Shown here one piece after another: positions 1 through 54,986 of a stretch of 54,986 nucleotides of DNA. The stretch is from Gemmataceae bacterium (GTDB taxonomy: Bacteria > Planctomycetota > Planctomycetia > Gemmatales > Gemmataceae): assembly GCA_020847555.1 (NCBI GenBank), contig JADLBT010000435.1, forward strand, positions 1 through 54,986, given 5' to 3'. Under the pieces are notes generated by a model. The model did not search any database. It worked only from the letters and a program-made list of their open reading frames with translations, and had not been told where the DNA came from. The position numbers were made by a program, and so were the translations under genes. Within the stretch, counting starts at the first letter, position 1. Each line of letters opens with the position of its first letter.

Positions 1-24
1 GACGAGGTCATCCACCGCGGCTGA
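1..24 (+). CDS. C-terminal tail of an upstream gene (partial)
   Basis: The first 24 bases read in frame as seven codons (DEVIHRG) followed by TGA. A DUF1501 gene starts 75 bases downstream, and in planctomycetes a DUF1549/DUF1553 gene usually precedes it, so this may be the end of that partner. That is inference from context only; seven residues cannot identify a family. Confidence 0.3.
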   Translation, partial: DEVIHRG

Positions 25-31
25 GCGCTGG

Positions 32-78
32 CCCCCGCTTGTGGCCTGGCGACTGGATCGCCAGGCCGCCAGCGGGGG
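32..78. repeat. palindromic repeat, GGCCTGGCG family
   Basis: Inverted repeat with 21-base arms (32-52 and 58-78), two mismatches and a five-base loop. The core GGCCTGGCG / CGCCAGGCC also occurs in the palindrome inside the helicase gene (38482-38527), so the two look like members of one dispersed family. No T-run follows, so it is not a classical intrinsic terminator. Confidence 0.75.
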
Positions 79-99
79 TAGATTGATGGAGGTATTCTC

Positions 100-1845
100 A
101 TGGACCCGGTCCGCGAACATCTGGCGGCGATGACCCGGCGCCACTTCTTCCGGCGCGGCGCGCTCGGCCTCGGCACCGCCGCCCTCGCCTCGTTGCTGCC
201 GGCGAAGCCCGTGAGGGCCGACAACCCGTTCCGCTCTCCCACGACCATCGGCGGCCTGCCCGAGCTGCCGCACTTCGCGCCGAAGGCGAAGCGCGCCATC
301 TATCTGTTCATGTCCGGTGCTCCGTCGCAGCTGGACATGTGGGACTACAAGCCAACGATGGCCGACTGGTTCGACCGCGACCTGCCGGGATCGGTGCGCA
401 TGGGGCAGCGCCTCACCACCATGACCAGCGGCCAGGGCCGGTTCCCCATCGCCCCGTCGAGGTATCGGTTCCACCGCCGCGGCAAGGCCGGCACCTGGGT
501 GAGCGAACTGCTGCCGTGGACCGGCCGCATCGTGGACGATCTCGCCGTCATCAGGAGTGTTCACACCGAGGCGATCAACCACGACCCGGCCATCACCTAC
601 ATCTGCACCGGCAGTCAGCTACCCGGCCGCGCCAGCCTGGGGGCGTGGCTCAGCTACGGCCTGGGCACCGAAAACCAGGATCTGCCCGCGTTCGTCGTCA
701 TGACCGCCAGCTGGACCGGCCGCCGCGACGCGCAGGCGCTCTACAACCGCCTCTGGGGCGCGGGCTTCCTGCCGAGTCGCCATCAGGGCGTCGCCCTGCG
801 CTCGAGCGGCGACCCGGTGCTGTTCCTGTCGAACCCGCCCGGCGTCAGTCCGCAGGCCCGCCGCCGCATGCTCGACGCCCTCGCACGCCTCAACCAGCGC
901 CAGCTGGAGGAGGTCGGCGACCCCGAGACGCAGGCCCGTATCGCCCAGTACGAGATGGCCTTCCGCATGCAGACGAGCGTACCCCAGCTGATGGACCTGG
1001 CGGGCGAGCCGCGGCGTGTCCTCGATCTGTACGGCCCGGACGTCCAGCGTCCCGGCACGTTCGCGGCGAGTTGCCTGCTGGCCCGACGCCTGGCCGAGCG
1101 CGGGGTGCGCTTTGTGCAGATCTTCCACCGCGGGTGGGACCAGCACTTCAACGTCGCGGGCGACCTGCCCAACCAGTGCCGCGACATCGACCAGGCGGCC
1201 TACGGGCTGATCACCGACCTGAAGCAGCGCGGCCTGCTCGACGAAACGCTCGTCGTATGGGGCGGGGAGTTCGGCCGGACGATCTACTGCCAGGGCCGGC
1301 TGACGCGCGAGAACTACGGCCGCGACCACCACCCGCGCTGCTTTAGCGTGTGGCTGGCCGGCGGCGGCATCAAACCGGGCATCGTTTACGGCGAGACGGA
1401 CGACTTCTGTTACAACATCGTCCGCGATCCGGTTCACATCCACGACCTGAACGCCACCATCCTGCACTGCCTGGGCATCAACCACCGGCGCCTGACGTAC
1501 CGGGTGCAGGGGCTCGACATGCGCCTGACGGGCGTGGAGGACAACGGCCCGGTGCTGGGCCTGCTCGGCGGAACGAAGGCCCAAAGCCCACGGGCCGCCG
1601 CCCGTGGGCTTTGGGGCAGGCGGGTCGTGCGGCCTGCGGAAACTTTTCATTATCCGCCCCTCCACCCCACGTCTATAGTGAGAGTACCCCGCGCCGCTCT
1701 CCCGGGCGCGCGGCCAGGATCGCTCGTTCCCTCCGGAGGCTTTCGGAATGCAGCCGTTCGTTCGCGCAGGCATGCGCTCTCTTCGCCCGTCCGTCCTCTC
1801 GCTGCTGGCTTTCACCCTGACCGCTTACGTCGCTCGTGCCGATGA
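100..1845 (+). CDS. DUF1501 domain-containing protein (Tat-exported), C-terminus extended
   Basis: Planctomycete DUF1501 protein, a sulfatase/alkaline-phosphatase-like family of unknown substrate that is usually encoded beside DUF1549/DUF1553 proteins. The start ATG follows GGAGGT (88-93) by six bases. The N-terminus has a twin-arginine signal (RRHFFRRG, then a hydrophobic run and an Ala-rich cleavage region ending near residue 40). Family signatures include [18 protein letters not shown] near residue 70, the WDQH block near 347 and GEFGRT near 390. The family body ends near [18 protein letters not shown] (about 1570). No stop follows there: the frame runs through a palindrome (1581-1614) and then about 75 more low-complexity, Arg/Pro-rich residues, overlapping the next gene by 98 bases. 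The tail is probably an artefact of repeat insertion or loss of the stop. Confidence 0.85.
1581..1614. repeat. palindromic repeat family A (AAAGCCCACGGG), short form
   Basis: Perfect 14-base arms (1581-1594 and 1601-1614) around a six-base CCGCCG loop. It lies where the DUF1501 coding sequence would normally stop and is read through in that frame. It is one of seven family A copies in the window. Confidence 0.85.
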
Positions 1846-3151
1846 TTGGCCGCAGTGGCTCGGCCCGCAGCGCGACGGCGTGTGGCGCGAGCAGGGGCTG
1901 ATCGAGAAGTTCCCGGCCGGCGGTCCGAAGATCCGCTGGCGCGCGCCGGTCGGTCAGGGTTATTCCGGACCGGCGGTTGCCAACGGCCGCGTCTACCTCA
2001 CCGACTGGGTCGTGCCGCCAAACGTCAAGCAGCCCAAAAGCGGGTTCGGCGCCGCGAACATCCCGGGCCTGGAGCGCGTGCTGTGCCTCGACGAGGCGAC
2101 CGGCCAGCTTCTGTGGAAGCATGAGTACCCCTGCCGGTACACGGTCAGTTACGCCGCCGGCCCGCGCACCACGCCCGTCGTCGCGGGCGGCAAGGTGTAC
2201 ACGCTCGGAACGATGGGCGACCTCGTCTGCCTCGACGCGGCGAAGGGTACGCTCCTTTGGACGCGGAACTTCCCGAAGGAGTACAGGGCCGCGCCCCCGC
2301 TGTGGGGCTTCTCTGCCTCGCCGCTGCTCGACGGCGACCGGCTCATCACCCTCGTTGGCGGCAAGGGCAGCGTGGTCGTCGCGTTCCACAAGGACACCGG
2401 CAAGGAATTGTGGCGGGCGCTGTCGGCCACCGAGATCGGCTACGCCCCGCCGATGCTGTACGAGCAGGCCGGCACCCGGCAGCTGATCGTCTGGCACCCG
2501 GAGGCGGTCAACTCGCTCGATCCGGCGACCGGCAAGGTTTACTGGTCGGTGCCGTTCGGGTCGCAGAAGCGGCTGGGCGGGCGCCCGATGCTCAAGGCGG
2601 GACTGGCGGTCCCGAGCCCGCGCCTGGACGGCGATCGGCTGTTCGTGACGGCGTTCTACGACGGCCCACTGATGCTGCAGCTCGACCGCGACAGGCCCGG
2701 GGCGAAGGTTCTCTGGCAGGGCAAGAGCCGCAGCGAACAGCCCGAGCGCACCGACGGCCTGCACAGCATCATGCCGACGCCGACCATCAAGGACGGGTAC
2801 ATCTACGGCGTGTGCAGCTACGGCGAGCTGCGTTGCCTCAAGGCCGACACGGGCGAGCGCGTCTGGATGACGTACCAGGCGACCACGGGCGAATCGGTCC
2901 GCTGGGGCAACGCCTTTCTGGTGCCGCAGGGGGATCGGTTCATTCTGTTCAACGAGAAGGGCGACCTGATCATCGCGAAGCTGACGCCGAAGGGGTACGC
3001 GGAGATCAGCCGCGCTCACATCCTGGAGCCGCTCAACCGACTGGCGGGGCGGCCGGTGATCTGGTCGCACCCGGCGTTCGCGAACCGTAACATCTACGCG
3101 CGCAACGACCGCGAGATCGTTTGCGTGTCGCTGGCCGCCCACGGGAAGTGA
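1748..3151 (+). CDS. secreted PQQ-like (BamB-type) beta-propeller protein
   Basis: A 467-residue protein with a Sec signal peptide (about residues 1-31, ending YVARA), followed by repeated PQQ/quinoprotein-type blades. Recognisable blade motifs are [62 protein letters not shown] and [15 protein letters not shown]. Such PQQ_2-type propellers are exported and usually serve as scaffolds or sugar/alcohol-binding modules. Nothing here shows a dehydrogenase active site. The start follows a CTCCGGAGG ribosome binding site about ten bases upstream and lies inside the overextended end of the DUF1501 frame. The stop codon TGA (3149-3151) sits inside the first arm of a GC-rich palindrome (3148-3224). 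Confidence 0.85.
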
Positions 3152-3224
3152 ATCGGAGCCTCCGCACCCCCCTGCCCCCCTCTCCCCGGGTGGGAGAGGG
3201 GGGCCGGGGGGTGCGGGGGTTCAC
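3148..3224. repeat. GC-rich palindrome overlapping a stop codon
   Basis: Imperfect inverted repeat starting GTGAA and ending TTCAC, with long C-rich and G-rich arms around a central GGGT. It covers the stop codon of the PQQ protein and lies just upstream of the amidase, whose own start is unclear. A similar C-rich/G-rich element lies at 40011-40074. Confidence 0.7.
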
Positions 3225-3344
3225 TGCTTCCTGACGGCAAACCAGGGGTATGCGCCGAGGGCCCAGCAACCAATCACCGACAACCTGCTCTTCTCCTCGA
3301 TCCGCGCCCTCGGCACGCTGATCCGCGAGCGCAAGCTGTCGCCG

Positions 3345-4688
3345 GTGGCGCTCACCGAGGCGTACCTCGATCGGCTGGAGAAACTCGGCCCGAAGCTCGG
3401 CGCCGTCATCACGGTGATGCGCGATCTCGCCCTGAAGGAGGCCCGCGCCGCCGAGACGGAGATCCGCGGCGGGCGCTACCGCGGGCCGCTGCACGGCATT
3501 CCCTACGGGGCCAAGGATCTGCTCGCGACGCGCGGCATCCCGACCACCTGGGGCGCCGAGCCGTACCGCAAACAGGTCTTCGATGCCGATGCGACCGTTG
3601 TTCGCCGGCTGCACGAGGCCGGCGCGATCCTCGTCGCCAAGCTCGCGATGGTCGAGTTGGCCGGCGGGTTCGGGTACAACAACGCCGACGCCTCGTTCAC
3701 CGGGCCGGGCCGGTGTCCGTGGAACACGGAGTTCTGGTCCGGCGGCTCCTCGACCGGACCTGGGGCCGCGACGGCGGCGGGACTCGTTGCCTTCTCGATC
3801 GGCTCGGAGACGTCCGGGTCGATCATCACCCCGGCGGCGTTTTGCGGCGTGTCCGGCCTGCGGCCCACCTACGGGCGGGTCAGCCGGCACGGGGCGATGG
3901 CTCTGAGCTGGACGCTCGACAAGCTGGGGCCGATGTGCCGCAGCGCCGATGATTGCGGCCTGGTCCTTGCCGCCATCGCCGGCCGCGACCCGCTCGACGC
4001 GACCACCGTCAACAAGTCCTTCACCTACCCGGAAGACCCGAAACGCCCCGGCAAGGACAGCAAGCGCTTCCGCATCGGGGTGATCAAGGGGACGACCGAC
4101 GGGATCCAGCCCGAGGTGCGGCGCAACTTCGAGAACGCGGTCGAGGTGCTGCGCAAAATCGGCACCGTGGTCGAGGGGGTCGAGTTCCCTGTCCTGCCGT
4201 ATGGGCCGGCGGTCAGCGCGATCATCGGGGCCGAGGCGGCGAGCGCCTTTCGCGACCTGCTCGACAGCGGCCGGACCCGCGAGCTGCGCGCCGCCAACGA
4301 CCGCTGGGGCGGCTACGCCTCGTCGATGATCCTCGCGGCCGACTACCTCGACGCGATGCGGGCGCGTGTGGCGATGCGGAAGGCCCAGGACGCCCTGTGT
4401 GCCCGCTTTGACGCCCTGGTGTGCCCGTCGCGCGCGACGGTGGCGTACCCGGTCGGGCCGGACTTCGACCGCGCGTACCCCAGGTTCCGCGGCGGGCCGC
4501 CGGTCATCCCCGCGGGGAACCTCGCGGGGCAACCCGCCCTCTCCGTGCCCAGCGGCTTCGGCCCGAACAACCTCCCGACCGGCATTCAGTTCATCGGCCG
4601 CGCCTGGAGCGAGTCCCGTCTGCTCGCCCTCGCCCACGCCTACCAGCAGGCGACGGACTGGCACCGGCGGCATCCGCCCGCACCGTAA
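3345..4688 (+). CDS. amidase (amidase signature family), start uncertain
   Basis: Amidase signature enzyme that would hydrolyse an amide bond; substrate unknown. The Ser-cisSer-Lys triad looks intact: Lys in YGAKDLL, the Gly/Ser block GGSSTGPGAA, and the nucleophile region GSETSGSIITPA. Sequence similarity clearly extends upstream of GTG 3345 (IRALGTLIRERKLSP is readable from 3300), so 3345 is too late as a true start. The frame stays open upstream through the palindrome at 3148-3224 and into the previous gene, without an in-frame ATG, GTG or TTG that I could find. Either a non-standard start is used or the original N-terminus was replaced when the palindrome arrived. The C-terminus is normal. 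Confidence 0.8.
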   Translation: MALTEAYLDRLEKLGPKLGAVITVMRDLALKEARAAETEIRGGRYRGPLHGIPYGAKDLLATRGIPTTWGAEPYRKQVFDADATVVRRLHEAGAILVAKLAMVELAGGFGYNNADASFTGPGRCPWNTEFWSGGSSTGPGAATAAGLVAFSIGSETSGSIITPAAFCGVSGLRPTYGRVSRHGAMALSWTLDKLGPMCRSADDCGLVLAAIAGRDPLDATTVNKSFTYPEDPKRPGKDSKRFRIGVIKGTTDGIQPEVRRNFENAVEVLRKIGTVVEGVEFPVLPYGPAVSAIIGAEAASAFRDLLDSGRTRELRAANDRWGGYASSMILAADYLDAMRARVAMRKAQDALCARFDALVCPSRATVAYPVGPDFDRAYPRFRGGPPVIPAGNLAGQPALSVPSGFGPNNLPTGIQFIGRAWSESRLLALAHAYQQATDWHRRHPPAP

Positions 4689-4703
4689 GCAGTGGATTCC
4701 TGG

Positions 4704-4774
4704 AAAGCCCACGGATGGCATCCCGTGGGCCACGTCCCCAGCACTTCGCTCACGGGACGCCGCCCGTGGGCTTT
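4704..4774. repeat. palindromic repeat family A, long form
   Basis: Seventy-one bases beginning AAAGCCCACGG and ending CCCGTGGGCTTT. Each half is itself nearly palindromic (CCCACGG..CCCGTGGG), so it looks like two inverted hairpins around a spacer of about 20 bases. It starts 15 bases after the amidase stop. Confidence 0.85.
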
Positions 4775-4865
4775 AACCACCCGATGGCACTCCGGATCCT
4801 TTGCCCCTGCACCACGACCCTGATCGCCGCTGCCCGCCGTGCTGGTGCTCCCGCCGTTCCTCTGG

Positions 4866-4871
4866 TACAAT
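4866..4871 (+). promoter_or_regulatory. candidate -10 element (TACAAT) upstream of the radical SAM/FtsH/MoxR block
   Basis: TACAAT lies 84 bases before the ATG of the radical SAM gene. The flanking CTGGTACAATG is identical to that upstream of rsgA on the other strand. No convincing -35 box is visible at 16-18 bases, so the call rests on the -10 match and its repetition in front of other genes here. Confidence 0.35.
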
Positions 4872-4955
4872 GCACATTCGTTTCTGATGTCCTCTGGTCC
4901 GAACCGAGCCACAGGGAAACCACCGCCCGCGCGAGGCCGCGCCGCGAGAGTGCCC

Positions 4956-5591
4956 ATGAGCGAGGTAGTGCTGACCGTCGCCCAGATCGTCCCCAGCACG
5001 GAGGCCGAGGGGCCGGGAAAACGGTTCGCCCTCTGGTTCCAGGGATGTTCGCTGCGCTGCCCCGGCTGCTGCAACCCGGAGATGCTCTCCTTCGCGGGCG
5101 GCACCCGGATACCTCTGGACGAGGTGCTCGCGCAGGTAGAGGCCGCGGCGGCCGCGGGCGTCGAGGGCGTCACGCTGCTGGGCGGCGAACCGCTGGCCCA
5201 CGCTGCGGCGGCCGCCGCCCTCGCCCGGCGAGTGCGCCGGCTGGGTTTGACGGTCATGGTCTTCAGCGGCTACACCCTGGAAGAGGCGCGGGCTCTGCCC
5301 GATCCGGCCGTGCGCGAACTGCTCGATCAGACCGACATCCTGGTGGACGGGCCGTATGTCCGCGAACTGCCCGAGGCCGGTCGGCGGTGGGTCGGTTCGA
5401 GCAACCAGCGCGTCCACTTCCTGACCGGCCGGTACAGCGCGGCCGACCGGCGCTGGGTCCAGCCGAACACGCTGGAGATTCGCCTGAGCGGAGGCACACT
5501 GACCGTCAACGGGTTCCCCGCGCGCGAAGCCGTGGATTTGTGGAAGCGGCCGGGCGGCCGGCGGCCGGCACGGACCGAGGAACCGACGTGA
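4956..5591 (+). CDS. radical SAM 4Fe-4S protein, NrdG/PFL-activase-like
   Basis: A 211-residue single-domain radical SAM protein. The [4Fe-4S]/SAM motif CxxxCxxC is at Cys31, Cys35 and Cys38 (CSLRCPGC), preceded by FALWFQG and followed by a GGEP motif (LLGGEPLAHA). Length and layout match the small activases that make glycyl radicals (NrdG type), but no glycyl-radical enzyme is encoded nearby, so a different target is likely. The ATG at 4956 is preferred because the family sequence (VVLTVAQIVPSTEAEGPG) begins right after it. The stop overlaps the GTG of the next gene (GTGA), indicating translational coupling. It is the first gene of the co-oriented block that contains FtsH-like and MoxR-like ATPases. 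Confidence 0.85.
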   Translation: MSEVVLTVAQIVPSTEAEGPGKRFALWFQGCSLRCPGCCNPEMLSFAGGTRIPLDEVLAQVEAAAAAGVEGVTLLGGEPLAHAAAAAALARRVRRLGLTVMVFSGYTLEEARALPDPAVRELLDQTDILVDGPYVRELPEAGRRWVGSSNQRVHFLTGRYSAADRRWVQPNTLEIRLSGGTLTVNGFPAREAVDLWKRPGGRRPARTEEPT

Positions 5592-6664
5592 GCGAGCCCG
5601 AGCCCGGCCTGCCGCTGGCGGTCTGCCGGTTTGAGGCGAACCTGCTGGAGATCCTCCGCTTCTTCCTGCGGCGGCTGTCCGTCGAGCGCGCCCAGCGCCG
5701 CATCCTGGAGGCGTGCGAGCAGCCGACGTGCCTCAGCCGCGGCGCCGTCAACCTCGTCCAGGACACGCTCGCCAAGGGCTGCACCTCGCTGCTGGCGCGG
5801 GCGGGCGGCTGGCGGCGCGCGCGCCACCTCCGCGCCGGCAAGGCGGTCGAGGGGCGGCTGTGGGAGCGCACGGATCCGGAAGATCTCGGCCTGACGTTCT
5901 CGCGCCACACTCTCGACTTCCTGACCTGGGTGACGGCGGAGAAGCTCGACGCCAAGCCCGACAAGGTCCGCTGGTGGACGCCGACGGGGCGCGCGTTGAC
6001 GGTGGGAGATCAGGTGCTGGTGTATTATGCTTACGGAGCGTTGCGGGAGACCACGCTCGCGCCGCAGGCGGCCGTCAGGCTCGCGTTTACTGGCCACCCG
6101 CTGTGTCGGCTGGCCTACCCTGAGGACTTCGACAAGGCGCCGGTTGACGTCGCCGTCTCGTTCGCCTCGTGGGTGGACGGCGTCGGGGCGTGTGTCCTGG
6201 AGGCGCTGCAGGACGAGCTGGCCGAGCGGTGGACGGAGGCCGAGCGGCTCAAGCGCGACATCACTAGCTGGCAGGTGATGCAGGCGCGCGGCCAGTCGCA
6301 GGAGCGCGTCCTCGACGCCTTCCTCGGCGCCCTGGAAGGGGCGGGGCGGCGCGACCTGGCGCGGTTCCTGCTCGTCGCCCTGGACCAGCTGGTGCCGGAG
6401 GGGGGCGGCTCGGAGTGGTGGCTGGCGGGGCTGCGCGAGCGCGGCCCGACCATCGCCGAACGAACCCGGACCGGCCGCGCCGCCCTGGTGCTGCTGCGCC
6501 AGTTCCAGCGCCTGCGGCGCTGGGTCCGGGAGGCCCGCGGCGTCGCCTTCTTCGAGGAGACGTATTCCGCCAGCCAGCTGTGGAAGACCGACTGGGAGCA
6601 CTATCACGGGGACGCGCTCGCCGCCCGCGTGGATGCCATCGTGCGGGAGATCGAACCGCTTTGA
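5588..6664 (+). CDS. uncharacterised protein of the FtsH/MoxR block
   Basis: A 358-residue soluble protein that I cannot assign to a named family. GTG 5588 overlaps the stop of the radical SAM gene by four bases, so the two are probably translated together. The sequence is largely helical with few hydrophobic stretches. The middle has Trp-rich segments (FLTWVTAEKLDAKPDKVRWW, then VYYAYGAL) and the C-terminal third is charged and helix-rich (RFLLVALDQLVPEGGG, TRTGRAALVLLRQFQRLRRW). No signal peptide, membrane segment or catalytic motif is visible. Accessory proteins of variable sequence typically accompany MoxR ATPases, which fits an adaptor or substrate-selection role; that is inference from position only. 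Confidence 0.75.
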   Translation: MSEPEPGLPLAVCRFEANLLEILRFFLRRLSVERAQRRILEACEQPTCLSRGAVNLVQDTLAKGCTSLLARAGGWRRARHLRAGKAVEGRLWERTDPEDLGLTFSRHTLDFLTWVTAEKLDAKPDKVRWWTPTGRALTVGDQVLVYYAYGALRETTLAPQAAVRLAFTGHPLCRLAYPEDFDKAPVDVAVSFASWVDGVGACVLEALQDELAERWTEAERLKRDITSWQVMQARGQSQERVLDAFLGALEGAGRRDLARFLLVALDQLVPEGGGSEWWLAGLRERGPTIAERTRTGRAALVLLRQFQRLRRWVREARGVAFFEETYSASQLWKTDWEHYHGDALAARVDAIVREIEPL

Positions 6665-6724
6665 CCTGACCCGTACCCCCGGGTCGCGGCCCGGACCGTT
6701 GCCCGAACCCAAAGGAGGCGACCG

Positions 6725-7294
6725 ATGAGTCGAGCCTATCGCATCTGCGTCCGCGAGGCCCTCAACCGGGTCATCAGGGCCGAGGATCACGTGAGCACGC
6801 AGCTGGAGGTGCTGGAGATCCTGCCGTGCGAACAGATGGCCGAGCTGCTCGCCGCCGAACTGGAGGCGCGCGGATTCGAGCGCAAGGGGATGGAGCTAGT
6901 GCGCGAGGAGGGCGGCGCGGTCATCACCGTGGACGCGACGACCGCGACGGTGACGGTCCGGGCCGAGTCGGCCGAGCAGATCGAGATCGAATCCGAGCAC
7001 ATTGGCTGGGCCGCCGACCAGCAGGGCGAGGACTCGCGGCGCGTGCGCGAGCAGGTGCGCGAGGAGCTGAAGAAGGATCTCGAAGGCAAGGTGGGCAAGG
7101 AGAAGGCCAAGCTGCAGAGCCAGGTGACGGACCGGCTCGAAGCGCAGCTCGGCGACATCAAGAAGGAGCTGAACCAGGCGGTCAACCGCGTGACCGCCGA
7201 GGCGCTGAAGCGCAAGGCGGCGCAGCTCGGCCAGATCAAGGAGATGACCGAGGATCCCGCCAGTGGATCGATGACGATCGTGCTGGAAGTTTGA
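6725..7294 (+). CDS. uncharacterised coiled-coil protein of the FtsH/MoxR block
   Basis: A 189-residue acidic protein with no signal peptide. A strong AAAGGAGG site (about 6711-6718) precedes the ATG. Residues about 1-95 form a compact alpha/beta region (QLEVLEILPCEQMAELLAAE, VITVDATTATVTVRAESAEQ). About 100-170 is a Lys/Glu-rich coiled coil (REELKKDLEGKVGKEKAK). A final beta-like tail reads GSMTIVLEV. Domain order is loosely similar to small DUF1257/Ycf35-type partners, but I do not see convincing sequence identity and do not name it. Its TGA shares a base with an ATG in the next frame (TGATG), so it is probably coupled to the FtsH-like gene. Confidence 0.75.
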   Translation: MSRAYRICVREALNRVIRAEDHVSTQLEVLEILPCEQMAELLAAELEARGFERKGMELVREEGGAVITVDATTATVTVRAESAEQIEIESEHIGWAADQQGEDSRRVREQVREELKKDLEGKVGKEKAKLQSQVTDRLEAQLGDIKKELNQAVNRVTAEALKRKAAQLGQIKEMTEDPASGSMTIVLEV

Positions 7295-7332
7295 TGCCTC
7301 CTCGGCCGCTCGCGGCAGAGACGGAACCCCTC

Positions 7333-9453
7333 ATGAGCACCGTCCTGATCTCCGAGAAGGAACTGCCCAAAAATCTCACCCTCGACCAGGCAGTCGAGGT
7401 GGCCTACGCGAGCGAGCTGGCCGAGGCGGCGGCGCGCCTGCAGCGCGGGCTCGCCACGCTGATCGAGTGCGACAAGGAACTCGCCCCGCATCTGTTCGTC
7501 AACCTGCGCAACCGCCTGCGGACTGCCGGCTACCGCTGCCTCTACCTGGACGGGCGGCAGGAACGACAGGAGGGCGGCATGCCGATGGGGCTGATCGGCA
7601 CCATGATCGGCCAGATCCGTGACGCGGTGCGCGGCGCCGTCGAGTTCGAGAAGCTCGTCGTCGTGCTGCCGCACCTCGACCTGCTGACGACGAGCCAGAG
7701 CGGGCTGACCGCCGAGGCGCGCGAGGTGATTCCGCTCATGTACGAGAATCCCTCGCTGGTGTGGCTGGGGTTCAAGGATCCGTCGTTCCCGGTGCCGGAG
7801 GTGATCGAGGGGCTGTTTCCGTACCGCATCAGCATCCTCGGCATCGCCCGCGAGCGGCTGCGCCAGCTGATCGCGCAGAAGGAGGCACGCAAGTTCGGGC
7901 GCGACTTCAACCCGTGGCAGCTGTACAAGTTCGTGTCCGGTGTCAACGCGGTGCGGCTGCGCAAGCTGCTCTCGACGCTGGAGGGCGAGGACTACCCGGC
8001 AAACCCGCGCGGGGCCTACCAGCAACTCCGCCAGGCGACGCTCGGCGGCACCCTCGAGGTGCCGGACATCAACCTCGCGGCTGACATCGGCGGCTACGCC
8101 AGGGTCAAGAAGCGGCTCCAGTCCGAGGTGCTCGACGTCCTTGCCCACAAGGATCGCGTGACCGATCCGGCGGAGATCGCGTGGCTGGAGGAGCTGATTC
8201 CCAAGGGCATGATCTTCTGGGGGCCGCCGGGGACGGGCAAGACGATGTTCGCCAAGGCGATGGCGTCGGCCATCGGGGCAGCGATCACGGTCGTATCCGG
8301 CCCGGAACTCAAGAGCAAGTGGGTCGGCGAGAGCGAGGAGCGCATCCGCCAGATCTTCCACCGCGCCCGCCAGTCGGCGCCGGCCATCATCGTCTTCGAC
8401 GAGCTGGACTCGTTCGCGTCGGCGCGCGGCACCTACACCGGCTCGGGCGTCGAGCACTCGATGGTGAACCAGCTGCTCACCGAGATGGACGGGTTCCACA
8501 AGGAGGAGATGGTGTTCGTCGTCGGCACGACGAACTTCGCGGAGATCCTCGACCCGGCGCTGCTGCGTCCCGGGCGTTTCGAGTTCCACCTGCACATCCC
8601 CTATCCCGACGCCGACGACCGCCGCGACATCCTGAAGATCTACGACCGGAAGATGCGGCTGCAGCTGAACGAGGAGGCGCTTGCGTACGCGGTCAAGCGC
8701 ACCGGCGAGCATGTGCCCGGCGCCTCGATGGGGACGAAGTTCAGCGGCGACCACCTGAACGCGCTGTGCCGGGCGCTGGCGCGTATCCGACTGCGCGACA
8801 GGCGCGACGGTGAATCGACGCGCGACGAGGTCGAGCGTGCCCTGACGGAGTGGATCGAGCGGCCAAACATGACGCCAGCGGAGGAGTGGGTACTGGCGAC
8901 ACACGAGGCGGGTCATGCGGTGGTGGCGTTGTTCTGTCCGCACCATCCGCCGATCGACCGCATCTCGATCGCGAGCGACACCCCGTGGGCGTTCGGCTAC
9001 GTGCGCTACGCCGACCCGGCGCACCGCTACATTCAGACGAAGAACTTCTACCTCGACCTGATTTGCGTGGCGCTGGGAGCGCGCGAGGCGGAAGCGCTCT
9101 TGCTGGACGATCTGTCCCTTGGAGCGGTCGCGGACCTGCAGGCGGCGACGGCGATCGCGCGTGACCTGGTCGAGATACACGGCCTGGGCGGCGAGGCGGT
9201 AGGCGTGGCCCGCTACCGCGCCGACGGCGAGGAGGGCGGCCGGCATCCGCAGCTGTCGCAGGCGATGCTGGAGGCGCTCGACAGGCAGGTGGGCACGATC
9301 CTGGAGGAGGCGCGGCAGCGCGCGGCGCAGATCGTGCGCGAGAATCGCGGCATGCTGGAGACCCTGCGCAACCTGCTGATCGAGAAGAAGGTGATCGACG
9401 CGAAGACGCTGACAGAGATGAACGCGAACAAGTACGCTGATCAGTTGAAGTAA
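7333..9453 (+). CDS. FtsH-like AAA+ zinc metalloprotease without membrane anchor
   Basis: A 706-residue ATP-dependent protease of the FtsH type. Residues about 1-260 form an N-terminal domain that looks like a degenerate P-loop/AAA-like module (Walker B-like KLVVVLPHLDLL, no Walker A), replacing the two transmembrane helices of true FtsH. The active AAA+ module follows: Walker A GPPGTGKT at 297-304, Walker B IIVFDELDSF with Asp356/Glu357, then the second region of homology GTTNFAEILDPALLRPGRFE. The M41 peptidase domain has HEAGH at 524-528 and the third zinc-ligand region VADLQAAT with Asp601. Both activities therefore look intact, in a soluble protein. ATG 7333 is chosen because conserved-looking sequence begins there (MSTVLISEKELP); ATG 7294, overlapping the previous stop, is an alternative. 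It is the core of the 4.9-14.5 kb block. Confidence 0.9.
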   Translation: MSTVLISEKELPKNLTLDQAVEVAYASELAEAAARLQRGLATLIECDKELAPHLFVNLRNRLRTAGYRCLYLDGRQERQEGGMPMGLIGTMIGQIRDAVRGAVEFEKLVVVLPHLDLLTTSQSGLTAEAREVIPLMYENPSLVWLGFKDPSFPVPEVIEGLFPYRISILGIARERLRQLIAQKEARKFGRDFNPWQLYKFVSGVNAVRLRKLLSTLEGEDYPANPRGAYQQLRQATLGGTLEVPDINLAADIGGYARVKKRLQSEVLDVLAHKDRVTDPAEIAWLEELIPKGMIFWGPPGTGKTMFAKAMASAIGAAITVVSGPELKSKWVGESEERIRQIFHRARQSAPAIIVFDELDSFASARGTYTGSGVEHSMVNQLLTEMDGFHKEEMVFVVGTTNFAEILDPALLRPGRFEFHLHIPYPDADDRRDILKIYDRKMRLQLNEEALAYAVKRTGEHVPGASMGTKFSGDHLNALCRALARIRLRDRRDGESTRDEVERALTEWIERPNMTPAEEWVLATHEAGHAVVALFCPHHPPIDRISIASDTPWAFGYVRYADPAHRYIQTKNFYLDLICVALGAREAEALLLDDLSLGAVADLQAATAIARDLVEIHGLGGEAVGVARYRADGEEGGRHPQLSQAMLEALDRQVGTILEEARQRAAQIVRENRGMLETLRNLLIEKKVIDAKTLTEMNANKYADQLK

Positions 9454-9516
9454 ACCCGCACCAGGGAGGTTTCGCAAGCGACGGACCAGCAGGGCGCCTG
9501 ACATGGAGAAGATCAC

Positions 9517-9786
9517 ATGGCCGAGATGACCATTCGCCTCCGCTGCGACCCGGAGACGGGTAAGAAGGACATCATCATCAGCCTGCGCTCCGACGCCGAC
9601 GCGCTGCCGCACGAACACGAGCAGCAGCACCGCGCCCTCGTCGAGAAGCTCCTCGAACAGGGCATCATCAAGGAAACCGAACTGGGCCGCATCGTCGTCG
9701 AGCGTGAGCAAAAGGAGAAGGAACCGCCCACCCCCGCCGCCACCAGGCCCCAGGCCGGCAAGCGCGCCGTCGCCGAGGGCGGCTGA
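9517..9786 (+). CDS. small acidic/His-containing partner protein of the FtsH-like protease
   Basis: An 89-residue cytoplasmic protein, ATG preceded by GGAGAAG (about 9505-9511). The N-terminal half is beta-strand-like (MTIRLRCDPETGKKDIIISL), followed by DADALPHEHEQQHRALVEKL and a C-terminal Pro/Ala-rich tail. The conserved-looking core ends near residue 66. It sits 63 bases after the protease gene and before a family A palindrome, so it is probably co-transcribed with the protease. It may be a small adaptor or inhibitor, but no function is demonstrated. I do not recognise a named family with confidence. Confidence 0.75.
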   Translation: MAEMTIRLRCDPETGKKDIIISLRSDADALPHEHEQQHRALVEKLLEQGIIKETELGRIVVEREQKEKEPPTPAATRPQAGKRAVAEGG

Positions 9787-9793
9787 TTCTTCC

Positions 9794-9864
9794 AAAGCCC
9801 GCGGGTGGCGCCCCGTGGGTGAAGTCGCCAACGCTCTGCCCACGGGGCGCCACCCGTGGGCTTT
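9794..9864. repeat. palindromic repeat family A, long form
   Basis: Seventy-one bases, AAAGCCCGCGGG to CCCGTGGGCTTT, same two-hairpin plan as 4704-4774. It starts eight bases after the stop of the small partner gene and ends 29 bases before the next ATG, inside what otherwise looks like one operon. It could therefore attenuate or process the transcript between the FtsH and MoxR halves. Confidence 0.85.
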
Positions 9865-9893
9865 ACTAGCTCACCCTGACCCCTGACCCCTCG

Positions 9894-12800
9894 ATGACCG
9901 TCCTCTGCTTCGCCGACCTCAACAGCCTGCAACTGACCCTCACCAGCGGCGTCGTGCCGGCAGCGGTCAGCGTGGCGCCCGTTGTCGCCGGGTTCGACGA
10001 CGATGGGCACGTCTGGGTCAAGCCGTCCGCCGCCCTGCCGCGCGCCGCCGAGAAGGAGTTGCGCAGGCTCGGCGTGCAGATCGTCAAGAGCATCGACGGC
10101 CGTCCCACCGCGGAGTTCTCCTGCTGGCCGCAACTCCTGCCGCTGCAGCGCGAGGCCAACGCGACCGTCCCGGGCAGTTCGACGCCGGTGCTGTTCGAGC
10201 TGCCGCGGCCGGCCGACCTGCCGGCCATTACCGGCGAGATCCTCCGCCTGGGCAACGATCGCCAGGCCTTCCGCTGGGTTCGCGATGACCATGACAGCTC
10301 CGTCCTGCTGCGCGTCATCGGCCCGCCGTACTATTCCCTCCTCCGGGCTCTCGACCGCGACGGGCAGGCGGAGGCGCCGCGCGCCTACGTCGAGCGCGCT
10401 CCGGGCGTGTGGATCGAAATCGGCCACACGCACCCGCTGCTCGGTCAGCTCAAGGCGCCTGCCGGCAAGCTGATCCTGCTCCGGCCGTCGCGCGACTGGG
10501 TCTACCTCGACGAGGTGCCGTACCGAGACATTTATGAGATCCTCGAATTCGCCCTACCTGACGCTGAGGTGCGCTGGCGGGACGCGACTTTGCAGCAGGC
10601 CATGAAGGTGCCGCTGCGGCTGGCGCCATCGGGCAGCCAGGATCCGGCCGAGTTGTGGGTGCTGCGCGAGAGGCCGGTCGCGGCGCTCGACGCCTTCGTT
10701 CGGTCCGCCGACGATCACTTGCTCGGGCGGCTGTCGTTCGCGGTCGGGGAAGGGGTGGGCGGGGCGAAGATCGTCGTGTTGCGCGTGCGCCCGTCGCGGT
10801 TGCCGCCGCCGGTGCTGCCGCTGCAGGCGACCGAATTCCGCCCGTACCTGAAGCTGCCGAACCTGTTCATGCCGCAGGGCTGGCGCCTGCACCCACCGCT
10901 GCGGCGCGACGCGGTGCGGAAGCTGTTTGCCGAGGATCCGGACCAGGTGACGTGGCTGTTCCCGCACGAGGACGGCACCTTCACCCCCGAGGGGCTGCCC
11001 GACAGCGTCTTCCGCCCGCTGGCAGACTGGATCGACTACGTCCTCGATCACGACCGCGCCGCCCTGCAGGGGTGGATGCAATCGATGCAGTTCGAGTTCG
11101 AGCCGTTCGTCTGCAGGGACGACCAGGATCCCCGTCCCACGCGCGACCGGGAGAAGAAGGACCGGGGCCGCGAGGTGCGCGCCCGCAAGGAGCATGAGGC
11201 GGCTGAAACGGCCGAGGCCTCGCTCACCGCCGTCCAGCCGGGCAAGGGACCGAAGCAGAATGCCGAGGCAGCCGAACCGCTGCCCGAACTGTCCCGCGCC
11301 ACACCGACCGAGTTGCAGCTTCAGCTCGCGGCGCTGGAGAGACGCTTCCTTGAGCTGGAGGGCGGCCTCGACGCCCGCGCGCGGCAGGCGTTGTGGCCGC
11401 AACTCGCGCTCCTCAACACCGCGCTGGATCACTTCAGCGATGCTGGGCTGTGCTGGACCCATGCCCTGTGGGGCGAGGACGGCCCGGTGCCGCAGCACGC
11501 CTGGGGCTGGGTGCGCACCGAGAACAGGGAACGCGCGGCGCTCCCTGGAGCGAGGGACATCGATCAGATCTTGAACAGCGCCCACGATTCACTGGCCGAC
11601 GTGCGCCTGCTGGCGGCGTACACCGTGGCCGCCGCCGCGCAGGAACCGCCGCCCGCCGAACTCGTCCGGCGCTTGCGGCCGGTACAGGAGTTCCTGCAGC
11701 AGCACGAGGCGCTGTTGCCGGTCCGCGCCGTCTGGCTCGTGGCGCTGGCGCTCTACAAGCTGTCGCACGGCGACCTGCTGGCCCTCACCCGGACGCGCGA
11801 CCGATTGCTGGAGCGGTTGTTCCAGGGCGGGCTGAACGCTGACAAGGATCTGCCGACGTTTCTGCGGTTCGCCGGCGGGCGGGCGAGCGATCGGTTTCGC
11901 ACTTACCGCGACTGGCTGCTGCTGCTGCCGGACCGCATCCGCCGGTGGATCCGCGAGAACCCGTGCAAGGACCAGCTCGCGAAATCGAACGAGGCCGAAA
12001 CGGAGGGATACGCCCACCTGATCCTGGCGTTCGGCCTGGCGCGGCTCGGGGAGGAGCAGCGGGCGCGTCAGCTGCACGTCCGCGCGCGGGAGACGCTGGG
12101 CGAGACGGACGACGTCCACACCTGCCTGCTGGAGGCGTTCGGGTTCCGCCTCCAGCAGGCGCTGGACGGTAAGCCAGCGAGCGGGCCGCTGCCGCGCGAG
12201 GTGCTGGAGTACCTGGAGGCGATGGACCCGGCCGACTCGGCGCAGCGCATCATGCGCTACAAGGTGGATCGGCTGCGCCAGCACTCGCGGATCCTTGAGC
12301 CGCACGAGAAGATTAACCCGTACCGCTCCTGGCAGGCCCGGTTCTTCGACGACCTGGAGCAGAAGCTCGCGACCCTGTGCGACGTCATCGACCGCGGCGA
12401 CCTGGAGCAGGCCGTGCGCGGCTTGCTGGACCAGACGCGCGGCCAGGCGGTCAAGGAGCAACTCCGGCGGACGCGCGTGGTCCGGGAGGCTCTGAGCGTG
12501 GCCCCGCGCGTCGGCGAGGCGTTCGCCAAGGAGTTGCTCGCCGAGACTCTCCCCGCCTGCGCCGTCCTCGACGACGCGCTCGCGAAGGCGCAGGAGGCGA
12601 CGGAGAAGGAGAACCTCCTGATGGAGCAGGCAGAGCTGATCGAGAAGGGCATGCTCGTTGCCGCCCACTTCGACCAGGCCGCCCACGTTCAGACCCTGGT
12701 CGGGCGCTTCCAGTCGCTGCTGGCGATGCTGCAGGGGACGGCCGGCGGCGCCCCCCTGGTGGATCGACTGGCGGAGCAGTCGTTCCGCGGGCTCCGCAAG

Positions 12801-13325
12801 CTGGGCATGCGCGACGAGATCCACGCCCTGCTCGGCAAGATGGCCGAGGTCGTCACGGGCGGCAAGGCACTGGCCGACCTGCGGACTCGAAAGGACTGGG
12901 GCGCCGTCCTGCGCACGCTCCTGCACGTCGCATCCGGGTGGTACTACTTCGGGGTGGAGGACGAGGCCAGGCCGATCATGGACGAGGCGCGCTTACTCCT
13001 CTGCACCGGCGATCTGGACTCGCGCGAGCAGACGAAACTGGCCTGCGCCTACGCCACGACGCTGGGACAGGCGCCGGCCGACCTGGCGTTGCAGAGCATC
13101 AACGAGCTATTCCAGAAGCTCGAGCGCATCACCGACACGTTCACCACGAACACGCACTACGCGCTGTCGCAGCTGGAGGTGATCGAGGCGGTGGTGCTGG
13201 CGGTGGTGACGGAGGACTTCGCGCTCGGCAGCACGGCGCGACGCTGGCTCGACGACGAGGAATTCCTGATCCGCCGCCGCGTCCACCACGACGTTCAGAC
13301 CCTGATGAACCAGGCGCATCTGTAG
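9894..13325 (+). CDS. very large uncharacterised scaffold-like protein of the FtsH/MoxR block
   Basis: An 1143-residue soluble protein without signal peptide or membrane segment. About 1-380 is a mixed alpha/beta region (MTVLCFADLNSLQLTLTSG at the start, KLPNLFMPQGWRLHPPLRRD near 325). About 410-460 is a charged Lys/Glu/Arg-rich linker. From about 465 to the end it is almost entirely helical, with tandem-helix character like TPR or other solenoids (LALYKLSHGDLLALTRTRDR, AHLILAFGLARLGEEQRARQ). No nucleotide-binding, vWA or protease motif is visible. The beginning reminds me of accessory domains reported with MoxR ternary systems, but this is memory, not a search. The MoxR gene starts 23 bases after its stop, so it is likely the scaffold or adaptor on which the MoxR ATPase acts. 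Confidence 0.8.
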   Translation: MTVLCFADLNSLQLTLTSGVVPAAVSVAPVVAGFDDDGHVWVKPSAALPRAAEKELRRLGVQIVKSIDGRPTAEFSCWPQLLPLQREANATVPGSSTPVLFELPRPADLPAITGEILRLGNDRQAFRWVRDDHDSSVLLRVIGPPYYSLLRALDRDGQAEAPRAYVERAPGVWIEIGHTHPLLGQLKAPAGKLILLRPSRDWVYLDEVPYRDIYEILEFALPDAEVRWRDATLQQAMKVPLRLAPSGSQDPAELWVLRERPVAALDAFVRSADDHLLGRLSFAVGEGVGGAKIVVLRVRPSRLPPPVLPLQATEFRPYLKLPNLFMPQGWRLHPPLRRDAVRKLFAEDPDQVTWLFPHEDGTFTPEGLPDSVFRPLADWIDYVLDHDRAALQGWMQSMQFEFEPFVCRDDQDPRPTRDREKKDRGREVRARKEHEAAETAEASLTAVQPGKGPKQNAEAAEPLPELSRATPTELQLQLAALERRFLELEGGLDARARQALWPQLALLNTALDHFSDAGLCWTHALWGEDGPVPQHAWGWVRTENRERAALPGARDIDQILNSAHDSLADVRLLAAYTVAAAAQEPPPAELVRRLRPVQEFLQQHEALLPVRAVWLVALALYKLSHGDLLALTRTRDRLLERLFQGGLNADKDLPTFLRFAGGRASDRFRTYRDWLLLLPDRIRRWIRENPCKDQLAKSNEAETEGYAHLILAFGLARLGEEQRARQLHVRARETLGETDDVHTCLLEAFGFRLQQALDGKPASGPLPREVLEYLEAMDPADSAQRIMRYKVDRLRQHSRILEPHEKINPYRSWQARFFDDLEQKLATLCDVIDRGDLEQAVRGLLDQTRGQAVKEQLRRTRVVREALSVAPRVGEAFAKELLAETLPACAVLDDALAKAQEATEKENLLMEQAELIEKGMLVAAHFDQAAHVQTLVGRFQSLLAMLQGTAGGAPLVDRLAEQSFRGLRKLGMRDEIHALLGKMAEVVTGGKALADLRTRKDWGAVLRTLLHVASGWYYFGVEDEARPIMDEARLLLCTGDLDSREQTKLACAYATTLGQAPADLALQSINELFQKLERITDTFTTNTHYALSQLEVIEAVVLAVVTEDFALGSTARRWLDDEEFLIRRRVHHDVQTLMNQAHL

Positions 13326-13348
13326 CCGACCCAGCGAGCGGAGGGCTC

Positions 13349-14452
13349 ATGTCCCCGCTCGCGGGCGAGTTGATAACGATCTTGAGGAATACGACCGTCA
13401 TGGCCCCGAAAACCGCCAACGCGAATCCTCTGATCACTGCCGCCAGCGAGGAGTGGCCCCTGCAGCAGCTGCAGGCCGAGGCGGAGGAGTTGCGCAAGCG
13501 CCTCAATCACTTCCGCGTCTCGCTTGGCCGCTTCTTCGTCAAGAAGCAGGAACTGATCGACCTGATGGTGATCGCCGCCATCGCCCAGGAGCCGCTGCTG
13601 CTCGTCGGCCTGCCTGGGACCGCCAAGTCGGATCTGGTGCTCAAGTTCAAGGACGCGCTCGGTCTGGGCGAGGAGGACTACTTCGAGTACATGCTGACGC
13701 GCTTCACCGAGCCGTCGGAGATCATCGGCCCGATCGACATCAGTCTGCTGCGCGAGGGCCGCTACATTCGCCGCGAGCAGGGCAAGCTGCCGACCGCCCG
13801 GCTCGCGTTCCTCGACGAGATCTTCAAGTCGAACTCGGCGATCCTGAACATCCTGCTGACGATCATCAACGAGCGCAAGTTCTACCAGGACGGAGTGCCG
13901 CAGCCGGTCCGGCTGCGCGTCCTGTTCGCCGCCGCCAACGAGGTGCCCGAGCAGGGCGAGCTGGCCGCCCTGAAGGATCGCTTCGTCCTCAAGGTCGAGA
14001 GCCGGTCGGTGCAGGAGAACCACTTCAGCGAGCTGATCGACTCTGGCCTGCAGGCGGAGGTGTACCGGAGCCTCAACCAGAAGCCGTGGGTCGAGGGCCA
14101 CGCGATGCTGGAGGACATCCTCAAGGCGCACCGCTACCTGACGTACCTGTTCGCGCGCAAGCAGCGGACGCGCGGCGGGGACGAGGAGCTGACGGACCGT
14201 TCGCAGTTCTTCCCGGCCGAGGTCTTCCGCGAGTTCCAGCGGCTGGTCAAGACACTCGTGCGCGACGACCGCCTCTTCATCAGTGACCGCAAGCTGGTGA
14301 AGCTGTACAAGCTGTTCCGCATCCGGGCGTGGCTGCTCCACGGCGGGACGGTGACGCGCGACGATCTGCGGCTGCTGATGTATCTCGGCGAGACGCACCA
14401 GGAGATGGCGCTTCTTCGCGACAAGGTGCCGGCCCTGCTCGGCGAGGCGTGA
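13349..14452 (+). CDS. MoxR-family (RavA-like) AAA+ ATPase
   Basis: A 367-residue AAA+ ATPase of the MoxR/RavA branch. MoxR proteins act as chaperone-like ATPases, usually with a vWA-domain partner. Walker A is GLPGTAKS (residues 87-94), followed by FTEPSEIIGPIDISLL, Walker B LAFLDEIFKS (Asp156, Glu157), sensor 1 VLFAAANEVPE, the arginine-finger region ALKDRFVLKV, and a helical lid domain to the end. ATG 13349 follows GGAGGG closely; ATG 13400 is an alternative with GAGGA at a better distance, and conserved sequence starts after both. It is the last gene of the block: no vWA gene follows, because valS starts 91 bases later in the same direction. Confidence 0.9.
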   Translation: MSPLAGELITILRNTTVMAPKTANANPLITAASEEWPLQQLQAEAEELRKRLNHFRVSLGRFFVKKQELIDLMVIAAIAQEPLLLVGLPGTAKSDLVLKFKDALGLGEEDYFEYMLTRFTEPSEIIGPIDISLLREGRYIRREQGKLPTARLAFLDEIFKSNSAILNILLTIINERKFYQDGVPQPVRLRVLFAAANEVPEQGELAALKDRFVLKVESRSVQENHFSELIDSGLQAEVYRSLNQKPWVEGHAMLEDILKAHRYLTYLFARKQRTRGGDEELTDRSQFFPAEVFREFQRLVKTLVRDDRLFISDRKLVKLYKLFRIRAWLLHGGTVTRDDLRLLMYLGETHQEMALLRDKVPALLGEA

Positions 14453-14505
14453 GCGGCGCGTCACGCGAGCCGGTTCTCGGGGGGCGATACCCAGGGGCCG
14501 CGAGG

Positions 14506-14535
14506 CTGGCAGGCGTTGCGCCTTTGCCGTATAGG
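14506..14535 (+). promoter_or_regulatory. candidate promoter for valS
   Basis: CTGGCA (14506-14511) and TATAGG (14530-14535) are separated by 18 bases and lie directly upstream of the valS ATG. If real, valS can be transcribed independently of the preceding MoxR block, and the leader would be very short. The match is only moderate. Confidence 0.3.
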
Positions 14536-14543
14536 TAAACCCC

Positions 14544-17513
14544 ATGACCACCGAACTCCCGAAGCAATATGACCCTCGGGCCGCCCAGGACCGTTGGCTG
14601 CAGTTCTGGGAAGAGCACGGTTTCAACCACAGCCGCCCTGACCCCGCCCGCGACCCGTTCACCATCGTCATCCCGCCGCCGAACGTGACCGGCGCCCTCC
14701 ACCTCGGCCACGCCCTCAACAACACCCTCCAGGATGTGCTGATCCGCTGGCGGCGCATGCAGGGGTACAACGCCCTGTGGGTGCCCGGCACCGATCACGC
14801 CGGCATCGCCACCCAGGCGATGGTGGAAAAGCGCCTGCGTGAGGAGGAAAAGAAGACGCGCCACGACCTTGGCCGCGACGCCCTCGTCCAGCGCATCTGG
14901 GCGTGGAAGGACCAGTACGAGGCGCGCATCCTCCGCCAGCTCCGCGAACTGGGCGCCAGCTGCGACTGGTCGCGCACCCGCTTCACCCTCGATCCGGTGT
15001 GCGCCCGGGCCGTGCGTCACACCTTCTTCGCGATGTTCCGCGCCGGGCTCATCTACCGCGGCAAACGCCTGGTGAACTGGGACACCCACCTGCAGACGGC
15101 GGTGGCTGACGACGAGATCTTCCACGAGACGGTGAAGGGCGGCTTCTGGACGTTCCGCTACCCGGTGCAGGACAGCCCTGGCGAGTTCATCAAGTTCTCG
15201 ACGACGCGCCCCGAAACGATGCTCGGCGACACGGCGGTGGCGGTGCATCCGGGCGACGAGCGCTACCAGCACCTGATCGGCAAGCGGGTGACGGTGCCGC
15301 TGGTGAACCGTGACATCCCGATCATCGCCGATCCGCTGCTCGTGGACCCGAAGCTCGGCACCGGCGCCGTGAAGGTGACGCCTGCCCACGATCCGAACGA
15401 CTACCAGTGCGGGCTGCGGCACGGGCTGCCGATGATCAACATCCTCAACCCGGACGGCACCATCAACGCCAACGGCGAGGTTTACGCCGGGCTCGATCGC
15501 TACAAGGCGCGCGAGCGCGTGACCGAGGACATGGACAAGCTCGGCCTGTTCGACGGCCGCGAGGACCGCGACATCGACCTGGCCCACAGCGACCGCAGCA
15601 AGACGGCCATCGAGCCGTACCTGTCGGACCAGTGGTTCGTCCACATGGGCAACCGCGACGGCAGGCCCGGACTGGCGCAGACGGCGATGGATGCCGTGCA
15701 GGATGGACGGGTGAAGTTCTTCCCGGAGCGCTATGCGCGGACGTATCTCGACTGGCTCGGCGAAAAGCGCGACTGGTGCATTAGCCGCCAGCTGTGGTGG
15801 GGCCACCGCATCCCGATCTGGTACGCCCGCTGCCCCGAGGCGGAGCTGAAGCGCGCCTTCGCTGGCCGCGACGACGTGGCGTGGCGGCTCGACGAGGAGA
15901 ACGGGCAGTGGCTGGTATGCGTGCGCGACGGGGAGTTACCGGCGGCCGCGCTGGGCGCGAAGTATCCGCTGGTGCAGGACCAGGACGTACTCGACACCTG
16001 GTTTAGCTCCGCGCTGTGGCCGCACTCGACGCTCGGCTGGCCCGGTCCGGCGCTGCCCGACGAGCCGCCCGGCCCGCACAACCCGGAGTGGTCCGAGCTG
16101 CGCTACTACTACCCGACGAGCGTGCTGGTGACGAGCCGCGACATCATCACCCTCTGGGTGGCGCGCATGGTGATGACGGGGCTGTTCAACGTGGGGCAGG
16201 TGCCGTTCCACCACGTCTACATCCACCCGAAGATCCTCGACGGGTTCGGCGACACGATGAGCAAGATGAAGGGTAACGGCATCGACCCGCTCGACATCAT
16301 CGGCCGCTACGGGACCGACGCGCTGCGCTTCGGCATGGTCCACGTGGCGACCGAGTCGCAGGACAGCCGCATGCCGGTGGCGAACGTGTGCCCGCACTGC
16401 GATGCGCTGGTGCCGGTGAAGCAGGAGCACCTGTACCTGCGGACGCGCAAGGTGGCGTGTCCGAACTGCAAGAAGCCGTTCCGGCCGGGCGGACCGTGGT
16501 CGGCCGAGGATCCCGAACTGCCGACCGCGAAGCAGGCGTCGGAGCGCTTCGAGGTGGGCCGCAACTTCGCGAACAAGCTGTGGAACGCCGCCCGCTTCCT
16601 GCTGCTGAATCTGGACGGGTACACGCCCGAAGGGGTGCGCGTGGAAGCGCTGCCGATCGAGGACCGCTGGATCCTCAGCCGGCTGGCGACGGCAGCGCGG
16701 CAGGTGACGGCGGCGCTGGACGGCTACCACTTCAGCGAGGTGGCGCGGACGGTGTACGACTTCACCTGGTCGGAGTTCTGCGACTGGTATGTGGAGATGA
16801 GCAAGGGCCGCCTGCGCGACGAGGCGACGCGCCCGATCGCTCAGCGCGTGCTCGCGGGCGTGCTCGACGGCATCCTGCGGCTGGCCCACCCGGTCATGCC
16901 GTTCGTGACCGAGTCGATCTGGCAGGCGCTGAACGAGGCAGCGTTCGAGCGCGGCCTGCCGTCCCCGGACCCGTCGGCCGAGAGCGTGATGATCGCCGCC
17001 TGGCCGTCGTATCCGGCGGAGTGGCAGGACGAGGCGACGGAGCGCCGCATCGGCCGGATGCAGGAACTGGTGCGCACAGTGCGTGAGATCCGCAATCGCT
17101 GCATGGTGGATCCGAAAATGGCACTGGAGGTGTTTGTGCGCTGCCGCGCGGAGGTGGCGGGCGACTTCGAGCAGCTGCGGCCGTTCATCACGCAGCTGGC
17201 GGGCGTCGGCAAGCTGGAGTGCGGCCCGGACGTGGCGAAACCGCCGCAGGCCGCCGGCCACGTCCACCCCGATTTCGAGGTGTACGTGTCGCTGCACGGC
17301 CTGATCGACGTGGCGGCGGAGGTGAAGCGCCTCGACAGGCAGCTTGCCGAGAAGCGCAAACATCTGCAAGGGACGCAGGCGAAGCTGAACAACGCCGGGT
17401 TCGTGAGCAAGGCACCGCCCGAGGTGGTGCAGCAGCAGAAGGAGTTGGTGGCGGACCTGGAGAATCAGATCCGTGTGCTGGAAGCGAACCTGGCCGAGTT
17501 GCGACAGGGCTGA
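14544..17513 (+). CDS. valS: valyl-tRNA synthetase with internal zinc ribbon
   Basis: A 989-residue class I synthetase that charges tRNA-Val. The HIGH motif appears as HLGH at 53-56. The editing domain includes STTRPETMLGDTAVAVHP and GTGAVKVTPAHDPND. The KMSKS loop reads DTMSKMKGN (570-578), departing from the usual KMSKS at the first and fifth positions. After it, a CPHC...CPNC zinc ribbon (Cys616, 619, 639, 642) is inserted before the anticodon-binding domain, which starts around FANKLWNAARF. The C-terminus ends in the coiled-coil arm typical of ValRS (RLDRQLAEKRKHLQG...). The HIGH and editing motifs support a functional enzyme. It follows the MoxR gene by 91 bases and may have its own promoter. 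Confidence 0.97.
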   Translation: MTTELPKQYDPRAAQDRWLQFWEEHGFNHSRPDPARDPFTIVIPPPNVTGALHLGHALNNTLQDVLIRWRRMQGYNALWVPGTDHAGIATQAMVEKRLREEEKKTRHDLGRDALVQRIWAWKDQYEARILRQLRELGASCDWSRTRFTLDPVCARAVRHTFFAMFRAGLIYRGKRLVNWDTHLQTAVADDEIFHETVKGGFWTFRYPVQDSPGEFIKFSTTRPETMLGDTAVAVHPGDERYQHLIGKRVTVPLVNRDIPIIADPLLVDPKLGTGAVKVTPAHDPNDYQCGLRHGLPMINILNPDGTINANGEVYAGLDRYKARERVTEDMDKLGLFDGREDRDIDLAHSDRSKTAIEPYLSDQWFVHMGNRDGRPGLAQTAMDAVQDGRVKFFPERYARTYLDWLGEKRDWCISRQLWWGHRIPIWYARCPEAELKRAFAGRDDVAWRLDEENGQWLVCVRDGELPAAALGAKYPLVQDQDVLDTWFSSALWPHSTLGWPGPALPDEPPGPHNPEWSELRYYYPTSVLVTSRDIITLWVARMVMTGLFNVGQVPFHHVYIHPKILDGFGDTMSKMKGNGIDPLDIIGRYGTDALRFGMVHVATESQDSRMPVANVCPHCDALVPVKQEHLYLRTRKVACPNCKKPFRPGGPWSAEDPELPTAKQASERFEVGRNFANKLWNAARFLLLNLDGYTPEGVRVEALPIEDRWILSRLATAARQVTAALDGYHFSEVARTVYDFTWSEFCDWYVEMSKGRLRDEATRPIAQRVLAGVLDGILRLAHPVMPFVTESIWQALNEAAFERGLPSPDPSAESVMIAAWPSYPAEWQDEATERRIGRMQELVRTVREIRNRCMVDPKMALEVFVRCRAEVAGDFEQLRPFITQLAGVGKLECGPDVAKPPQAAGHVHPDFEVYVSLHGLIDVAAEVKRLDRQLAEKRKHLQGTQAKLNNAGFVSKAPPEVVQQQKELVADLENQIRVLEANLAELRQG

Positions 17514-17572
17514 CACCCAATCGCCTTGCACTTTCTTCCTGCCGCTGGCGGCCTGGAAATGGTTGCCAAACG

Positions 17573-17619
17573 AGCCCCAAGCGCCAGCGCGGGGTGGCTC
17601 CGCGCTGGCGCTTGGGGCT
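17573..17619. repeat. perfect 20-base inverted repeat after valS
   Basis: Arms 17573-17592 and 17600-17619 are perfectly complementary (AGCCCCAAGCGCCAGCGCGG) with a seven-base loop. There is no clear T-run after it. It may still stop or stabilise the valS transcript. A single arm of another repeat (CTGCCGCTGGCGGCCTGG, about 17539-17556) lies just before it. Confidence 0.75.
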
Positions 17620-17675
17620 GGTCGAAAGGTTTTGCAACCACTTCCAAGCGACGGGCGGTTGACGACGCCAGCGTT

Positions 17676-17711
17676 GACGCTTCCGGCTCGTCGAGCCCAT
17701 CGCGTTTGGTC
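17676..17711. repeat. half copy of the GACGCTTCCGGCTCGTCG repeat
   Basis: GACGCTTCCGGCTCGTCG followed by a nine-base insertion and then CGCGTTTGGTC matches one arm of the long palindrome at 25042-25157. The rest of 17514-17804 holds only the hairpin at 17573-17619 and no gene that I can see. Confidence 0.55.
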
Positions 17712-17804
17712 TGCTGTTACACGTCGGTTGCTTGACGGGCGCGGGCGGAAACGTCACACTAGGGGTTGCGCGACGCCGGCGCTGGATGGACAGAGGCTCT
17801 GCTG

Positions 17805-20800
17805 ATGAGCGACCCCCTCCCCGAGGACACGAACTCCGCGCGGCGGCCGCGCGAACAGCCGACCGTCAACGACGGTAGCTGCGCGGCCGGTCCGCCCACC
17901 GGCCGGCCGGCTGCCGACCCGCAGGCCACCAGCGACCTGGGACCGGACGCCGCCCCATTGCCGGCGGTCGGGGCCGTCCCCCTGTACCGGCTGGCCGACT
18001 ATGAGCTGCTGTCGGAGGTCGGACGCGGCGGGATGGGCGTCGTCTTCAAAGCCCGCCACGTCCGCCTGGGGCGGGTCGTCGCGCTGAAAATGATCCTGGC
18101 CGGCCAGCTCGCCCACGCCGACGACCGGGTCCGGTTCGACACCGAGGCGGCCGCCGCCGCCCAGTTGCAGCACCCCGGCATCGTCGCCCTGTACGAGACG
18201 GGCACCCATGACGGCCAGCCGTTCTTCAGCATGGAGTACGTCAGCGGCAGCAGCCTGGGCCAGCGCGTGGCCCAGGGCCAGCTGCCCGGCCGCCGGGCCG
18301 CCGCGTATCTGGAGAAGATCGCCCGGGCCGTCCACTATGCCCACCAGCGCGGGGTACTCCATCGCGACCTGAAGCCGGCCAACGTCCTGCTCGACGACGA
18401 CGATCAGCCGAAGATCACCGATTTCGGCCTGGCGAAGCTGTTCCGCAGCGACTCCGGCCAGACGCGCACCGGCGCCATCATCGGCACGCCGAGCTACATG
18501 TCGCCCGAGCAGGCGTCGGCCCGCCGCGACCTCGGCCCGGCGTGCGACGTGTGGAGCCTCGGTGCCATCCTGTACGAACTGCTGACCGGCCGGCCGCCGT
18601 TCCGGGGGGAGACGGCCCTCGGCACTCTGGCGCTGGTCGCCGAGACCGAGCCGGTCGCCCCGCGCCTCCTCAACCCCCAGGTCGATGCCGACCTGGAGAC
18701 GATCTGCCTCAAGTGCCTGGAGAAGGATCCGGGCCGGCGCTACGCCAGCGCCGAGGCGCTGGCCGACGACCTGCACCGCTATTTGGACGGCGAGCCGATC
18801 GCGGCGCGGCGGCTGGGGCGGCTGGGGCGGGTCCGGAAGTGGTGCCGGCGCAAGCCGGCGGCCGCAGCCCTGCTCGCCGTGTCGGCCTGCGCCCTCGCTG
18901 CCCTGCTCGCCGGGCTGGCCGCATTCGCCGTCCTGCAGCGGCAGAACGCGGAGGACGAGCGAGCTCTGCGCGAAGAGGCGGAGAAGGAGCGAGCCCGGGC
19001 CGACAAGGCCCGCCGGCTGGCCAACAGCCGGTTGGACGCGATGAGCCACCTGCTCTACCTGGCGCAGATTCGCCAGGCCGGCCACGCCTGGGAGGCGGCC
19101 GACCTGGAGCGCGCCGAACGGCTCCTCGACCGCTGGCGGCCGCGCGACGGCAAGCCAGACCTGCGCGGGTGGGAGTGGTACTACCTGCACGGCCTGTGCC
19201 GCGGGCGGTTCACCCTGCCGGGGCACCCCGGGCGCGCCACGGCGGTTGCCTTCCAGCCCGCCCCGCCCGGGACCGCACGCGGGCTCTTTGCCGAACGGCT
19301 GGCGAGCGCCGGCGGCGAGGCGTCCAGGCCCGGCGAGATCGCCGTCTGGGATCTGGAGCGCGGGGTCAGGGTGTTCACGCTGCGCGGACACCGCAACGGC
19401 GTCACCGCCCTTGCCTGGAGCCCGGACGGCAAATGCCTGGCGAGCGCCGACCACGATGGCGTGGTGAAACTCTGGGCCGCCGACGCGGGCCGCGAACTCG
19501 CCACCCTCCCCGCGGCTGCACCGTCTGCGGCCGCCGTGGCGTTCGGTCTGGCCGCCGGCGCGGCGTACCCGACCCCGGCGCCGCTCGCCGGTGTTGTCCT
19601 CGCGACCCAGGACGCCCTCGGTCACAAGGGGTTCGTTGCGGCGCTGGCGTTCGCCCCGGACGGCCGGTTGCTGGCGACGGGGGGCGGCGACGGCACCGTG
19701 AAACTGTGGGACGTTCGGATGCCGGGCGCAGCCGGGTGGAAGCCGGCGGTCGCGACGCTGCGCGGCCACCGCGGTGCGGTCAACGGCGTGGCCTTTGCCC
19801 CTGCCCCGCTTGGAGCCCTGCTGGAAGCGCCGGGAACGACGCGGCTCCTGATCGCATCGGGCGGCCAGGATGGCACCGTCCGGTTGTGGGACGGCCGAAC
19901 CCGTAAGCCGCTGCGCGTCCTCACCGGCCACCGCGGGGCCGTCCAGAGTGTGGCCTTCAACCGCAGCGGCACCCTCCTCGTCTCCGGCGGCGGGCATGGG
20001 CCGCGGGCCGGCGAGGTGAAGGTGTGGGACGCGGCGCGCGGCACCCTGCGCGCGGCGCGGGACGGGCTGGCGGACCGGGTACTGGGCGTGGCGTTCAGCG
20101 GCGACGGGCGCCTGGCCGCGGGCAGCAGCGACGGCGTCATCCGCATCTGGGACCAGGCGCTCGCCGGGGAGGCGCTCAGCTTCCGCGCCGACGCCCAGGT
20201 GGTGTACGCGGTGGCGTTCGGATACAGCGGCCGGCTGGCGAGCGCGGGGCGCGACGGCCGGGTGCGGCTGTGGAATGCGCTGCCCGGCGGGCAGACTCTC
20301 GGCCTCTCGGCCCCGCCGCAGGCCGAGGGCGTCGCCTTCAGCCCGGACGGCAAGCGGGTCGCCTGCGCCGGCCGGTTCCGCGACGGGACGGGGGAGGTCA
20401 CCGTCTGGGACGCCCGGACCGGCGTCCGCCTGTGGTCGCGCCGCGGCAAGACGGGCGGCGTGCGCGGCGTCGCGTTCAGCCCGGACGGCCTCACACTGGC
20501 GACCGCCGGCGACGACGGCGCGGTGCGCCTGTACGACGTCGGGTCGAACCGGGCGCCGCTGGTGCTCCCGGCCGCCGGAGCGATGATGGCGGTCGCGTTC
20601 TCCCCGACCGGGACGCTGCTGGCATCGGCGGGCGAGGACGAGACGATTCACCTGTGGGATCCGCGCACCGGCAGCCAGGTGCGCGGGCTGCGCGGGCACG
20701 CGAACAAGGTACTGGCCCTCGCCTTCAGTTCGGACGGCCGGCGACTGGCATCCGGCAGCTTCGACCGGACGGTGCGGGTGTGGGACGTGGCGACCGGGGA

Positions 20801-21188
20801 GGGCCGCGCGTTGAAGGGCCACACCGGCTCGACGCACGCCGTCGCCTTCAGCCCGGACGGGGCCGAACTGGCGTCGGGGAGCAGCGACCGGACGGTGCGG
20901 CTGTGGGATCTCGCCACGTGGCGCGAGTATCGGCGGCTGGAGGGCTCGGCGGGTTCGGTGCTGTCGGTCGCGTACCACCCCCAGGGGCGGCGGTTGGCGA
21001 GCGCGGGGCAGGACCGGAGTGTGCGTCTCTGGGATCTGGTGACGGGTCAGGAGATCCTCGACCTGGACGGTTCGACGGGACCGCTGAGCAGCGTCGCGTT
21101 CAGCATGGACGGCACGCGCCTGGCGAGCGCCGGTTACGACACGGCGTTGCGCGTCTGGGAGGCAGCCGGAAAGAAGGGGCCTTCGTAA
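17805..21188 (+). CDS. receptor-like Ser/Thr protein kinase with C-terminal WD40 propeller
   Basis: An 1127-residue Hanks-type kinase fused to WD40 repeats, a typical planctomycete architecture. A Pro/Ala-rich N-terminus (1-65) precedes the kinase domain: glycine loop GRGGMG 73-78, Lys95 in VALKMI, catalytic HRDLKPAN at 186-193 (Asp188), DFG at 206-208, activation segment [13 protein letters not shown] single membrane helix (about 355-377) separates it from a short coiled coil and then a large WD40 region (about 470-1120) with many blades ending in KLWD, RLWD or RVWD. The kinase would be cytoplasmic and the propeller on the other side of the membrane, probably as sensor or scaffold. ATG 17805 is preferred over TTG 17766 because AGAGG lies eight bases upstream. 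A family A repeat follows the stop. Confidence 0.95.
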
Positions 21189-21226
21189 TACAGGGACAGG
21201 TTGACCTGGTGTGCAACGGAATGAGT

Positions 21227-21255
21227 AAAGCCCACGGGTGGCGTCCCGTGGGCTT
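21227..21255. repeat. palindromic repeat family A, short form
   Basis: AAAGCCCACGGG, a short GTGGCGT loop and CCCGTGGGCTT, lying 38 bases after the kinase stop. The CCTGGTGTGCA just upstream also precedes the copy at 42882-42952, suggesting that the mobile unit may be longer than the palindrome. Confidence 0.85.
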
Positions 21256-21369
21256 GAACAAAGATCGATGCATACCCTCCTCCGCGAACGGCGCTGATCT
21301 CCTGTGCAGCGGGCGCGGGTTCGCCTCTCCTTGCTTTACGATTTTCCTCTCTTCTTGCTCGGTTTTTCT

Positions 21370-21398
21370 TTGACCGGCACTGCTGACTTTGGTAATAC
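21370..21398 (+). promoter_or_regulatory. near-consensus sigma-70 promoter of the DUF1559 gene
   Basis: TTGACC (21370-21375) and TAATAC (21393-21398) are separated by exactly 17 bases. Start of transcription would be near 21405, leaving a leader of about 46 bases to the ATG at 21451. The surrounding DNA is unusually T-rich for this genome. This is the best-looking promoter in the window. Confidence 0.6.
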
Positions 21399-21450
21399 TC
21401 CTCTAATCGCCCACTCCTTTTCATCTCATACACCCCTTCAGGAGTCGGAC

Positions 21451-22413
21451 ATGCGCTGCCCTTCCATCTCCGCTCAAGGTTCGCGGAGAGCGTTCACACT
21501 GATCGAGTTGCTGGTGGTCATTGCGATCATCGCCATCCTGATCGGCCTGCTCCTGCCCGCGGTTCAGAAGGTCCGCGAGGCGGCCAATCGCGCCCAGTGC
21601 GCCAACAACCTCACGCAGATGGGGATGGCCGCCCACAACGCCAACGACCAGTTCAAGTACATGCCTGCGTTCGGGTACGCCTGGCCCAGGGGTAGCACCA
21701 TTCTGAGGCAATCCTCGACGTTCTGGTCCCTCCTGCCGTTCATGGAACAGGGGAACGCTTTCAAGAGCCTCCCGGTGAACCAGAGGTCGAGCGCCTACTT
21801 CAACGGGTCTGGCCGTCGCGTGACGGTGCCTACCTACATCTGCCCGTCGGACTACAGTGGCATCCAGTCCGACGGCACCGGCGCCGGCTGGAACCTGGCG
21901 AGTTACGTCGTCAATGCTCAGGTATTCTGCACCGGCCAGTACCCGTCCCTCGGCAGGACATTCCAGGACGGTACGTCCAACACCGTCTTCTTTGCGGAAC
22001 ACCTCGCGCTGTGCCGGAACCCGGCCGGCGGCAACAACGCCACCGACGGCCGGATGGTCTGGCCGGCCGTCAACCTGACGACCGGCGACCCGGTTGTTTA
22101 CTGGCCCAACGAGAACGTTTCCAACGCGGTTCCTCCCGGGTTCCCCGGTTTCGCGACTCGCTACGCCACCTCGAAAATTCCCGATCCAGCGAACGGTAAC
22201 GTGCTCTCGTGGAAGATCCCGCAAACAACCCCGACGGTGGGTACAGGCGGCACCTGCGACCCGCTCACGGTGAACAGCGGCCACGACGTGGTGCAGGTGA
22301 CGATGGGCGACGGCAGCGTTCGAGGGGTTTCCAGCGCGGTCTCGATGCGGAGCTGGAACGCCGTTCTGACCCCGTCGGGCGGAGACATCCCGGGTTCCGA
22401 CTGGACCGATTGA
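21451..22413 (+). CDS. DUF1559 protein with prepilin-type N-terminal methylation motif
   Basis: A 320-residue planctomycete pilin-like protein. The start is set by GGAG about seven bases upstream and by the type IV prepilin signature RRAFTLIELLVVIAIIAILI, with cleavage expected between Ala and Phe. The hydrophobic helix (about residues 16-35) is followed by the DUF1559 globular domain (PAVQKVREAANRAQC, then FAEHLALCRN). The C-terminal H-X9-DG element is GHDVVQVTMGDGSVRG. The family is exported by a type II/IV pilus-like pathway and is strongly expanded in planctomycetes; individual functions are unknown. The gene appears complete, but IS remnants begin within about 20 bases of its stop. Confidence 0.93.
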   Translation: MRCPSISAQGSRRAFTLIELLVVIAIIAILIGLLLPAVQKVREAANRAQCANNLTQMGMAAHNANDQFKYMPAFGYAWPRGSTILRQSSTFWSLLPFMEQGNAFKSLPVNQRSSAYFNGSGRRVTVPTYICPSDYSGIQSDGTGAGWNLASYVVNAQVFCTGQYPSLGRTFQDGTSNTVFFAEHLALCRNPAGGNNATDGRMVWPAVNLTTGDPVVYWPNENVSNAVPPGFPGFATRYATSKIPDPANGNVLSWKIPQTTPTVGTGGTCDPLTVNSGHDVVQVTMGDGSVRGVSSAVSMRSWNAVLTPSGGDIPGSDWTD

Positions 22414-22429
22414 GCGAGCAAGATCCAGC

Positions 22430-22975
22430 GTTGCCCTTGACCACCAGGACGTCGTCGCCGCCGCCGGCCACGATCTTCCTGGCCATCGCCTTCTGGCAGC
22501 CGATGGCGTCGATGGTCACCAGCGTGCCGCCCAGGTCCAGCAGGTCCAGCAGCCGCGGAATGGCCGTGATTTCATTGGACGTGCCGGCCACGGCCACCTG
22601 CCCCAGCGTCACGCGGGCCGCCGTCGCCCAGGCACTGACCAGCTGCAAGGATCCCACTCCCACCAGGTCGGCCACTGCGTGCAGCCACGCCACGCCGCAG
22701 CGCTCGAACGCCCGCGGATCGAACGCCGCGAAGACGCGCTCGAAGGTGTCGTGGGCGGGCACCCCGTCGGGCAACTTCAGGAAGCGCCGGAACCAACCTT
22801 CCCGCTGGCGAGCGAACGGGGCGCTGTCGGGCCAGTCGTCGCCGTCGGCGATCACGCCGCAGATGGCCAGGACGATGCTGTCCACGAGCAGGTGGCGTGA
22901 GCGGCCGACGACGCGGGGATCACGCAGCTTGCGGACGTGTCGTTTGCTCGAACCGGCCCGAGGAGTAGCAGCCAT
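22430..22975 (-). pseudogene. ISAs1-family transposase remnant
   Basis: Reads from ATG (complement of 22973-22975) as an ISAs1-type transposase: HLLVDSIVLAICGVIADGDD, LPDGVPAHDTFERVFAAFDP, then LQLVSAWATAARVTLGQVAV, SNEITAIPRLLDLLDLGG, VTIDAIGCQKAMARKIV and VLVVKGN. The segment expected to hold the first catalytic Asp (a DGK motif between the HDTF and LVSAW blocks) is missing, and the C-terminal part after VLVVKGN is gone. It therefore cannot encode an active transposase. Confidence 0.85.
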
Positions 22976-23081
22976 GCGTCTCTCCGGAAGGCGGGCGAAC
23001 AACCGGAGAATCGTAGGGCTGTACACTTGTTGGAATCAAGCCGACTGCAACAATTGGCGTGGAGTTTGATGCGTTCGCCCT

Positions 23082-23207
23082 GTGCGTCAGGCTCTGGGCC
23101 TTGAGCCAGAGGACTTCCAGCTTGCGTTGCACGAACGGCTCGGGGTGGTAGTAGCGCTCGAACGCAATGGCTGACAGGTCGTCGTCGGTGAAGGTGATGC
23201 TCGGCAT
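23082..23207 (-). pseudogene. IS630-like transposase N-terminal fragment
   Basis: From ATG (complement of 23205-23207) reads MPSITFTDDDLSAIAFERYY...VQRKLEVLWLKAQSLTH, matching the N-terminal start of helix-turn-helix IS630-type transposases common in Gemmata. Similarity stops at about 23082 in the middle of the HTH domain; the rest of the frame is unrelated. No DDE domain remains. Confidence 0.65.
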
Positions 23208-23582
23208 GGCCGAATCCTCGCATGGCAGTAACTTCTGTTCGGCCATCGTTCTACGCGGGAAGCGGCGACGGGCAAGTGTGTCAAGTTATGCCGCCGTGAG
23301 TATATCGACTTCGCGAAGTGCCCGGCTTGCTGGCAGCAACGAGACGAGTGAGGAACTTCATTCAAAACGCGGCAATTGAAGTAGATGAACCCTTCTTTCG
23401 CGAGATTGAGCAAGCGTTGGCGCGCGGGTGACACGCTCCCCTTCCTCCCGCTCGTAGCGTCGGGCTTGATACTCGTACCGACGGCCGGTGATCTGACTGA
23501 TCAAAGCCTGATGAACAGCCGCCTCCACTGGGGGTGGTTACGCACCACGATGTCCCCGCCGGCTGACGGTTCGTTGTACGCG
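23208..23582. other. intergenic stretch between IS fragments, no gene recognised
   Basis: No conserved protein, RNA gene or clear repeat could be recognised here. The sequence is less G+C-biased than its surroundings and probably consists of eroded mobile DNA. Confidence 0.4.
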
Positions 23583-23826
23583 CGCGTGCGCTGCTACCTG
23601 CGCCGCCGCAAGATCAAGGCCGTCATCCCCACGCGCAAGGATCGGCGGCGCCGGCCGGGCTTCGATAAGCCGACGTACCGGCGGCGCAACGTGGTGGAGC
23701 GCTGCATCAACTGGCTGAAGGAGTGCCGGGCGCTGGCGACCCGCTTCGACAAGTTGGCGGTCAACTACCTGGCGACGGTCAAACTGGCCATCCTGCGACA
23801 GTACCTCCGAAAATTGGCGCCGGCCG
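23583..23826 (+). pseudogene. IS5-family (IS427-like) transposase C-terminal fragment
   Basis: Reads VRCYLRRRKIKAVIPTRKD, FDKPTYRRRNVVERCINWLK and ATRFDKLAVNYLATVKLAIL, the last block of IS5-type DDE transposases including the region with the final Glu (NVVERCINWLKE). The N-terminal two thirds with the catalytic Asp residues are absent, so this is a relic. From 23827 to 24115 I see no gene; a weak TAATGT occurs at 24020. Confidence 0.8.
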
Positions 23827-24115
23827 ATTCATCGGACAGACCCTGGAACGATCCTGGTCAGCGCGGGGGGAGCGCTGGCCCTCGTTTACGCTTCGGGCTC
23901 GGATGACGCCGAAAGGGTGACGGTAAAAACTCCTCGCCCCGATACTTCACCGCCGATCAGGATTGTCGTGGCAGTGCGGCCTCCGCCCCCCGGCGGAACT
24001 TTTTCGGATCCGGGTGGTCTAATGTTTTGAAGAGGGGCGATGTAAACCGAACCTGTCCGTCGAGTCCGGGTACGCGTCCCGCTTTCGATTTCTCTTGTTT
24101 GAAAGGGTTGCCACC

Positions 24116-24961
24116 ATGCGGAGGCTCTTCATCTGTGCCGGCCTGTTGCTGGCGCTCCCGCTCCTGCTCCCGGCCCCCGCCGCCGGCCAGAAAAAGCCGG
24201 GGAAAAAGGGCGCCAGGGCCACGGAGGAGAACGCCACCGGGCAGGACTACGCCCAGATCCGCCAGGCAAAGGAGGTGGCGGGCAAACTCACCAACATCAA
24301 CTCGTCGTCGCGCACGCTGACCGTCAAGCTCGAATACCAGACCACGGAACTCGTCCAGCCCTCGACCAAGGGCAAGTCGAACGCGAATCAGCAAAATCTC
24401 CTCCGCCAGCAGCAGCAGCTGGCCCGCGACTACCAAAACATCATGCACGCCCGCAACCCGATCGAGCGCCAGCGGCGCATGCAGCAGTGGACCATCCGGT
24501 TCCAGCAACTGCAGCAGCGGCTGGGCGGCAAGGCCGGCGCCCAACCCAAATTCAACGTTGTCAAGCATGCCAAGGAGTTTGAGTTCGACCTGGCCCCGGA
24601 CGCCCGCGTCACGCGCGTCATGCTGCCGGTGGAATACGACGACAAGGGAAACGTGAAGGAGTACACCAGGGCCGAGTTGCAGAAGCTGCGCGACCCCAAG
24701 CAGGCGGGCTACCTCGCCAGGCTCGAAGACGTTCAGATCGGCCAGACGCTGAAGCTGTTCCTCAGCAAGCCAAAGACCGCCGCCCCGAAGAAGGCCGAGC
24801 CGGGCGACGCGAAAGTCCCGGGCACCCGGATTCCCGACGACGCGGGTGAGGATCTCGGCCTCGCCCCCGGCAACCGCCCCTGCGTCCAGGGGATTCTGAT
24901 CCAGTCCGAGCCGGATCTCGCGGAGTTGCCGAAGGAGAAGCGCAGGAAGAAAAAGAACTGA
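24116..24961 (+). CDS. secreted hypothetical protein, Lys/Gln-rich
   Basis: A 281-residue protein with a clear Sec signal (MRRLFICAGLLLALPLLLPA, cleavage after AAG near residue 24) and a basic mature part. The middle (about 90-150) is a Gln/Arg-rich helix (QNLLRQQQQLARDYQN, RQRRMQQWTIRFQQLQQRLG). A beta-rich segment (EFEFDLAPDARVTRVMLPVE) follows, then a Lys-rich C-terminal end. I do not recognise the family; such small exported proteins are frequent in planctomycetes. The ATG at 24116 is chosen because the signal peptide begins there. Confidence 0.75.
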   Translation: MRRLFICAGLLLALPLLLPAPAAGQKKPGKKGARATEENATGQDYAQIRQAKEVAGKLTNINSSSRTLTVKLEYQTTELVQPSTKGKSNANQQNLLRQQQQLARDYQNIMHARNPIERQRRMQQWTIRFQQLQQRLGGKAGAQPKFNVVKHAKEFEFDLAPDARVTRVMLPVEYDDKGNVKEYTRAELQKLRDPKQAGYLARLEDVQIGQTLKLFLSKPKTAAPKKAEPGDAKVPGTRIPDDAGEDLGLAPGNRPCVQGILIQSEPDLAELPKEKRRKKKN

Positions 24962-25041
24962 CGGATCTGGAGCGCGTTGTGGGCGGGTGCAGCGCGTCCG
25001 GCCGTACCGCCCGGGGTTCCGTTGCACTGCACCCCGGGCTT

Positions 25042-25157
25042 CAGGACTGGCGGACCAAACGCCCTGACGCCGACGAGCCGGAAGCGTCCGCGACGGCAGC
25101 TTGGACAGAGCCGGCGCGGACGCTTCCGGCTCGTCGCGTTTGGTCCGCCAGTCCTTG
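25042..25157. repeat. long inverted repeat (116 bases)
   Basis: Outer arms AGGACTGGCGGACCAAACG and CGTTTGGTCCGCCAGTCCT enclose inner arms CGACGAGCCGGAAGCGTCCG / CGGACGCTTCCGGCTCGTCG around a central spacer. It lies between the convergent ends of the genes at 24116-24961 and 25241-25981. The remaining bases 24962-25240 contain no recognisable gene. A half copy is at 17676-17711. Confidence 0.8.
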
Positions 25158-25240
25158 GGAGGTGTGCAGCGGTATGGACAACAGGCCCGCAGGAAAGCCC
25201 CGCGGACCTGTGGCTGCGGCCAATAAACTGTGACGAGGCG

Positions 25241-25981
25241 TTACTGCGTTCGTCGCTCGGCGAGCGCAACCGGCCGGGTGTTCCGGGCGTCGGCGAGCGC
25301 GGGCCGCGGGGTGTTGAGCGAGGCTCCGGCGCCGGGCAGCGGGATCTCGATCTTCCAGCCGCCATCGATCTTCCGGAACTCGATCGGCTCGACCTTCTCC
25401 TTGCCGTCCTTCATCGTAACGATCTTCGCCGTCGCCTTGTCGCCCTTGATGTCGAGATCCTTCAGCGTGGCGTTGGCGGCCGATTCGAGCGGCGACCCCT
25501 GCTTGCCCGGGAGCTTCTTGGCAGCGGCGCCGAAGTCCGTCAGGAACCCGCACGGGTTCTTGATCTTGGCGCCGACCTTCGCCAGTTCCTTCTTCATCTT
25601 GTCGGGATCCGCCTTGGCGTTCTGCATCAGTTCCTTGAAATCGAGCCCGCCGAGGGTTTCCTGCGTGACGCTGTGCTTCTTGAGCAGATCGTCGATCGCC
25701 TTGGCAATTTCCTTGAGCTTGCCGGTCTGGTCCTTCTCGGCAAAGGCGTCGATGAACCCCTTGATAAACAGGCTGCCGGCGGCCATGGCGCCGGCCAGCA
25801 TCTTGCTCGAGTCGTCGGTCAGGCAGTCGCAAACGGTCTTCCAGTCTTCCTTCTTGGCCGCCTCCTTGAAGGCGTCGAAGACAGCCTTGGGCGAGTCGTA
25901 CTTCTTGCCACCGGCGTACGCAGGAGTGGCGGCGAACAGGGCGACGAGGAGCGCGCCCGCGGTACCGTAGAATCGCTTCAT
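25241..25981 (-). CDS. secreted hypothetical protein (NTF2/DUF4878-like length)
   Basis: A 246-residue exported protein. The start is ATG (complement of 25979-25981), preceded by GGGAGGA on the minus strand, and the Sec signal is MKRFYGTAGALLVALFAATP with cleavage at AYA-G (near residue 23). The mature part begins KKYDSPKAVFDAFKEAAKKE and ends with a beta region (ATAKIVTMKDGKEKVEPIEF, RKIDGGWKIEIPLPG). This plan resembles lipoprotein-like DUF4878/NTF2 folds in which a domain of about 120 residues is fed by a single exported protein. That is a structural guess. Function unknown. It converges with the gene at 24116-24961. Confidence 0.75.
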   Translation of the reverse strand: MKRFYGTAGALLVALFAATPAYAGGKKYDSPKAVFDAFKEAAKKEDWKTVCDCLTDDSSKMLAGAMAAGSLFIKGFIDAFAEKDQTGKLKEIAKAIDDLLKKHSVTQETLGGLDFKELMQNAKADPDKMKKELAKVGAKIKNPCGFLTDFGAAAKKLPGKQGSPLESAANATLKDLDIKGDKATAKIVTMKDGKEKVEPIEFRKIDGGWKIEIPLPGAGASLNTPRPALADARNTRPVALAERRTQ

Positions 25982-26147
25982 CCGGTCCTCCCTTGTCTGC
26001 AGCTCGGGGGTTGTCCGAAGACAACGCACCCGGAGTACACCTCCGGGGGGCTCGCGGCCGGACATGGATCCATGTCCCGCGCGGAGCGCGCTGCCGGTCC
26101 CCGCGTTGTATGGACTTGGACAGACGCGGAGTAGTCCCCAGAGGGAA

Positions 26148-26187
26148 GAGCGAAAGCCCACGGGACGCCACCCGTGGGCTTTCGCTC
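26148..26187. repeat. palindromic repeat family A, short form with 17-base arms
   Basis: GAGCGAAAGCCCACGGG and its exact complement around a six-base loop, starting 16 bases beyond the stop of the aminotransferase gene (minus strand). The extended perfect arms make it the strongest hairpin of the family. Confidence 0.85.
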
Positions 26188-26202
26188 CTCACTCCCCACT
26201 CC

Positions 26203-27549
<1,347 letters not shown>

Positions 27550-27563
27550 GGTTCGCCCTCGCG

Positions 27564-27630
27564 CAAGCCCAGGGGTGGCGCCCCGTGGGCGAGGAACCGC
27601 TCCGCCCACGGGGCGCCACCCCTGGGCTTG
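27564..27630. repeat. palindromic repeat family A, long variant (CAAGCCCAGGGG)
   Basis: Sixty-seven-base inverted repeat CAAGCCCAGGGGTGGCGCC... to ...CACCCCTGGGCTTG. It fills the gap between the aldehyde dehydrogenase stop (27636) and the aminotransferase start (27549), so it is inside a likely operon. The arms differ by a few bases from the other copies. Confidence 0.8.
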
Positions 27631-27635
27631 TCACC

Positions 27636-29150
27636 TCAGGGCGGGCTGCCGGCGACGTCGGTCGTCAGCCCCTGCGCCATCCGGATCTCCTCGCCGTGGT
27701 TGACCGTCCACGACGTCTTGTGCGTGACTGCCTCGACGAGGCCGGCCGCCGACGGGTGGCCGTTGCCGCTCTTCTTCACCCCGCCGAACGGCAGGTGAAC
27801 CTCCGCCCCGATGCACGGCAGGTTGACATACCCCATGCCGTACTCGCACTCCTCCCGGAACAGCCGCATCGTTCGGTAGCTCTCCGTGATGACCGCCAGC
27901 GACAGGCCGTAGTCGGTGTCGTTGTAGATGCGCACCGCGTCCTCGTTCGTCCGGAACGGGATCAGCGCAATGTGCGGGCCGAACACCTCCTCGCGGATGC
28001 AGCGCACGCCTGGCCGGTGTTCCATGCGGTAGACGAACGGCGACAGGTAGCAGCCCAGCGTGTGCTCGCCGCCCGCCATCGGTCCGCCGTCGAGCAGTAC
28101 CGTGGCGCCTTCCTTCCGCGCCAGCTCGTTGTAACCGAGCACCTTCTCGACGGCGCCCTTGTGGATGACCGGGCCGGTGAAGTTGCTGGCGTCGAGCGGA
28201 TTGCCGATGCGCAGCCGCTTCACCCTGGCGACGAACTCCTCCGCGAAGCGATCGAACAGCTTCTCGGCGACGAGGACGCGCCCGGCCGAGACGCAGCGCT
28301 GGCCGCTGGTCTTGAACCCGCTGATGACGGCGGCCGTCACCGCCAGATCGAGCTTCGCATCCGCGCAGACGATGACGGCGCTCTTGCTGCCCATCTCGGC
28401 GGCGACGATGCGGTCGTGCAGATCGGCGGAGAGTTGCTGGATGCGGTGGCCAACGTCCCAGCTGCCGGTGAACAGCACCACGTTGACGTCGCGGTTGCGC
28501 ACCAACGCCTCGCCGGCCTCGTGGTCGCCGTGGACGAGATTGAGCACGCCCGGAGGGAACCCGGCCTCCTGGAACAGCTGGACGAGCCGCTGGCCGATGG
28601 CTGGGGTGTCCTCGGACGGTTTGAAGACGGCGGTGTTGCCCTCCAGCAGGCTCGGGCCGAGCATCCACAGCGGGACCGCGAACGGGAAGTTCCAGGGGGT
28701 GATGACGGCGACCACGCCCCACGGCTTGCGGCGCATGAACGCATCCTTGTCGGCGATCTCCGACGCCAGCACGTCGCCAATCGGCATCCGGCCGGTGCCG
28801 AAGACGTACTGGATCATGTGCAGCCCTTCGATGACCTCGGCGCGGCACTCGGTGACGACCTTGCCGCACTCGCGGGCCATGAGTTCGGCAAGGGCATTGG
28901 TGTCGCGTTTGACGAACTGGGCGAGGTTGTCGAACAGCTCGGCACGATGAATGCGGCTGGTGCGTCGCCAGGCCGGGTAGGCAGCGCGGGCGGCGGCGAC
29001 CGCCTGGTCGGCCTCGGCGGGCGTGGCGCGCGGGAAGACGCCGACGACCTCGTCCGTGCGGGCGGGGCTGCGGCTCTCGAAGGCGCGTCCGTCGGGCGCC
29101 TGCCAGTTGCCGGCGATGAAGTGACGGCCGGTGACGGCGGCGGTGCTCAT
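27636..29150 (-). CDS. aldehyde dehydrogenase family protein
   Basis: A 504-residue NAD(P)-dependent aldehyde dehydrogenase. Cofactor site WNFPFAVPLW and GNTAVFKPSEDTP; FTGSWDVG; catalytic Glu252 in EMGSKSAVIV; catalytic Cys286 in SGQRCVSAGR; C-terminal GPHIALIPFRTNEDAVRIYN and FGGVKKSGNG. The Glu motif reads EMGSKS instead of the usual ELGGK, as in some semialdehyde and aminoadipate-type branches. With the downstream class III aminotransferase (87-base gap holding a palindrome) it would oxidise the semialdehyde produced by transamination; the exact substrate is open. A good promoter lies about 110 bases upstream. Confidence 0.93.
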   Translation of the reverse strand: MSTAAVTGRHFIAGNWQAPDGRAFESRSPARTDEVVGVFPRATPAEADQAVAAARAAYPAWRRTSRIHRAELFDNLAQFVKRDTNALAELMARECGKVVTECRAEVIEGLHMIQYVFGTGRMPIGDVLASEIADKDAFMRRKPWGVVAVITPWNFPFAVPLWMLGPSLLEGNTAVFKPSEDTPAIGQRLVQLFQEAGFPPGVLNLVHGDHEAGEALVRNRDVNVVLFTGSWDVGHRIQQLSADLHDRIVAAEMGSKSAVIVCADAKLDLAVTAAVISGFKTSGQRCVSAGRVLVAEKLFDRFAEEFVARVKRLRIGNPLDASNFTGPVIHKGAVEKVLGYNELARKEGATVLLDGGPMAGGEHTLGCYLSPFVYRMEHRPGVRCIREEVFGPHIALIPFRTNEDAVRIYNDTDYGLSLAVITESYRTMRLFREECEYGMGYVNLPCIGAEVHLPFGGVKKSGNGHPSAAGLVEAVTHKTSWTVNHGEEIRMAQGLTTDVAGSPP

Positions 29151-29257
29151 GGCAGTTTCTCCTTGCTGAAGGCAGGCGGACGGTACGGCCCGGTGGGGGC
29201 AGTCCGGCGTGGGGCTGATCGAGGTGAGGGTGCGTCGTGCCGGAGCCTTCAGCACTC

Positions 29258-29286
29258 ATTATACGGCGGGGGCGCGCCGGCCACAA
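29258..29286 (-). promoter_or_regulatory. promoter of the aldehyde dehydrogenase/aminotransferase pair
   Basis: On the minus strand, TTGTGG (29286-29281) and a perfect TATAAT (29263-29258) are 17 bases apart. The transcript would start near 29251 and reach the ATG at 29150 after about 100 bases. It lies in the divergent region with the PrcB-like gene (29412). Confidence 0.5.
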
Positions 29287-29411
29287 TCGCGGCCGGTGGT
29301 CCTGAGAGGGCTACCTGTGCCTTCGCGGGGTTGCCTGGAATGCCACGAGGACCGAGAATAAGCGCCAAGCAAGAGCCCGAACCATTTCCTATCTCCACAC
29401 GAGGATCGCTC

Positions 29412-30866
29412 ATGCTGACACTGGTGATGACCGTGTTGACCGGGCTGCCGGGGGCGCAGGCCGGGCAGGGACAGGCCGCCCAGAAGAAAGAGCTGTTCGC
29501 CAACGAGAGCTGGTACAGGGACCAGAAAGGCGAGGAGCGAGGGTTTGTCGGCGTCCTGCGTCGCGTGGATCGCGGCAAGGGCATCGTCGGCTTTGGTCGG
29601 TTCAACCCATACCGGCTGGAGATGGCCGAGAAGGGCAAGAAGGACGTCCGCGAGGTATACGTCGGCGGCAAGACGGAACTGCTCGCGCCATACGTCGGCA
29701 AGCGCGTTCGACTGACGGGCAAGGCGGTGGACATGGAGGTCGAGGGTCGGCGGCATCGGGAAATCTGGCCCGCGCGGCTGGAGGTACTCCCGGCCGCGGG
29801 TGAGAAGGGCAAGGGCACCGGCGCGAAGTCGGCGCGTGCCCCGGCGGCGGCTCCGGCTCTCGTCAGCGCACAGGCCGGAGGTGAAAAGGGAGCGGCCGGC
29901 AAGGAGCTGAAGATCCTCGCGAAGGGGTACTGGGGAGGCGCCGGCGTCAGGCCCGACGGACCGCGCCAGGGACACACGTTCCTCGTTCGCAGCCCGGAGG
30001 AGTTGCCCAACCACCCGCCGTGGAACAACCTTGATGCGATCCCGCAGGTGGTCCAGAAGCAAGCCCTCGCCGCGCTCACCAGGGCGCTGAAGGTGGACAA
30101 AATCGACTGGGCCAAGCAGATGGTCGTCGTGGTGACCGCGGGCGTCAAGCCGACCGGCGGGTGGAAGGTCGAGATCACGAAGGTGACGGCGGGCGACAAG
30201 ACCGTCACCGTCAACTACACCGTGACGCCGCCGAGCGGATTCGCCACCCAGGCGTTCACCCACCCCGGCCAGGTCGCCCTGGTCGAGCACGCGGACGGCA
30301 CGCCGAAGTTCGTCATGACGCCGGGGAAGGGCGGGCGCCCGAAGCTGCGGCCCGTTCCGCCGGCCAAATCGGGCGCGCTGGCCGTGTCGTTCACCCCCGA
30401 GCAGGGGGCGGGAGAGCAGAAGGGTAAGGAGGATCGAGAACTGAAGGTCTTCGCTCGCGCCTCGGGCCGGCTGAAAGCCCTCAGGAAGGGGCACGCCATC
30501 GCGCGCAACCCGATGGAGCTGATAAGATTGATGGGAGGGACGTTCGGCGGGAACATCGACAAGGCGAACACCTTCGCCGCCAGGACGCTGAAGGTCGAGA
30601 AGATCGACTGGAACAAGCAGATGCTGATTATCATCAGCGGCGGCACCCAGCCGACCGGCGGGTACAGCGTCGAGCTGACCGGGCTGAAGGTGAACGGAGA
30701 CACGCTGACCGTCCACTGGAAGCTGAAAACCCCGCGGCCGGGCGACATCGTCACCCAGGCGCTGACCAGCCCGGCCCTGACGCTGCTGGTCGAGCGCTAT
30801 GATAGCACGGTCCGCTTCGACCCGCCGGCCGCGAAGAGTGGGGCCGGCAAGGGACTGGACCAGTAG
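29412..30866 (+). CDS. secreted protein with two PrcB_C-like domains
   Basis: A 484-residue exported protein. ATG 29412 follows GAGG and opens a short hydrophobic signal (MLTLVMTVLTGLPGAQA). Residues about 20-130 form a beta-rich region (ERGFVGVLRRVDRGKGIVGF...). Two related domains follow, each built from LKV.KIDW.KQM, a five-strand core, and the PrcB_C signature KPTGGWKVEI (about 240) or QPTGGYSVEL (about 415). A Lys/Ala-rich linker separates them. PrcB_C is known from the protease complex subunit PrcB of Treponema dentilis-type spirochetes; here no PrcA/PrtP-like subtilisin is encoded nearby, so the duplication probably serves another binding role. Confidence 0.75.
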   Translation: MLTLVMTVLTGLPGAQAGQGQAAQKKELFANESWYRDQKGEERGFVGVLRRVDRGKGIVGFGRFNPYRLEMAEKGKKDVREVYVGGKTELLAPYVGKRVRLTGKAVDMEVEGRRHREIWPARLEVLPAAGEKGKGTGAKSARAPAAAPALVSAQAGGEKGAAGKELKILAKGYWGGAGVRPDGPRQGHTFLVRSPEELPNHPPWNNLDAIPQVVQKQALAALTRALKVDKIDWAKQMVVVVTAGVKPTGGWKVEITKVTAGDKTVTVNYTVTPPSGFATQAFTHPGQVALVEHADGTPKFVMTPGKGGRPKLRPVPPAKSGALAVSFTPEQGAGEQKGKEDRELKVFARASGRLKALRKGHAIARNPMELIRLMGGTFGGNIDKANTFAARTLKVEKIDWNKQMLIIISGGTQPTGGYSVELTGLKVNGDTLTVHWKLKTPRPGDIVTQALTSPALTLLVERYDSTVRFDPPAAKSGAGKGLDQ

Positions 30867-30965
30867 CCGGTGCCCCGGCCCGCCCGCGCGGCCACCCGGC
30901 CGCGCCCGACGAGGTCTTCTTCCGAGCCGGCCCCGCGAGGGTCGGCTCGGTGTTTTGGAGTCGCC

Positions 30966-32174
30966 ATGCGGAGAGAACTGTCCTACGGCCTGCAGCGCCT
31001 GGAAGTCGAAGTGGCCGACGCCTCTCCGGTGCCGGTCCGCCACGCGCCCCAGGACCCGCCGCTGGCCGACCCGGCCGCCGCCGTGACGGCCGCCCTGGAG
31101 GGGCCGCGCGACTTTCCCCCCCTGCGCCGCGCGTTGACGCCCGACGACCTCATCACCATCGTCGTCGATGAGCAGCTCGGCCAGTTGCCCCGGCTGTTGC
31201 TGCCGGTCCTCGAGTATCTGACCGGAGCCGGAATCTCGCCCGACGCGATCGCCCTGCTCTCGGCCCCGTCCACCGCGGGCCACGGCTGGGTGGACGAGTT
31301 GCCCGACGAGTTCGACGAGGTGCGGGTCGAGGTGCATGACCCGTCGGACCGCAAGCGGCTGAGTTACCTCGCCACGACGAAGCAGGGGCGGCGCGTCTAT
31401 CTCAACCGCACGGCGGTGGACGCGGACCAGCTCGTGGTGCTGACCCGGCGGAGTTACGAACCGCTGCTGGGGTACGGCGGGGCCGAGGGCGCCCTCTACC
31501 CGGCCCTCAGCGACGAGGCGACGCGCGAGGAGGCGTGGGGGCGGCTGTCGATGGCGGCGCCCGACGACACTTCGTGGCCGTTGCGGCGCGAGGCGGCCGA
31601 GGTAACGTGGTTGCTCGGAGTGCCGTTCTTCGTGCAGGTGATCGAGGGGACCGGAGGTGAGGCGGCTCACGTCCTGGGGGGGCCGGCCGGGACGAGCGCC
31701 GAGGGGCAGCGGCTGCTCGACGCGCGCTGGCGCGTGACGGTGAACGAGCCGGCCGACCTGGTGGTCGCGGGCGTGAGCGGCGACCCGTCCCGGCACCGCT
31801 TCGCGGACCTGGCCCGGGCGGCGGCGTGTGCGGCGCGCGTGGTGAAGCGCGACGGGCGCATTGTCCTGCTCAGCGGCGCCACCCCGGTGCTCGGGGACTC
31901 GGCCGCGCTGTTGCGTCGGGCGGAGGATCCCGACAAGGCGCTTGCCCTGCTGCGCCAGCAGCACACCGCCGAGCCGGACGCGGCCTACCAGTGGGCCAGT
32001 GCCGCCCGCCAGGCGCGCCTCTACCTGCTTAGCGGCCTGGAAGAGGAGACGGTGGAGGAGCTGTTTGCGGTCCCGCTGGATGACGTATCCCAGGTGCAGC
32101 GGCTGCTGCGCGAAGGTACGAGCATATTGCTGTCCGACGCCGACAGACCGCTTGCGGTGCTGGAGCGGCCGTGA
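30966..32174 (+). CDS. LarA/DUF2088-like protein
   Basis: A 402-residue protein with the two-part plan of lactate racemase-like proteins: N-terminal strand-helix region ending DDLITIVVDEQLGQLPRLLL with the VLEYLTGAGISPDAIALLSA block, and a C-terminal region RVTVNEPADLVVAGVSGDPS...AARVVKRDGRIVLLSG. The usual LarA signature DDxTRPTP is changed to DEQLGQLPR, so activity as a nickel-pincer racemase is doubtful. The ATG at 30966 has GGAG five bases upstream. The stop overlaps GTG 32171 of the next gene, indicating coupling. Confidence 0.65.
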   Translation: MRRELSYGLQRLEVEVADASPVPVRHAPQDPPLADPAAAVTAALEGPRDFPPLRRALTPDDLITIVVDEQLGQLPRLLLPVLEYLTGAGISPDAIALLSAPSTAGHGWVDELPDEFDEVRVEVHDPSDRKRLSYLATTKQGRRVYLNRTAVDADQLVVLTRRSYEPLLGYGGAEGALYPALSDEATREEAWGRLSMAAPDDTSWPLRREAAEVTWLLGVPFFVQVIEGTGGEAAHVLGGPAGTSAEGQRLLDARWRVTVNEPADLVVAGVSGDPSRHRFADLARAAACAARVVKRDGRIVLLSGATPVLGDSAALLRRAEDPDKALALLRQQHTAEPDAAYQWASAARQARLYLLSGLEEETVEELFAVPLDDVSQVQRLLREGTSILLSDADRPLAVLERP

Positions 32175-32200
32175 GCCCGCCGGCCCGAGAGGAGACGGCC

Positions 32201-33295
32201 ATGCCCGAGCGCACGCCCCTGTACGACGCGGCCGCGACCCAGGGCGCGACCTTCGCCGAGGACGCGGGCTGGCTGCTCCCGCGCCACTTCGGCGACCCCA
32301 CCGGCGAATACCGCAGCGCCTGCAGCCGGGCCGCCGTCTTCGATCGCTCGCACCACGGCAAGATCGCGGTGACGGGCAAGGATGCGCTGCTGTTCCTGCA
32401 CAACCTCTGCACCCAGGACGTCAAGGCGCTTCCCGTCGGCGCCGGCCGCGAGGCGTTCCTCGCCAACGCCCGGGCGCGCGTCCTCGCCCACGTCTTCGCG
32501 TTTCGGCTGCCGCCGGAGGAGCCGCCGACGGTGTGGCTCGACACCGGCCCCGGGACGGGCGCGACCGTGTTCCAGCACCTTGACCGCCACCTGATCAGCG
32601 AGCCGGTCGAACTCGCCGATCGGACCCGATCCTTCGCCCAGTTCCACCTCTGTGGCCCCGAAGCGGAAGCGGTGCTGGCGCGGATCCTGGACGTCCCCGT
32701 CGCCCCTCTCGCGGAGTTACAGCACGAGCAGCGCCGGGTCGAGGGCGTCGGTCCCGTGCAGGCCCGTCGGCACGACCTGCTTCGGCTGCCCGGTTACGAT
32801 CTGGTTTGTCCCGCGGCAGGGGCGGAGAAACTGTGGCAGGCCCTGCTCGCATCTGGCGCCGTGCCCGCCGGACTGGAGGCGTATGAAGTCCTGCGCGTCG
32901 AGGCGGGCGTGCCGGCCTACGGCGCGGAACTGGACGCCGAGCGGTTCCTCGTCGAGGTTGGACGCACCGCGCAGGCAGTCAGCTACAACAAGGGGTGTTA
33001 TCTGGGTCAGGAGCCGGTCGTCATGGCGCGCGATCGCGGCCACGTCAACCGGGCGCTGCTCGGGCTGACGCTGACGGCGGGCGGCCCCGTGGCGCGCGGG
33101 GCAAAGGTGTTCCGCGCCGGGCAGGAAGTGGGGCAGGTCACCTCGTCGGTGTACTCACCGCGCCTCGGCAAGCCGATCGCGCTCGCCTACATCCGGCGCG
33201 GCCACCAGGAGCCGGGCACCGCGGTCGAGGTCGAGGCGGAGGGAGGCCGGCGGCCCGCGGTCGTCGCCCCGTTGCCGCTGGTACAGGCGGGTTAG
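32201..33295 (+). CDS. ygfZ: YgfZ/GcvT-like folate-binding protein
   Basis: A 364-residue member of the GcvT/YgfZ family. The signature KGCYLGQE is present with Cys266, typical of YgfZ proteins that use a folate in iron-sulfur cluster maintenance and tRNA modification. The N-terminal half reads SRAAVFDRSHHGKIAVTGKD and LHNLCTQDVKALPVG. The C-terminal half carries VMARDRGHVNRALLGLTL and an OB-like end. The glycine-cleavage T-protein has a different Cys context, so YgfZ is more likely than GcvT. ATG 32201 has GAGGAGACGG upstream; GTG 32171, which overlaps the previous stop, is an alternative. The symbol is tentative. Confidence 0.8.
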   Translation: MPERTPLYDAAATQGATFAEDAGWLLPRHFGDPTGEYRSACSRAAVFDRSHHGKIAVTGKDALLFLHNLCTQDVKALPVGAGREAFLANARARVLAHVFAFRLPPEEPPTVWLDTGPGTGATVFQHLDRHLISEPVELADRTRSFAQFHLCGPEAEAVLARILDVPVAPLAELQHEQRRVEGVGPVQARRHDLLRLPGYDLVCPAAGAEKLWQALLASGAVPAGLEAYEVLRVEAGVPAYGAELDAERFLVEVGRTAQAVSYNKGCYLGQEPVVMARDRGHVNRALLGLTLTAGGPVARGAKVFRAGQEVGQVTSSVYSPRLGKPIALAYIRRGHQEPGTAVEVEAEGGRRPAVVAPLPLVQAG

Positions 33296-33300
33296 CAGCT

Positions 33301-33386
33301 GTTTCCAAACGCTGCAGGAGGGCTCCGGCCCCCGATGGTTCAGGCACGCTCGGGGGCCGGAGCCCCCTCCTACGGCATTGGGAAAC
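33301..33386. repeat. MITE-like inverted repeat (GTTTCCAAACGC family)
   Basis: Eighty-six bases with terminal GTTTCCAAACGCTGCAGGAG and CTCCTACGGCATTGGGAAAC; the arms GGCTCCGGCCCCCG / CGGGGGCCGGAGCC are internal. A close relative lies at 46561-46648. Both sit between genes. Matching ends and central variation (GATGGTTCAGGCACG versus AGATTTTTCCGACAAG) resemble a small non-autonomous mobile element. Confidence 0.8.
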
Positions 33387-33392
33387 CACTTC

Positions 33393-34574
33393 TTAGCGCA
33401 GGAACAGAACCAGGCAGGCGGTGGCGTTGAACAGGGCGTGGGTCGTCATCGACGCGACGACGCCGCGCGTGCGCCACGCCAGCCACGCCAGGCCCAGACC
33501 GAGCAGAAAGAGTGGGATCGGCGACGGCCATACGCTCGAATGAAACGCCGCGAACAGCAGGGCGTTGCCGTAAATCGCCAGCCGTGCGTTGACCCGCGGC
33601 TCCTCGACACGCCGGGTGTAACGCGCCAGCCAGCTCGCCTGGCCCGGCTCGTCGCCCCGTGCCCGGTCCGAGGGCGAGTCCGGGATGGTGCCGTTACCCT
33701 CGTCCGGAGCAGCGGGAGCCGGGGCGGCTTCACTCGCGGGCGGGGCAGTGCGACACAGGTAGGGGAGCAGCGCGTACCCCGGCAGCATGGCGGCGACGAA
33801 CAGCACAGGTCCTGGGTTGAATCCGTCCTCCTGCGAGCCGAACAGAAGCGCGACGAACAGCGCGGTGCCGGCGACGGCGACGTGCGATACCGGCCCGCGC
33901 CCCACCTGCCAGGGCAGCAGCAGGCCGCGGAACACCAGTTCCTCACTCACCGCCGCGACGCCCACCGCCACGACGACGAGCAGGACATATTCGACCGGCA
34001 ACAGGGTTTGCTGGCTGATCTTCTCCAGGACGTGCGGTTCCTGGCCCAGCACCAGCGTAACAACCCAGTACACCACCAGCGCCGCGGGCGTCAGGACGAG
34101 CCAGGTGAGGTAGCCGGCCACGATATTCGCAGTGACGCCGGGCTCGCCCAGGATGACCGCGGCCGGCCGCACCCCGCGGACCGCGTGCAGCTCGCCAAGG
34201 ATGATCGCCACCTGCAGCGGCAGCGCGAGCGCGACCGCCCAGAACAGCTCGCGCTCGCGCAGGAGCGGCAGCGCCGAGTCCGTGCCGTAAATCGCGGCGA
34301 ACAAACCCGTCTGCCGCAGCAGCTGGTAAACGGCCGGCGGGGCGACGTAGAACGCGAAGAAGGCGATCCAGATGTCGATTCCGGTCCACAGGAGAGGCCG
34401 GGATTCTGACTCCGGAAGGAGGCGGCGGCGCTCCCGTGGCAGCAGCCACCACAGGGCGCCGGCCAGCACCGCGCCCACTCCGACCAGCGTGAGCCACGCC
34501 AGCAGGGAGATCCACAGAGCCTGGAAATCGGCGCCCACTTCGTCCTCTTCGGGGAGTCCTGGCGGCCCGACCAT
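33393..34574 (-). CDS. CPBP-family (CAAX/Abi) intramembrane metalloprotease
   Basis: A 393-residue integral membrane protein with about eight hydrophobic helices. The CPBP signature EELVFRG is at 211-217 (Glu211, Glu212, Arg216), followed by FAAFHSSVWP and THALFN, whose His residues complete the expected metal/catalytic set. A hydrophilic Pro/Ala/Asp-rich segment (about 280-330) separates the last helices. The family is related to Rce1-type proteases; in bacteria many are linked to self-immunity or signal cleavage. Substrate unknown. It runs divergently from trpC. Confidence 0.85.
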   Translation of the reverse strand: MVGPPGLPEEDEVGADFQALWISLLAWLTLVGVGAVLAGALWWLLPRERRRLLPESESRPLLWTGIDIWIAFFAFYVAPPAVYQLLRQTGLFAAIYGTDSALPLLRERELFWAVALALPLQVAIILGELHAVRGVRPAAVILGEPGVTANIVAGYLTWLVLTPAALVVYWVVTLVLGQEPHVLEKISQQTLLPVEYVLLVVVAVGVAAVSEELVFRGLLLPWQVGRGPVSHVAVAGTALFVALLFGSQEDGFNPGPVLFVAAMLPGYALLPYLCRTAPPASEAAPAPAAPDEGNGTIPDSPSDRARGDEPGQASWLARYTRRVEEPRVNARLAIYGNALLFAAFHSSVWPSPIPLFLLGLGLAWLAWRTRGVVASMTTHALFNATACLVLFLR

Positions 34575-34596
34575 TCGGCCGGATTCGCGGCGTCGG

Positions 34597-34625
34597 TTGT
34601 TCGCCGACCAAAGTTAGTGTAGAAA
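34597..34625 (+). promoter_or_regulatory. candidate trpC promoter
   Basis: TTGTTC (34597-34602) and TAGAAA (34620-34625) separated by 17 bases, about 45 bases upstream of the trpC GTG. It lies between the divergent CPBP protease and trpC genes. Confidence 0.4.
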
Positions 34626-34669
34626 AATGCGGGCGGCGCGTGGAACGGCGGACGTGGAGGGGATTCGAC

Positions 34670-35452
34670 GTGTCAGTTCTCGACAGGATTGTGGCCGCCA
34701 AGCGGCGCGAGGTGGAAGGGTACAAGGTGGCCGTCGCCGAGGCGGACCTGGAGGCTCGCCTCACCGACGCCCCGCCGGTGCGCGACTTTCGCGCCGCGCT
34801 GGAGCGTGCGCCGGGCGTGGCGCTCATCGCCGAGGTAAAGAAGGCGTCGCCGTCGGCGGGCGTGATCCGGGCCGACTTCGACCCGGTCGGCATCGCCCGC
34901 ACCTACGCGGCCCACGGCGCCGCCGCCATCAGCGTGCTCACGGATGAGCCGTTCTTCCAGGGCCGCCTCGGCTACCTGGAGGCGATCCGCGCCGCAGTCG
35001 AGCTGCCGGTGCTGCGCAAGGACTTCATTCTCGACCGCTATCAGCTGGTGGAAGCGCGCGCCGCCGGGGCCGACGCCGTGTTGTTGATCGCCGAGGTGCT
35101 TGCCGGCGACGAGCTGCCGCGACTGCTGCGCCAGGCCGGCGAGCTGGGCATGCAGGCGCTGGTCGAGTTCTACGACCCCGACAACCTGCCGCGCGTCCTC
35201 GACAGCGGAGCCCGGCTGATCGGCGTCAACAACCGCGACCTGCGCACCTTCGCGACCCGGCTGGAGCACACCCTCGAGATCGCGGAACGGCTGCCGCCGG
35301 ACTGCTGCCTGGTCAGCGAGAGCGGTATCAGGACGCGCCAGGACATCGAGCGGCTGCGGACCGCGAACGTCCGCGCGGTGCTCATCGGCGAAACGTTCAT
35401 GCGCAGCGCCGACATCGGCGCCAAGGTGGACGAGCTGCTTGGCGGTAGCTGA
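34670..35452 (+). CDS. trpC: indole-3-glycerol phosphate synthase
   Basis: A 260-residue TIM-barrel enzyme that closes the indole ring in tryptophan biosynthesis. Signature stretches: LIAEVKKASPSAGVIRADFD, AISVLTDEPFFQGRLGYLEA, LPVLRKDFILDRYQLVEARA, EFYDPDNLPRVL, LIGVNNRDLRTF and VSESGIRTRQDIERL. The catalytic Lys, Glu and Asn residues expected in EVKKASPS, ADAVLLIAEVL and GVNNRDL are present. GTG 34670 follows GGAGG by nine bases and gives the usual family N-terminus (MSVLDRIVAAKRREV). No other trp gene is adjacent, so the pathway is scattered. Confidence 0.97.
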   Translation: MSVLDRIVAAKRREVEGYKVAVAEADLEARLTDAPPVRDFRAALERAPGVALIAEVKKASPSAGVIRADFDPVGIARTYAAHGAAAISVLTDEPFFQGRLGYLEAIRAAVELPVLRKDFILDRYQLVEARAAGADAVLLIAEVLAGDELPRLLRQAGELGMQALVEFYDPDNLPRVLDSGARLIGVNNRDLRTFATRLEHTLEIAERLPPDCCLVSESGIRTRQDIERLRTANVRAVLIGETFMRSADIGAKVDELLGGS

Positions 35453-35487
35453 GAGTTCCGGCAGCGACGGATCCTTGTCCTTCCCCG

Positions 35488-38400
35488 TCAGCGCCAGGCC
35501 GCGTACAGCGTCATGCTCTGATAATCGCGCACGAAGCCGGCGGCCTCCAGCAGCTCGCGCCCGTCGGTGGCGGTCGCCGGCCGCCCGTTCCACTCGGCGA
35601 CGGTCAGCCGGTGCGCTCCCGCGAGTCCCTGGTCGGACGTGAGGAGTGCGGGCAGGCACGCGACCGCTGCGGCCAGATCCGCGCGGGCCGCCGCCAGGGC
35701 AGTCAGGCGTTTGCCGTGCTGCTCGATCACCAGCACCGGCCGGCCCGCCTTGATGACAACCCAGTTGCCGGCGCGGCGGAGCAGGGCGCGCGTTCCGCCG
35801 TCGAGCAGCGCCAGGTCGAACGGGGCGCCCGCGCCGTAGAGGTTCGCCGGATCGAGCGTGTGGACCAGCAGCATCGGGGCGGCGGCACTGCTCGGGACGC
35901 CCAGATCCTGCAGCAGCTGGGACGCCTCGGGCAGGGCGAACTGGGCGCCCGACAGCCCCTCCACGAAGTACCCGCGGCGCACCTCGCCGGCCAGCTCCAT
36001 CCGGCTCAACACCTCGTAGAGGACGCGCCAGGGCGGCATCCACGGGTCGAGCAGGGCCAACTCGCGGGCGACGATGCCGTGGCGCTGCAGGAGTCGGGCC
36101 GCCTGGTGGACGGCGAGCGCCTCCGCGTCGGGGCGGCCCCACGGCACCAGCGACCAGCGACCCTCCGGCCGTTGCAGCGTCCTCCCGACCGGTCGCATCC
36201 GCCCGACCCGCAGCACGTCGAAGCGCCGCCCCACCGCCTCGGCGGCCGGCTCGCGTTCCTCTCCACGCCGAATCACGTCGTAGCGGTCGTTGGCCGCTAC
36301 CCCCAGGCGCAGGAGATCCCACAGGGCAGAGCGGACCACGCTCGGCGCCAGTTCGGTCTGCTGGGCCAGGTCGGTGACGAACTGCGCGCCGCGGCCACGC
36401 AGACACTCCAGCACCTGGCCCGGAGCCCCCGCCAGCTCGGGAGCGTCGGGAGAGATGGGCAGCGGCAGTTCGGCGAACTGCTCGCGCCGCAGGAACGCGA
36501 GTGTTCCCGGGCCGGCGTCGCCCTCGCCGCGGCACACCCAGGCCCACTCGCCCGACGCGATCAGCTCGTCCAGCCAGCGCGGCTGATACCCAGGGACACG
36601 GCCCGGCAGGACGCAGCGCTCCCACAGCTCCGCCGGCACCAGCAATCCCGCCAGCCGGGCGAGCGCGTCGGCCAGTCCCTCGGCCGTGCCGCGGCGCGTC
36701 TCGGGGTGCAGCCCTTGCCAGCGCAGCAGGAAGTCGGCGAACTGCGGGGCCGGACAGGTGATGACCTCGCGACGCAGCAGAGCCAGGCTGCCGCGCTGCA
36801 CCTGCTCCAGGTTCTCCGGGGCGGACCACTGCAGCGGCTCGGCCTCGGCGGCGGGCGCCACCGCCACAACGCGGCCGCTCGTCGCCCACTCCTCCAGCTG
36901 GCGGCGCGCCCAGCCCGGCTCGAACGGGTAGCGGTCGAGGACGTCGCGCAGCGACACCAGCGCGTGTGTCGTCAGGTAGCGGGCCAGCACTCCGGCCGCA
37001 GCCGCGCGCTGCTCCGCCGGCTCATCCCCCCCCAACCCGAATGCCCGGCGGTACAACCCCTCCTCCTCCGCCAGCACCCAGCGCCGCGGCTCCCGGACGC
37101 CCGGCAGGTCGAGGCGCTTCGCGCGGCCGTCCGCCTCCAGCTCCTGCATCAGGGCAGCCATCGGCCCTTCGAGGTCGCTGGGGGACAGGTCGCCCAGGCG
37201 GCGCAGCCACTCGGCCAGCTCGGCGGCGGTGCGCGGCGGCCGGCCCATCCCGCGCAGGCGCCGCTCGACCTGATGGACGGCGCGCGGGTCGAGCAGGTGT
37301 ACCTGCGACTGCGGCGAGACGAGCTGGTCGAGCAGCTGGCGGTCGAGCGGGGCGGCGCGGTCTGGCCCAGGGTCGGTGCGGTCGTACTGGTACATGAACG
37401 CAGCGGTGAACGCGAACAGCAGCCCGGACGCGAACGGCGAGGGTGTCTCCAGGCGGCGCGTCACCACCTCCACCTTCCCGTCGCGCACGTCGGCGAGGAG
37501 TTGCTCCAGCCGCTGCACGTCGAGGTGATCGTGGAGGCACTCGCGGAACGTCTCGGCGACGATGGGGAAATCCGGGTGGCGACGGGCCACCTGCAACAGA
37601 TCCCGCCCGCGCAGGCGCTGCAGCCAGAGCGGAGCGCGCTTGCCCGCCTGGCCGCGCGGCAGCAGCAACGCGCGGGCGGCATTCTGACGAAACCGGAGGG
37701 CGAACAGCGGGCTGTCGGCCAGTTCCTCCAGCACCAGGCCGCGAACGTTCTCCGGCGTCAGGCCATCGAGGAGATCCAGGATCGGCTCGTCGGTGTCGGC
37801 GAGGCGAATCAGGATGCCGTCGTCGTGGTGCAGGCACTGCGGGCCGTACCCCAGCCGGGCGCGCAGCCGGTTCTCGACCGCCAGGCGCAGCGCCAGGTTC
37901 AACCGGCTGCCGAGCGGACAAAGCAGGATGACCTGCCAGTCGCCGAGCTGATCGCGCGACGCTTCGATCCAGAGGGTGCGGTCGTCCGGCAGGCGTGCGC
38001 AACGGGCCTGCTGCCGGCGGACGTGGTAGATGAGGTTGCGTGCCCCGTTGGGGTCGAGGTGGTACTCGCGTTCGAGCCACGCCCGACACGCGGGATCATC
38101 GAGCCGCTCGCCGAGTTCGCGCAGGAAGCGGCCGAGGGCCAATCCCAGGTCGTAACTGCGGCCGGTCTGCTCGCCGCGCCAGAACGGCACCAGCGACGGC
38201 CGCCCCTCGGCGGGCGTGACGATGACGCGGTCTGCCTCGACCTGTTCGAGCCGCCAGGCGTTGGTGCCGAGCAGGAACGTGTCGCCGACGCGGCGCTCGT
38301 AGATAAACTCCTCGTCCAGCTCGCCGATGCGCAGGCCGGTGTGAGCGTAGACCCCGTACTGCCCGGTGTCGGGGATGGTGCCGCCGTTGACGAGGGCCAT

Positions 38401-39996
38401 GTGCTGGCTGCCGGGCAGGGGCAGCAGCCGATTGTGAACGCGGTCCCAGCTGACGCGCGGCTGCAGCGCCTGCAGCGTCCCTGCCGCTGGCGGCCTGGCG
38501 AGAGGAGACGCCAGGCCGCCAGTGGCAACTTCGGCGGGTTCCTCTGGTTGGAACCGATAGCGTCCGCTCACCACCTCCAGGACCGTCTCGAACGCCTGCG
38601 GCGACAGGTCGCGGTACGGGTAGGCGCGGCGGACCAGAACGTAGAGGGCCGGCACGTCCCGGGCCTCGACGGCGGTCATCGCCACGACCTGCTGCGCGAG
38701 GACGTCGAGACAGTTGATCGGGATGCGAATTTCCTCAACCCGGCCGGCCGTCATCTCGCGGGCGAGTACCGCCTGTTCGAGCAGGTCGCCCGCCGTCTTC
38801 GGGATCAGGCGGCCCTTGCTCCGCTGGCCGACGAGGTGCCCCGCCCGGCCGACGCGCTGCAGCCCGCGCGCCACGTTGCCGGGCGATTCGACCTGACAGA
38901 CCAGATCGACTGCCCCCATGTCGATGCCCATCTCCAACGATGCCGTCGCGACCACCGCCGGCAGCCGGCCTGCCTTGAGCGCCTCCTCGGTCTGCTGCCG
39001 CACCTCCAGGGCGACGCTGCCGTGGTGAGCGCGGGCCAGGGTCGTGGACGGTGGGCCGTGCCCTTCTGCACTGTCCCCTGTCCCCTGGCCCCTGGCCACG
39101 GATTCGTTCAGCTGGGCCGTGATGCGCTCTACCGCACGCCGGTTGTTCGCGAAGACGATGGTCGAGCGGTGCGTGCCGATCAGCTCGCCGAGCAGTCGGT
39201 AGATCGACGGCCAGACCGAGCGCTCCGCCAGCGGCCCGAAGTGCTCGACCGGGCTGACAACCTGCAGGTCCAGCTCCTTGCGCAGGCCGGCGTCAACCAC
39301 CGTCACGGGGCGCGGGATGTACGTGCCGTCGGCGGCGCGGTCCAGTCCGCCCAGGTAGCGGGCCACCTCCTCCAGCGGCCGCTGCGTTGCCGACAGGCCG
39401 ATGCGCACGAAGCCGCGCGGCGTCAGTTCGGCAAGGCGCTCCAGCAGCAGCGCCAGGAACACGCCGCGCTTGTTCGGGCACAGGGCGTGGATCTCATCGA
39501 CGATGCAGTGGGTGACGGTCCGCAGCGTCTCGCGAGCGCGGCCAGTCAGGAGCAGGTGCAGCGACTCGGGCGTGGTAATCAAAACGTGCGGCGGGCGGCG
39601 CAGCAGGCGCTGCCGCTCGGCCGGAGGCGTGTCGCCGGTACGGACCGCAGCCTCGATGGTCGGCAGGCGCTGCCCCAGGCGCCGCGCCGTCTCGGCAACA
39701 CCCTCAAGCGGAACCTGCAGGTTGCGGTAGATGTCGTTGTTGAGCGCCTTGAGCGGGGAGACGTAGAGCACCCGCACGCCGCGCGGCAGCGGCTCCTGCC
39801 GCCACAACCCGTCAAGGCAGGCGAGGAAGGCCGCCAGCGTCTTGCCCGACCCGGTCGGTGCCAGAATCAGCGTGTTCTGCCCGGCGGCGATGGCCGGCCA
39901 ACCCTGACGCTGGGCCGGCGTGGGCTCGCCGAGGGCGGCGCGGAACCACGCCCGCACCGGCGGCAGAAACAGGTCGAGTGGATTCGGTTGCGTCAT
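35488..39996 (-). CDS. lhr: Lhr-type large DEAD/DEAH-box helicase with in-frame palindrome insertion
   Basis: A 1502-residue superfamily 2 helicase of the Lhr type (long bacterial form with extra C-terminal domains). Helicase motifs: Walker A APTGSGKT at 46-53, DEIH, LSATQRPLEE, and the C-terminal core QRVGRAGH. The winged-helix and beta-barrel parts follow, including PRVSWDRVHNRLLPLPGSQH. Between the helicase core and that block, residues about 490-505 are encoded by a palindrome (38482-38527) and read GGLASPLARPPAAG, a low-complexity insert that related proteins are unlikely to have. The frame is kept, so the enzyme can still be functional. Lhr proteins act in DNA repair; the symbol is by family resemblance. 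Start codon ATG 39996. Confidence 0.92.
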   Translation of the reverse strand: MTQPNPLDLFLPPVRAWFRAALGEPTPAQRQGWPAIAAGQNTLILAPTGSGKTLAAFLACLDGLWRQEPLPRGVRVLYVSPLKALNNDIYRNLQVPLEGVAETARRLGQRLPTIEAAVRTGDTPPAERQRLLRRPPHVLITTPESLHLLLTGRARETLRTVTHCIVDEIHALCPNKRGVFLALLLERLAELTPRGFVRIGLSATQRPLEEVARYLGGLDRAADGTYIPRPVTVVDAGLRKELDLQVVSPVEHFGPLAERSVWPSIYRLLGELIGTHRSTIVFANNRRAVERITAQLNESVARGQGTGDSAEGHGPPSTTLARAHHGSVALEVRQQTEEALKAGRLPAVVATASLEMGIDMGAVDLVCQVESPGNVARGLQRVGRAGHLVGQRSKGRLIPKTAGDLLEQAVLAREMTAGRVEEIRIPINCLDVLAQQVVAMTAVEARDVPALYVLVRRAYPYRDLSPQAFETVLEVVSGRYRFQPEEPAEVATGGLASPLARPPAAGTLQALQPRVSWDRVHNRLLPLPGSQHMALVNGGTIPDTGQYGVYAHTGLRIGELDEEFIYERRVGDTFLLGTNAWRLEQVEADRVIVTPAEGRPSLVPFWRGEQTGRSYDLGLALGRFLRELGERLDDPACRAWLEREYHLDPNGARNLIYHVRRQQARCARLPDDRTLWIEASRDQLGDWQVILLCPLGSRLNLALRLAVENRLRARLGYGPQCLHHDDGILIRLADTDEPILDLLDGLTPENVRGLVLEELADSPLFALRFRQNAARALLLPRGQAGKRAPLWLQRLRGRDLLQVARRHPDFPIVAETFRECLHDHLDVQRLEQLLADVRDGKVEVVTRRLETPSPFASGLLFAFTAAFMYQYDRTDPGPDRAAPLDRQLLDQLVSPQSQVHLLDPRAVHQVERRLRGMGRPPRTAAELAEWLRRLGDLSPSDLEGPMAALMQELEADGRAKRLDLPGVREPRRWVLAEEEGLYRRAFGLGGDEPAEQRAAAAGVLARYLTTHALVSLRDVLDRYPFEPGWARRQLEEWATSGRVVAVAPAAEAEPLQWSAPENLEQVQRGSLALLRREVITCPAPQFADFLLRWQGLHPETRRGTAEGLADALARLAGLLVPAELWERCVLPGRVPGYQPRWLDELIASGEWAWVCRGEGDAGPGTLAFLRREQFAELPLPISPDAPELAGAPGQVLECLRGRGAQFVTDLAQQTELAPSVVRSALWDLLRLGVAANDRYDVIRRGEEREPAAEAVGRRFDVLRVGRMRPVGRTLQRPEGRWSLVPWGRPDAEALAVHQAARLLQRHGIVARELALLDPWMPPWRVLYEVLSRMELAGEVRRGYFVEGLSGAQFALPEASQLLQDLGVPSSAAAPMLLVHTLDPANLYGAGAPFDLALLDGGTRALLRRAGNWVVIKAGRPVLVIEQHGKRLTALAAARADLAAAVACLPALLTSDQGLAGAHRLTVAEWNGRPATATDGRELLEAAGFVRDYQSMTLYAAWR
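38482..38527. repeat. in-gene palindrome, GGCCTGGCG family
   Basis: Nineteen-base arms (38482-38500 and 38509-38527) with one mismatch and an eight-base loop. It lies in the coding sequence of the helicase and is translated in frame. Core sequence matches 32-78. Confidence 0.85.
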
Positions 39997-40010
39997 GTTC
40001 GTGCGTGGCC

Positions 40011-40074
40011 GCGAAAACCTCTCCCCCGGCCCCCTCCTCTCGCAGGGGAGGGGGGGCGGGGGAGAGGTTTTCGC
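40011..40074. repeat. GC-rich palindrome between glycosyltransferase and helicase genes
   Basis: Perfect 18-base outer arms GCGAAAACCTCTCCCCCG / CGGGGGAGAGGTTTTCGC with a C-rich/G-rich interior. It fills most of the 84-base gap before the helicase start (39996) and after the preceding gene's stop (40081). It resembles 3148-3224 in type. Confidence 0.85.
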
Positions 40075-40080
40075 AGGCCC

Positions 40081-41472
40081 TCAGCCCCCGTGCCCCGCCA
40101 GCGACCCGCGGCGCAGCCTCCTGCCCAGGCCAGGGACGAGGCACAGCAGGGCGAAGGCGCTGTAGCACAGCAGGACGCCGTCCAGTGGCAGGCGCGGACC
40201 GGACAGCATCTCGGCGTGGCTGAGCAGGTACGGCAGCGGGATCCAGAAAACGGCCAGCGATGCGGGCATTGACTCGCGCCGCCACCCGTAGCTCCACCGC
40301 CAGCCGATCAGCCCGAACACGAGCATTCCGAGCAAGGTTCCCTCCAGTGCCGCGGGGTACGCCTGGGCAACTGTCGGCGGCAGGCTCTCGGGGGCGGGCG
40401 CGCGGGCGAGGGTGCCGTCGGTGAACCAGGACGCTCCGAAGACGAAGGCCTGTCCCGCGAGGAGGCGCCGGTGCAGGATCCCGGCCGGATTGGCGACGAG
40501 TTGCTCCTTCACGTCGTGGGCGAGCATCCCGTAGCGCCGGGCCTGGTTCGACTCCTCCAGCAACTGCTTGCGCCGGGCCGGCGGCAGGGTAGAGCGCAGG
40601 GTGATCTCGTCCTGCGGGCCGCCGGTCGCGGCCGAGTTGACGCCGACCCAGAGGTGCAGGTACAGGGAGTCGGCGACCGGCACGAGGTCGTGGAACACCT
40701 GCCAGTTGCGGGCTGTCCACGGCGTCAGTCCGTTGGCCAGCCCCAGGAACGCCAGCAGCGCACACAGCCAGCCCCGCGGCACCTCGCGACAGCGCCAGAG
40801 AAACCACAGACACCCGACGAGGCCGAACGGCAGCAGCGCCGCCCGGGTCAGCGCCAGGCCCGCCAGCGCGAGCCCGTAAAGGAGGCTGCTCGTCGCGTCG
40901 CCCTCCTCCGCCCCCCGGGCGCCGAAGAACAGGCTCGCCGCCAGGAGGAACGAGGCCAGCACGCCGTCCGCCAGCTCCGCCGTACTGATCACCCAGAAGG
41001 GGTGGACGGTGCAGAGCAGGCCGGCCAGGAACCCAACCGCGGCGCTGCGAAAGGCGCGACGCGCGAAGAGGAAGTACAGCCCGGCGGTCAGCGAGCCGAG
41101 GCCGACCTGGCTCCAGCGGATCACGGCGAGGGTCGTGGCGGGATCGTCCAGCAGTCGCGCCAGCCGGCCGACGAGCCAGGGATAACCGGGGGCCGCGTGG
41201 GCGGTGCGCTCCTCGACGTCGGCGAGCGGGGCCAGCGAACCGCCCCACTGGTGCTCCTTGATGTTGTGGGCCAGCGCGGGCAACTGGGCGTAGGCCGGCG
41301 GCACCGACAGTTCGACGGTCCGGGCGGGGCTGTCGGGAACGTCCTGCACGCGCAGCGGCGCGGAGCCTGTCACGTCGTCCATGCACAGGGTCAGATAACC
41401 GACCCGGACACCGCCCGCCGCCGCCACGATAATGATGAGGAGCAGCAGATCTTTGAAGGTGAAACGCAGCAT
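40081..41472 (-). CDS. membrane glycosyltransferase-like protein (GT39/ArnT type)
   Basis: A 463-residue protein with about nine hydrophobic helices. The N-terminus (MLRFTFKDLLLLIIIVAAAG) is the first membrane helix, followed by a soluble loop with DDVTG and IKEHQWGG. Later segments include GLYFLFARRAFRSAAVGFLA, GLALTRAALLPFGLVGCLWF and a large periplasmic stretch (NWQVFHDLVPVADSLYLHLW). The plan fits PMT/ArnT-like glycosyltransferases that use a lipid-linked sugar, but the acidic motif is only weakly matched. ATG complement of 41470-41472 is chosen since it opens the first helix. Function and substrate are unproven. Confidence 0.65.
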   Translation of the reverse strand: MLRFTFKDLLLLIIIVAAAGGVRVGYLTLCMDDVTGSAPLRVQDVPDSPARTVELSVPPAYAQLPALAHNIKEHQWGGSLAPLADVEERTAHAAPGYPWLVGRLARLLDDPATTLAVIRWSQVGLGSLTAGLYFLFARRAFRSAAVGFLAGLLCTVHPFWVISTAELADGVLASFLLAASLFFGARGAEEGDATSSLLYGLALAGLALTRAALLPFGLVGCLWFLWRCREVPRGWLCALLAFLGLANGLTPWTARNWQVFHDLVPVADSLYLHLWVGVNSAATGGPQDEITLRSTLPPARRKQLLEESNQARRYGMLAHDVKEQLVANPAGILHRRLLAGQAFVFGASWFTDGTLARAPAPESLPPTVAQAYPAALEGTLLGMLVFGLIGWRWSYGWRRESMPASLAVFWIPLPYLLSHAEMLSGPRLPLDGVLLCYSAFALLCLVPGLGRRLRRGSLAGHGG

Positions 41473-41531
41473 CAGCGTATCATACCCGCGTCCGCCCCGG
41501 CCCGCCACGGCGGCAGGTCGGGCCGGACGAC

Positions 41532-42668
41532 CTACTCCGCCGCCTCGCCCGCGAAGAGGCCGAGGTAGCTGGTGTAGCGCCGGTCGGCGATGAGGCGGCG
41601 GGCGACGGCGTCCTTGACGGCGCAGCGGTCCTCGTGGGTGTGGGTGCAGTCGGGGAAGGCGCACAGCGACACGAACGGCCGGAACTCGGCGAAGAACCCT
41701 TCGACCTCCTCGGGCAGGATGTCCCACAGCCCGAACTGGCGGATGCCCGGGGTGTCCACCACCCAGCCGCCGAGGTCCAGGCGGATCAGCTCGGCGGTGG
41801 TCGTTGTGTGCTTGCCTTTCTGATTCACATCGCTGACCTCCCGCACCCGCAACTCGAGCCCGGGCTGCAGCGCGTTCAGCAGCGACGACTTGCCGACTCC
41901 GCTCTGCCCGGCGAACACGGTCTGGCGGTCGCGCAGGAGGCGGCGCAGACGCTCGATGCCGACCCCGCTGCGTGCGCTGGTCAGCAGGGCCGGGACGCCG
42001 AGTTGGTTGTAGAACCCGACCAGCCACTGGTAGGCAGCGGGCTCGATCCGGTCGGCCTTGTTCAGGCAGATGATCGGCGCAATCCCGCCCTGCGCGGCGC
42101 TGGCGAGGTAGCGGTCGATCAGGTGCGCCTTGAGATCCGGCTCGACCAGCGACACGACGATGACAACCTGATCGACGTTCGCAACGAGGACGTGCTCGCG
42201 GTTCTTCGAGGCGCGCGTCAGCAGACCGTGCCGCGGCTCGATGCGCTCGATCACCCCCACGTCGGCACCCGCGGGAAGGATCCAGACCCGATCCCCGGTG
42301 GCGACGATGTTGCGCTCGTCGGTGGCGAGCGTCTTCAGCAACCGGCGCACGGCGCAGCGAAATCGCCGGCCGTCGTCCGTCTCGACGAGGCTCTCTTTAT
42401 GCACCCGGACCACGCGCCCGGGGACGCAGGCACTGACGTCCACGGCCGGCATCTCGGCGGACTCCGGGCCGGTTCCGTCGGCGGTTTGCGGTTCGTGGGT
42501 GATGATGGTGCGGCGGCGCGACAGGTCGCCCTTGGCGCGAACGCGCTCCCCTTTGATGGCGTCCTCGCTGAGGCCGTCCTGCTGAAACTGGCGCGTCAGG
42601 TCGCCCTCGCGCGGCGGCTTCTGCCGGTTCTTGCGCAGCTCGACGCGAACCTTCTTCTTCTTCGCCAT
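41532..42668 (-). CDS. rsgA: ribosome small subunit-dependent GTPase A
   Basis: A 378-residue circularly permuted GTPase that helps mature the 30S subunit. Motif order is NKAD (203-206), GQSGVGKSS (254-262), then DTPG (305-308), the permutation diagnostic of RsgA. The C-terminal zinc site is Cys336, Cys341, His343, Cys349 (CAFPDCTHTHEDRC). An OB domain lies N-terminal (GRVVRVHKESLVETDDGRRF). The first 60 residues form a Lys/Arg-rich extension (MAKKKKVRVELRKNRQKPPR). ATG 42668 is used; GTG 42671 is in frame just before it. Confidence 0.95.
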   Translation of the reverse strand: MAKKKKVRVELRKNRQKPPREGDLTRQFQQDGLSEDAIKGERVRAKGDLSRRRTIITHEPQTADGTGPESAEMPAVDVSACVPGRVVRVHKESLVETDDGRRFRCAVRRLLKTLATDERNIVATGDRVWILPAGADVGVIERIEPRHGLLTRASKNREHVLVANVDQVVIVVSLVEPDLKAHLIDRYLASAAQGGIAPIICLNKADRIEPAAYQWLVGFYNQLGVPALLTSARSGVGIERLRRLLRDRQTVFAGQSGVGKSSLLNALQPGLELRVREVSDVNQKGKHTTTTAELIRLDLGGWVVDTPGIRQFGLWDILPEEVEGFFAEFRPFVSLCAFPDCTHTHEDRCAVKDAVARRLIADRRYTSYLGLFAGEAAE

Positions 42669-42783
42669 CACGTCTCCCGGGCTTCACGTCCCCAGGTCAA
42701 GTCCAACTTCTCGCAGGGATCCGCCCTTCGTGGGGCATGCAGGCATTCGCAGAGCAGGTAACGCCGGTAAGCGCTCTCCGGAC

Positions 42784-42789
42784 ATTGTA
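42784..42789 (-). promoter_or_regulatory. candidate -10 element (TACAAT) for rsgA
   Basis: Minus strand TACAAT in CTGGTACAATG, 115 bases before the rsgA start and identical in context to 4866-4871. No clear -35. Confidence 0.3.
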
Positions 42790-42881
42790 CCAGACGTCGC
42801 CACGCCTCCTGCCCCTGCGCCTCAGGGCCGGGGGCCGACGCAATGAAGGGCCAAGGGGCCTGGTGTGCAGAGGGTTTTGGG

Positions 42882-42952
42882 AAAGCCCACGGGTGGCGCC
42901 CCGTGGGCCAAGTCCCCGGCGCTCGACTCACGGGGCGCCACCCGTGGGCTTT
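42882..42952. repeat. palindromic repeat family A, long form
   Basis: Seventy-one bases, AAAGCCCACGGGTGGCGCCC... to ...CCCGTGGGCTTT, with two inverted hairpins. Closest to the copy at 9794-9864 in arm sequence. Confidence 0.85.
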
Positions 42953-43040
42953 GTAAAGCAACCCTTCTGGTGAAGTGGGCCAGCAGATGGGGGCCGCGGC
43001 GGGCAGGAACGCCCGCTGCGGGAGCAGTCTTTCGGGCGAT

Positions 43041-44339
43041 CTACGCGAACAGCTCGCGGACCGGGTTGCCGCCGTCCACGATGCGGATCGGCCGGCCGAT
43101 CGACGTGATGTTCTCGCGCCGTGGGTTGATGCCCAGCGACTGGCAGAACGTGCAGAACAGATCCGCCACGCCGACCGGCCGCTGCGTCACGTCGCTGCCG
43201 CTGCCGCTCGTCGCGCCGATGACGCGCCCGCCGCGCACCCCGCCGCCAGCCAGGGCGAGGCTGAACGCCCGCGGGTAGTGATCGCGGCCATTGTTGCCGT
43301 TGATGCGCGGCGTCCGGCCGAACTCGCCCAGCACCACCACCAGCGTCCGCTCCAACAGTCCACGTTCCTTCAGGTCGGTCACCAGGGCCGCAAACCCCCG
43401 GTCCACCGGCCCGCTCAACGTCCTGGTCCGCTCGAAGTTGTCCTGGTGCGTGTCCCAGCCGTTCGACTCGATCTCGACGAACGTCACGCCGGCCTCGATC
43501 AGCCGGCGGGCCAGCAGACACCCCTGGCCAAACGGGCTGCGGCCGTAGCGCTCGCGCATCGCATCGCGCTCCTGGGAGATGTCGAACGCCCGCAGCCGGG
43601 GACTGCGGACCAGCCGGGCGGCGCCGGTGTAGATGGCGCCGTGCTCCTCGACGCGCGGCCGCCCGCCGGCCTCCGCGAAGTCCTGCTCCAGGTCGCGCAT
43701 CAGGTCGAGCCGGCGCCCGAACCGCTGGTCCGCGACGCCGCCGGGCAGCTGCGAGTTGGCCGGCATCTGGTTCGGGTTCCCGACCAGGAACGGCGCGTAC
43801 GCCATGCCGAGGAACCCGGACCCGATGCCGGCCGCACGGCCGCCGATCGTCACGAAGTGGGGCAGGTCGAAGTCGCGCGGGCCGATCTCGCGCGCGGCGA
43901 TTGAGCCGAGGGTCGGGTAGCGCAGGGCCGCCAGCGGCAGATACCCGGTGTGCATCAGGTACGTGGCCCGCTGGTGCTCGCCCTCGCGGTTGTTCATCGA
44001 CCGGATCAGGGCGATGTCATTCAGCGCTCGGGCGGTGTTCGGCCAGCTATCGGCGATACGGACGCCAGCGATGGCCGTCTGGATCGCCTCGGTCGGTCCG
44101 CCGTTCGTCGTCCCTGGTTTGGGGTCGAACGTCTCGAACTGGCTCGGCCCGCCGCGCAGGAACATCAGGACGCACGCGCGCCCCTGGCGGCGCAGTTCGT
44201 CGGCCTGAAGGGCGACCGCGTCGCGCCACCCCAGCACGCTCGCCCCGGCGGCGCCGGCCGCCACGGAGCGGAGGAAGCTGCGCCGGCTGACCACACCGTC
44301 ACGGTTCGTCTTCACACACGTCACAGACTGAAGTGCCAT
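43041..44339 (-). CDS. DUF1501 domain-containing protein (Tat-exported)
   Basis: A 432-residue DUF1501 protein. Twin-arginine signal SRRSFLRSVAAGAAG near residue 18. Family stretches: LMFLRGGPSQFETFDPKPGT, GCLLARRLIEAGVTFVEIES, NGWDTHQDNF and VVLGEFGRTPRINGNNGRDH. The ATG (complement of 44337-44339) has GGGGA on the minus strand. It lies 83 bases after the DUF1549/1553 gene on the same strand, the classic pair seen across planctomycetes. Unlike the DUF1501 gene at 100-1845, this one ends normally (INPRRENITSIGRPIRIVDG...). Confidence 0.93.
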   Translation of the reverse strand: MALQSVTCVKTNRDGVVSRRSFLRSVAAGAAGASVLGWRDAVALQADELRRQGRACVLMFLRGGPSQFETFDPKPGTTNGGPTEAIQTAIAGVRIADSWPNTARALNDIALIRSMNNREGEHQRATYLMHTGYLPLAALRYPTLGSIAAREIGPRDFDLPHFVTIGGRAAGIGSGFLGMAYAPFLVGNPNQMPANSQLPGGVADQRFGRRLDLMRDLEQDFAEAGGRPRVEEHGAIYTGAARLVRSPRLRAFDISQERDAMRERYGRSPFGQGCLLARRLIEAGVTFVEIESNGWDTHQDNFERTRTLSGPVDRGFAALVTDLKERGLLERTLVVVLGEFGRTPRINGNNGRDHYPRAFSLALAGGGVRGGRVIGATSGSGSDVTQRPVGVADLFCTFCQSLGINPRRENITSIGRPIRIVDGGNPVRELFA

Positions 44340-44422
44340 GAGTAATCCCCCAAAGCCCACGGCTCCCGAGCCTGCCCGCCGCTGCCGGACGGACCCGGGG
44401 TCGGTGGGGCCGCCGTCAGGTG

Positions 44423-46252
44423 TCACCGCCTGGTCTGGAACTCCGTGGAATTGATCAGCGCCCAGAGGATGTCCTCGAACGCCTCGGCCCGGCTGCCCGC
44501 GGTCTGGATGTGCTGGCGGCAGCGGGCGAGTTCGCGGTCGGTTGGGCGCCGGGCGAGCGTCCGCAGGTAGACGGCCCGCAGCGCCTCGCCATCATCGGTG
44601 TAGGTCGAGAGCACCCGGCCGAGCATGTTCGTTCCGGTTGCCCGGATCTTCTGGTGGATCTGCGGATTATTCATCAGCAGCAGCGCCTGGGCGATGCTGC
44701 TCTCCACCTCCTCCGGTCGGGTCGAGGGGTCGAACGCGAATTCCTGCTTGAACTGGAACTCGAAGCCGAGGAAGCGGCCGAACTTCGGTCCGCCCCCGCC
44801 TGGGCGCCGCCCGAACCCCGGCCCGCCCATCGGGCCGAGCGCGCCGGTGAGGGACTGCCACAGCGCGTCGGCGCGCAGCCGGGTCGGGTAGATCGACGCG
44901 AATAGCAGGTGCTCCTCGGCCGACTCGCCGGGCCGAATCTGGCGCTGGTACGTCTCGCTGTTCATCAGCGCCCGGAGCAGCGCCTTGATGTCGTAGTTCG
45001 ACCCGCGGAACGCGCCGGCGACGCGCGCGATCACCGACGGGAAGACGGCCTCCTTCCGCGGCCCCAGGTCGTCCACCGGCAGGTAGAACGGCTGGCCCAT
45101 CAGCTCGCCCCATATCCGGTTGACGAACGCGCCGGCGAACCACGGGTTGTCCTTGCTGACGATCGAGTCCGCCAGCGTCGCGCGGCGGCGCTCGTCCGGC
45201 TCGCCCCCACCGAACTTCCCACCGAACTTCCCGCCGAATTTCTTGCCGAATTTCCCGCCGAAAGGCCGGGACGGGACGGGCGTCGGGCTGTCCTTGGCGC
45301 GGGCGGCCGCAGCCGGGAGGCTCGCCAGTTCAATCGGGAAGCGCGGCCGGACGACGGACTTCGCCTTCGGGTCGTCCTTGCCCGGCATCTGGTACTCGCC
45401 GAACGGCATCGACACCATCGTGAACCCGACGATGCGTTTCTCCTCGAAGAGGGGCCGCTCGCGCAGGCGGCCGAAGTAGGCGGCGAATTCGTGGAACTGG
45501 ATTCGCTTCCAGACGTCGCTCGGGTGGTCGTGGCACTGGGCGCACTGGATCTGAATCCCGAGGAACACGCGCGACGTCTCCGCCGCCCGCTCGGTGACGG
45601 CATCGGCCCCGCGGCGTGACAGCAGGAAGTACGCTGCACCGTTCTTGTCCGGCTCGGCGAAGCGCATCTCGCCGGTGGCGGTCAGCAGGTCGCGCGCGAT
45701 CGCCCCCCAGCTGCGGTTTTCCTTGAGTTGCTCCACCAGCCACTTCTCGAAGTGCCGGGTGGTAATCCGTGCGAACTGGTCGGTGACACGCGACGCGATC
45801 ACGTCGCGCCAGTACCGAGCCCAGTGGCGCGAATAGGCGTCGCTGTCGAGCAGCCGGTCGATGACCTTCGCACGCCTGTCCTTGCTCGTGTCCCTGAGGA
45901 ACGCCACGACATCGGCGGGCGTCGGCAGGCTGCCGGTCAGGTCGAGGTACACCCGGCGGAGGAACTGCTCGTCGGTGGTGCGGGCGGCCGGCTTGACGTT
46001 CGCCTTCCGCAACTCCTGCGAAATCAGGCGATCAATCTCGCCGGGCTCCAGCAGGGTGGCCGGCGCCTTGCGCCACATCTCGGCCGTGACGATGCCGATG
46101 GGGAGCGGAGCCTCCGGCTTCGCGCGGGGTCGGCCCGGATCAGGGGCGGCGGTTTTCGTTGACTGGGCTTCGAGCAGGCCAGCGATTGCCAGCAGGCCCA
46201 GGAGGTTGACGAGCATGCGGGCCGTGCGGGCGGTCAGCGGATGCGCGTGCAT
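44423..46252 (-). CDS. DUF1549/DUF1553 domain-containing protein (PSCyt2/PSD1 type)
   Basis: A 609-residue exported protein. Signal-like segment ARMLVNLLGLLAIAGLLEAQ at the N-terminus. The DUF1549 (PSCyt2) region has RRVYLDLTGSLPTPADVVAF and the CxxCH motif CAQCHDHP (Cys237, Cys240, His241), a possible heme-attachment site. The DUF1553 (PSD1) region begins NPWFAGAFVNRIWGELMGQP and ends LARRPTDRELARC. Between them (331-350) a low-complexity Gly/Lys/Phe repeat interrupts the protein, encoded by a 12-base tandem repeat (45203-45262). The start ATG is the complement of 46250-46252. First gene of a two-gene operon with the DUF1501 gene downstream. Confidence 0.9.
   Translation of the reverse strand: MHAHPLTARTARMLVNLLGLLAIAGLLEAQSTKTAAPDPGRPRAKPEAPLPIGIVTAEMWRKAPATLLEPGEIDRLISQELRKANVKPAARTTDEQFLRRVYLDLTGSLPTPADVVAFLRDTSKDRRAKVIDRLLDSDAYSRHWARYWRDVIASRVTDQFARITTRHFEKWLVEQLKENRSWGAIARDLLTATGEMRFAEPDKNGAAYFLLSRRGADAVTERAAETSRVFLGIQIQCAQCHDHPSDVWKRIQFHEFAAYFGRLRERPLFEEKRIVGFTMVSMPFGEYQMPGKDDPKAKSVVRPRFPIELASLPAAAARAKDSPTPVPSRPFGGKFGKKFGGKFGGKFGGGEPDERRRATLADSIVSKDNPWFAGAFVNRIWGELMGQPFYLPVDDLGPRKEAVFPSVIARVAGAFRGSNYDIKALLRALMNSETYQRQIRPGESAEEHLLFASIYPTRLRADALWQSLTGALGPMGGPGFGRRPGGGGPKFGRFLGFEFQFKQEFAFDPSTRPEEVESSIAQALLLMNNPQIHQKIRATGTNMLGRVLSTYTDDGEALRAVYLRTLARRPTDRELARCRQHIQTAGSRAEAFEDILWALINSTEFQTRR
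45203..45262 (-). repeat. 12-base in-frame tandem repeat coding GKFG
   Basis: Four to five copies of a 12-base unit, coding FGGKFGKKFGGKFGGKFGGG in the linker between the two domains of the DUF1549/1553 protein. The units differ only at a few positions (CCGAACTTCCCA, CCGAATTTCTTG), so expansion is probably recent. Confidence 0.75.
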
Positions 46253-46677
46253 TGAGAGGACTCCGGTCGTTGCCGTGGCTCGTGGGAGGACGGCGAGTAG
46301 AGGGGCGAGCGTCTGCGTACCGCCTTGACGGGTTGCACGCAGTCCCAATGGAAGAGTCGATAACAGCCTACTGCGAGTTGCCGGCGCGGGCAAATGTGCC
46401 GCGCGGGAGGGGCGGCTCCTCCTGAGCCTATCAACCCCGCGCGGTGGGGGATGTCTCGTAAATGAGAACGCGATGAAGTGCCCGCGCCGATCCCGGCCAG
46501 GTGGAATCGCCTGGGCTGGTTCCCTGCCGCTTGCGACCTGCCCGGCCCGGCTCAGAGACCGTTTCCAAACGCCGCAGGAGGAGGCTCCGGCCCCAGATTT
46601 TTCCGACAAGCTCGGGGGCCGGAGCCTCCTCCTGCAGCGTTTGGAAACAGCTCCTTGCCTGCGCGGGTGGCCGGCCG
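46253..46677. other. intergenic region upstream of the DUF1549/1553 operon
   Basis: About 425 bases with no gene. It contains the second MITE-like repeat (46561-46648). A promoter for the operon should be here but no near-consensus pair was found. Confidence 0.5.
46561..46648. repeat. MITE-like inverted repeat (GTTTCCAAACGC family), second copy
   Basis: Eighty-eight bases with ends GTTTCCAAACGCCGCAGGAG and CTCCTGCAGCGTTTGGAAAC; nearly perfect arms and a different centre from the copy at 33301-33386. Confidence 0.85.
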
Positions 46678-48000
46678 TCACGGCACCACGGGCTGCGTCC
46701 AGGCGACCTCCATGTCGCCCTTCTGGTACGGGTTCGGATGGGGCCGGGTCGAGAGTACCTTCGCCCGGACGTACAGTTCCTTCCCGGTTAGCCGGTAGGT
46801 CGCCTCCGGACCTTCCACCTCCGCCACTACCTTGCCGACCTCTGGGCTGTAGACGCGCGTCACGTTGAGCGGTTTGCCCTTGGCGTCCAGGCGCGGCTCC
46901 GACCTGAGCGAAGCGGTGCGCGCTGTGGCGACGAACTGGGTCCGGTACTTCACCCCGGGCTCGGCCCGGATGCTCACCGTCAACTGGTCGCCGGCGCGGC
47001 GGACGTCACGCAGGGTCACGCCGGTAGAGGTGTAGAAGTCACCGGCCTCGATCGCCCGGACGATCGCCTCGGCGCTGAGATACGGTGCCCGCACCATGAT
47101 CCAGGACCGGCCCGGGTTGACCTTTCCCGGCCCCCACTCGTGGTAGCGGTGGGCGTCGTCGGTCCCCAGCCCGTAAATCACCGGCAGTTTATGCTGGCCC
47201 AGGCGCTGGGCCAGCACGATGTCCCAGATCCGCTCGCAACTCGCGTGCGTCTCGTCGCCGTAGTTGCGCACCCCCGGGTGGCCGTTGTGGACCTCGAAGA
47301 AGCGCACCTCCTGGGCCAGGGCGATGTCCTCGGCCTTGACCCCCCAGCCGAAGTTCGGGTGGTTGAGGAAGGCGAGCATCGGCCGGCCGGTCTCCTTGCG
47401 CTGATCGGCAACGGCCCGGTAGTTCGCCCGGACTGTCTCGGCCACGCTGTCCCCCGGGGTGGGCTGGATCGCGTTGCGCAGGTTGATGGCGTTGACGTGG
47501 ACGGGCGCCTTGACGAACCGGGTAGTGATCTCCTCACCCGGGACCATGAGGAACTTCCCCGGTTCCTCCAGCAGGCTGCGGTACTCGGCCAGCGGCTTGA
47601 GGCGTACCTGATCCTTCCCCTTCTCGACACGCTGCTCCACCCAGGCGGAGCCGAATCGGGCCAGGTAGTTCTTCAGCGCGGCGGCGCGTGAATTCTTCCC
47701 GGCGACGTTCAGCCAGCGCTCGCCCTCGGCCATGACGTTGTGATCGGTCATCGCCAGGAAGTGGTAGCCGTGGCGCCGATACCAGTCGGCGATCATCTCG
47801 GGGAAGTCGTCGCCGTCGCTCCACAGCGAGTGCGTGTGCAGGTTCCCCTTCCAGAATCGCGGCGACCCGTCGCCGAGGACCGGGAGGCGGCCGGTCGCGG
47901 GGGCGGGTTCGGGACGGCCGCCCTGGCGGGACGCCGCGGCCGCGACCAGCGCCCCAAAGGCAACGACGAGCACGACGAACGAACGGAGTTTACGAGGCAT
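46678..48000 (-). CDS. secreted PHP/CehA-type metallohydrolase
   Basis: A 440-residue exported protein. Signal segment SFVVLVVAFGALVAAAAS near residues 7-24. PHP-like metal motifs: NLHTHSLWSDGDD (His55, His57, Asp62), MTDHN (Asp86, His87), VPGEEITTRF, FLNHPNFGWG and GLGTDDAHRYHEW. A beta-rich C-terminal part follows (DVRRAGDQLTVSIRAEPGVK). PHP/CehA-McbA type proteins hydrolyse phosphoesters or carbamates; the substrate is not evident. ATG is the complement of 47998-48000. Stands alone on its strand. Confidence 0.85.
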   Translation of the reverse strand: MPRKLRSFVVLVVAFGALVAAAASRQGGRPEPAPATGRLPVLGDGSPRFWKGNLHTHSLWSDGDDFPEMIADWYRRHGYHFLAMTDHNVMAEGERWLNVAGKNSRAAALKNYLARFGSAWVEQRVEKGKDQVRLKPLAEYRSLLEEPGKFLMVPGEEITTRFVKAPVHVNAINLRNAIQPTPGDSVAETVRANYRAVADQRKETGRPMLAFLNHPNFGWGVKAEDIALAQEVRFFEVHNGHPGVRNYGDETHASCERIWDIVLAQRLGQHKLPVIYGLGTDDAHRYHEWGPGKVNPGRSWIMVRAPYLSAEAIVRAIEAGDFYTSTGVTLRDVRRAGDQLTVSIRAEPGVKYRTQFVATARTASLRSEPRLDAKGKPLNVTRVYSPEVGKVVAEVEGPEATYRLTGKELYVRAKVLSTRPHPNPYQKGDMEVAWTQPVVP

Positions 48001-48303
48001 GCGGTTCTCCGGCGACGGCGGTGCGGTGCTCGGCGGCCGGGGACTGGACCCGACGAGTTCCGAGCGGGGTGATTCGTGGTGAGCTATCTTATACCGAACC
48101 GGCGGGAATGGATCGGGCCAGGCGACGGGCAGAAACCGGCGGCACGCTGCCCCGTGAGACTCTGCCGGATGTATGGTCCAGGTGGAAGTGTCCGGCGCAT
48201 TGCTTCCGGACGCGGACGGCTGTCGGAGAGGCCGGCTCGGCTGTTCCGGTGAGGTTCGTTACAATGGCAACGATTTCCCCGTCATTGCCCAGGAGAGCCG
48301 CCG
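48001..48303. other. divergent intergenic region
   Basis: About 300 bases between the PHP gene (minus) and a small plus-strand gene. It holds a minus-strand TATAAG (complement of 48088-48093) and a plus-strand TACAAT (48260-48265). Nothing else is recognisable. Confidence 0.45.
48260..48265 (+). promoter_or_regulatory. candidate -10 element (TACAAT)
   Basis: TACAAT 38 bases upstream of the ATG at 48304, without a clear -35. Confidence 0.3.
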
Positions 48304-48780
48304 ATGCCACCCTTCCGCCGCGTCGAGGACAGCCAGGCCGGCCCCACCGCCCTGGGCATCCTCGTGCCGCCCGGCCTGCGGACGTTCGTGATCCTGCGTC
48401 CTCGTGCGGTCGAGTGGGATCTCCTCCCGCTCGCGTCCGGGGACGGCGGTGGTGCGTTTCATCCGTTCGAGCGCGAGGAGGCGGCGGGGGTGGCGCGGCG
48501 TGTGCGGAGCGCCCTGGAGCAGGTGGTGGGCGGCGCCAGTCCCGTTCGGGCGGTGGCCCGTGCGGATGCTGGCGGCTTCTGGGTGATTGCGCGTGCCGGC
48601 GAGTGGGACTGGATTGCTTGCCGGCGAGCCCCGGGCCGACCCTACCAGCCGACCACGTTCGCGAGTCGGGAGGAGGCCGAGGAGGCCGCTCGCCGGCTGA
48701 CGCTGTTCCTGTGCCCTGGCCAGGACGGGAATCAGGAAGTGTACTTCAACACGCAACACTTCGAGCGTCGGGTGAGTTGA
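48304..48780 (+). CDS. hypothetical protein, 158 residues
   Basis: Starts with MPPFRRVEDSQAGPTALGIL, with GGAG about nine bases upstream in CAGGAGAGCCGCC. The sequence is soluble with no signal peptide; two beta-alpha units are suggested (RTFVILRPRAVEWDLLPLAS and GGFWVIARAGEWDWIACRRA), followed by a helix rich in Glu/Ala/Arg (SREEAEEAARRLTLFL). I do not recognise a family. It converges with a VOC protein gene. Confidence 0.6.
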   Translation: MPPFRRVEDSQAGPTALGILVPPGLRTFVILRPRAVEWDLLPLASGDGGGAFHPFEREEAAGVARRVRSALEQVVGGASPVRAVARADAGGFWVIARAGEWDWIACRRAPGRPYQPTTFASREEAEEAARRLTLFLCPGQDGNQEVYFNTQHFERRVS

Positions 48781-48905
48781 ATCTTGCGCTTGAGCGAACG
48801 AGGCATATTACCCCGGCGCGGTGCAGAGAGACGGCGACCCTCGGTCGTATCACGGGATTGTGGGACCGCGGACGGGGCAGGGTGCCCCGCCCGCGCGCGA
48901 GGTCA

Positions 48906-49427
48906 TCAGGCGTGTGCGGGCTCGTCGGCGCACTGCCCGCCGGCCGCGAACAGCGCCTCGGCCCGCTTCCGCAACTCGGCCGGGCTCACGTCCTCCCTGT
49001 GCGTCGCAATGGACCAGATGTGGCCGAATGGGTCGATCACCTGGCCGTAGCGGTCGCCCCAGAACATGTCGCTGAGCGGCATGCGCACCTGGGCGCCGGC
49101 CGCCACCGCCTGGTTGAACACGGTGTCGCAGTCCTCGACGTACAGGCAGAGCGTCACCGGCGAGTTGCCCAGCGCCTGCGGTGAGGCGCAGCCCATGTTC
49201 GGGAACTCTTCCGCCAGGAACACGATCGAGTTGCCGATCTTGATCTCGCCGTGCATCACCGTTTTCCCGTCCGGCCCGGACATGCACATGATCTCCTGGG
49301 CTCCGAACGCCTTCTTGTAGAAGTCGATCGCCTTCGCCGCGCCCCGGATGACCAGGTGCGGGGTGACGGTGTGGAAACCGTCCGGGATCTTCTTCACGCT
49401 GCCGTTGCCGTTACCATTCTGCTTCAT
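48906..49427 (-). CDS. VOC-family (glyoxalase/PhnB-like) protein
   Basis: A 173-residue protein with a Gly/Asn-rich start (MKQNGNGNGSVKKIPDGFHT), then a VOC fold: VTPHLVIRGAAKAIDFYKKAF, GDRYGQVIDPFGHIWSIATH. The motif DPFGHIWSIATH is typical of the PhnB/YraH type, where it contributes metal- or ligand-binding His and Glu residues. ATG 49427 is preferred to ATG 49433 because AAGGAG lies eight bases upstream of it. Such proteins bind metals or small molecules; the role is unknown. Confidence 0.88.
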   Translation of the reverse strand: MKQNGNGNGSVKKIPDGFHTVTPHLVIRGAAKAIDFYKKAFGAQEIMCMSGPDGKTVMHGEIKIGNSIVFLAEEFPNMGCASPQALGNSPVTLCLYVEDCDTVFNQAVAAGAQVRMPLSDMFWGDRYGQVIDPFGHIWSIATHREDVSPAELRKRAEALFAAGGQCADEPAHA

Positions 49428-49760
49428 CTCCATCACTCCTTTCAGATACCGAGCGGTCTGTCGCTGCTCCCGAGACACGGTTCGGGTGAGTCTGTCCGGT
49501 TTGTCTTTCCCCCTTTTCTGCAAGAGGAGAGGGGGGGAAAGCAGACAGCCACTCCCGGATCGAGTATCAGGAACCATCCGTGGCGTCGCGCCGGCCGGGA
49601 GGGCGCACGCACCGTGGAAAGGTTAGATGAGCAGCATCACTAAACAGGCGTTCCGGGTCAAGCTCAGTAGGGAAAGATGCAAGGAAATGAGAACCTCGCC
49701 CCCGGTGGGAAAGGGGGAAAGCAGACCGCCGCTCGCGGACCGTGCATCAGGGCAAACGGG
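49428..49760. other. intergenic region with degenerate direct repeats
   Basis: No gene seen. Two related 39-base segments, about 49533-49571 and 49713-49751, begin GGGGGAAAGCAGAC, share a GCC.CTC block and end with a GCATCAGG or GTATCAGG. They may be parts of an eroded repeat or mobile element. Confidence 0.5.
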
Positions 49761-50078
49761 TCAGGAGTGCCCGAGATCCTCCTCGTCCTCAACCTCCTCG
49801 ATGATCAGCAATTCTTCCGGATCGATGCCCAGGGCGGTCAGACGCCGGACCGCCTCGTCCTTCGTCTCGACGCCCGGCGCGGCGAGCAGGGCGTCGTACA
49901 TCGCCACGCGCGCCGACCATCCGTCGGCCCTCAGCCTGTCCAGTGCATCGGCCGCCTTGACGAGGCGGGCCTGCAGTTCGGCGCCGAGGTCGCGCAGTTG
50001 CCGGCTCTGGAGGAGGGTGCCCTCTTCGAGTTCCCGACCGGGCGGCCCGAACAGCGGTAGGCTGACGACGACTCCCAT
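49761..50078 (-). CDS. small hypothetical protein, 105 residues
   Basis: A perfect Shine-Dalgarno (AAGGAGG on the minus strand) precedes ATG complement of 50076-50078. The protein (MGVVVSLPLFGPPGRELEEG...) is soluble and ends in a strongly acidic tail (EELLIIEEVEDEEDLGHS). The helical middle (AELQARLVKAADALDRLRAD) is ordinary. No family recognised, though the ribosome binding site and acidic tail argue for a real gene. It is divergent from the oxidoreductase at 50233. Confidence 0.55.
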   Translation of the reverse strand: MGVVVSLPLFGPPGRELEEGTLLQSRQLRDLGAELQARLVKAADALDRLRADGWSARVAMYDALLAAPGVETKDEAVRRLTALGIDPEELLIIEEVEDEEDLGHS

Positions 50079-50232
50079 ACACACCTCCTTCCGGCACACC
50101 GGGGCGCGGACGGCCCGCAGCCCCCCGCCTCACTTTACCAGGTTCCGGACCGACGGGCACGACCCGACGACGCCCCGCAGGGCTACAACACGAGGGAGGA
50201 GTTCCACTGCCGCCCGCCCGGGAGAATCAGCC

Positions 50233-51420
50233 GTGCCGATCAACGCTCCGCTGAACCGCAAGCTCCGCATGGGCCTGATCGGCGGCGGCCAGGGCTTCAT
50301 CGGCCGCGTCCACGTCCGAGCCGCCATCCTCGACAACCGCGCCGCCCTCGTCGCCGGCGCCCTGTCGTCCGACCCCGAACGCGCCAGGGCGCTCGCCCCG
50401 GACTTCGATTTGCCGCCGGAACGTGCCTACGCCTCCGCCCGGGATCTGCTGGAGATGGAAGCGCGGCTGCCCGCAGGCGAGCGCATCGACTTCGTCACCA
50501 TCGCGACCCCGAACCACACCCACTACGAGATCGCCCGGGTGGCCGCCGACGCAGGGTTCAACGTGATGTGCAACAAGCCCATGACACTCGACCTGGGGCA
50601 GGCGGAGAACCTGGCGCAGGTGGTCGAGCGGACCGGCGTCGTGTTCGCAGTGACGCACAACTACACCGGCTACCCGCTCGTCCGCCAGGCGCGCGACCTG
50701 GTCCGGGGCGGTGAGTTGGGCGAGATCAACGCCGTCCGCACCTGCTACCTGCAGGGTTCCCTGCGGCGGCAGCGGACGCCGGAGCAGCAGCGCCGGTTCG
50801 CGTGGAAGACCGACCCGGCGACGGCCGGCCCGTCCGGCTGTTTCGGCGACATCGGCATCCACGCCTACAACCTGGCCCGGTTCGTCACCGGCCTGCGGCC
50901 CGTCAAGGTTGCCTGCACGCTGCGGATCTTTGAACCGGCAGGGCGCCTGGATGATTACGGGATCGCGCTGGTGCGGCACGCGAACGGGGCGCTCGGGACG
51001 ATCACCGCCTCGCGCATCTCGCACGGGCGGGAGAACGGCCTGTGGATCGAGGTGGACGGAACCAGAGGCGCGCTGGAGTGGCACCAGGAGGAGCCGAATC
51101 GGCTGTGGGTCCGGGCGAATGGTCGGCCGCACCGCCTGTACACGCGCAATCCCGCCGCGCCGGCCGCGACCGCCAGGGCCTCCAGTCGAGTGCTGGGCGG
51201 GCTGCCCGAGGGCTTTTTCGAGGCGTTCGCGAACGTCTACATCGCGGCCTACGACGACATGGCCGCCCGCGCATCCGGGGAGCGGATCGGCGGGCACGAC
51301 ACCCTCTACCCGAACGTGTATGACGGCATCGATGGCGTCAACTTCGTCGCCCGGTGCGTTGCCTCATCGGTGGAGGGCGGCCGCTGGATACCGTTCGGGC
51401 ACCCAACCGGCCGGCCGTGA
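50233..51420 (+). CDS. Gfo/Idh/MocA-family oxidoreductase
   Basis: A 395-residue NAD(P)-dependent oxidoreductase. The Rossmann motif is GLIGGGQGFIGRVHVRAA, followed by FVTIATPNHTHYEIARVAAD and the substrate/cofactor motif CNKPMTLDLG (Lys in place of the EKP motif). The C-terminal half has GCFGDIGIHAYNLARFVTGL and catalytic-type His/Tyr residues. Members reduce or oxidise sugars and inositols; this one may act on a cyclitol or sugar. Start GTG 50233, with GGGAG about eight bases upstream; no ATG is closer to the Rossmann motif at a reasonable distance. Confidence 0.9.
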   Translation: MPINAPLNRKLRMGLIGGGQGFIGRVHVRAAILDNRAALVAGALSSDPERARALAPDFDLPPERAYASARDLLEMEARLPAGERIDFVTIATPNHTHYEIARVAADAGFNVMCNKPMTLDLGQAENLAQVVERTGVVFAVTHNYTGYPLVRQARDLVRGGELGEINAVRTCYLQGSLRRQRTPEQQRRFAWKTDPATAGPSGCFGDIGIHAYNLARFVTGLRPVKVACTLRIFEPAGRLDDYGIALVRHANGALGTITASRISHGRENGLWIEVDGTRGALEWHQEEPNRLWVRANGRPHRLYTRNPAAPAATARASSRVLGGLPEGFFEAFANVYIAAYDDMAARASGERIGGHDTLYPNVYDGIDGVNFVARCVASSVEGGRWIPFGHPTGRP

Positions 51421-51430
51421 CGACCGGCTG

Positions 51431-51925
51431 TCACCCACACACACCGGCAGCGGCCGCCTCGCCATGCGCCCCCAGTTCCAGGTTCGCCGGGCGGGCCGCG
51501 ATATCGAGCCACAGGCGCCCGCCGTGGGGCACGTCGGGCAGGCCGATCCAGCCCAGGACGCGCGGGTCATCCCGACCCTCCTCGAAGACGGTTTCGGTTG
51601 GCGTCCCGTCCAGGAAGTGGAGCCGGCCCACCCGCCCGCAGCGCTCCAGGTAGAACCGGCGCACCCGGCCCCCGGGTAGTCGGGTCAACTCGTCCTCCCG
51701 CCCGCGGAGGGGGAAGCAGACCAGCTCGAGCAGTCGCTCGACCCGGCCGGCCAGGTGCCGTCCCAGTCCCAGCAACCGCGGGCCGTGCAGGCACAGGGCA
51801 TCGAGCCCGACGTCGATCGGGTTGCCGTCGGGCCAGAAGATGCGGTAGCCCTCAAAGCGGATCCGGCCGTGCTCGCGATCGCGAGACGGGTCACGGCGAA
51901 ACAGGATCGTCAAGGCGCGATACAT
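51431..51925 (-). CDS. hypothetical protein, 164 residues
   Basis: ATG complement of 51923-51925 with GGGGAG on the minus strand about seven bases before it. The sequence is rich in Arg, Gly and Leu (GYRIFWPDGNPIDVGLDALC, GRVRRFYLERCGRVGRLHFL) with a beta-type N-terminal part. It converges with the oxidoreductase (stops 11 bases apart). No family recognised. It could be a shadow frame, but the ribosome binding site and regular sequence make it plausible. Confidence 0.5.
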   Translation of the reverse strand: MYRALTILFRRDPSRDREHGRIRFEGYRIFWPDGNPIDVGLDALCLHGPRLLGLGRHLAGRVERLLELVCFPLRGREDELTRLPGGRVRRFYLERCGRVGRLHFLDGTPTETVFEEGRDDPRVLGWIGLPDVPHGGRLWLDIAARPANLELGAHGEAAAAGVCG

Positions 51926-52231
51926 CAGGAGGCTCCCCACGGGAGTTTCAGCAAGGTGGTCAATCTCGGGGTTATGAGGAGACGTGGATCATGCACGTGT
52001 GGGTGGGACATAAACCCAGAGTTGCCAGGCCGGCTGGGTGCCGACAACAAGCTGGGGGGATTGGATAAAGTATAGGCTTACCTGCTTGAGTGTCAACCCG
52101 CTGGAACTGCCAGGTCCGGTGCCGCCCCGCCGGAGATGAGCGCAGCGTCGGACGAAGCCGTAATTTCCCTGCAATCGGTACAATAGCTCAGACGCCCGCC
52201 CTGGATCGTTTGCCACCTGGAGGTTCCTGTC
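51926..52231. other. intergenic region
   Basis: About 300 bases without a gene. It has a TACAAT at 52179-52184 and a short AT-richer stretch around GGATAAAGTATAGG (about 52064-52077). No repeat family recognised. Confidence 0.4.
52179..52184 (+). promoter_or_regulatory. candidate -10 element (TACAAT)
   Basis: TACAAT 47 bases before the AhpD-like gene's ATG; no clear -35 at the usual distance. Confidence 0.3.
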
Positions 52232-52663
52232 ATGCCGGACGAACGCATCGCCACGGTCACCCCGGTCACGGAACGGGACGCGAGGGGCAAGGTTGCCGAC
52301 CTTTTCGCGGACATCAAGCGCACGAAGAACCTGGACGCGGTCCCGAACTTCTGGCGCGTGCTGGCGACCAACCCCGACCACCTCGAACTCGTCTGGACGC
52401 GCCTGAAGGCGCTGATGCACCCGGAAGCGGCCGGCCGCATGTCGCCGCTCGATCCGGTCACGCGCGAGATCATCGCCCTGGCGGTGTCGGCGACGAACGG
52501 CTGTGCGTACTGCGTCAACTCGCACACGGCGGCGCTGCGCAAACTCGGGATGGGGGTCGAGGCGCTCGGCGAGGTGCTGGCCATCGTCGGCCTGTTTAAC
52601 TCGACCAACGCTCTCGCGGACGGGTATCAGGTGCGCCCGGACGTGTTGCCGCCGCAAGACTGA
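52232..52663 (+). CDS. AhpD/carboxymuconolactone decarboxylase-like protein
   Basis: A 143-residue CMD-family protein with the AhpD-type redox motif CAYCVNSH (Cys91, Cys94, His98). This CxxCxxxH signature is typical of alkylhydroperoxidase-like members and absent in true carboxymuconolactone decarboxylases. The rest is all helical (RDARGKVADLFADIKRTKNL; VLAIVGLFNSTNALADGYQV). ATG 52232 with GGAGG about nine bases upstream. Probably detoxifies a peroxide together with a reductase encoded elsewhere. Confidence 0.88.
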   Translation: MPDERIATVTPVTERDARGKVADLFADIKRTKNLDAVPNFWRVLATNPDHLELVWTRLKALMHPEAAGRMSPLDPVTREIIALAVSATNGCAYCVNSHTAALRKLGMGVEALGEVLAIVGLFNSTNALADGYQVRPDVLPPQD

Positions 52664-52705
52664 AACGGCCCTCCCAGCCGTTCCTTTGTTGGCGGCGGGA
52701 AAAGG

Positions 52706-52735
52706 TTGGACAACCGCTGACTGGTCAGGTTACAT
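52706..52735 (+). promoter_or_regulatory. weak candidate promoter of the surface protein gene
   Basis: TTGGAC (52706-52711) and TTACAT (52730-52735), 18 bases apart, about 80 bases before the ATG at 52817. The match is moderate. Confidence 0.25.
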
Positions 52736-52816
52736 TACAGCCACCTGGCGGAAAGTAGGCAATTTGGAAAGTTTCGGCAAAATCTGGTTGCGAACGATTC
52801 CATCGGAGGATTGTTC

Positions 52817-54913
52817 ATGTCCCGCCCTACCATGCGCAGATCAGTTCCCTCCCGAAAGGGTTCCAACCGGCTCCGTTCCTTTCGCCCGCTCCTTGAGCCG
52901 CTGGAGGATCGGTGGGTTCCGGCCAACTTCGCCCGGGGCGACGTGTTCGTCGGCGTGGCGACCGGGGAGGTGCAGTGGCGCCGCCCCGACGCGAGTCCGG
53001 TCGCTACGTTGAGTACCACGTTCGGGGGCGAGACCACCGGGATGGGGTTCGACGCATCCGGTCGGCTGTACGTGACGAGCTTCACCGCCAGCCGGATCAC
53101 CCGCTTCGACAACACCGGCGCGTTCCTCGGGCCGTTCGGCGGGACCAACGTGGGCACCCACCCCGAGTCGGTCGTCTTCGACGCGGCCAACACCCTGTAC
53201 GTGGGGCACGCGGACGGGGACGCGGACGTGCGGCGGTTCGACACAACCGGGGCGTTGCTGGGGCAGTTCAACGTTGCGACGGAGGATCGCGGCTCGGACT
53301 TCATCGACCTGGCCGCCGACCAGCGCACCCTGTTCTACACGTCCGAGGGGCGGACCGTGAAGCGGTTCGACGTGAGCGCGAACACCCAACTCCCGGACTT
53401 CGCGACCAACCTGCCCGGCCGGGCCGCCTTCGCCCTGCGCCTGCTCCCGGACGGCGGGGTGATGGTGGCGAACGCGCAAACGATCGTCCGGCTCAACGCC
53501 GCCGGGGCGGTCGTCCGGCAGTACGACGCGGCTGGCCAGGACAACTGGTTCGCCCTCAACCTCGACCCGGACGGCACGTCGTTCTGGAGCGCATCGAACC
53601 AGTCGGTGTTCAAGTTCGACATCGCGACCGGCAACGTCCTCCTGAGCTTCGACGCCGGGTCGGCGGTCGGCGGACTGGCGGTGTTCGGCGAACCGACCCA
53701 GGGCCGGCCGAACCCGGTCGGCGGGGCGGACACCGTGGGGGCGGTGGACCGGGACAGTAACTGGTTCCTGCGCAACACCAACAGCGCCGGCGCCCCGGAG
53801 GTGCCGGTCTTCACCTACGGCCTGTCCGACAACCAGGCGCCGGGCGCGGTTCTGCCGGTCGTCGGCGACTGGGACGGCCGGAGTACCACGACGGCCGGCA
53901 TGGTCGAGTGCGAGGACGACCCGCTCGCCCCCGGGACGATCGTCCTGGTGTGGAAACTCCGCAACAGCAACTCCAGCGGCGCCCCGGACGCGGCATCGTT
54001 CCACTACGGCGCCAGTCACTCGATTCCCGTGACGGGCGACTGGAACGGCGACGGACTCGACACGATCGGCGTGGTCGAGGTGGACACGGCCAACAATCAG
54101 CTCGTCTGGAAGCTGCGCAACAGCCTCTCCCGCGGGGCGCCGGACCTCACCTTCGCCTTCGGCAGCGCGACCGGCACCCCGGTGGTCGGCGACTGGAACG
54201 GCGACGGGATCGACACCCCGGGTGTGGTGGAGAACGTCGGCGGCGTGCTGGTCTGGTTCCTGCGCAACGCGAATGCCGGCCCGGTCACCCACGGCGGGCC
54301 GACCGATCCGGCGCCGTTCGCGTATGGCGGGGCCGGGTGGAAGTCGGTGCCGGGGGACTGGAACGGCGACGGGGTCACCACGGTCGGCGTGTTCGACCCG
54401 GCCGGCGTGTGGCACCTGCGCAACGCCAACGCGCCGGGGGCGCCGGATGCGGGCGACTTCGCCTACGGGGCGGGCAACTTCTTCCCGGTCGTCGGCGACT
54501 GGGACGGGGCCACGCCGGTGTTCCGCCTGCGCGCCGCCGGCGGGCCGGGGCCGGGCGGCCCGGCGCTGACTGACGCGGGGCTGCGAACGTTTGCCGGCCC
54601 GGCGCTGGGTCCGACATCGGCCTGGCTGGAGGTCGCGCAGCTCTCCGGCGACCTGCTCGGCCTGGCTTTCCCGGCGGAAAACCGCGTGCTACTCGACGCG
54701 GACGCGGCGGGCCACGGCTGGTTCGTGGATCCGACGCCTTCGCAAAGCGAGGAATTCGACGCGGCCCTGCGGGCGCTGGCCGGCGGGCCGGCCGCCGGTC
54801 GGATGGACCTGTGGACGGTGCTGCGGCACGAACTGGGGCACCTGGCCGGCCAGGCGGACACCCACGACGGCGGTCTGCTGGACGGCACGCTATCGGCGGA
54901 CACCCGGCGCTAA
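52817..54913 (+). CDS. large surface protein with FG-GAP/VCBS-like repeats and HELGH motif
   Basis: A 698-residue protein. The N-terminus is basic and then reads PLLEPLEDRWVPANFARGD, the LExLEdR-type motif that recurs at the start of planctomycete surface proteins. Residues about 40-290 form a beta-propeller-like region (TFGGETTGMGFDASGRLYVT). From about 320 to 570 comes a set of FG-GAP/VCBS-like units (VVGDWDG, VTGDWNGDGLDTIGVV, VVGDWNGDGIDTPGVV), which usually bind calcium. Near the C-terminus is RHELGHLAGQADTHD with His671, Glu672 and His675, the zinc motif of M10-type metalloproteases. No classical signal peptide is seen. ATG 52817 follows GGAGGA. Confidence 0.8.
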   Translation: MSRPTMRRSVPSRKGSNRLRSFRPLLEPLEDRWVPANFARGDVFVGVATGEVQWRRPDASPVATLSTTFGGETTGMGFDASGRLYVTSFTASRITRFDNTGAFLGPFGGTNVGTHPESVVFDAANTLYVGHADGDADVRRFDTTGALLGQFNVATEDRGSDFIDLAADQRTLFYTSEGRTVKRFDVSANTQLPDFATNLPGRAAFALRLLPDGGVMVANAQTIVRLNAAGAVVRQYDAAGQDNWFALNLDPDGTSFWSASNQSVFKFDIATGNVLLSFDAGSAVGGLAVFGEPTQGRPNPVGGADTVGAVDRDSNWFLRNTNSAGAPEVPVFTYGLSDNQAPGAVLPVVGDWDGRSTTTAGMVECEDDPLAPGTIVLVWKLRNSNSSGAPDAASFHYGASHSIPVTGDWNGDGLDTIGVVEVDTANNQLVWKLRNSLSRGAPDLTFAFGSATGTPVVGDWNGDGIDTPGVVENVGGVLVWFLRNANAGPVTHGGPTDPAPFAYGGAGWKSVPGDWNGDGVTTVGVFDPAGVWHLRNANAPGAPDAGDFAYGAGNFFPVVGDWDGATPVFRLRAAGGPGPGGPALTDAGLRTFAGPALGPTSAWLEVAQLSGDLLGLAFPAENRVLLDADAAGHGWFVDPTPSQSEEFDAALRALAGGPAAGRMDLWTVLRHELGHLAGQADTHDGGLLDGTLSADTRR

Positions 54914-54941
54914 GAGCTACGGGACCAAAGGCGAGCGGCGC

Positions 54942-54986
54942 GGCGTCAGCCTGTCGGTAAGGCGCTCGCACCGACGGGCTGACGCC
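54942..54986. repeat. inverted repeat at the window end
   Basis: Arms GGCGTCAGCCTGTCGGT (54942-54958) and ACCGACGGGCTGACGCC (54970-54986), one mismatch, 11-base loop. It begins 28 bases after the stop of the surface protein and may continue past the window. Confidence 0.75.

What the first reader, a model, noticed from the sequence alone, without database searches (positions are those of the whole stretch)
4956..14452. Seven-gene block linking a radical SAM protein, a soluble FtsH-like protease and a MoxR ATPase
Seven co-oriented genes, two of them translationally coupled by GTGA or TGATG overlaps, combine a glycyl-radical-activase-like radical SAM protein, two unknown proteins, an AAA+/M41 protease lacking membrane helices, a small partner protein, a 1143-residue helical scaffold and a MoxR-type ATPase. 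Seen: the motifs and the order. Known: MoxR ATPases are typically paired with vWA and accessory proteins, including 'ternary' systems that have been proposed for biological conflict or protein quality control. Inferred: these genes act as one ATP-driven remodelling-plus-proteolysis system, perhaps with a radical step that modifies a target. I cannot tell whether the combination is already described.
Basis: partly seen in the sequence, partly recalled or inferred. Interest (0 to 1): 0.78.

Follow-up and report, generated by a model that had tools for sequence, protein, structure and literature searches.

The report
FtsH-MoxR ternary system with radical-SAM enzyme
The seven genes are a real, conserved cluster for a protein-remodelling and protein-cutting machine that was catalogued from sequence in 2020; in the planctomycete family examined it looks like an inherited core machine, often paired with an RNA-end enzyme that the main text of that paper does not name.

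Summary
4956-14452 encodes radical SAM, fvmX6, fvmX5, soluble FtsH/M41, fvmX3-analog, fvmX7 and bpMoxR. Pfam names five of the seven after the MoxR ternary systems of Kaur et al. 2020, whose simple FtsH type has a standalone radical SAM gene. So the combination is described, and not accidental: five of six neighbour pairs recur within 0.6-3 kb in 29/34 to 32/32 testable loci, X7-MoxR in 4/9.

New here: (1) RtcA, the RNA 3'-phosphate cyclase, lies 677-1013 bp upstream of X6 in 39 of 53 family genomes holding both, and beside the radical SAM gene in 6 more; the window lacks it there. (2) The radical SAM protein resembles NrdG, yet NrdD and the glycyl-radical domain were found in 0 of 95 family genomes. 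(3) No vWA domain was found; X7 is modelled as alpha/beta head plus alpha-solenoid. (4) X6, FtsH, X7 and MoxR distances track RecA, suggesting a core machine. Function is untested.

The parts
4956..5591 (+). Radical SAM protein, 211 aa, NrdG-like core (CxxxCxxCC, GGEP, DGPY...RRWxGSxNQ) plus a C-terminal extension of about 55 aa
   Evidence: PF13353 3.2e-34, PF04055 9.7e-11; best NCBIfam NrdG TIGR02491 2.5e-28, below its cut-off; alignment of 19 rows, window included
5588..6664 (+). fvmX6, 358 aa, modelled all-helical with one beta hairpin; GTGA overlap with the radical SAM gene
   Evidence: PF20004 1.1e-91; model pLDDT 94.8; no convincing fold match
6725..7294 (+). fvmX5, 189 aa; related to fvmX2
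   Evidence: PF20003 3.2e-57; 21 of 31 aligned homologues match fvmX2 at E up to 1, best 3.8e-6
7333..9453 (+). Soluble FtsH-like AAA+/M41 metalloprotease, 706 aa; Walker A 297-304, HEAGH 524-528, conserved D601
   Evidence: PF00004 1.5e-41, PF01434 8.4e-32; motifs; alignment of 19 rows; hydropathy
9517..9786 (+). fvmX3-analog, 89 aa, invariant H34, E35, H38
   Evidence: PF20002 1e-31; alignment of 18 rows
9794..9864 (+). Palindrome between X3-analog and X7, one copy of a repeat family scattered through the window; terminator or repetitive element
   Evidence: RNA fold of 9787-9893 -67 kcal/mol, z -7.97
9894..13325 (+). fvmX7, 1143 aa: alpha/beta head 1-397, low-confidence linker, alpha-solenoid 471-1143
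   Evidence: PF20005 2.3e-98, sub-threshold bpX2 1.5e-4; model pLDDT 85.6, pTM 0.63; solenoid matches
13349..14452 (+). bpMoxR AAA+ ATPase, 367 aa, P-loop variant GLPGTAKS (GXXXTAKS)
   Evidence: PF20030 1.5e-58; sequence; RavA 1.8e-32 over residues 46-227

Best explanation
The block is the operon of a simple-type FtsH ternary system in a planctomycete resembling Gemmataceae. Shown from sequence: the seven gene families, their recurring order, intact ATPase and metalloprotease motifs, and inheritance that tracks RecA in relatives. Inferred: the proteins form one cytosolic complex. X7 serves as the scaffold, its solenoid holding clients or partners; MoxR remodels the complex; X5 and X3-analog link it to FtsH, which unfolds and cuts the client; the radical SAM enzyme modifies a protein of the system, most likely X6 or something bound to it, and so switches or tags. 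In many relatives RtcA is encoded next to the radical SAM enzyme, so the trigger or client may involve RNA with a 2',3'-cyclic or 3'-phosphate end. I think regulated turnover of specific cell complexes is likelier than anti-phage defence.
For: Families and published description. In 41 loci the next gene follows within the set limit (600-3000 bp) in: rSAM>X6 32/32, X6>X5 38/39, X5>FtsH 29/34, FtsH>X3a 20/21, X3a>X7 17/18, X7>MoxR 4/9 of testable. In 95 family genomes X6 is in 60 and X7 in 70, together in 57 (Fisher 9e-10). RecA distances correlate with X6 0.82, FtsH 0.86, X7 0.87, MoxR 0.76, and X6 with MoxR 0.90, Mantel p 0.0005 each; partial r X6-MoxR given RecA 0.74, although MoxR is usually unlinked. 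RtcA link. One metagenomic protein (P0035) joins the C-terminal half of rSAM to X6.
Against: No complex, client or activity has been shown. MoxR is elsewhere in 14 of 20 genomes. FtsH does not follow X5 within 3 kb in 5 of 34 testable loci, and 7 of 39 loci lack the radical SAM gene beside X6; some pairs counted as following have other genes between (e.g. L007, L002). The window has no RtcA next to the operon. The degenerate N-terminal AAA copy reported for this class was not recovered by hhalign. Family genomes are related, so Fisher values overstate independence; 13 of 35 X6-negative genomes have X7 and 9 of 35 have RtcA. Kaur et al. read these systems as conflict systems.
Confidence: 0.45

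Rival explanations
1. It is a biological-conflict (anti-phage or cell-suicide) system, as Kaur et al. propose: MoxR holds a proteolytic complex in check and the radical SAM enzyme matures a peptide effector.
For: Published reading of the whole class; the AAA core matches IetA defence ATPase models (best 6.4e-29) and the radical SAM protein matches viperin models (6.6e-7), as general members of those superfamilies may; gaps in the block are at most 107 nt, so X3-analog (89 aa) or X5 could be the peptide; L006 and L007 carry extra genes after X6.
Against: X6 has one above-cut-off match in 59 of 60 genomes, the other (G198) being two fragments on separate contigs. Distances track RecA, and MoxR is slower than RecA (mean 0.24 against 0.39). 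No variable effector gene was seen in the window's block; X6, X5, X3-analog, X7 and MoxR match no PADLOC model.
Confidence: 0.25
2. RtcA, the radical SAM enzyme and X6 form an RNA-end or RNA-protein quality-control module that the FtsH/MoxR machine serves.
For: RtcA is 677-1013 bp upstream of X6 in 39 of 53 genomes with both; the radical SAM gene lies between them in 19 of 19 loci in which my gene caller recovered RtcA. RtcA stays beside it, away from X6, in 6 of the other 14. In G220 RtcA is head to head with MoxR, about 220 bp apart. RtcB is in 54 of 60 X6 genomes against 18 of 35 others.
Confidence: 0.2
3. The radical SAM gene is an ordinary NrdG, activating a class III ribonucleotide reductase, and its place here is incidental.
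For: Best NCBIfam match NrdG, 98.9 bits against a cut-off of 126.1; many database homologues are named so; PDB match to pyruvate formate-lyase activase 1e-9.
Against: NRDD in 0 of 95 and Gly_radical in 0 of 95 family genomes, while the same searches ring in 6 and 3 of 14 controls; conserved C-terminal extension; overlap with X6. The window's own genome is not held.
Confidence: 0.03
4. Accidental cluster of unrelated genes.
For: MoxR and the radical SAM gene can be elsewhere.
Against: Pairs recur in genomes whose RecA proteins are as little as 56% identical.
Confidence: 0.01

Closest known systems
FtsH ternary system, simple type (Kaur, Burroughs, Iyer and Aravind 2020, eLife 9:e52696, PMC7159879)
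   Same: bpMoxR with GXXXTAKS P-loop, FtsH-type AAA protein, standalone radical SAM gene, fvmX3-analog, X5, X6, X7; planctomycetes among the hosts
   Different: No vWA domain found here; the paper's text has neither RtcA nor 'phosphate cyclase' (supplements not seen); here the system looks vertically inherited
MoxR-vWA-beta-propeller ternary system
   Same: MoxR matches bpMoxR; the X7 head weakly matches bpX2 in 14 of 32 homologues, best 1.8e-5
   Different: The window's block has an FtsH protease and no beta-propeller
RavA-ViaA of E. coli
   Same: MoxR ATPase domain alignable with RavA over residues 46-227
   Different: No ViaA-like vWA partner found here; no protease in RavA-ViaA (recalled; papers seen only in the listing)
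FtsH/AFG3L2 membrane AAA proteases
   Same: AAA plus M41 with HExxH
   Different: No membrane-like segment; residues 1-250 match no Pfam family at E 1
NrdG/pyruvate formate-lyase activase
   Same: Radical SAM cluster motif and NrdG-type sequence
   Different: No partner glycyl radical enzyme found in relatives; extra C-terminal extension

Membership tests
FtsH ternary system (Kaur et al. 2020) | MoxR component, often with GXXXTAKS P-loop | tested here: met
   PF20030 1.5e-58; GLPGTAKS
FtsH ternary system (Kaur et al. 2020) | FtsH-type active AAA domain | tested here: met
   PF00004; Walker A GPPGTGKT in the window, GxPGTGKT in 19 of 19 aligned rows
FtsH ternary system (Kaur et al. 2020) | Second, degenerate AAA copy at the FtsH N-terminus | tested here: inconclusive
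   hhalign of N-terminal against AAA columns gave probability 0.3% on a shallow alignment
FtsH ternary system (Kaur et al. 2020) | Divergent vWA domain fused to a large all-alpha domain | tested here: inconclusive
   No Pfam VWA at E 0.1 in 32 of 32 X7 homologues, no D-x-[ST]-x-S in X7, no hhalign match to one VWA protein, X7 C-terminus modelled all-alpha; the published domain is said to be very divergent, and the X7 head was not compared alone
FtsH ternary system (Kaur et al. 2020) | fvmX5, X6, X7, X3-analog proteins | tested here: met
   All above Pfam cut-offs
FtsH ternary system (Kaur et al. 2020) | Standalone radical SAM gene (simple type) | tested here: met
FtsH ternary system (Kaur et al. 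2020) | Separate peptide-effector gene | tested here: inconclusive
   Gaps in the block are at most 107 nt; X3-analog (89 aa) or X5 are the candidates
NrdG activase | Curated NrdG score | tested here: not met
   98.9 bits against cut-off 126.1
NrdG activase | NrdD partner in the genome | tested here: inconclusive
   0 of 95 family genomes; the window's own genome is not held
FtsH membrane protease | M41 zinc motif HExxH | tested here: met
   HEAGH 524-528; H524, E525, H528 invariant in 19 of 19 aligned rows
FtsH membrane protease | N-terminal membrane anchor | tested here: not met
   Highest 19-residue hydropathy mean 1.46, and that stretch starts at 305, in the AAA domain

The most novel reading that the evidence does not exclude
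Gemmataceae and relatives carry a core machine in which an RtcA-type RNA cyclase and an orphan NrdG-like radical SAM enzyme, acting without any glycyl radical enzyme, mark X6 or an RNA-bound client for MoxR-driven remodelling and soluble FtsH proteolysis: a vWA-free, RNA-linked, radical-gated protein quality-control complex rather than an immune system.
Probability: 0.15. Interest if true: 0.8.

Novelty: new variant of a known kind. Interest (0 to 1): 0.5.

Why it matters
The class was described in 2020 from sequence, as a predicted conflict system; in the open-licence library searched, the phrase 'FtsH ternary system' occurs in that paper only, and I saw no experimental study of it in the listings. 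The RtcA link, an NrdG-like activase in genomes where no glycyl radical enzyme was found, and RecA-like inheritance give concrete handles: what does the radical enzyme modify, is RNA the trigger, and what does the soluble FtsH cut? It also warns that proteins named 'anaerobic ribonucleoside-triphosphate reductase activating protein' in this family may be misnamed.

Tried and rejected

Rows dropped or chosen: radical SAM alignment 19 of 22 called proteins (three called short were left out), X5 31 of 33, X3-analog 18 of 19, FtsH 18 of 27 called plus L041 (mostly contig-end fragments left out). Structure alignments: X7 50 of 120 listed homologues plus 14 locus proteins, X6 60 of 120 plus 19. L029 and L037 are two contigs of one isolate with one X6 gene apparently split between them. 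Where a genome had several RecA matches the best-scoring one was used. My gene caller missed some genes in other loci (e.g. FtsH in L018 and L082, MoxR in L073), so counts of pairs rest on profile hits.
Full report
What is there. Seven co-oriented genes occupy 4956-14452: an NrdG-like radical SAM protein, fvmX6, fvmX5, a soluble FtsH-like AAA+/M41 protease, fvmX3-analog, fvmX7 and bpMoxR, by Pfam. The radical SAM gene and X6 share a GTGA; a TGATG at 7292-7296 gives FtsH an in-frame alternative start, but homologues start at the ATG at 7333. FtsH has Walker A GPPGTGKT, HEAGH and a conserved D601 (third zinc ligand by recall), and no membrane-like stretch. MoxR has the P-loop GLPGTAKS. Upstream are a DUF1501 protein, a BamB-like protein and an amidase; downstream ValS and a kinase-WD40 protein. 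Names of the nearest X6 homologues suggest a member of or near Gemmataceae; the window's own genome is not held.

Already described. The Pfam names fvmX3-analog, X5, X6, X7 and bpMoxR refer to the MoxR ternary systems of Kaur et al. 2020 (PMC7159879; I saw the outline with abstract, passages and section 21, not the whole text or supplements). They describe a simple FtsH type with a vWA domain fused to an all-alpha domain and a standalone radical SAM gene thought to modify a peptide, and the MoxR P-loop variant GXXXTAKS. A full-text phrase search of the open-licence library found only this paper; two later papers on ternary systems appeared in a listing and were not read.

Conservation. X6 has 597 homologues at E 0.001 among the candidates scored; an alignment of 30 of them brought 41 loci. 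I counted a gene as following if its frame starts within a set limit (600, 1600, 3000, 1000, 1200 and 1500 bp for the six pairs; other genes may lie between, as in L002 and L007). Of testable loci: rSAM>X6 32/32, X6>X5 38/39 (2 of 41 end too soon), X5>FtsH 29/34 (4 of 38), FtsH>X3a 20/21 (8 of 29), X3a>X7 17/18 (2 of 20), X7>MoxR 4/9 (8 of 17). X6 has the radical SAM gene upstream in 32 of 39 testable loci. The seven-gene order ending in MoxR is seen in the window, L023 and L041. Of 24 genomes searched, 15 have two fvmX7 matches, 12 of them close together on one contig.

Co-occurrence. In 95 genomes of the family of G011 (Limnoglobus roseus), X6 is over the cut-off in 60, X7 in 70, RtcA in 62. 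X6 with X7: 57 both, 3 X6 only, 13 X7 only, 22 neither (Fisher 9e-10); X6 with RtcA: 53, 7, 9, 26 (7.5e-10); X7 with RtcA: 51, 19, 11, 14 (0.014). X7 lies within 8 kb downstream of X6 in 32 of 57; in the other 25 the two are on different contigs, through assembly breaks or real separation. In a phylum sample X6 is over the cut-off in 1 of 149, the centre itself. The genomes are related, so these p-values are too small.

RtcA. A gene cluster upstream of the radical SAM gene in 19 loci is RtcA (Pfam RTC 7.7e-73 for the one tested, L022). The radical SAM gene lies between it and X6 in 19 of 19 by profile; in 15 of them my gene caller also has it as the next gene, with gaps from -50 to 351 nt. In family genomes RtcA is 677-1013 bp upstream of X6 on the same strand in 39 of 53 with both. 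The other 14: RtcA-rSAM together away from X6 in G003, G175, G197, G198, G203, G208 (in G198 the RtcA match is a contig-end fragment); rSAM-X6 together with RtcA elsewhere in G011, G023, G177, G214, G216, G220; all apart in G004; in G192 no rSAM is beside RtcA and its place is unknown. In G228 and G190, without an RtcA match, the radical SAM gene is also away from X6. Of the 9 X6-negative genomes with RtcA, 7 allow the test, and rSAM is beside RtcA in 0 of 7. In G220 RtcA and MoxR are divergent neighbours. The gene before RtcA varies (HemB in 5 of the 17 loci where one is visible). The conserved H near the RtcA C-terminus fits the known catalytic histidine (recalled). The text of Kaur et al. 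has no 'RtcA', 'RtcB' or 'phosphate cyclase'. The window has an amidase at that place; whether its genome has RtcA is unknown.

Radical SAM enzyme. It carries CxxxCxxCC, GGEP and the NrdG-like DGPY...RRWxGSxNQ, conserved in the 19 aligned rows, plus an extension with invariant NTxExR and NGFP. It scores below the NrdG cut-off. NRDD is in 0 of 95 and Gly_radical in 0 of 95 family genomes; the same searches ring in 6 and 3 of 14 controls. So in the family its target is not a glycyl radical enzyme that these profiles can see. One metagenomic protein (P0035, one of 120 listed) fuses the second half of this enzyme to X6; it lies on a 1651-base contig and could be a sequencing error.

X6 and X7. X6 is modelled at pLDDT 94.8 as all-helical with a hairpin, without a convincing match. 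X7 is modelled at pLDDT 85.6, pTM 0.63: alpha/beta head, low-confidence linker, alpha-solenoid, with generic solenoid matches. No vWA was found by Pfam in 32 homologues, by hhalign with one VWA protein, or by motif. The X7 head matches bpX2 weakly in 14 of 32. X5 homologues match fvmX2 in 21 of 31 at E up to 1 (best 3.8e-6), and 1 of 18 X3-analogs matches fvmX3 (0.0024), so these may be counterparts of complex-type proteins.

Inheritance. In genomes reached through the loci, pairwise distances of RecA correlate with X6 (r 0.82, n 22), FtsH (0.86, n 19), X7 (0.87, n 16) and MoxR (0.76, n 21), and X6 with MoxR at 0.90 (n 21; Mantel p 0.0005 each). Given RecA the X6-MoxR correlation is 0.74 (0.72 without G024). 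A MoxR orthologue is in 20 of 20 genomes searched (622-678 bits with my profile against 147-193 for the paralogues fetched). It lies near X7 in 4 of 20 by coordinates, probably in G019 across a contig end, cannot be judged in G017 (contig end), and is elsewhere in 14. MoxR changes more slowly than RecA (mean 0.24 against 0.39). This is the pattern of a vertically inherited machine under constraint; it does not exclude defence, and RecA was the only yardstick outside the system.

Mechanism. Shown: families, order, motifs, inheritance. Inferred: one cytosolic complex with X7 as scaffold, MoxR as remodeller, FtsH as unfoldase-protease, X5 and X3-analog as connectors, radical SAM modification of X6 or its partner as switch. 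Speculative: RNA ends as trigger through RtcA; RtcB is in 54 of 60 X6 genomes and 18 of 35 others, which may only follow genome size.

Verdict. A real and conserved system of a described kind; a variant without a recognisable vWA, with an RtcA link in relatives that I did not find in print and an orphan radical enzyme. Interest moderate.

Noticed in passing
window 1580-1615, 4704-4774, 9794-9864, 21235-21252, 26141-26194, 27564-27630, 42882-42952: A palindrome family around CCCACGGGGCGCCACCCG, several copies between genes; 11 core matches with up to 3 mismatches against 0.87 expected. Probably a REP-like element.
   Followed up: partly
L072, L077 (and L073 for the vWA gene): In G006 and G020 the system's MoxR lies in line with genes for a vWA protein, a Ser/Thr kinase and a calcineurin-like phosphatase; a vWA gene of that family is also near MoxR in G008. 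A possible vWA partner.
   Followed up: partly
L041 / G024: A MAG labelled only 'bacterium', with RecA 56-65% identical to the others, has the same seven-gene order as the window including MoxR, so MoxR linkage may be ancestral.
   Followed up: partly
L035 / G019: A contig labelled Bacteroidales carries the operon; the RecA of that genome is up to 77% identical to those of the other genomes compared, mostly planctomycetes, so the label is probably wrong.
   Followed up: partly
G017:C41, G022:C55, G190:C384, G201:C83 (RtcB): RtcB matches split at about residue 50 inside one open frame of 1017-1034 aa, as an intein would give.
   Followed up: no
L109 (G024): A Ycf46-like AAA protein near DUF1257- and DUF2997-like proteins, on another contig than the fvm operon.
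   Followed up: partly
L006, L007: Extra genes (DUF6915 and an unknown family) after X6; in L007 also a WD40 gene between X7 and MoxR.
   Followed up: no
window 17805-21188: Ser/Thr kinase with 12 matched WD40 stretches, in the most GC-rich part of the window (0.76).
   Followed up: no
database entries P0242 onward: Many homologues of the radical SAM protein are named anaerobic ribonucleoside-triphosphate reductase activating protein, although NrdD was found in 0 of 95 family genomes; probably a misnaming.
   Followed up: yes
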